NCBI GenBank assembly: GCA_016932615.1
Contig: JAFGCN010000024.1
Coordinates: 1-23,423 of the forward strand
Length of the DNA: 23,423 nt
Source: Candidatus Aenigmatarchaeota archaeon
GTDB lineage: Archaea; Aenigmatarchaeota; Aenigmatarchaeia; QMZS01
Reading direction: 5' to 3'
Shown here: one piece after another, positions 1 through 23,423 of the stretch
Numbering within the stretch: the first letter of the stretch is position 1
Layout of the letters: every line of letters begins with the position of its first letter
Program-made: the position numbers and the translations under genes
Notes under the pieces: model-generated
Told to the model about the DNA's origin: nothing
Seen by the model: only the letters and a program-made list of their open reading frames with translations
The model's database searches: none

Positions 1-1
1 C

Positions 2-115
2 CTCATCCTGACCTGTAATAATTGCAACCACGGCATAACCCTTGAGCCAAACAAGGTCACTGATTTGGGGTACGGAAAGGATTACAAAGACGTGGAGATA
101 ATTTACGCCATTTAG
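2..115 (+). CDS. 3' end of an unidentified gene (partial)
   Basis: An open frame enters from the left edge and ends at a TAG at 113-115, giving 37 visible residues that finish with VEIIYAI. The fragment contains a CNNC motif near its start (a possible half of a metal-binding site) and is otherwise polar. No stop interrupts the frame between the window edge and the TAG. Its codon use looks ordinary, and the next gene starts 45 nt downstream behind its own TATA-like box, so this is probably a separate transcript. The fragment is too short to name a family. Confidence 0.5.
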   Translation, partial: LILTCNNCNHGITLEPNKVTDLGYGKDYKDVEIIYAI

Positions 116-131
116 TAACTGCTGTCTCCAG

Positions 132-140
132 TAAATAATT
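132..140 (+). promoter_or_regulatory. TATA-like box for the membrane-protein gene
   Basis: The sequence TAAATAATT is centred about 25 nt upstream of the ATG at 161. That spacing would put the transcription start at or next to the start codon, giving a leaderless mRNA. There is no Shine-Dalgarno sequence before the ATG, which fits. Confidence 0.4.
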
Positions 141-160
141 AATTCAAATGACGGATTATT

Positions 161-754
161 ATGGAAAAACTCTCGAAAGGAGACCGAACCAAAATTTTGC
201 TTCAATTACATCAAGCCACACTAGAGGCAGAGTTGAAGGGCATGGGCTATTATATCTGGCTTGTGGAACGATTCATGACTTCAATCTTTGCAGTCACACT
301 GGCAGTGGCTGGTGCTGCACTGTACACCCAGCAATACCTTCTGTTCGCCTCAATACCCCTTTTCATCTTTCTAGGGCATACCGCTCACCGGCTTTTGATG
401 TGGCATATTTTCGGCATATGCGAAAGAGGTCTCCTAATTGCCCGTGCTTTGGGGCGACCTGATTCAAAACTGAACAAGTGTCTGAGGGCATACTACTATT
501 ACATAACTCCCGACTTTGATAGAAGCCACTTCAAAAAATCTGAAAGCATCGTAGAGGAACTTATCATCTATTCATTATATGCCAGTTTTGCCCTACTCGC
601 ACTGGCTAGCCTACCAGTAACCTACAAATACCTGTCAATCCACTTAGGCCTCATCTATGCGCTTCTTCTCTTTTTATCCATTTCTGTTGAAAGAATCATA
701 AGGAAAGACAAAGCAAGACGGAGGCAAAAGGCGGCAGAAGACCTAAAGATTTAG
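161..754 (+). CDS. Small multi-pass membrane protein, unrecognised
   Basis: This 197-residue protein has four likely transmembrane helices in two hairpins, roughly residues 38-57, 59-80, 132-152 and 158-177. A charged loop with a YYYY stretch (about residues 110-113) separates the hairpins, and the tail is strongly basic (RIIRKDKARRRQKAAEDLKI). The ATG at 161 was chosen because a TATA-like box lies about 25 nt upstream. The overlapping frame from 148 has a composition unlike a protein. The next gene begins 15 nt after the stop, so the two are probably co-transcribed. I recognise no family. The helix pattern and basic cytoplasmic tail only say that it is an integral membrane protein. Confidence 0.7.
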   Translation: MEKLSKGDRTKILLQLHQATLEAELKGMGYYIWLVERFMTSIFAVTLAVAGAALYTQQYLLFASIPLFIFLGHTAHRLLMWHIFGICERGLLIARALGRPDSKLNKCLRAYYYYITPDFDRSHFKKSESIVEELIIYSLYASFALLALASLPVTYKYLSIHLGLIYALLLFLSISVERIIRKDKARRRQKAAEDLKI

Positions 755-769
755 TGAAGGACCCGCACT

Positions 770-1207
770 ATGAAATCCGTCGTAGTTGGTTGGGTTGAGG
801 GGGAAATCATCAAAAGCCCCCACTGGAATCCTGGAAGCTGGGTACCTGAAAAGCAGCGGCTTGCCATATTGGACCATATGGAAACTTTCGGCTCCTGGGC
901 TTACCCTAGCTCCTTTGAGGCAGTAAATGACCCTTTGCTATGGATGCAAAATGGGGGGAAAGAGCTTGAGGTGTATGGAACCTGGAAGGAATTTTGTGTT
1001 GCAGACGTAAGTGCCAATGCTGTGGGTGGGGGCTATACCGTCTATGTGCCTGAAAACCTCAGCGTATGCTATCCCGGAAAACCACTGCCTTTGCTTCCAC
1101 GGCAGGTGGAGTCCAAGCTTGGCATCTATTACCCAGACATGAAAAGCACGCTTGAGGTGGAATTCTATGGCGACGCCTGGGTTTTCCGGCTTGTGCCGCC
1201 AGACTAA
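770..1207 (+). CDS. Small protein resembling a reduced isochorismatase/cysteine-hydrolase fold (paralogue 1)
   Basis: This 145-residue protein is a clear paralogue of the one at 3425-3835. Both begin MKSxVVGWxxGE, then have VPExxRxAIL, then ELEVYGxWxxxCV followed by G-x-x-VYVP, a YP pair and LGIxY near the C-terminus. The middle segment (EVYGTWKEFCVAD, then an Ala/Gly helix, then GGGYTVYVP) has the shape of the nucleophile-Cys region of isochorismatase/nicotinamidase hydrolases, and the VPE segment sits where their 'vPgg' loop lies. The first-strand Asp of that family is absent (VVGW instead of VVDxQ) and no clear catalytic Lys is visible. The protein is also shorter than the usual 180-200 residues. 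I infer a divergent, probably non-amidase member; the family call is tentative. It starts 15 nt after the membrane-protein gene. Confidence 0.6.
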   Translation: MKSVVVGWVEGEIIKSPHWNPGSWVPEKQRLAILDHMETFGSWAYPSSFEAVNDPLLWMQNGGKELEVYGTWKEFCVADVSANAVGGGYTVYVPENLSVCYPGKPLPLLPRQVESKLGIYYPDMKSTLEVEFYGDAWVFRLVPPD

Positions 1208-1279
1208 CCACTTCATCTGGTTTAAACAAACCTAGGACTCGCCCTTACTGGCTAGAAACTATTCTAAAGCCACACTATT

Positions 1280-1774
1280 ATGGCAGACAATAATGCAAAT
1301 ACCATCGTACTCGAAACATGGGGTGAATTTATCCCTGCCTTGAGAAGCGAACTGAAGAGAAGAAATTACCCTCATAGAAACGTCATTATCCGGCATTACG
1401 ATGTTTCAAGAACAGGCGTTGCAAAGAAAACCGGAACCGACAGGGACAATAACTCCCAGCTCTGGAACTTCCCTCAGGACATAGACCACAGATGGTCCAA
1501 TGCTTCAATAGACCCTTCTCAGGTAACTTATGCGCGAACCCTGGACTTGTCCCTGGACCCACCAAGGGCAATTCCTCTTGGCAGAAGTATGGTGGAAGGA
1601 ATGGATGACCTCGAGTATGTGAGCCACCTCAGTTCAGATGAAGGAATTCTAATTTATAATCCTGGGGGACTTAATCGGGTTTCAGAGAACGAGTACCATT
1701 TCAAAGGCCATCCAAACGATTACCTTATGTCCATATTTCTTGTCAAAAGCCAAAGGAGAAGCACGCCGAGGTGA
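1280..1774 (+). CDS. Hypothetical protein, unrecognised
   Basis: A 164-residue soluble protein with no signal peptide or membrane segment. Visible features are an acidic and hydrophobic N-terminus (VLETWGEFIPAL), a basic stretch (RSELKRRNYPHRN) and a C-terminal segment EGILIYNPGGLN that looks like a strand and loop. I recognise no catalytic motif. The last codons hold the Shine-Dalgarno sequence of the next gene (GAGGTGA at 1768-1774), whose ATG lies only 4 nt after this stop, so the two are translationally linked and probably work together. No strong promoter is visible directly upstream, although an AT-rich patch lies at 1255-1265. Confidence 0.55.
   Translation: MADNNANTIVLETWGEFIPALRSELKRRNYPHRNVIIRHYDVSRTGVAKKTGTDRDNNSQLWNFPQDIDHRWSNASIDPSQVTYARTLDLSLDPPRAIPLGRSMVEGMDDLEYVSHLSSDEGILIYNPGGLNRVSENEYHFKGHPNDYLMSIFLVKSQRRSTPR
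1768..1774 (+). promoter_or_regulatory. Ribosome binding site that decides the start at 1779
   Basis: GAGGTGA is an exact match to the core of the archaeal anti-Shine-Dalgarno complement and lies 4 nt before the ATG at 1779. It argues against the longer frame opening with TTG at 1740, which would overlap the upstream gene by 35 nt. Confidence 0.65.
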
Positions 1775-1778
1775 ACTT

Positions 1779-2138
1779 ATGGAACTCACAATCTATTCCC
1801 TTAAATCTCAGCCCTGGTCGGTGCTTGTCCCTGACTACGCCGCCGGGACAGCAGAGAATCTGCTTCAGGCCGCCGAAAAAGATTTAAATTCCCTAAGAGG
1901 CGAAACTTGCCTTGGAAGCTTACCCTGCCTTGGCACCGGGGAAATCTCCAACGGGCTTACCGCTATTGGCAACCACAAACTCTCTCCTGCGGATTACAAG
2001 ATAGTTTACGACAGAACTTTTCTCCTGATTTGTGAGGATTTCTGTTCTCGCTACAAAGGCCGAGAAGAAATGGAAATGCGGCGATTTAGCGAGTCCCTGC
2101 GAGAGCAGATAGATGAGCTTCCTAAATGCACTTTGTAA
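1779..2138 (+). CDS. Hypothetical protein, unrecognised
   Basis: A 119-residue soluble protein that begins MELTIYSLKSQPW. It contains a predicted helix (AENLLQAAEKDLNSL), a Gly/Cys loop (GETCLGSLPCLGTGE) and a charged C-terminal helix (KGREEMEMRRFSESLREQI). There is no signal peptide or transmembrane segment. The start follows the strong Shine-Dalgarno at 1768-1774. It forms a two-gene unit with the 164-residue protein upstream. The 3' end overlaps the convergent gene at 2122-2514 by 17 nt. The helix-loop-helix pattern and small size would suit an antitoxin or small adaptor, but I recognise no family and do not assign a function. Confidence 0.6.
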   Translation: MELTIYSLKSQPWSVLVPDYAAGTAENLLQAAEKDLNSLRGETCLGSLPCLGTGEISNGLTAIGNHKLSPADYKIVYDRTFLLICEDFCSRYKGREEMEMRRFSESLREQIDELPKCTL

Positions 2139-2514
2139 AAGTCTTGCCTCGAAAATACACTGAAACAGACTCGCCGGGGGTTTCCTTCACAAAGAACCCC
2201 TTTTTACCAAGTTCTTTCTCCAAATCAATTCCCTCTGCCTTCAGTTCAGGACCTTTCAAGACATCGTAAACATCAAAAACATGGTTCAATAAGTCCTTGG
2301 TGGGTGTCAACCGGCAAGTTCCATTTAAATAGGACGGTATGCCTCTTACAGCCATTTTTGGATCAACGACCAACAGCTTTTCAAAACCGGAAGGTGAATT
2401 CAAAGGCATGCCCAGATAAAAGGACCCCCAATACCTCTGCTCTTCGGGAGAATAACCCTCCCTCTGAAGGCGTTCCTTCAGCTTAGCCATGCCAGTCAAT
2501 CCTGCCTCTACCAT
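2122..2514 (-). CDS. Hypothetical protein, unrecognised
   Basis: A 130-residue soluble protein. It opens with a basic helical stretch (MVEAGLTGMAKLKERLQREG), passes through YWGSFYLGMPLNSPSGFEKL and PSYLNGTCRL, and ends in strands around GFFVKETPGESVSVYFRGK. No catalytic motif or membrane segment is evident. A strong TATA box (2533-2543) lies about 25 nt upstream of the ATG, so the transcript is probably leaderless. The gene is divergent from hicB, with both TATA boxes inside an 80-bp spacer. Its 3' end overlaps the convergent gene ending at 2138 by 17 nt. Confidence 0.65.
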   Translation of the reverse strand: MVEAGLTGMAKLKERLQREGYSPEEQRYWGSFYLGMPLNSPSGFEKLLVVDPKMAVRGIPSYLNGTCRLTPTKDLLNHVFDVYDVLKGPELKAEGIDLEKELGKKGFFVKETPGESVSVYFRGKTFTKCI

Positions 2515-2532
2515 AGGTTAATTACTTGAAAG

Positions 2533-2546
2533 TTATTTATATACCG
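2533..2546 (-). promoter_or_regulatory. TATA box (with CGGTATATA core) for the 130-residue gene
   Basis: On the minus strand the sequence reads CGGTATATAAATAAC, with its centre about 25 nt before the ATG at 2514. The 9-mer CGGTATATA also opens the hicB promoter in the opposite orientation at 2597-2605, so the divergent promoters share the same core. Confidence 0.55.
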
Positions 2547-2596
2547 CCGCTTCCTGGAGTCTGTGCAGAGTTAAATAAGCGGTAAAAGCCCCCACC

Positions 2597-2608
2597 CGGT
2601 ATATATAC
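2597..2608 (+). promoter_or_regulatory. TATA box for the hicBA operon
   Basis: CGGTATATATAC lies with its TATA centre about 17 nt before the ATG at 2621, 23 nt before the ATG at 2627 and 32 nt before the ATG at 2636. The usual TATA-to-start spacing therefore favours 2627 (leaderless) or 2636 over 2621 as the HicB start. A GC-rich patch (CCCCCACCC) precedes it. Confidence 0.55.
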
Positions 2609-2620
2609 TCGCCCGCTTCT

Positions 2621-2926
2621 ATGATTATGGCAAATATGTCCGCTAACTGCAACTTTGTTGGGCTCAAAATTCCGGTTCAGATTCTTAGGGAGAATGACGA
2701 CTTTATCGCCTATACTCCCGCCTTTGACATATCGACCTCAGGAAAGAGCTACGAGGAGGCCAAAAAGCGCTTTAGCGAACTGGTTGAGATATTCCTGGAG
2801 GAAACCACTGAGGCAGGGACCCTTGAGACCGCCTTGGAGGAGCTTGGGTGGAAGTGCGTGCAGAAAAAGTGGATGCCGCCGGTTGTAGTCGCCCAGGAAA
2901 TGCAGGAGATAAAAATGCCTGCGTAG
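2621..2926 (+). CDS. hicB: HicB-family antitoxin
   Basis: The protein (up to 101 residues) shows the HicB/UPF0150 pattern: a first strand IPVQILRENDDFIAYTP, then FDISTSGKSYEEAKKRFSEL, where the G-K-S-x-EEA turn leads into the conserved helix, then TLETALEELGWK. HicB proteins fold on and inhibit the HicA mRNA interferase. This one has no C-terminal DNA-binding domain, only a short tail ending EMQEIKMPA, so any autoregulation would rely on another surface or protein. HicA starts 3 nt after its stop. The antitoxin comes before the toxin, the reverse of the classical hicAB order but common in archaea. Starts at 2627 or 2636 are also plausible on promoter spacing. Confidence 0.85.
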   Translation: MIMANMSANCNFVGLKIPVQILRENDDFIAYTPAFDISTSGKSYEEAKKRFSELVEIFLEETTEAGTLETALEELGWKCVQKKWMPPVVVAQEMQEIKMPA

Positions 2927-2929
2927 AAG

Positions 2930-3154
2930 ATGATAAAGCCAATAAGCTGGAAGAAGTTTGACAAATTCTTAAAATATGTCGGCTGCACTTTGAAGTGTGA
3001 AAAGGGCGACCACATGATTTATTGGAGAGATGGCCTCAACAGGCCGATAGTAATCCCCAAAGTCGAGGACATTCCGACATTTGTGGTAAGAAATAACCTC
3101 CGAACCCTTGGCATCCCCAAGGAGGAGTACCTGGAGATTTTGGAGAGGGTTTAA
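2930..3154 (+). CDS. hicA: HicA-family mRNA interferase toxin
   Basis: A 74-residue protein with the typical HicA dsRBD-like layout: ISWKKFDKFLKYVGC (helix 1 and turn), then CEKGDHMIYW, in which His28 is the expected catalytic residue of the KGSH-type motif, then RPIVIPKVEDIPTFVVRNNLRTLGI and a final helix. HicA toxins cleave mRNA and are neutralised by HicB. The usual Ser before the His is Asp here and the 'Gly-x-Leu-xx-Ile' segment reads NNLRTLGI, both within family variation. The gene lies 3 nt after hicB, and a 47-residue ORF follows 2 nt after its stop. Confidence 0.88.
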   Translation: MIKPISWKKFDKFLKYVGCTLKCEKGDHMIYWRDGLNRPIVIPKVEDIPTFVVRNNLRTLGIPKEEYLEILERV

Positions 3155-3156
3155 AA

Positions 3157-3300
3157 ATGGAAGAAGAATTCGTAACCCGGTACGTCTTGAGGGACGGAAA
3201 GCTCGTGCCCTTCAAAGTCAGCAAAAAGGAAGCTTTCAGGGATGTTGCGTATATTTTGAGGAGAGATAAGAAATTTTTGGAGGCGATGAAGAATTTGTAA
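3157..3300 (+). CDS. 47-residue third gene of the hicBA operon
   Basis: The ATG at 3157 lies 2 nt after the hicA stop, behind the purine-rich GGAGAGGG at the end of hicA. The product (MEEEFVTRYVLRDGKLVPF, then a Lys/Arg-rich helix ending KFLEAMKNL) is basic and looks like a short beta hairpin followed by a helix. The TAA at 3298-3300 is followed at once by a T-rich terminator-like run, which suggests the operon ends here and the ORF belongs to it. It could be an accessory protein of the toxin-antitoxin pair or a passenger gene. I do not recognise a family. Confidence 0.5.
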   Translation: MEEEFVTRYVLRDGKLVPFKVSKKEAFRDVAYILRRDKKFLEAMKNL

Positions 3301-3307
3301 ACTTGGA

Positions 3308-3320
3308 TTTTCTCTTTTTT
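3308..3320 (+). terminator. T-rich terminator of the hicBA operon
   Basis: TTTTCTCTTTTTT begins 8 nt after the last stop of the operon. Archaeal RNA polymerase terminates at T-runs of this kind without needing a hairpin. Confidence 0.5.
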
Positions 3321-3395
3321 GAGATGTGGGTGAGTTAGCTCGATAGCCCCCCACCCCAACTTAGAATGGAGGTTTATGTAACGTACCTTCGATAA

Positions 3396-3404
3396 TTATT
3401 TATC
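3396..3404 (+). promoter_or_regulatory. TATA-like box for paralogue 2
   Basis: ATTATTTAT is centred about 25 nt before the ATG at 3425. It supports that ATG, which aligns with the start of the paralogue at 770, over the in-frame GTG at 3413. Confidence 0.5.
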
Positions 3405-3424
3405 CTATTATAGTGATAAACATT

Positions 3425-3835
3425 ATGAAATCCATAGTTGTTGGCTGGGCACCCGGAGAACTTCTGCCAGATTCCAGAGGCAAATCAAAAGTTCCTGAAA
3501 ATTATAGGAGCGCTATCCTCGGCAGGGCTTACCAAATGGGTTCCGCCCGAAAAGAAACAGCCACGACTGCCTTAGAAGTGATTGATAATTGGGCGCTTGT
3601 GCCGGGAACAGAAATCGAGGTTTACGGAGTCTGGGGAGATTTGTGCGTATCAATCCTTGTCGCCCACTGTCTTGACAGAGGACTGAAAGTATATGTTCCT
3701 AAAGGATGCACTGCCAACTATCCTAGGATAAAAGGCAGCCTTAACAGTTTCGTAAAGGATTCTGCCAACTCCCTTGGCATATGCTATGAAACCTGGCCTT
3801 GGAGGGAATATCGGATATTTGAGCCGGTTTTATAG
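3425..3835 (+). CDS. Small protein resembling a reduced isochorismatase/cysteine-hydrolase fold (paralogue 2)
   Basis: A 136-residue paralogue of the protein at 770-1207. Shared landmarks, in order, are MKSIVVGWAPGE, VPENYRSAIL, TEIEVYGVWGDLCVS, a helix, RGLKVYVP, a YP pair and LGICY. The Cys of the GDLCVS segment aligns with that of the paralogue and with the nucleophile Cys of isochorismatase-type hydrolases, while the usual first-strand Asp is replaced (VVGW). The ATG was chosen by alignment with the paralogue and by TATA spacing. Unlike paralogue 1 it seems to have its own promoter and no closely linked partner. Sequence divergence between the copies indicates an old duplication or separate acquisition. 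The fold assignment is inference. Confidence 0.6.
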   Translation: MKSIVVGWAPGELLPDSRGKSKVPENYRSAILGRAYQMGSARKETATTALEVIDNWALVPGTEIEVYGVWGDLCVSILVAHCLDRGLKVYVPKGCTANYPRIKGSLNSFVKDSANSLGICYETWPWREYRIFEPVL

Positions 3836-3971
3836 GTTTCTTGCAAATTGCAATCCATCTGGGGGTCTGCTGAAGAGAGGTGCTTCGCGCACGAGGAAAG
3901 CGATTGAGACTTGGGTTTTCCGGGGGGTGTTGCTGGGTTTAATTGCTAAGGTTGAGAATTTTTACTAAAAG

Positions 3972-4769
3972 CTAAAGACGCAAGTCAATGTTCTCTTCTA
4001 CAAATTTAATTCCCTTAGGCGATAGCAAGATTTCCTTTGAATCTCCATCATACTCGAGCAACCTTTCTTTATGGAGCGGTAAAACTATCCTATTCCGAAA
4101 TAGAGTTGAATTTGAATATTCTACCCATGCAAGGAGGTCTTTTTCCAATACTGGCTTTGGATATTCAGAGTATAATAGCGCAAGTACCTGCTGATTGTAT
4201 GTTAGCCCACAATTCAGCACTCTTCTTTTTGCTCCATTCTTCCATATGAGGGAGTATTCCTTAGCAACTATACCTTCCACAAGGTCTTGAGCTTCCTGAA
4301 GTGTGAGTTGATGGAATATCCTAACTAGGTCCGCAAGAATCCATTTTGAAACCTGGACGACAAGCGCGGAATCCATATGGTTGGGGTTGATTTCTCCGCC
4401 CATATGCCCAACGCCTCGCTTGTTCCTTAAGTCATAAAGAGCACACATCAGTTTTGGAATATGAAACCTTATTGTATCTGGAAAAGCCGACAAGCTTTCG
4501 AATTTTCTAGTTGAAACTCCAAAATCACGGATACTCTTACCGAAAGGTGTGTATGTCTGGGGAGAACTTGTATGCCACTCAAGTAGCCTATATACAGTTT
4601 CGCAGAACTTTGCTCCATTCAGTTCCGAAGGTTCAAACCGCCCTTCATGAAAGTTTCGTATAATCTGGTTGTAAGTAGTTTCAAGATTTGATGTTAAATC
4701 AGGAGGCAGGGTTGAGAATAGGGAAGAGAAGGTTATCTGAGAGCGGCTAACCCCGCCAGTGCCACTCAT
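3972..4769 (-). CDS. HEPN-like protein with C-terminal winged helix (last gene of five-gene operon)
   Basis: A 265-residue soluble protein. The central helical part (about residues 30-170) carries YDLRNKRGVGHMGGEINPN, where R115-N116-x5-H122 fits the R-[N/D/H]-x4-6-H signature of HEPN ribonucleases. The surrounding text (GHMGG, then MDSALVVQVSKWILADLVRIFH) matches a conserved-hypothetical family I recall from bacterial and archaeal accessory DNA. Residues about 188-260 look like a winged helix (QQVLALLY, then LLAWVEYSNSTLFRNRIVLPL, then LLSPKGIKFVE). The ATG overlaps the stop of the preceding gene by 4 nt (ATGA), so it is translationally coupled as the final gene of the operon. By analogy with HEPN proteins of toxin and abortive-infection systems it may be the effector. 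No activity can be read from sequence alone. Confidence 0.7.
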   Translation of the reverse strand: MSGTGGVSRSQITFSSLFSTLPPDLTSNLETTYNQIIRNFHEGRFEPSELNGAKFCETVYRLLEWHTSSPQTYTPFGKSIRDFGVSTRKFESLSAFPDTIRFHIPKLMCALYDLRNKRGVGHMGGEINPNHMDSALVVQVSKWILADLVRIFHQLTLQEAQDLVEGIVAKEYSLIWKNGAKRRVLNCGLTYNQQVLALLYSEYPKPVLEKDLLAWVEYSNSTLFRNRIVLPLHKERLLEYDGDSKEILLSPKGIKFVEENIDLRL

Positions 4770-5167
4770 TTTTCATCACCTGTTTTTAATTCCAGTAACG
4801 CCTTACACTTAAGGAGATTATAGTTGGGGACTATATAGAGCCCCCTTTTGACTTTAATAACTATCCCTTTTAGCTCCACACCTAGATAATGCCTTACATT
4901 TTCTGGAGCAATGCAAGTCTTTTCGGATATCTCCTTGGGTCTGCACTCTTCCTTAAGACCTTCCCCCAGATTTTTTATAACCGCCACCTTTCGTGCTAAA
5001 AGGTAGAGTGTGATTTTCTTGCGATCACTTTGAGTTTGATAATGCTCTTCAAACAGAACTTCTCCCACCCTGTTAATTCTCACATAGCTTTTCAGGAGTT
5101 CTGCCAATAGATCAATGTCTGCTGTTGCCTCACTATCCACTATCAGGTCATCAAGCGCATCAGTCAT
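4766..5167 (-). CDS. Small winged-helix-like protein (fourth gene of operon)
   Basis: 133 residues from the ATG at 5167, chosen because AGGTGGAG lies just upstream. The longer frame opens with TTG and runs 38 nt into its neighbour. The N-terminal half is acidic and helical (MTDALDDLIVDSEATADIDL). The C-terminal half reads as a helix-turn-helix with wing: KKITLYLLARKVAVIKNLG, then RPKEISEKTCIAPENVRHYL, then IVIKVKRGLYIVPNYNLL. The layout parallels the first protein of the operon (K-E/K-K-I-x-x-YL, a helix, a recognition-helix-like segment, then a basic wing), suggesting that the two are distant paralogues. It overlaps the upstream gene by 8 nt (ATGACTGA) and the downstream gene by 4 nt. Probably a DNA- or RNA-binding or adaptor subunit. 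Confidence 0.65.
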   Translation of the reverse strand: MTDALDDLIVDSEATADIDLLAELLKSYVRINRVGEVLFEEHYQTQSDRKKITLYLLARKVAVIKNLGEGLKEECRPKEISEKTCIAPENVRHYLGVELKGIVIKVKRGLYIVPNYNLLKCKALLELKTGDEK

Positions 5168-5567
5168 GTTTCTCCACCTTTTTGAAATTATTCTCAACGA
5201 CCCTTTCTCCAGTAGTGGTCAAGGTCCAGCACTTGCGTTCTTCCTTTTTACCTTTACCCTCCATGATACATCCTGCCCGGATATTCTTGTTTATCTTATC
5301 GTTTATATTCCCGGGAACGGGTTCTTTTGCTTGTCGAAAACCCGTTTCAATATCATTTAGATTAAAGCAGTCCGTACCTTGGTGCTTTTCCAAGTAATAC
5401 CCTATGGCCAGTGTTTTCTGGACATCATTTTTAGGAGATTTGGACAATAAGAACTCCTTAACTGACAAGACCTTCTCTGCAGAGAAGGGCTTGTTTTCAA
5501 ACTTCCGTTCAAGCTCAGTTATGCGCCGACCGTATTCCTCCAATATCCTCTCGACTTCCTCTTCCAT
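5160..5567 (-). CDS. Winged-helix protein with N-terminal coiled coil (third gene of operon)
   Basis: 135 residues. The N-terminus (MEEEVERILEEYGRRITELE) is a short coiled coil. Residues about 40-125 form a recognisable archaeal winged-helix type: LLSKSPKNDVQKTLAIGYYL, then CFNLNDIETGFRQAKEPVP, then NINDKINKNIRAG, then a wing around KCWTLTTTGERVVE. Such domains occur in uncharacterised archaeal proteins. The start at 5567 is supported by GGTGA 6 nt upstream, at the end of the previous gene, with 4 nt between stop and start. The coiled coil suggests pairing with the next-door protein, which also begins with a heptad-like helix. Confidence 0.7.
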   Translation of the reverse strand: MEEEVERILEEYGRRITELERKFENKPFSAEKVLSVKEFLLSKSPKNDVQKTLAIGYYLEKHQGTDCFNLNDIETGFRQAKEPVPGNINDKINKNIRAGCIMEGKGKKEERKCWTLTTTGERVVENNFKKVEKHD

Positions 5568-5571
5568 ATAT

Positions 5572-5907
5572 TCACCGCTTTACATAACGTCCCTTTCCTC
5601 TCGACCCAATACGAGCCAACTTACGTCCCTTAACCGCTCTTTTAAGAGGGTCGGTTAGGCTCTGTAAGGGATAGATATATCCCCCTTGACCTAACTTCTC
5701 TTTAATGTCCGTTATAGAGCGTGGCTCATTGAAATAACCTTCCTGTTTAAGATCCTCTATGCGAGTAGTTATTGAAGGTTTTCTTTTCGCCAGCTTTTTC
5801 ACAGACTCAGTCAAGAGCAAACCCTCTAGTTTCATAGTAACTCTCTCTAAGGCAATCAGCCGCTTTTCGATTGACTCCCTCCAGTTCCTTTCATTCGTTT
5901 GTTCCAT
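5572..5907 (-). CDS. Winged-helix protein with N-terminal coiled coil (second gene of operon)
   Basis: 111 residues. A helical N-terminus (NWRESIEKRLIALERVTMKLEGLL) leads into a compact winged helix: ITTRIEDLKQEGYFNEPRSI, TDIKEKLGQGGYIYPLQSL, TDPLKRAVKGRKLARIGSRG and a basic KGRYVKR end. The pattern 'I-x-x-L-x-x-E-G-[YF]-F-x-x-P-R-[ST]' followed by 'YPLxSLxxxLxR' is one I know from uncharacterised archaeal proteins, usually next to the SKSPK-type winged helix seen in the adjacent gene. The start overlaps the end of the first gene by 17 nt. The strongly basic C-terminus suits nucleic-acid binding. Confidence 0.7.
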   Translation of the reverse strand: MEQTNERNWRESIEKRLIALERVTMKLEGLLLTESVKKLAKRKPSITTRIEDLKQEGYFNEPRSITDIKEKLGQGGYIYPLQSLTDPLKRAVKGRKLARIGSRGKGRYVKR

Positions 5908-6319
5908 ACTTCTGAATAAGTTCCTTCAGTTTCCTTTCGATTTGATTTGCCTTGATAACATGCCCCATTCGTTTTCCATCGCTTAGCGGTTCCGACTCTA
6001 TCACTCCTTCTTCTCTCAGCATCTTTGTCCAAGGTAAAACACTCCCCTGAGGAAGGCCCATCTCAGTACAAAGTTCTTCGTTTGAAACTGCTGCGGATTC
6101 GCGCAAGCCCGCCCTTTTGCTATATTGCGCCCCAATTAAATAGGTCATTATCTTCTCTTTTCCAGATAATCTATCCTTTTCTTTAACGTCAACAAGCCCC
6201 TTCATGGTAATTCCAACAAGTCTTTTGGCCATATCATACCCCCTCTCTAACGCATCTTCATGAGTAGTTATCATCTCAGCCTTAATTTTTTCAGCAAGCT
6301 TATCTTCAACCCCTTCCAT
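5891..6319 (-). CDS. Winged-helix-like protein (first gene of operon)
   Basis: 142 residues from the ATG at 6319. A TTG at 6373 would extend the frame through the TATA box and into the 60-bp repeat, so it is rejected. The N-terminal half is helical (EDKLAEKIKAEMITTHEDAL, then YDMAKRLVGITMKGL). The second half shows GKEKIMTYLIGAQYSKRAGL, then VSNEELCTEMGLPQGSVLPW, then a basic segment SDGKRMGHVI, i.e. a probable winged helix, and a final helix ERKLKELIQKYG. Being first in the operon and next to a repeated upstream element, it is a candidate autoregulator or DNA-binding subunit, but that is inference. The whole operon is visibly more AT-rich than the alaS region. Confidence 0.65.
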   Translation of the reverse strand: MEGVEDKLAEKIKAEMITTHEDALERGYDMAKRLVGITMKGLVDVKEKDRLSGKEKIMTYLIGAQYSKRAGLRESAAVSNEELCTEMGLPQGSVLPWTKMLREEGVIESEPLSDGKRMGHVIKANQIERKLKELIQKYGTNE

Positions 6320-6330
6320 AATTATAACAT

Positions 6331-6343
6331 TTATATATAAATA
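6331..6343 (-). promoter_or_regulatory. TATA region of the five-gene operon
   Basis: On the minus strand the text following the 60-bp repeat is TATTTATATATAAATG. The TATA element is centred about 18-21 nt before the ATG at 6319, consistent with a leaderless or nearly leaderless transcript. It directly abuts repeat copy 1. Confidence 0.5.
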
Positions 6344-6400
6344 CTTTCTGTGCCTCTTACTGTGAGAAAACAAGTAGAGCTAACTGTCTAATACCAGAAA
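6341..6400 (-). repeat. 60-bp direct repeat, copy 1
   Basis: Exact 60-bp match to 6690-6749 in the same orientation. Inside it, TTTCTG at the start (6345-6350) is the reverse complement of CAGAAA at the end (6395-6400), and CTCTTACT (6354-6361) pairs imperfectly with AGTAGAG (6373-6379), so each copy could form a nested hairpin or a pair of protein-binding half-sites. It lies immediately upstream of the TATA box of the five-gene operon. Confidence 0.9.
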
Positions 6401-6441
6401 TCGCTTGACCAACCGCATATCGCGAACTGACCCTAATCAAA

Positions 6442-6666
6442 TCAAGCATAAAGAGCATAATCCGAACGATATAAATAACCCAGTAAAGCTCTAACGTTAG
6501 AATTATTAGTGTCTAGAAAGCTGTATGGCCTTTTAGAGTATTGCAAGGAGACTAACCCCAAAAGGTATCTATATACAGCAATTATTATGTATATACTAAA
6601 TAGCGACACTGTCATATAATGCATTAAATATAAAATTAGAACTATTCTATACTCGAAAAATATCAT
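6442..6666 (-). CDS. Possible small membrane protein between the repeats (low confidence)
   Basis: A 74-residue ORF lying wholly between the two 60-bp repeats. Residues about 5-38 are hydrophobic (Ile, Leu, Tyr) and could form one or two membrane helices, followed by a polar tail ending DYALYA. AT-rich DNA often gives such translations by chance, with many ATA and AGA codons, so the composition is weak evidence. In its favour, the ATG lies 23 nt past repeat copy 2 with a TATA-like TTTATGATA between. This is the same arrangement as repeat copy 1, which lies 21 nt before the start of the winged-helix operon. No family is recognised. Confidence 0.25.
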   Translation of the reverse strand: MIFFEYRIVLILYLMHYMTVSLFSIYIIIAVYRYLLGLVSLQYSKRPYSFLDTNNSNVRALLGYLYRSDYALYA

Positions 6667-6689
6667 ATAATCATAATAATATCATAAAG

Positions 6690-6749
6690 ATACTTTCTGT
6701 GCCTCTTACTGTGAGAAAACAAGTAGAGCTAACTGTCTAATACCAGAAA
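6690..6749 (-). repeat. 60-bp direct repeat, copy 2
   Basis: Identical over 60 bp to 6341-6400, offset by 349 bp, same orientation. Identity stops sharply on both sides (G versus A at the left, C versus T at the right). A TATA-like TTTATGATA follows on the minus strand, as at copy 1. Confidence 0.9.
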
Positions 6750-6841
6750 CGGCTATTTTTTGGCTTAATGGGGATATTATGTTTGCGGAGGTAAAACTTC
6801 TTGTTTTTCCCAAATACTTTTCACAAATCTCAACAAAATTC

Positions 6842-9070
6842 TTACTTCTTCCTAGCCCCCTTCCACTCCTCAAAGAGCTTCTCTGACTCCTCGAAAACCT
6901 TGTCCTCAGGGCAGCCCAGAACGTCAGCGCACTCCTTCAGGGCGGCTTCCATCCTCCCTGCGTACCTCCTGGCGGCGGCTCCTGCCACGAACTCGATTCT
7001 TGTAATGGCGTCCTGGATTTTTTTCACGCCTGTGATTATGATAAGCTCGGCTTCACGGGTGTTTTTCAGGTGCAGCCCTCCGCAGGCTTCAGCGTCCCAG
7101 TCGTCAATCTTGTCAGCGCCGCCCTCCTTTAGCTGGCCGATTCTTATGGTGCGGATTTCCTTTCCGGGAACCGCTCCGCCCTGGTAAATCTCAAAGCCGT
7201 ACTTCTGCTCGGCGTCAGTCCTGCACATGCACTTCCCGATGACGTCAAGCCCGTCGTGGATGCACTGGTTTGCGAGCCGTTCGATTTCCTCGACTTCCTC
7301 GTCGGTGACCTTCTTGTAGTGGTAGATGTCCAGGTGCGCCTTTTCGACGGTCTTCTCGGCTCCTGCCTGCTGCGCGTGCGCGCCTAGTACCCTCCTGCAC
7401 GCCCCGTTTATTATGTGCGCGCCCGTGTGGTGCTGCGTCAATTGAAGGCGCCTTGCCTTGTCGACCTTCATCTCCACGGGCGTTCCCTCTTTAAGGCCGC
7501 ACTTTCCGGGATGGTCCGGGCAGGTAGCCATATCAAAGACGCCTATGTCAATCTTATGCAGGACGATGTTTCCCTGCTTTATTACCTCCAAAACCTTGTG
7601 CTTGTTCAAAAGCCCCAGGTCGCAGTCCTGCCCCCCGCTTCTTGGGTAAAAGACAGTCCTGTCCAAAACCACATAGTCGCCGATAACACGCAGGACCTTT
7701 GCAACGCCCTTCGTTTCCCCCTCATAGTAGCGCTTCTCGGTGTCGGGAAGCCCCTTAGTGTCGAAAACCTCGCCTGAAGCCGCTCTCTCCTTTTTCTTCT
7801 CACGAGCGGCATAAAAATCAGCAGGAATCTCAACTTCCGGCTTTATGTCCTTGATTATTTCAGGGGTTATCCCATTGGATTCGTAAAGCCGCCTAAGCGT
7901 TTCCAGGTCGAACTTCTCCGTCTTTTTCACAATCTGGATTCCCTGGGCAATCATCTCCTTGTACTTTTTCTCTTCCTCGAGAATAATGTCAGCAATAAGC
8001 TTGAAGTCCGCTTTTTTTAGCTCAGGGAAAATCTTCCAGTTGGAGTGGATTTTCATTAGCTCCACCAGGTCGACCTTTTCGCCCGTTTTCCTCAAAATCG
8101 AAAAGCACTGCCTCAGAATCTTCCTCAGGTTGTACCCGCCGCCGGTGTTTGAAGGAAGCGCCCCGTCAAAAAGGGCAATAAAGAGTGTCCTCGTGTGGTC
8201 AGCCAAAATCACTTTTTCCTTAAATGAGAGCTTTGTGTTTTCAAGGTACTTAAGCGCCTCGGGAAAGACCACCTCGTAACTTGTCTTAGTCCCGTTCAGT
8301 ACCCATGGAAACCTTTCAAGCCCAGCGCCCATGTCGATTACCTTGGTCTCAAGCTCGACAAGCTTCTTTTCTCCAGTCTCATCCTGCAAAACCTTGTACT
8401 GCATGTAGACCTGGTTTGCTAGCTCTATCCCGCCGACAAAGAACTCGATTGACGGCCCGGCGTTGCCTCCGCCCTCCCAGGCGTCCTCGTGCAGGAATAT
8501 GTTCTCCTCCGGGATTCCCATCCCCTCGGTAAACAGCTCGAAAAGGTAACCCAATGCCTCGTCCTTGAAGTAAATGAAGTTTCCGGGGCGGTTGAAGACA
8601 TGCTGGCCGACCATTATAAAGCCGGAGTAGTGCCTCCCCGTGACCCCCACGTTTTCAAGGTCATTGAAGCGCAGGCAGAACTGCGGCACAAGAAGAGGAT
8701 TTGCAGGCGGCTCGACCTCACCTGAAACGCAGTATGGCTGGAAATCATAAATTGACGCCTCGACAAAGGTAACATCGTCCCTCCAGCGGGCAAGAACCGG
8801 GTACCGCTTGATGGGGGTGTGGCCGAATTTCCTAAAGACCGATACAAAGGTCTTCCAGCACTCGTCATAATTAAGCTTCTTTCCCATGGGCTTTCCCAGA
8901 AACCCGTAGGCGGGAAGCCCAAGCTTCACCCTGCACTCGTCATCGTCGCAGTAGTCCCTTGGAAACTTGCTCCAGAAAAATCTGCCGCAGACACGGCACT
9001 GCCTCCTGCCAAAGCCGATTTTCTCAAGCGTCTTTGAGGGGTATTCTTCTTTAGGAAATGTGAGCTTCAT
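6842..9070 (-). CDS. alaS: Alanyl-tRNA synthetase, archaeal type, without C-Ala domain
   Basis: This class II synthetase charges tRNA-Ala. The 742-residue product has the archaeal N-terminal extension with a Cys4 zinc site (C25, C28, C41, C46, around RVCGRFFW), the aminoacylation core with RWRDDVTFVEASIYDF and GVTGRHYSGFIMVGQHVF, a glycine-rich EGGGNAGPSIEFFVGG segment, and an editing domain with the HTGAH (548-552) and CGGLH (663-667) zinc motifs that deacylate mischarged Ser- or Gly-tRNA. It stops about 75 residues after CGGLH, at a Lys-rich end, whereas archaeal AlaRS proteins usually reach about 900 residues with a C-terminal C-Ala domain that helps bind tRNA. That domain is absent here. 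The ATG at 9070 gives a normal distance to the first Cys; an in-frame GTG at 9112 would overlap the upstream gene by 26 nt. Probably co-transcribed with that gene. Confidence 0.95.
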   Translation of the reverse strand: MKLTFPKEEYPSKTLEKIGFGRRQCRVCGRFFWSKFPRDYCDDDECRVKLGLPAYGFLGKPMGKKLNYDECWKTFVSVFRKFGHTPIKRYPVLARWRDDVTFVEASIYDFQPYCVSGEVEPPANPLLVPQFCLRFNDLENVGVTGRHYSGFIMVGQHVFNRPGNFIYFKDEALGYLFELFTEGMGIPEENIFLHEDAWEGGGNAGPSIEFFVGGIELANQVYMQYKVLQDETGEKKLVELETKVIDMGAGLERFPWVLNGTKTSYEVVFPEALKYLENTKLSFKEKVILADHTRTLFIALFDGALPSNTGGGYNLRKILRQCFSILRKTGEKVDLVELMKIHSNWKIFPELKKADFKLIADIILEEEKKYKEMIAQGIQIVKKTEKFDLETLRRLYESNGITPEIIKDIKPEVEIPADFYAAREKKKERAASGEVFDTKGLPDTEKRYYEGETKGVAKVLRVIGDYVVLDRTVFYPRSGGQDCDLGLLNKHKVLEVIKQGNIVLHKIDIGVFDMATCPDHPGKCGLKEGTPVEMKVDKARRLQLTQHHTGAHIINGACRRVLGAHAQQAGAEKTVEKAHLDIYHYKKVTDEEVEEIERLANQCIHDGLDVIGKCMCRTDAEQKYGFEIYQGGAVPGKEIRTIRIGQLKEGGADKIDDWDAEACGGLHLKNTREAELIIITGVKKIQDAITRIEFVAGAAARRYAGRMEAALKECADVLGCPEDKVFEESEKLFEEWKGARKK

Positions 9071-9086
9071 AAGATTAAATAGAATT

Positions 9087-9902
9087 TTAAGCTTTTTGAG
9101 CTGCTTGGACACCCGGATTATTAGATAACCGTTCTGCCCCAGTTACCTCCTGATAAGCCCTTTTCGCCAGGCCCTCTGAGGTATTTAGCGCCTGCGCCCA
9201 TCCTTCTTTACCCTCGACATCTCGCCCAATCTTTCGGGAAAGCGCAGGAGAGATTCTGTGAATGTAAACCAAAGCAGGCCATACTGAAAGTTCCGAAAGG
9301 GCAATGGTCCGAGTCAGTTCCTTTTTGCAGGTTATGTCGCCTGTTGTTTCGTTAAAGGCAAAAATAGGGTCCGTTTCTTTGGCCTCACAGGCATCCGTCA
9401 GTAGCAATTCCGGCTTTCCGAGCATTTTCTTAAAGTTCAGAAGGCCTACATCATAATACCTTGGTATGCTGGCCACCTCAAGGAGCAGGGGCTCATCGGT
9501 CCCAAGCTCTTCTTGGAAATATCGCGGAATCCTGCTAAACGAACCCCTAATATTCTCTCCTTCAAAGTTTATCTCAGACCCCTTTCTTAGAAGGTAGAAG
9601 TTATCCGGGGCGAAAAGGTCAGTGCATAAATCACCCACAAGAAATGGTTCCTGAACCACATCTGGGTATACTGACTTAAGCGGATTTTGTGCCAGCCTGA
9701 ATTTGGCGGGAAGCTCTACCCCGTAGGGCAGCGCAAAAATGGGGAGATATTCAGAATTCAGCAGGGACCCACCATCTTCCCTCTCCTCAATAAGGGCTTT
9801 AAGCGCAAAATGCGCGGGAGTGTCCTTCCCATATCCTTTTTTTCCAAGTATTGCCTTTACCTGAGTATTTCTATAGCCCTTTTCAAAAGCATCCGAAGTC
9901 AT
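9087..9902 (-). CDS. Hypothetical protein upstream of alaS
   Basis: 271 residues from the ATG at 9902, chosen because a TATA-like box lies about 27 nt upstream. A TTG at 9920 would add six residues. The protein is soluble, with an N-terminal basic region (KAILGKKGYGKDTPAHFAL), several proline-bounded strands (FALPYGVELPAKF, LFAPDNFYLLRKG, SFSRIPRYFQEELG), a two-Cys region (LLLTDACEAKE, GDITCKK) and a helical C-terminus ending GVQAAQKA. There is no signal peptide, membrane helix or familiar catalytic motif. It ends 16 nt before the alaS ATG, so the two are probably one transcript, but nothing in its sequence links it to tRNA charging. I do not recognise the family. Confidence 0.65.
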   Translation of the reverse strand: MTSDAFEKGYRNTQVKAILGKKGYGKDTPAHFALKALIEEREDGGSLLNSEYLPIFALPYGVELPAKFRLAQNPLKSVYPDVVQEPFLVGDLCTDLFAPDNFYLLRKGSEINFEGENIRGSFSRIPRYFQEELGTDEPLLLEVASIPRYYDVGLLNFKKMLGKPELLLTDACEAKETDPIFAFNETTGDITCKKELTRTIALSELSVWPALVYIHRISPALSRKIGRDVEGKEGWAQALNTSEGLAKRAYQEVTGAERLSNNPGVQAAQKA

Positions 9903-9924
9903 AACTAATCTGAACTTCAACCCC

Positions 9925-9933
9925 TAATATCAT
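9925..9933 (-). promoter_or_regulatory. TATA-like box for the alaS operon
   Basis: ATGATATTA on the minus strand, centred about 27 nt before the ATG at 9902. No Shine-Dalgarno precedes that ATG, consistent with a leaderless mRNA. Confidence 0.4.
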
Positions 9934-9960
9934 TTCAGCTAAAGCGATACGAAAAGAGTT

Positions 9961-11070
9961 TTACCGCCGTACGGGTGTCGCGTTTGTCAGCCGCTTTACT
10001 CCATCCGTAGTAACCAAAAAATCATTCTCAAGCCGCCAGCCGCCGACTCCTGGAACGTGGATTCCGGGCTCGATTGTAAAAGCCATTCCGGGCGCAAGTT
10101 TTGTTTCGCTCCAGCCCTTGGGAATTTTAAGCGGTTTAGGCGAAATTACGGGGGCATCGTGAGTCTCAAGCCCGATTCCGTGGCCGATAAGGTACTCCAG
10201 ATTGAAGCCCTCCCCTTTTATGAAGTTTTCGGCGGTCTGGTGGAGCTTCCAGGCGGGCACTCCAACACTTGCGGCTTTTACTGACAAATCATACGCCTTT
10301 TCGACCGTCCGGGCGATTTTCTCCTCTCTTAAGCTAAGCCGCCCTATTGAGAAGGGAACTGTGATGTCCGAGCAGTACCCGGAAACCCTTGCGCCAAAGT
10401 CCGCAAGCCCCAGGCCCCGCCCAAGCTTCCTGCCTGAAAAGCTGGGGGAAGGGTGAATAAGTGAGCTTCTCCTGCCGGAGGTGACAATGGTAGGAAAAGC
10501 GATTTCATCAGCCCCAAGGCGGCGCATCTCGTTTTCGATTCCTAGAGCAATCTCCCTCTCGGTCTGGTTGGGGGAAAGTGTTTCGGCAAGGCACTTTGCG
10601 CCCCGGTCTGCGAGCCGGCACGCTTTTTTTATCAGCTCTATTTCCTGTGGCTCTTTTACTGCCCGGATTTTCGAGCATATGCCTGAAATCTCCTTTAATC
10701 TTCTCCCAGAAAGAAGCTTCGAAGCAGAATAAGACAGGTTCCTGCCGCTGACTCCAACCGGCCTTCCCTTAGGCAAAGCGTCCTTAATCAATTTGTCCAA
10801 TGCGCTGATCCGGTCAAGGTTTACAATTTCGCTTACATTTGCCTCCTTTTGCGCCTGCTCGTACTCCAGGGCAGAAACCGCAAGCAGGGATTTTTTGGGA
10901 GTTATAATCAGGAATGCAAATGAGGAATTCCTCTGGAGATTAAGCCCGCTAAAGTAGCTGACATTTGGGTCAAAAAGTGCCTCGGTGCACATAAAGGCCG
11001 CCGAGCCGATACCTTGTTTTTCAAGTTGGGTTCGTAGCTCTCTTTGCTTTTTTGCGGCGATCGCTTTCAT
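9961..11070 (-). CDS. M24-family metallopeptidase (Xaa-Pro dipeptidase/aminopeptidase-like)
   Basis: 369 residues with the creatinase-type N-terminal domain (about 1-140; AFMCTEALFDPNVSYFSGL) and a pita-bread catalytic domain (about 142-369). All five dimetal ligands expected for M24 peptidases can be seen: D224 (LADFGARVSGY), D235 (SDITVPF), H297 (GHGIGLETHD), E334 (FTIEPGIHVP) and E348 (WRLENDFLVT). The conserved His of the IHPSPS loop (H206) is also present. Members release N-terminal residues preceding proline or split Xaa-Pro dipeptides in the cytosol. The overall layout matches archaeal PepQ-like proteins. Its ATG overlaps the stop of the YjbQ gene (ATGA) and has AGGTG about 6 nt upstream, so the two genes are coupled. 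Confidence 0.93.
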   Translation of the reverse strand: MKAIAAKKQRELRTQLEKQGIGSAAFMCTEALFDPNVSYFSGLNLQRNSSFAFLIITPKKSLLAVSALEYEQAQKEANVSEIVNLDRISALDKLIKDALPKGRPVGVSGRNLSYSASKLLSGRRLKEISGICSKIRAVKEPQEIELIKKACRLADRGAKCLAETLSPNQTEREIALGIENEMRRLGADEIAFPTIVTSGRRSSLIHPSPSFSGRKLGRGLGLADFGARVSGYCSDITVPFSIGRLSLREEKIARTVEKAYDLSVKAASVGVPAWKLHQTAENFIKGEGFNLEYLIGHGIGLETHDAPVISPKPLKIPKGWSETKLAPGMAFTIEPGIHVPGVGGWRLENDFLVTTDGVKRLTNATPVRR

Positions 11071-11510
11071 TCGGACACCTTAGGTGAAGAAATCACTTTC
11101 AGGATAAGCTCCCGGTCTCTTGGCTTGTTGTCAAAGTCAATGAAGACAATCTGCTGCCACTTTCCAAGAACCGGCCTGCCATCCTCAATCGGGACAGTGA
11201 AGCTCGGCTTTACAAGGGCGCTTCTGACATGCGAAAATCCGTTGCCGTCACCCCACTTCCTGTTGTGAGCATAGTCGTCGTTCATCGGGGCAAGCACTTC
11301 AAGGGCCCGAAGAAGGTCTGAAACAACTCCCCCCTCATATTCTATTGTCGTCAAGGCGCCAGTCGAGCCGGCAAGGAATATCAGGCAAAGCCCATCCTTA
11401 ACACCAGCTTCCTTTACGCACTTTTTCACTTCGTCGGTTATGTCAACTATATCGTTGAAGCCCTTCGTAGAAAACCGTATCCTTCCCTTTGGACAAATCT
11501 CTATTCTCAT
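11067..11510 (-). CDS. yjbQ: YjbQ/UPF0047 family protein
   Basis: 147 residues carrying the full UPF0047 signature: an N-terminal strand FSTKGFNDIVDITDEV, AGSTGALTTIEYEGGVVSDL in place of the usual 'hTSa-x-ltinE' motif, a central helix with APMNDDYAHNRKWGDGNGFS, then HVRSAL, FTVPIEDGRPVLGKWQQIVF and a terminal DNKPRDREL. The bacterial homologue has been reported to have thiamine-phosphate-synthase side activity, but the physiological role of the family is unsettled. The gene begins a two-gene operon with the M24 peptidase (4-nt overlap) and is divergent from the TraB-like gene across an 86-nt spacer. No clear ribosome binding site precedes the ATG. Confidence 0.9.
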   Translation of the reverse strand: MRIEICPKGRIRFSTKGFNDIVDITDEVKKCVKEAGVKDGLCLIFLAGSTGALTTIEYEGGVVSDLLRALEVLAPMNDDYAHNRKWGDGNGFSHVRSALVKPSFTVPIEDGRPVLGKWQQIVFIDFDNKPRDRELILKVISSPKVSE

Positions 11511-11596
11511 AATAACTACATCTTTATTAGTAGGTTAGGGGGAGTTTGTGCCTAAATCCACTCTTAATGCTAAAAGATAACTTATGGGTAATTAAT

Positions 11597-12466
11597 ATGA
11601 ACTCTTCTTTTGACTGGAAGGGATACGCGGACAGGTTTTCGAAGGCCTTAGAGGAGATTCCAGACTTTCCCCGGACATTCATACGCCTCGACATGGAAGG
11701 GCTTAAAACCCCAAAAGTAACGTACAAGGCAAGTGGAATGCCAGAGATTGTAGCAGTAGGCATGATTCACCTCGGCTCTCCCGAATACTACCAAAAAGTC
11801 CAGGAGATTATCAACTCAATGGATCGGGGCTACTATGAAGGGCCTAAAGAAGATGAAGATGCCCCGAAAGAAGAGAAGGAAGACGAAAAAGCAGAGCCGA
11901 TTCTCAGTATAGACCAACTGTACACATACATTGCCAAATATGCGGGCCTTCAGAAACAGAAAGGCGCGCTGGAGTATGGAGAAACCTGGAATATTTCGGA
12001 CCTAACCTCTTCAGAAATTGGAGAGAACGTTTCCGGGGCTTTCGTGTCCATCATAGAAGATTCTGCCCGAAAGCTTGATGAAATGGGCGATTTCCACCGG
12101 TGGCGCCCGGGGGAAGCCGCAAGATATGTGCGCGATGTTTTCATGTCCAGTCTAGACGGCCCTGAAGAAAAAATTAATTTTGACAAGCAGACTGAAGAAA
12201 CGCTCATGTCCAGCAGAAACGCAATGCTCTACAAGGACCTTGAAGAAGAAATCGAAACCAACAAGGAAGGCAAAATCGGGATAGTCTACGGCTCAAGCCA
12301 CCTTGTAGGGCTCGACAGGTTCCTGCTCGAAAAGGGCTATTCCAGAGAGCCGACAGAATGGATTCTTGCAATCGAGTGGCTAAGAGAGCCCTCCTACTGG
12401 AAAGCAAAAGCCGCATACCTGGCCTGGAAGGCAAAAAATACGCTGAAGAAAATTGCATGCGCCTAA
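11597..12466 (+). CDS. TraB/PrgY/TIKI-superfamily-like protein with acidic insert
   Basis: 289 residues from the ATG at 11597. A TTG at 11546 would add 17 residues, but TAAAAGATAA lies about 22 nt before the ATG. The four conserved spots of the TraB/TIKI/EreA-like fold can be placed: GMIH (55-58) in EIVAVGMIHLGSPEYYQKV, E81 in GYYEGP, R207 in SSRNAMLYKDLEEEI, and GSSH (232-235) in GIVYGSSHLVGLDRFLLEKG. Between the first two and the last two lies a highly acidic insert (residues 84-100) and a helical region. No transmembrane segment is evident, unlike archaeal TraB proteins that carry membrane helices. The activity in this superfamily is metallohydrolase-like for TIKI and unknown for most prokaryotic members. 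The assignment rests on motif order and is moderately secure. Confidence 0.7.
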   Translation: MNSSFDWKGYADRFSKALEEIPDFPRTFIRLDMEGLKTPKVTYKASGMPEIVAVGMIHLGSPEYYQKVQEIINSMDRGYYEGPKEDEDAPKEEKEDEKAEPILSIDQLYTYIAKYAGLQKQKGALEYGETWNISDLTSSEIGENVSGAFVSIIEDSARKLDEMGDFHRWRPGEAARYVRDVFMSSLDGPEEKINFDKQTEETLMSSRNAMLYKDLEEEIETNKEGKIGIVYGSSHLVGLDRFLLEKGYSREPTEWILAIEWLREPSYWKAKAAYLAWKAKNTLKKIACA

Positions 12467-12475
12467 ACCCCCGGA

Positions 12476-12985
12476 CTAAACTTTTGAGTAGCCACCAACA
12501 GCTTCACAAATATTCAGAATCTCAGTGTTGTAGGAGGCCACATCAAGGTTCATCAGGTATTCCTCCGAGCAGCAGCCGTTTGACCGAAAGCCATATCCGC
12601 TCACTTTTTCACCGGGCTTAAGGTCATTTGCGATGCAAAGCACAGACCCCTGGGCAGCGCCGGGAAGGCCAAGCGCTTTCCACCCAACTCCAGGCACATA
12701 TATCTCAAGGCCGCTGGCCCCGCCATCACTCCGGCAAAAAACAAATGCGTCAATTGTTGTGTTCCCGGTGTTCACAAGAGTGTACTTGCTCACATCTCCG
12801 GAAAAGCTTTCTGCCTCATAGAACAGTATTTCGCCATGCACTATCCTCTCTGCCTCTCCTCCTCCGATAAACATGCCTGTAAGGGGCGTGTAGCCAGAAA
12901 GCAAAACTGCCGCCAGGCCAATAGCCACCAGAAGAAGCAAAAATACTGCAAGCTTATTTCCCATAAGATTGTCAAGCCGCCCCAT
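12476..12985 (-). CDS. Signal-anchored secreted protein with shared surface module
   Basis: 169 residues. One N-terminal membrane helix (about 11-30, KLAVFLLLLVAIGLAAVLLS) is followed by the juxtamembrane motif YTPLTGMFIGGG and an extracytoplasmic domain. Residues about 68-153 form the module shared with the 215-residue protein and the C-terminus of the giant protein: YTLVNTGNTTIDAFVF, GLEIYVPGVGWKAL, a Cys (VLCIANDL), PGEKVSGYGFRS, and a final strand ending ASYN. Several Cys residues (FVFCR, NGCCS, NICEA) could form disulfides outside the cell. It lies 29 nt after the 831-residue gene as the last gene of the MinD operon and is convergent with the TraB-like gene (9 nt between stops). Confidence 0.7.
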   Translation of the reverse strand: MGRLDNLMGNKLAVFLLLLVAIGLAAVLLSGYTPLTGMFIGGGEAERIVHGEILFYEAESFSGDVSKYTLVNTGNTTIDAFVFCRSDGGASGLEIYVPGVGWKALGLPGAAQGSVLCIANDLKPGEKVSGYGFRSNGCCSEEYLMNLDVASYNTEILNICEAVGGYSKV

Positions 12986-13014
12986 AATTTAGTTCAGCCG
13001 ATAAGTATACAATT

Positions 13015-15510
13015 TCACTTTTCAGCGTCCTTTTTCTCGCCTTCTCCCTTCATAATCTCATCCCTTACCGCCCGGACTTTCTTTATGCCGGATTCCTGGG
13101 GCGACTGGCGGCGGTTTTCCGTGCGTTTTTTGGATATCAATAACACTAGGGCAATTACTACCAAAACAAGCAAAAATTCGATGCCGGAAGCCATTTCAGA
13201 AACTTTTGCCTCAGCGTCTTTTGCAAAAGCCACTGCATACCCTGTCAGCCCAATCCCTGTGCCTTCAGACTCGCCAGAATTCTGTGAAGAAGCTGTGGCG
13301 CTTTCCTCTTCCACGCCCCTAATGTTTGCAAGAAGGGACTTCTTTGCCTTGGCCTCACCATCTGCCACGAACTCGATGCTGTACTGGCTTTTGTAATCGC
13401 CTGCCAAATTTTTAGGGGTAACCCTCAATACAAAATTTCTCTCCTCACCGATACCAAGCTCTTCTATCGACTGTGGGCTTAAAAGCCAATCCTCAAAAGG
13501 AGAGTTCTCAACGTAAAGCGTAATGGCCTTAAGCGGCGCCTGCCCGGTGTTCCTGACCGAGCCCTGCACCTCAGAAGAGCGGTTTATGTCCATGTCCACG
13601 TAATTTGGAAGCGAAATCGTCAGCTCTTTTTTCTGGGCTGCCTTGTAAGGCCAAAATACGGTATTTGCATACAGGTATCCCTTCTCAGCCCTTATCTCTG
13701 CTGTATATGAGCCCTCCTCTCCCGGAGCTGAAAAAGCCATGGAAAAGCTTCCATCTCCACCAGTAACAGCTGTTAGCTCGCCCTGCCCTTTTGTCTTGAG
13801 GTAGACCGTGGCGTCTGAAACCCCATTGCCGTCACCGTCAACCACTTTGCCGCTCACGCTGATTCCCTCGCCAAGGAAATATTCTGTCCTGAGCCCTTCC
13901 TGCATCTCAAGACGGATGGACTTCCTCTCGCCGATTGCAAATGCGGCCCTGAAAAACGGGTCAACATTGAAGCTTGCAACGTAATTGTCGGTGTGTATGT
14001 TTCTTACCGGCTCCCAGGCAGACTTGCATGACCTGTCCGGGAAATTCCAGTCAAGGCACTGATAGATCTCCAGAAGGCCCTTGTCGATTCCGTAATCATC
14101 ATAGGGCAGCACAACCTCCGCATTCCTGAAGCCAAAGCCAAACTCAAAAGCAATGATTTTTTTTGAGCCGAATTCTGCGCCATCAAAGGAATCATACTTT
14201 ATCGGGCTCTGGCTGTACCTGCAAACCTCTGCCTCCGTAAGCTCTGCCTGGCGATAGAGTATGCTGCTCCTGTCTGAAAGCATCAGTTCAAGGTCATGCC
14301 AGCCAGGGATAATTCTGGCGTAATATTCGCCATTTCTTCCGGTCTGTATAACCTCCTCCGAGCCAATGCTAATTTCCGCACTGACGGGCTGCCCCTGTGA
14401 ATTCACAAGCTGGCCTTCAAGGGCAACAACATACCAGACCGGCAGTTCCTGGCTGCAGACCTCAGAGAGGTTCTCGTACGTTGCGCTTACCTCTAAGATA
14501 TATGGCTCAGAAGAAGGTTCCTTGAATGGAAGCGCAACCTCCAGAATCCAGAGATTATTCTCAGCGAGCCGAAAGCTCTTGATTTGCCTTTCCTCTCCAT
14601 CGAGATTTGCGCTGAACTTTATGTTAGTGGATTCGACCGCCCTGCCGCCCATCAGCAGTGTCCTTACGGTAATGTTAAGCGTAGTGGCCCCGGTAAGCTC
14701 ATATGGCTCTTCAGGAGGAATTATCTCCAAAGTCAGGGGATGAACAACCTCATAAGAGCTGTCTGAATAGTCCTCCGCAGTCTGATTCTGGTAAATTGCA
14801 ACCAGCCGAAGGGGAATGGTTTTTCCAAGGTCCGGCCTTTCGGGAAGGTCTGCGCTTATCGACCAGTATGAGCCGGAATTTTTCGGTGGCAGGACTTTTG
14901 GGTATGCCATTACATCGCTTCCAATATAGGCCTCAAAGCTTGCGCCGGACATAATCTTGCCTGCGTCTTTTCCATCCTTCCTGACGTCAGCCCAGAATGT
15001 TATGTTGTCGGAAGGGTAAAGCGTAAGCGCAGGGTTCTGGCCTGGAATATCAATTTTTACAATAGTGGCTGTCAGGCGGCTCACCCAGAAGGTTCTTGGC
15101 TGGGAAGAAACCGTGCCATTCTGCTCGCAGGAGGCAACAAGGGAATACTGGCCTTCGGAGATTCCGGTAAGCGTCTTTGAGATATGAATGCTTTCGCCCT
15201 TTATGAATTCCGAGTCGGAAATGAGAAGCTGGTAGCCGCCGGGCCCGCTTATGTTTGCGTATGCCTTTACCGCAGTCGAATTTTCGGAAGCGTTAAGGCA
15301 GAGAAATGAGACCTCCAGCTCGGAATTGTCGCCGGAAAGCCATATCTCAGGGCTTACTTCAAGCCCGGAGACTTCAAGCGAGAAAACGGGAAGGGGCAGG
15401 ATAAGGGCAAAAACAAGGCAAGCCAGGCAATTAAGGGCAATAGCAGCAGCAGACGTGAAGCAGGAGTTCCTGTGGTCCTTACGGGAAATTTCTGAAGCCA
15501 TAATTATCAT
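13015..15510 (-). CDS. Large secreted, C-terminally anchored Ig-like surface protein
   Basis: 831 residues. The N-terminal signal sequence (hydrophobic about 19-44, probably cut after PVFS) is followed by beta-sandwich domains rich in N-x-S/T sequons. Carboxypeptidase-regulatory-like domains lie at about 363-410 (LEGQLVNSQGQPVSAEISIG) and 550-613 (VSGKVVDGDGNGVSDATVYL, then GGDGSFSM). A CARDB/NPCBM-like domain at about 628-730 carries the N-x-G hallmark (SVRNTGQAPL). A Ser/Glu linker, the GLTGYAV motif, a membrane helix (777-793) and a charged cytoplasmic tail (KKRTENRR onward) complete it. It is therefore oriented outside with a C-terminal anchor. Its ATG overlaps the stop of the MinD-like gene by 4 nt (ATGA), so expression is coupled. 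Likely role: cell-surface or S-layer-associated protein. No enzymatic motif is seen. Confidence 0.8.
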   Translation of the reverse strand: MIIMASEISRKDHRNSCFTSAAAIALNCLACLVFALILPLPVFSLEVSGLEVSPEIWLSGDNSELEVSFLCLNASENSTAVKAYANISGPGGYQLLISDSEFIKGESIHISKTLTGISEGQYSLVASCEQNGTVSSQPRTFWVSRLTATIVKIDIPGQNPALTLYPSDNITFWADVRKDGKDAGKIMSGASFEAYIGSDVMAYPKVLPPKNSGSYWSISADLPERPDLGKTIPLRLVAIYQNQTAEDYSDSSYEVVHPLTLEIIPPEEPYELTGATTLNITVRTLLMGGRAVESTNIKFSANLDGEERQIKSFRLAENNLWILEVALPFKEPSSEPYILEVSATYENLSEVCSQELPVWYVVALEGQLVNSQGQPVSAEISIGSEEVIQTGRNGEYYARIIPGWHDLELMLSDRSSILYRQAELTEAEVCRYSQSPIKYDSFDGAEFGSKKIIAFEFGFGFRNAEVVLPYDDYGIDKGLLEIYQCLDWNFPDRSCKSAWEPVRNIHTDNYVASFNVDPFFRAAFAIGERKSIRLEMQEGLRTEYFLGEGISVSGKVVDGDGNGVSDATVYLKTKGQGELTAVTGGDGSFSMAFSAPGEEGSYTAEIRAEKGYLYANTVFWPYKAAQKKELTISLPNYVDMDINRSSEVQGSVRNTGQAPLKAITLYVENSPFEDWLLSPQSIEELGIGEERNFVLRVTPKNLAGDYKSQYSIEFVADGEAKAKKSLLANIRGVEEESATASSQNSGESEGTGIGLTGYAVAFAKDAEAKVSEMASGIEFLLVLVVIALVLLISKKRTENRRQSPQESGIKKVRAVRDEIMKGEGEKKDAEK

Positions 15511-16346
15511 AGTCTGAGCTTTTCGAGCGCCCTTCTGAGGGCAAGAAACCTTGGAGGCACGTAATTTTTCCTGAGCATTTTCGCGGCAATCGCCTTGAAC
15601 TGTATGGAGGAGGGTGAGTGCCTGCTGAGCGCGAGCACGGGAGTTCTCCTGTGAAGAGACTTCCTGATTGCAGGGTCCTCGGGGATTATACCTATCACCG
15701 GAGCATCCGCCATCAGCTCAATCTCTCCAATCGGCATTTCGTGGCAGTCGCCTTTATGCCGGTTAAGCACCACCCCCAGCACCTGCTTGTTCTTTTTCTT
15801 TCCGATCTGCACAATCTTGGAGGCATTCGTTACCGAAGGAAGGTCAGGAGTGGAAACAACTATAATCTCGTCGCAGGCATCGAGCACACTTAGCGCCTCA
15901 TAATCAATTCCGGGAGGCGAATCCAACAAGACCATGCCCTTAAGCTTCTGGACATGGTCTTTAAGAGCAGAAGTGTCCGCAGAAATGGAGCCAAGCGATA
16001 TCGAGGAAGGTATTATCATTATCCCTGCTGAGGTGACATAAGTCGCCTTTTCGATTGTCGACTTCTCATTGAGGACATCCTGGAGGGTATTATTGTAGGA
16101 GAACGTGCCAAGGTGAAAGCCAAGGTTCGAGGCGGTGGTGTCAGCGTCAACGACTGTGACCTTTCCTCCAAATTCGCCAATTGCCAGCCCCAGGTTTATG
16201 GCAAGAGTGGTCTTCCCAACGCCTCCCTTTCCTGAAACAATTCCAATAACCCTTCTTGGGGATTCCTCACTGTCCTTGCTCGAAATAATATTTATCTGGT
16301 TATCAATAGTGTATTCTCCTCTCTTCGGTATTAGGCCTAACACCAT
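15507..16346 (-). CDS. MinD/ParA-family P-loop ATPase
   Basis: 279 residues. The deviant Walker A motif GKGGVGKTT (residues 39-47) with its signature Lys, the switch VDADTTASNLGFHLG, a Walker B strand GMVLLDSPPGIDYEAL and the base-recognition region VLGVVLNRHKGD identify the SIMIBI MinD/ParA class, which dimerises on ATP at membranes or DNA. The last residues (FLALRRALEKLRL) form a basic amphipathic helix like the MinD membrane-targeting sequence. The ATG at 16346 has a TATA box 23 nt upstream and no Shine-Dalgarno. The gene leads an operon with two secreted proteins, so a role in positioning or assembling a surface structure is plausible but inferred. Archaeal genomes often carry several MinD paralogues, so no symbol is given. 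Confidence 0.92.
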   Translation of the reverse strand: MVLGLIPKRGEYTIDNQINIISSKDSEESPRRVIGIVSGKGGVGKTTLAINLGLAIGEFGGKVTVVDADTTASNLGFHLGTFSYNNTLQDVLNEKSTIEKATYVTSAGIMIIPSSISLGSISADTSALKDHVQKLKGMVLLDSPPGIDYEALSVLDACDEIIVVSTPDLPSVTNASKIVQIGKKKNKQVLGVVLNRHKGDCHEMPIGEIELMADAPVIGIIPEDPAIRKSLHRRTPVLALSRHSPSSIQFKAIAAKMLRKNYVPPRFLALRRALEKLRL

Positions 16347-16364
16347 AATATAGTATCAAATTAC

Positions 16365-16373
16365 CATATAAAT
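16365..16373 (-). promoter_or_regulatory. TATA box for the MinD-surface-protein operon
   Basis: ATTTATATG on the minus strand, centred about 23 nt before the ATG at 16346, inside a 122-nt spacer after the 490-residue gene. It suggests that this operon has its own promoter and is not merely read through from upstream. Confidence 0.55.
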
Positions 16374-16468
16374 CCAAATGTCCCCTAATCCGGGTTTTAA
16401 GGGCCTAACTCCCACCTGGGCCGGTTAAGGCCACCTCGAGCCAGACATTTGCGCGATTTTGGCAGGGT

Positions 16469-17941
16469 TCACCTTTGTGGCCCTTTTTTGGCAGGCGGGT
16501 TTTCCTCGCCCTGGCGCAAGGTCTTTTTGAATATGAAAAAGTACACCATGCAGATTTCAAGAAGCACGAGAAGCAGGAGCAGGGAAAGCAGGACAAACAT
16601 ATTGAGCCGCTCTATGCCTGGAAGCTTCTCTTTAAGCCCATCTTTAAGCCCCTTGCCCCTTTCAAGAGCCGCCTTGCACTCGTCAACTTCGCCAGAGTCA
16701 TAGTACATCAAAGCCCAGTCAAGCTGCTTCTTTGCGACCTTAAAAGTCTGGGTCACGTTGTGAACCTGGTAGATATAAAACATCCTGCCCAGCACTTCTT
16801 CTATGGAAACCAGGCCGTCTCCGAGCTCCTTTATGCCTGCCCTTATCGAAACATAGTCTATGCCTCTTGCAACAATCTGCACCGTCGAATTTCCCTGAAG
16901 GTATGCCGAATAGACCGTAAGGTTATGCGTGCCTTCGGCCAGATTGGCGGGAGGCCTTATTACTTCCATTGTTTCCAGAGTTTCAAGATTTTCTGTATAG
17001 TTAAGCTCAGGTATGAATATTTCGACGCTTTGAAGTGTATCGTTGCACACGTTGACGAGAGTAAGGTTTATCTGTGTGGGCTCGTCCGACTGGAGATTGG
17101 CAATGTGCGGCTCTACCCTTACGCAGTCAGTCGAATTTATTCCCGAGTACGGCCGTATGATGGTAAATTGCTTTGTCCAGTTCCAGGCGCCGTCATAAGC
17201 CCTTATGGTAACAACCGTCCTTTCATTCAGGACGCCAGATATTTCCACGGGAACAACTCTCTGCTTTTGCGGCTCAAGTGCGCCGATGACCCGGTTGTAT
17301 GAAAAGTTTGCGGGGCCGTTGGATCTGATTTCAAGCATTAACAGGTTCATGGCTGCCTCACCGTCATTTATAAGAGTGACATTTACATAGCTTACCGGCT
17401 TTGAATGCAAAACGACTGGCGGCACCTCAATTCTCAGAGACTTCCTTTTGGGAAGTGCCATTGCGCCTCCGCTCGGAGGGGCTTTTCCGGCAGGAGCTGT
17501 GGAGGGGGGTACAATTACGCTCTTTTCAGGCACGAGAAAAGCGACAGTTGCCGTCGCTGAAGGAATGATTGAGCCAGTGGCGGTCTCGTTATAGCTTGAG
17601 TTTATAGCGGGCTTCCCTGCGAGGGACTCGACTCGAAATAGAAGCCGGTAATTGCCTGCGGGGGCGCTTGCGGAATCGATTGAAACCATAAAGCTGGCGG
17701 TCTGGTTTGAAGGGCCCAATTCCATTTGAGAAGGGCTAAACGAGACAAACGGCTGGAGGGACTCCGTAAGGACAGCGAAAGTGACGTTGTGGGGGTATGG
17801 CTCAAGGTTTCTTATGGTAAAATTCTGGCTCGCTCCGGCAAGGGATACTGTGCCCAGGTTTGCATCCGCCGGGTAAACTCCAACCGACAGCACGGGGGAG
17901 GTAAGAGCAAGGAGAAAAACAAGAAAAAGAATGCCTCTCAT
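16469..17941 (-). CDS. Secreted Ig-like protein with C-terminal membrane anchor
   Basis: 490 residues. A signal peptide (MRGILFLVFLLALTSPVLS) is followed by a first beta domain (about 20-135; NFTIRNLEPYPHNVTFAVLT is typical of an NEW3/CARDB-like fold), a Pro-rich linker (VIVPPSTAPAGKAPPSGGAM), two further Ig-like domains with N-x-S/T sequons (YVNVTLINDGEAAMNLLMLE; INLTLVNVCNDTLQSVEIF), a helical stretch (about 375-440) and a membrane helix (about 446-471) with a short basic tail ending KKGPQR. The last of four genes in the surface operon, it begins 1 nt after the stop of the 215-residue gene. The mature part is outside the cell. Likely a structural or scaffold protein; no catalytic motif is visible. 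Confidence 0.78.
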   Translation of the reverse strand: MRGILFLVFLLALTSPVLSVGVYPADANLGTVSLAGASQNFTIRNLEPYPHNVTFAVLTESLQPFVSFSPSQMELGPSNQTASFMVSIDSASAPAGNYRLLFRVESLAGKPAINSSYNETATGSIIPSATATVAFLVPEKSVIVPPSTAPAGKAPPSGGAMALPKRKSLRIEVPPVVLHSKPVSYVNVTLINDGEAAMNLLMLEIRSNGPANFSYNRVIGALEPQKQRVVPVEISGVLNERTVVTIRAYDGAWNWTKQFTIIRPYSGINSTDCVRVEPHIANLQSDEPTQINLTLVNVCNDTLQSVEIFIPELNYTENLETLETMEVIRPPANLAEGTHNLTVYSAYLQGNSTVQIVARGIDYVSIRAGIKELGDGLVSIEEVLGRMFYIYQVHNVTQTFKVAKKQLDWALMYYDSGEVDECKAALERGKGLKDGLKEKLPGIERLNMFVLLSLLLLLVLLEICMVYFFIFKKTLRQGEENPPAKKGPQR

Positions 17942-17942
17942 G

Positions 17943-18590
17943 CTAGTTCCCCGGGGCTACATACGCCCCTGGTGATGTGCATGGATTTGAAGTTGCGCTG
18001 TTATAAGCGGTAATCCTCAGCCGCGAAATAAAGCCGCCCCCCGCATGTCCTGAAATACGAAAGTCAATTCCCGTAACCTTTCCCCCAACCGGAATGTTGT
18101 CTGCAAGGCAAAGCTCCAGAAGGTCTTTTTCCAGGTCCAGGTCTGAATCGCTTCCGTCGGGAATGTTTTTCCACCCAACGCCAGGGATATAGACCTGAAA
18201 CGCTCCGTTGTCCCTATCGACATCTATAACTTCAATGCCGTTGCTGAAGTCCTCAGCAGAGATAAGCACATCTGCGTACGTGCTTCCCCGGTTCTCAAGC
18301 GTGAATAGTTGGGTCTGCCCATCAAAGCTGTCGAATCCCCCGGCAGGCCCATCGTAAGTCCCGTTATAGCTGGGAGTCTCATTTGTAAAGTTCAGGAAGA
18401 ACTCAAAGACATTATCTGAAGGGTTCTCCTCATACATCGAAACCTCGACCTGGTCTATGATGCCAACATCGGTTGGGGTGAAAAAATCGCCGGTTATGTG
18501 AAGCTGGGTTTCGCCTGGCGAGGAAGATAAGACAAACACCAGTGCCAGTGAAACCCCTAGCGCAGCAAGCGCTAAATTTTTCTCTTCCAT
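17943..18590 (-). CDS. Signal-anchored secreted protein with shared surface module
   Basis: 215 residues. A short N-terminal membrane helix (about 6-23, LALAALGVSLALVFVLSS) anchors or exports an acidic, sequon-containing domain. Residues about 95-205 form the same module as in the 169-residue protein and the end of the giant protein: LFTLENRGSTYADVLI, FQVYIPGVGWKNIP, a Cys (LLELCLADNIPVG), KVTGIDFRISGHAGGG and a final strand ITAYN. The start has AGCAGGT just upstream and overlaps the end of the 469-residue gene by 19 nt. The resemblance to a major structural subunit (N-terminal hydrophobic helix, compact beta domain) is loose, and no class III pilin signal motif was seen. Confidence 0.7.
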   Translation of the reverse strand: MEEKNLALAALGVSLALVFVLSSSPGETQLHITGDFFTPTDVGIIDQVEVSMYEENPSDNVFEFFLNFTNETPSYNGTYDGPAGGFDSFDGQTQLFTLENRGSTYADVLISAEDFSNGIEVIDVDRDNGAFQVYIPGVGWKNIPDGSDSDLDLEKDLLELCLADNIPVGGKVTGIDFRISGHAGGGFISRLRITAYNSATSNPCTSPGAYVAPGN

Positions 18591-19981
18591 ACCTGCTTTC
18601 TTGGGTCCTTTTTCGACTCCCTCAAGTAAATAACCACGAGCAGCGCTGCAAGCACCAGTAGAATGAGTGGCTTCCTGCCTTCGACAAAGCCCGTGACAAT
18701 CCCGGTAAACCTCCCGGTAAGGGCTTCAAGGGTTCCCTCCCCGGTAAGAAAATCTGCAGAGTTGGAAACAGCGTCCAGGCTCGTCCACAATATCTTGGTC
18801 TGGTTTTCTCCAGCCGACTCAAGAACCGCCTCTATCTTAATGTTTCCGCCTGAAGAAGGCACCCAGTCCAGGTCCAGCACCTGGCTGCCAAATGGCTCAA
18901 TGTTACCGCTCCTCTGGAGCGCGTCAATCTTTGTGCCGTTCCCTGAGAAAAGGTTTAGCCAAAGCCGGAACTCTCCAGAAGTGCCATTAAGGTTTTCTAT
19001 GCCCACATATACAATCAGCCGCCTATCTTCAGTTATCTTTGAGTAGAGGTTTGTAATTCTTACCTCCCCGCTATTGTTTAAGAGAGGGTGTACATTTTTC
19101 GCAAGGTCAGCCGATTCACTGCCGCTCTGGGTGGTGCCAGTCCCGCCAATGCTTATGGTGCCAGCAGTTCCTGAAGTTGCCCCTCCGGAACCTGGCTTGC
19201 CCGACGGCTTGGACTCCCCAGTGGAGGATGAAGAGCTTCCAATGACGAAATTTTTGGAAACTGCGGAGCTTGTTTTGCCGGAATATTCAAGTTTCGCCGA
19301 TGCTTTGTATGTTGCGCCTTCGAGCTTTGAAACCGGATAGCTGAGCGTAACTGCTTTTTGCCCGCCCGGCTCCAGAAGGTACTGAGTCTTCCCGCGGACA
19401 GTTTCCCTGAGCTGGGTGGAAGAGCCATAGTACTTGCTGATGTCAACAGTTGGAAAAATGCCTGCCCGGACATTCCCGGTGTTCTCGCAGTAAAGCGTAA
19501 AAACCACGTTTTCAGAGCCCACGTTGACTACAAGGTCCCGAAGCGCCACACTTTCCATAACTTCCCCTCTCAAGGAAAAAGAAACCTCGATTACCGGGGA
19601 AGAAACCATCTGCACTCCAGACCCCTTGGGAGTGGACTCGGCGACAATCGTCAAAGTGTGGCTTCCCGGGCTTAGAGTCCCTTCTATTGGGACATTAATT
19701 GTCACGTTTACTGTTTTTGTCTCATTTGGCTGGAGAGTGAATTTTATAGGGTCCGTTCCCATATAGCCCTTCAGGTATTCTGAGCGGGGGGTCACCTTAA
19801 GCTCTATTTCCTGCGGCGAAGTTTCCTGGCTTTTTATTGTTACCGGCGCGCTGTAGCTTGTGGAAAACTCCAGCATTCCAAGGTTGCGGGGCTGGGAAAT
19901 CTCCAGGGCAAAAGCTGCCGAGGGGATTATCAGAACAAGCAGGATTGCAATTATGCCCCTCCAAAATGCGCTTTCTCTCAT
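18572..19981 (-). CDS. Secreted Ig-like protein with Ser/Gly linker and C-terminal anchor
   Basis: 469 residues. A signal peptide (residues 1-25, ending SAAFA) is followed by a first beta domain (about 26-137; APVTIKSQETSPQEIELKVT, then FTLQPNETKTVNVTINVP, a CARDB/NEW3-like pattern) and a second (about 140-247; VFTLYCENTGNVRAGIFP). A low-complexity Ser/Gly/Thr linker (about 249-290) is probably O-glycosylated. A third beta domain (about 305-400; RITNLYSKITEDRRLIVYVG) precedes the motif ALTGRFTGIVTGFVEG, a membrane helix (about 433-453) and a basic tail (RESKKDPRKQVWKRKI). It starts 3 nt after the giant gene and overlaps the next gene by 19 nt, so all are made from one message. Probable surface or cell-envelope structural protein. 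Confidence 0.78.
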   Translation of the reverse strand: MRESAFWRGIIAILLVLIIPSAAFALEISQPRNLGMLEFSTSYSAPVTIKSQETSPQEIELKVTPRSEYLKGYMGTDPIKFTLQPNETKTVNVTINVPIEGTLSPGSHTLTIVAESTPKGSGVQMVSSPVIEVSFSLRGEVMESVALRDLVVNVGSENVVFTLYCENTGNVRAGIFPTVDISKYYGSSTQLRETVRGKTQYLLEPGGQKAVTLSYPVSKLEGATYKASAKLEYSGKTSSAVSKNFVIGSSSSSTGESKPSGKPGSGGATSGTAGTISIGGTGTTQSGSESADLAKNVHPLLNNSGEVRITNLYSKITEDRRLIVYVGIENLNGTSGEFRLWLNLFSGNGTKIDALQRSGNIEPFGSQVLDLDWVPSSGGNIKIEAVLESAGENQTKILWTSLDAVSNSADFLTGEGTLEALTGRFTGIVTGFVEGRKPLILLVLAALLVVIYLRESKKDPRKQVWKRKI

Positions 19982-19984
19982 ATT

Positions 19985-22900
19985 CTAGGGTGTAAAATAG
20001 CTCCCAACAGAGCAGCCGGATACCTCCTGGTAGCCCATGAAGCTTACAATAGCCCCGTAGCTTCCCGTGGCAACCCCTTTTGGCGCCCTTACCCTGAAGT
20101 CAATATTTGTCAGGTTCTCGCCAACCGGAAGGCCGCATGCAATTGCAAGGCCATATGAAGTGCCGTCCCTCGTCTTGCTTGGAACATTCATCCAGCCAGA
20201 GCCGTTGTAAATCTGCACATTGTTGGCACCATTTTCGCCTGTTGCCGGCTCTCCAAGGCACAGGGAATCATCCCCGTCATCAGTCGCGTCTGTTCCGGAG
20301 CAGATGTAATACGTGGAGTGGTAGTCTCCATTGGCATAGACCAGCACGTCAACTGTTGCCGTGCCGTTGTTTTTCAGCGTGAAGTTGGAATTGCTTCCAT
20401 CCTCAGTGTCATTGCCTTTCTCTGAGTTGCACGAGCCGTCAGCACCGGCATAGCAGTAGTACTGGAAGTCCAGAGGTATGTATGAAACTGTCCATGCCTT
20501 GTCTGACTGGTTATTTGTCTCAAATATCGAGATGCTTGTTGTCAGAAGACCTGGGGGATTTATGTCCCGCGACATCATGAAGAGCTTTTCTTTCGTGTAT
20601 ATGTAGATTGCCGTGTTATCTATTATAACCGTGTCTGTGGTGTTAGCCGCTTCGTATTCCTCAGAGCCATAACAGGACACATTCCAGTCAAATGTCCCGT
20701 TCGTGCTAAAGCTCCTGTTGTACTCATAAAGAGAGCTAGTGGCGTTAAAGCCCATCTCAACGGACTCTGTCCATCCGCCGGAAACGTTGAAGGTAATATT
20801 GCAGTAAACTCCGGCTCCGCTTATGGCGTCACCACTAGTAAGGTTAGTGTAGTTTGCGTAGAAAGTGACAAGCTCTTTCTTGTATTTTGTCTGGCTCCCT
20901 CCTTCGGCATCAGTCTCGTCCCAGATTGAAAGGTTCGAGTTTGAAGTTGCAGAGTAGTTGGAAAAGCCCGTGACGTTGAATTTCAAGCTGTTTCCTATAT
21001 ACGAGATAAACTCACAATCAGAGCAAACTGAGCCGTCTTTGAGGACTGACGGCGTTTTAAGGTAAGGAAGGTTGTAAAGAGTCACATTTGCCTTCTTGTT
21101 GAGTCTTGGCTCTTCAGTTGAGTTGACATATATATATCCGTCACCAATAGCGATCAGTTCGTCCAGGTCAACCCCTCCGCTAAGGTTTACCGGCTGGAGA
21201 TAGGCGATTTTCCCATAGCCCGATCTTTCAAGCATCAACCCCGAAATAGAGTGGGTCTGCTTGCCAGAAAGGTCGGTAGTCACACCATCAAAGCTTGTTG
21301 CAAGGATTACATCAAAGTACCTCATTTCAGAAACATTTGAAAGCTCTCCTTCGTCAGTGCAGTTAACTGTCCAGTTGTACCTTCCAACAGTTAGGCCAGT
21401 TAATGTGAAGTTCTGTGACAGGTTTCTTGTAACCGAGGAATTAGTCTGGTTTTCCTCTCCGTTTACGAATAGCTTGCAGCTTGTGATTGCGCTGTCGTCT
21501 GAAACATTGTACTTGAGATAGACTGTTCCGTCCGAGTCTCCGGAGTTGTTTGTTGGGGTTTCAAGGTGAATTGAGGGGACGGTCGTGTCTTCTTCAGTGG
21601 TGTTTAGCTCAAAGGTCTCGCTAGAGTTTTCGTCCATCACATTTCCGGCCAAATCTTCCGCCACAGTCACATTGATTGTGTAGTTTCCGTCTCCGGTCTC
21701 GTTTGTGAAGTTGTACCACCCAACCCATCTTGTGGAGTTAAACCAGCCGAGGGTTGTAAGTGTGTAAATTGAGGAGTTCTGGATTTTGACTGTCGGGTTA
21801 ATCGTCTGGTTCATCGCTTCGGAGAAGTCTAAGGTGAAAGTTACGTTTCCTGCGGCTACGGGGGAGGTATCATTGAGAGTAAGGAGGACTAATGTTGGGG
21901 CGGTCGTGTCAATCGTGATATCGTACTGCGCCGACATGTTCGTAGTGCTTCCGTTCGTGCAGTTGACCCACCAAAGGTAACTTCCATCCCCAGTTTCCGA
22001 GGCAATAATTGTGGTTTCAGTGTTGTTTGCCACCGAGTTGTTTGTGCCCTTTTCTGCCGAGTCGTAGTAGAGAGTACAGGAATAAGTGTCGTTAGTTCCG
22101 GTTACGTTGAACGTGTGGGTTGTGGTGTTATCGGTTGTGTTGGTGTCGTTTGTTGGCGCCATGAGGTTTACTGTGAAATATGTTCCTCCCGATTCCCCGC
22201 CTTCACCAACATAAAGGTATCTCGGGCTGCTTTCTGCGTAGTCGGTTGTGTAGGCACTGTTTGATGCCAAGTCGTTTGCCCATCCATAGTAGGTGTAAGT
22301 GCCGTCAGCCAAATTTGTAAGGTTGGAGTAGAAGCGATACTGGGTCGAGTTGTACTTCTGGAACTCAGTCTGGTAGTGAAGCCATATCTCGTCGGAGGTT
22401 AGGGAGCGGTTGTAGATTCTGAGTTCATCCAGCAAACCCCTGAATTGTTCCTCTCCAGACGAACAATATCCTCCTACCCGACTCCCATAACTTCTACCCA
22501 AAAGGAGGTTTCGTCCACTCTCTGGAATTGATGAAGTAGCATAAATGCTATTTTCCAGAACCCCATTTAGATACATCCTAAGCTCAGAGGAATTGTAAGT
22601 CACTGCAAAATGATTCCATTCCGAATCCCAAGCATCCGTAGCAGAGGATAGGGTCTTATTGCCGGGAGCAGCAAATCTGGCGGTGTAATTGGCGGAGTTT
22701 CCGCCAGCTGTTGTGAAAAGCCCTCCCGCATATAAGTCGCCCTCATATACCGCAAGATAAACCGCCCCATTGTTCAATCCAGAGCCCAAGGCCGACCAAT
22801 CGCTTCCGTTCCATTTGGCGATGTTTGCAGCAGGAGATCCTCCGGCAGTGGTGAAAAAACCACCAACATACAAATTGCCATTATTGACCGCCAACGAGTC

Positions 22901-23423
22901 CACCTCATCATTCAATCCAGAGCCCAAGGCCGACCAATCGCTTCCGTTCCATTTGGCGATGTTTGCAGCAGGAGATCCTCCGGCAGTGGTGAAGTTTCCG
23001 CCGGCAATCAACTCACCATTATAGACACCAAGTGTAAAAACATTGCTGTTTACTCCAGAACCTAAAGTTGACCAGTCGCTTCCGTTCCATTTGGCGATAT
23101 AATTCGCAGAACCTCCCCCTGCAGTTGTGAAACGCCCGCCAACATACAGATCCTCCCTATAGACAGTAAGTGCATACACTTTTTCGTTTACTCCAGAACC
23201 TAATGCTGACCAGCTAGTTCCGTTCCATTTGGCTATACCCGCAACCTCAATCTCCCCCGCAGTCGTGAAATTTCCGCCAGCAATCAACTCACCCTCATAC
23301 ACTCCCAAGGTATATACCCATTTGTTGGTCTCCTCTCCTAAAGCTGACCAGTCGCTTCCGTTCCATTTGGCTATATAATTTGCAGAACCTCCCCCTGCAG
23401 TCTCAAAGTTACCTCCCGCATAA
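19985..23423 (-). CDS. Giant secreted protein: delta-60-type repeats, LamG, Ig-like domains (5' end off the window)
   Basis: The frame runs through the right edge with no stop, so the visible 1,145 residues are the C-terminal part; an internal TTG at 23308 is not the true start. In order: five full and one partial 46-47-residue beta-propeller-like repeats (AGGNFTTAGG, then IAKWNGSDWSALGSG) of delta-60/DUF5122 type, about 22690-23422; a LamG/concanavalin-like domain, about 22350-22670 (FAVTYNSSELRMYLNGVLEN; GLLDELRIYNRSLTSDEI); several Ig or bacterial-Ig-like domains rich in N-x-S/T sequons, about 20700-22190 (DITIDTTAPTLVLLTLNDTS); and the shared surface module at 19988-20383 (VQIYNGSGWMNVPS; NIDFRVRAP). 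No C-terminal membrane helix is present, so it probably binds the anchored partners encoded downstream. The many sequons suggest heavy N-glycosylation. Confidence 0.85.
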   Translation of the reverse strand, partial: YAGGNFETAGGGSANYIAKWNGSDWSALGEETNKWVYTLGVYEGELIAGGNFTTAGEIEVAGIAKWNGTSWSALGSGVNEKVYALTVYREDLYVGGRFTTAGGGSANYIAKWNGSDWSTLGSGVNSNVFTLGVYNGELIAGGNFTTAGGSPAANIAKWNGSDWSALGSGLNDEVDSLAVNNGNLYVGGFFTTAGGSPAANIAKWNGSDWSALGSGLNNGAVYLAVYEGDLYAGGLFTTAGGNSANYTARFAAPGNKTLSSATDAWDSEWNHFAVTYNSSELRMYLNGVLENSIYATSSIPESGRNLLLGRSYGSRVGGYCSSGEEQFRGLLDELRIYNRSLTSDEIWLHYQTEFQKYNSTQYRFYSNLTNLADGTYTYYGWANDLASNSAYTTDYAESSPRYLYVGEGGESGGTYFTVNLMAPTNDTNTTDNTTTHTFNVTGTNDTYSCTLYYDSAEKGTNNSVANNTETTIIASETGDGSYLWWVNCTNGSTTNMSAQYDITIDTTAPTLVLLTLNDTSPVAAGNVTFTLDFSEAMNQTINPTVKIQNSSIYTLTTLGWFNSTRWVGWYNFTNETGDGNYTINVTVAEDLAGNVMDENSSETFELNTTEEDTTVPSIHLETPTNNSGDSDGTVYLKYNVSDDSAITSCKLFVNGEENQTNSSVTRNLSQNFTLTGLTVGRYNWTVNCTDEGELSNVSEMRYFDVILATSFDGVTTDLSGKQTHSISGLMLERSGYGKIAYLQPVNLSGGVDLDELIAIGDGYIYVNSTEEPRLNKKANVTLYNLPYLKTPSVLKDGSVCSDCEFISYIGNSLKFNVTGFSNYSATSNSNLSIWDETDAEGGSQTKYKKELVTFYANYTNLTSGDAISGAGVYCNITFNVSGGWTESVEMGFNATSSLYEYNRSFSTNGTFDWNVSCYGSEEYEAANTTDTVIIDNTAIYIYTKEKLFMMSRDINPPGLLTTSISIFETNNQSDKAWTVSYIPLDFQYYCYAGADGSCNSEKGNDTEDGSNSNFTLKNNGTATVDVLVYANGDYHSTYYICSGTDATDDGDDSLCLGEPATGENGANNVQIYNGSGWMNVPSKTRDGTSYGLAIACGLPVGENLTNIDFRVRAPKGVATGSYGAIVSFMGYQEVSGCSVGSYFTP
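22773..22855 (-). repeat. 83-bp exact repeat, copy 1
   Basis: Identical to 22911-22993. It spans most of one blade (TTAGGSPAANIAKWNGSDWS and the following ALGSGLN). Identity stops at both ends exactly, with different bases flanking each copy. Confidence 0.9.
22911..22993 (-). repeat. 83-bp exact repeat, copy 2
   Basis: Identical to 22773-22855 at an offset of 138 bp, keeping the reading frame. Confidence 0.9.

Follow-up and report, generated by a model that had tools for sequence, protein, structure and literature searches.

Five open reading frames, P1 to P5, occupy positions 3972-6319 on the minus strand of the window, a 23,423-nt stretch of DNA that is the entire contig C24 of a 1.26-Mb, 97% complete Aenigmatarchaeota MAG. 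They are co-directional and tightly packed, with overlaps of 17 nt at P1/P2, 8 nt at P3/P4 and 4 nt at P4/P5, and a gap of 4 nt at P2/P3 (Table 1). The P4 start was taken as the ATG at 5167, which sets its overlap with P3 at 8 nt; a TTG at 5197 gives a longer alternative reading. A first-pass annotation of this DNA had described five minus-strand genes with these junctions, an R115-N116-x5-H122 motif in the last product and an AT-rich setting. Upon recheck of the ORFs, the places and junctions of the genes matched exactly, and the motif was confirmed by translation and alignment. The base composition was likewise as described: the GC content of the cluster is 0.41-0.44, and that of the spacer upstream 0.32, compared with 0.49-0.53 in most flanking genes (0.53 for the adjoining alanyl-tRNA synthetase and approximately 0.49-0.50 on the right flank), making the region relatively AT-rich.

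Table 1. Genes of the five-gene cluster and the predicted catalytic motif of P5 (window coordinates)
Feature	Coordinates	Strand	Description
P1	5891..6319	-	142-aa winged-helix protein; first gene of the cluster
P2	5572..5907	-	111-aa coiled coil and predicted wHTH; optional, poorly conserved
P3	5160..5567	-	135-aa; N-terminal coiled coil and MarR/PadR-like winged helix
P4	4766..5167	-	133-aa winged-helix protein
P5	3972..4769	-	265-aa effector candidate; HEPN-like ~1-165 and winged helix ~181-260
Predicted HEPN catalytic motif R-N-x5-H	4404..4427	-	codons for P5 residues 115-122

Immediately upstream of P1, the two copies of an 88-nt direct repeat (6318-6405 and 6667-6754; 89% overall, with approximately 60 nt, 6342-6401 and 6691-6750, nearly identical) bracket a 0.3-kb AT-rich stretch. 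No further full copy that would mark the repeat as a genome-wide element was found in the genome, and it may be an insertion mark or a duplicated operator.

None of the five proteins has a match above threshold in Pfam, PADLOC, NCBIfam or PHROGs, and their assignment draws on profile comparison, homologues and structural models. The first-pass annotation had grouped the four small products together as winged-helix-like; this is borne out for P1, P3 and P4, but the four are not all of a kind. By profile comparison (97.3% probability), P1 and P4 are paralogues, and a P4 homologue (P0009) passes the Pfam TrmB model PF01978 (28.1 bits against a cut-off of 25.6), which places P4 and, by homology, P1 among the wHTH proteins. 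P3 belongs to a coiled-coil/wHTH family distinct from that of P1 and P4: its AF2 model (mean pLDDT 82.6) has a 23-residue coiled coil followed by a winged helix that aligns with PadR 5x11 (VIA-align Z 9.8, rmsd 2.2, 77 residues), and its structural matches include MarR/PadR/RosR and pNOB8 centromere-binding folds. The third type, P2, is a coiled coil with a probable winged helix, poorly conserved and dispensable, having only weak homologues, one of them lying between P1 and P4 in another Aenigmatarchaeota cluster (G001/L077; 26 bits) and another in G079/L079; it is absent from a third such genome (G074) and from every Halobacteria cassette seen. As profile similarity between P2 and P3 is confined to 20 coiled-coil columns, we dropped the notion that they are paralogues. 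The identification of P1 as Csa3 was also rejected, since the similarity of this 142-aa protein to Csa3 is confined to the wHTH end (12.9 bits) and Pfam gave no CARF match.

For P5, the motif and the profile evidence together make it likely that the N-terminal half is a HEPN domain, and the protein is a predicted RNase. The published rule for HEPN proteins is R-x4-6-H with a polar residue, usually N, D or H, after the arginine (PMC3710099), and R115-N116-x5-H122 (Rx6H with N after R) conforms to it. Eight of nine P5 homologues, at 15-26% identity, retain both R115 and H122, and all nine retain R118, D133 and R150. The Pfam family Abi_C (PF14355) matches residues 106-142 at 15.8 bits, below the cut-off of 24, and no Abi_C match was found in the other eight P5 homologues. 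Profile-profile comparison with Abi_C gave a score of 33.5, compared with 22.8 for the best of 100 column-shuffled controls, at a probability of only 53%. This alignment covers 125-165 columns with the motifs in register, such that L-R-N-K-R-G-V-G-H of P5 fits the Abi_C pattern L-R-N-x-x-G-x-G-H; the Abi_C members were taken from Alphaproteobacteria because none were found in Halobacteria. In the AF2 model, residues 1-180 are helices with pLDDT of approximately 35 in a model built from two sequences only, whereas the C-terminal winged helix reaches pLDDT 85-94 and Z of approximately 11 to MarR proteins; the model is reliable for this C-terminal part only, and the structural matches there are silent on the HEPN half. 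A PDB sequence search with P5 returned nothing informative. The earlier description of the last protein as HEPN-like with a C-terminal winged helix is upheld as likely for the former and modelled for the latter, with the Abi_C match itself falling short of the Pfam cut-off. One P5 homologue, at L036:6111-6980, lacks both the motif arginine and the histidine, which suggests an inactive copy.

Relatives of the cluster recur within Aenigmatarchaeota. In G074 (family f17; contig JACPJV010000006.1 of a Candidatus Aenigmatarchaeota MAG), homologues of P1 (43% identity), P3 (36%) and P5 (26%) are consecutive on one strand, joined by a 23-nt overlap and then a 14-nt gap, with no P4. Of 156 Aenigmatarchaeota genomes, the three with the best P3 matches include both P5 carriers (P = 2.5e-4). 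A search of genome contigs with P5 alone gave no match. Elsewhere the last gene differs: in G001/L077 (family f2), P1-like, P2-like and P4-like genes are joined by overlaps of 4 and approximately 26 nt, and the P4-like gene is followed, again with an overlap of approximately 26 nt, by a gene for a 215-aa protein with a PLD-like C-terminal half (sub-threshold Pfam MIT_C and PLDc_2; motif HDRYILSND). A related PLD-like protein is found in G079/L079 with a P2-like gene and a coiled-coil gene. Restriction-endonuclease-like and DNA-methylase-like ORFs, recognized by eye and motif at L079:223-1566, adjoin these P2-like and PLD-like genes, and the region has the look of what we suggest is a defence island. 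In G082, three P1/P4-like genes lie downstream of a DNA methylase (PF01555, 122.5 bits) and are truncated by the contig end; a DNA methylase in L078 is among the defence-type neighbours. A further candidate cluster, in G100 (L117), was discarded as a lone P4-like gene near the contig edge. No relatives of the cluster proteins were found in the viral contigs scanned.

The same families recur in Halobacteria, where 341 genomes include 7 with P5, 14 with P3 and 4 with both (hypergeometric P = 6e-5, adjacency not counted). One arrangement with P5 reads P4-P3-P1-P5 (L034; junctions +3, -8 and -4 nt, minus denoting overlap) and is adjoined by an SF2 helicase and a 208-aa protein. In G231, P4-P3 (L059) run off one contig end and P5 (L033) starts another contig, which fits one locus split by assembly. 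At seven loci (L008, L009/L021, L020, L022, L055, L056 and L057), P4-P3-P1 are followed not by P5 but by P12 (P0012), a protein with a C-terminal AAA_assoc_C domain (40 bits, cut-off 27.6) whose gene usually overlaps the cassette by 4 nt, and HerA/DUF87-type ATPases adjoin several of these loci. Because the P5 gene of G231 shares its HerA, 314/320-aa and P4-like neighbours with the P12 cassette of L020, the two last genes occupy equivalent contexts. What closes the cassette in Halobacteria varies: P5 homologues, AAA_assoc_C proteins and, where it is fused to P1, a DUF4145-like domain all occur in this place, and junctions across the related clusters range from -1 to -26 or from +3 to +14 nt. 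As for their surroundings, the P5 loci L031, L032 and L034 carry an SF2 helicase scoring approximately 120 bits to PbeA models, L033 has a HerA neighbour and L035 has SspG and SspH; a Halorubrum plasmid groups several P4/P3-type genes with a helicase and a HEPN-like protein, and several Halobacteria loci are plasmid-borne and close to genes for replication (orc1/cdc6, type B DNA polymerase). At L058:1306-5487, the helicase gene by a P4-P3-P1 cassette has a long insert between helicase motifs, apparently an intein-like insertion. The first-pass annotation had proposed that the genes act as a joint unit and had named, as the finding that would speak against it, families lying mostly unclustered in unrelated contexts. 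We found clustered, ordered cassettes instead, with homologues of P1, P3, P4 and P5 recurring as neighbours in other genera and in another phylum.

Gene fusions add a physical link. Long P5 proteins (L007, L031, L032, L035 and L036) end in a P4-like winged helix (98.1%, E 1e-13; profile score 79 compared with at most 17 in shuffles). DUF4145-like domains are joined to P1 in L058 and to a P3-like winged helix in L056, L060 and L061, the P3 match having 97.5% probability (E 7e-12). In Bradyrhizobium (L023), a P3-like gene is followed by a gene for a protein above the DUF4145 cut-off; the DUF4145-like domains of Halobacteria were named via alignment to this protein, none of them being above the Pfam cut-off. 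DUF4145 is a HEPN family (PMC3710099), so that for each of the three small wHTH families, P1, P3 and P4, at least one genome has a fusion to a HEPN or HEPN-like domain. Several of the Halobacteria DUF4145-like domains lack the motif arginine, and such fusions may therefore be inactive.

Comparison with known systems gave partial likenesses. Abi_C shares with P5 the Rx6H motif, the N after R, and then P/N-x-H..A/D with a long helix, and from this matching motif may itself be a HEPN family; P5 differs in scoring below the Pfam cut-off, in its C-terminal winged helix and in being operonic with small wHTH genes. HEPN proteins of the DUF4145 family (PF13643) are tied to P1- and P3-like wHTH proteins by fusion or adjacency, as P5 is to wHTH genes, but no profile similarity was detected between P5 and the DUF4145-like domains, in which the motif arginine is often missing. 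The PbeA-like SF2 helicase of three Halobacteria P5 loci recalls PbeABCD and Dnd. No PLD domain was detected in this helicase, and the loci were therefore not classed as PbeABCD; PbeC or DndE were not identified in the Halobacteria stretches listed with it. Membership of the window cluster in PbeABCD/Dnd was rejected, as neither P1-P5 nor the neighbouring window proteins that were scanned gave a PADLOC match of PbeA, PbeC or DndE type. In SspB, DndG and BrxA, DNA recognition within a defence complex is the task of several winged helices acting together (PMC10853773, PMC12839542); these are domains of one protein, whereas P1-P4 are three to four separate genes, and the likeness is one of description. 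The HEPN-MNT (type VII) modules resemble the cluster in having a HEPN RNase candidate restrained by a partner from the same operon, but this assignment was dropped because no MNT nucleotidyltransferase gene was found among P1-P4 with Pfam, NCBIfam or PADLOC. HEPN as a kind of effector, and an RNase effector in a defence locus as a principle, are already known. This cassette was not found in the open-access literature on HEPN, winged-helix, archaeal and phosphorothioate defence, and a winged-helix core encoded by separate genes and combined with interchangeable last genes appears to be new.

Our preferred reading, held tentatively and at a little under an even chance, is that the five genes make up a single operon belonging to a modular conflict system of archaea, most likely antiviral or abortive-infection, in which a wHTH assembly gates an exchangeable effector. 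In such a system, P1, P3 and P4, with P2 as an option, would assemble via their coiled coils into a DNA-bound complex of several winged helices, which would repress the operon and hold P5 by its C-terminal wHTH, so that the HEPN domain stays inactive. Invading DNA, or an invader product processed by a helicase or ATPase, would displace or remodel the complex; P5 would then be released or dimerise, and its R115/H122 site would cleave RNA, stopping growth and virus production. Elsewhere the same sensor core would drive another last gene, an AAA_assoc_C or PLD-like protein. The broader proposal, a widespread archaeal defence family built of a P4-P3-P1 wHTH sensor core and exchangeable effectors, working alone in DPANN and alongside a motor, a helicase or HerA, in Halobacteria, is possible, and we advance it with still more reserve. 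The first-pass annotation had put the cluster forward as a candidate for an undescribed defence or addiction system; the conserved joint unit and the Halobacteria counterparts beside defence-type genes favour defence, with the amendment that exchange of the last gene makes the HEPN protein one option among several. Little of archaeal immunity has been charted, and if the proposal is true, a sensor core of separate small wHTH proteins with swappable effectors would be a searchable signature for hidden defence loci. Among the Halobacteria members are strains that can be cultivated and that have viruses, which makes the idea directly testable.

The abundance of winged helices also invites readings without a defence role. 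The best structural matches of P3 and of the P5 C-terminus are transcription regulators, as would be expected of a plain regulator cluster with no effector and a coincidental R...H motif. This we regard as very unlikely, given that the N-terminal half of P5 resembles the Abi_C profile above all shuffles with the motif in register, and that no conserved regulated target gene was found in the neighbourhoods. The MarR/PadR/RosR and pNOB8 centromere-binding folds among the structural matches, together with plasmid neighbours such as orc1/cdc6, type B DNA polymerase and HerA, would suit a replication, segregation or gene-regulation module of a mobile element, whose many wHTH domains bind element DNA, with the last gene as co-regulator and the HEPN-like domain structural. 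Retention of the arginine and histidine in nearly all homologues at such low identity fits an active site instead, and the partners (PbeA-like helicase, SspG/SspH, PLD-like protein) are in keeping with defence, leaving this module an unlikely account of the cluster.

An addiction module with several antitoxins is also rather unlikely, if with somewhat more in its favour: the toxin would be P5, as a HEPN RNase, and the small wHTH proteins would serve as its antitoxins and autorepressors, together stabilising themselves, a plasmid or an island. Small DNA-binding partners do overlap a putative RNase gene in an AT-rich, patchy locus, HicA adjoins the cluster, a HicA-like ORF was recognized by eye in G074, and relatives have plasmid locations. 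Three to four partners, a conserved order and exchangeable last genes nevertheless exceed the usual toxin-antitoxin pair, the Halobacteria copies sit with helicases, HerA or SspGH, and the cluster has no MNT antitoxin. At the window itself, among the nearby genes scanned, only HicA, a weakly isochorismatase-like protein and housekeeping genes were found, with no meaningful PADLOC match, and no helicase or ATPase partner was recognized beside the cluster within the window, so that the case for defence by this copy is drawn from its relatives.

The closeness of a HicBA locus, pointed out in the first-pass annotation, stands for HicA, which passes Pfam PF07927 (33.5 bits, cut-off 27). The HicB-like ORF (2621-2926) has no Pfam match and was judged to be HicB from its position and appearance. 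The HicBA-type pair spans 2621-3154 on the plus strand, opposite to the cluster; in G074, ORFs resembling HicA and, on the opposite strand, HicB, both recognized by eye, adjoin the P5 homologue. Owing to the opposite strand and the different arrangement in this second genome, HicBA is probably a toxin-antitoxin pair separate from the five-gene cluster. Two similar proteins, both starting MKSxVVGW, flank the HicBA pair (770-1207 and 3413-3835), the latter of which has a weak isochorismatase-fold match.

Follow-up and report, generated by a model that had tools for sequence, protein, structure and literature searches.

A duplicated 60-bp intergenic sequence as a candidate operator of a winged-helix operon in a Candidatus Aenigmatarchaeota archaeon

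The intergenic region behind the alanyl-tRNA synthetase gene (alaS; positions 6842–9112, minus strand) of a Candidatus Aenigmatarchaeota archaeon carries the same 60-bp sequence twice, which raises the question of whether this sequence controls the small genes that it precedes or is the trace of a recent rearrangement. The window analyzed here (23,423 nucleotides) is the whole of contig C24 in a 1.26-Mb genome that is 97% complete and is distributed over 29 contigs. Read along the minus strand, the order is the alaS stop codon (6842), the distal copy of the repeat (copy 2; 6690–6749, 92 bp downstream of the stop codon), a spacer, the proximal copy (copy 1; 6341–6400), a TATA box, the gene wH1, three small genes and a gene encoding 265 residues. 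As stated in the initial annotation, the two copies are exact: 60 of 60 bases are identical and not one further matching base extends the identity on either side. Both copies are intergenic and lie in direct orientation 349 bp apart. Under a simple base model, the expected number of chance pairs of such a 60-bp repeat genome-wide is about 1e-23.

A search of the 1.26-Mb genome returned exactly two copies of the 60-mer, which excludes dozens of copies scattered through the genome, as would be seen for a mobile element, and a MITE or similar repeat is rejected on this ground. The 60-mer is absent from 155 other genomes of the phylum, and partial matches of 17–24 nt in one genome (G069) are at the chance level. 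A viral or plasmid origin is also rejected: a 36-mer core of the repeat has no exact match in IMG/VR, searches of phage and plasmid records with the repeat region returned nothing, and neither wH1 nor the last gene of the operon is matched in viral contigs. Within 343 kb of sampled genome sequence, on which the repeat statistics are based, this is the sole exact intra-sequence repeat of at least 24 nt once tandem arrays and a 138-bp repeat are set aside. The latter is located inside a 1107-residue open reading frame at the right end of the window, where 138-bp tandem units (22633–23374) encode propeller-like repeats and the contig ends within the reading frame. The duplicated 60-mer is a locally unique but modest feature.

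Since 60 is a round k value and the assembly is of a metagenome type in 29 contigs, the second copy could have been made by a contig join over a k-mer overlap. This is highly improbable. The starts of three contigs lie within tandem arrays with a length of exactly 87 bp, the pattern that a final k of 87 would leave (a value deduced from the assembly rather than from the reads), and with such a k the 60-mer would be spanned together with its flanks, so that no join over a 60-base overlap would arise. Moreover, the sampled stretches contain no N and the contig ends that were compared share no 60-base overlap. The array starts in question are those of contigs C3, C8 and C21 of G000; C8 and C21 share one 21-bp array (82-bp overlap) and are therefore likely to be neighbors in the genome.

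The genes downstream of copy 1 are all on the minus strand. The first, wH1 (5891–6319), encodes 142 residues and directly follows the repeat. Its AlphaFold2 model has an overall pLDDT of 61.7, with values of 69–79 in the wing region, and the best PDB folds for the model fall mostly among the MarR and ArsR regulators (E values of 0.013 and above); wH1 is thus predicted, with low confidence, to be a winged-helix protein with a MarR-like fold. The second gene (wH2; 5572–5907, 111 residues) is predicted by position and weak alignment to encode a small DNA-binding protein. It is followed by a third (wH3; 5160–5567, 135 residues), a fourth whose product is weakly similar to wH1 (wH4; 4766–5170, 134 residues, 23%) and the last (3972–4769, 265 residues), which contains an Abi_C-like stretch with a Pfam E value of 0.015, below the cutoff. 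A search of about 90 related genomes found no homologous operon, and the sole relative of wH1 found there is 27% identical. This relative is the first of two small winged-helix-like proteins encoded in tandem directly behind a methyltransferase-like gene (locus L006 on contig C66 of G066); the second resembles the product of the fourth operon gene by eye.

The minus-strand end of copy 1, CAGAAAGTAT, runs into the predicted BRE and TATA box of wH1 and continues as TTATATATAAA; its final GAAAG adjoins the predicted TATA box itself (TATTTATATATAAA; 6330–6343, minus strand). The wH1 ATG begins 22 nt past copy 1, and another minus-strand ATG begins 24 nt past copy 2, in agreement with the initial annotation, which had gone on to describe the repeat as an upstream control element standing in front of two promoters and used twice. 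The part of this description that concerns copy 1 is consistent with the sequence, since this copy occupies a position suited to an archaeal operator and ends in the putative BRE beside a strong TATA box. Copy 2 lies farther upstream of wH1 in the same orientation; it is followed by CTTTATGATATT, a TATA-like string weaker than that of copy 1, with no supported gene behind it. The TTTATATA octamer of the wH1 promoter starts at −22 from the ATG, a few bases nearer than the main peak in this genome, where octamers start at about −32 to −25 (240 ORFs), and this offset counts against an operator reading. A bacterial promoter scan is not applicable to archaea and was set aside.

The near-equal ATG offsets invite the explanation that two separate promoters share one operator, with copy 2 controlling the expression of a small membrane protein or of an RNA. 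A 74-codon reading frame (ORF74; 6442–6666, minus strand) does lie behind copy 2 and is longer than the reading frames found in 998 of 1000 shuffles. However, its base composition is flat across the three codon positions (χ2 of 1.1, p = 0.98). The corresponding p values are 0.0003–0.02 for wH1, wH3, wH4 and the last operon gene; that for wH2 is 0.23 and not significant. ORF74 matches no Pfam family and gives a single weak PHROG match (E value 0.028). Because of its flat codon-position composition ORF74 is probably noncoding and is rejected as a gene, and in view of the lack of a convincing gene behind copy 2 the proposed double use is unsupported. An RNA product fares no better, with no RNA family and no excess folding observed. 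Together with the weak TATA-like string, these results make a second promoter improbable. The spacer between the copies (6401–6689) is 289 bp in length with 31% GC, shows no relationship to the remainder of the window and matches no RNA family; a perfect 12-bp palindrome, TCTAACGTTAGA, is present within this AT-rich segment at 6490–6501.

The initial annotation also described a terminal TTTCTG/CAGAAA dyad and an imperfect inner stem in each copy. The terminal dyad exists and is unusual by its position rather than by its length: a 6-bp dyad at the outer ends of the 60-mer is seen in 0.9% of shuffles, whereas 35% of shuffles contain an exact 6-bp inverted arm at some position in the 60-mer. The imperfect inner dyad (CTCTACTTG-TTTTCT-CACAGTAAGAG) is no better than shuffled sequence. 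RNA folding of the 60-mer does not exceed that of shuffled sequence on either strand (z = +0.36 and +0.61), and the Rfam search gave no match at the gathering threshold and one chance-level match (E value 0.52) outside the repeat; a structured RNA is rejected on the basis of these results.

Sites of the att and dif types likewise consist of direct repeats that share an identical core and contain an imperfect inner dyad, and the genome encodes two proteins of the tyrosine-recombinase family. The copies could accordingly be att-, res- or dif-type sites flanking a 349-bp unit that a recombinase inserts or excises. This explanation is decidedly improbable. The dyad arms are no better than those of shuffles, no recombinase is seen in the window, a 349-bp unit lacks the space for a recombinase gene, and the two recombinase loci, which lie on other contigs, carry no copy of the 60-mer.

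A somewhat better clue to the anatomy of the repeat than the inner stem is a set of three direct ACAGWWAG sub-sites on the minus strand. In copy 1 these are sub-site 1 (GACAGTTAG; 6380–6388), sub-site 2 (CACAGTAAG; 6356–6364), which is 24 bp past sub-site 1, and sub-site 3 (CACAGAAAG; 6344–6352), which is 12 bp past sub-site 2 and overlaps the BRE position, a BRE being assigned here from the location beside the TATA box. The equivalent sub-sites in copy 2 are at 6729–6737, 6705–6713 and 6693–6701, respectively. The statistical signal is modest: 0.75% of 400 shuffles also yield three 8-mers differing by no more than one mismatch, a frequency uncorrected for the settings tried. A pair of sub-sites at 12-bp spacing with no mismatch is found genome-wide only in these two copies, but as the motif was derived from the copies themselves this uniqueness is not independent evidence. 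The loose sub-site pattern recurs in more than 120 stretches of viral contigs, many of them in tandem arrays, and is uninformative.

The tentative interpretation that we put forward, at somewhat less than an even chance, is that the 60-mer is a duplicated operator of one winged-helix operon, with a proximal and a distal copy, and that the control is possibly autoregulatory. Under this interpretation, the three iterated sub-sites would be recognized by a regulator, plausibly one encoded in the operon. Since the last sub-site lies on the putative BRE, occupation of copy 1 would compete with TFB and TBP and could thereby repress the operon. The distal copy might raise the local concentration of the regulator or might serve as a second, tunable site.

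This arrangement resembles an autoregulated promoter of Sulfolobus. Stf76 (ORF80), a winged helix–turn–helix protein of the plasmid-virus pSSVx, has been shown to bind its own promoter at two sites, of which one overlaps the BRE and the other is distal; its motif is 15 nt in length (TTAA-N7-TTAA) and the sites are ∼64 bp apart (PMC4027180). The shared features are a small winged-helix gene (predicted in the present case), two upstream copies of a cis-element at BRE and distal positions, and iterated half-sites. In contrast, the candidate element described here is 60 bp in length and its copies are 349 bp apart. F55 of the Sulfolobus virus SSV1 acts in repression through repeated sites, two per promoter, over the BRE or transcription start site; it is a ribbon–helix–helix protein whose short ATAGATAG repeats are common to several promoters (PMC5569661), whereas the present repeat concerns a single operon and has a different motif. 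C68, also from pSSVx, binds at a site covering the BRE of its own promoter and at a second, distal site (PMC5569661), a layout similar to that proposed here, although C68 has an AbrB-like fold and a 10–11-nt motif (PMC5569661). Stf76 is the working precedent, with F55 and C68 as looser parallels. Membership in these families is not claimed, because the motifs, spacing and protein differ or may differ.

The main competing explanation is a recent nonfunctional duplication or recombination scar, in which a 60-bp segment, alone or together with the 289-bp spacer, was duplicated next to its source too recently for the copies to have diverged. Such an event accounts for the perfect identity and the sharp ends as well as an operator does, and its probability is not far below that of an operator. 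Identity over the full 60 bp goes beyond what an operator usually needs, and in this respect the repeat speaks for a recent duplication as much as for an operator. The flanks show no homology beyond chance: downstream of the copies 15 of 23 bases match (p = 0.03 ungapped and 0.62 gapped), and the likeness of the upstream flanks is at the chance level (p = 0.41). A longer, decayed duplication, in which the spacer would descend from the promoter and coding region of wH1, is rejected as its local alignment score is below those of shuffles. The GC content of the spacer (31%) is also low compared with that of the adjoining genes (∼43%) and of the region to the right (∼50%), which likewise favors a duplication or scar. 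Against a neutral duplication, copy 1 is placed precisely at the BRE/TATA position, and no other exact intergenic duplication of this kind occurs in the 343-kb sample.

The neighborhood of alaS also bears on this explanation. The alanyl-tRNA synthetase is 60–67% identical to those of Candidatus Aenigmatarchaeota relatives, by which the genome is assigned to this phylum. In the relatives whose alaS 3′ flank was examined (members of the family and the other named genome), a convergent gene for a DUF45-like peptidase follows at once, with gatB next or near. The peptidase has no match in the present genome, and gatB is located on another contig and not beside alaS. Since the peptidase/gatB order of the relatives is missing here, the spot beside alaS has been rearranged, which favors a duplication. 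Positions 1–6750 of the window are lower in GC (about 42–49%) and consist mostly of genes without family matches, and this segment is possibly an acquired island whose other end lies off the contig; the acquisition of a low-GC stretch next to alaS would be one example of an event in which the repeat could have been duplicated. The segment also contains a HicA toxin-family gene (2930–3154) behind a small gene that appears HicB-like by position and sequence, and two reading frames (770–1207 and 3413–3835) for similar proteins, beginning MKSVVVGW and MKSIVVGW, that give sub-threshold isochorismatase-like matches and are probably paralogs.

In weighing the operator interpretation, the lack of a homologous locus for footprinting the 60-mer in the relatives searched counts against it, as does the spacing of the TATA box noted above. 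In its favor, a predicted regulator gene lies directly downstream of copy 1. A more elaborate version, in which an orphan-gene stretch of a DPANN archaeon is controlled by a duplicated 60-bp operator bound by the tandem winged-helix proteins encoded downstream, and in which the distal copy could be lost through recombination with the proximal one, resetting expression, is unlikely. To our knowledge, there has been almost no experimental study of cis-regulation in DPANN archaea. If the 60-mer is a scar, it would mark a recently rearranged spot beside alaS; if it is an operator, it would provide a concrete, small and testable promoter–regulator pair from the Aenigmatarchaeota.
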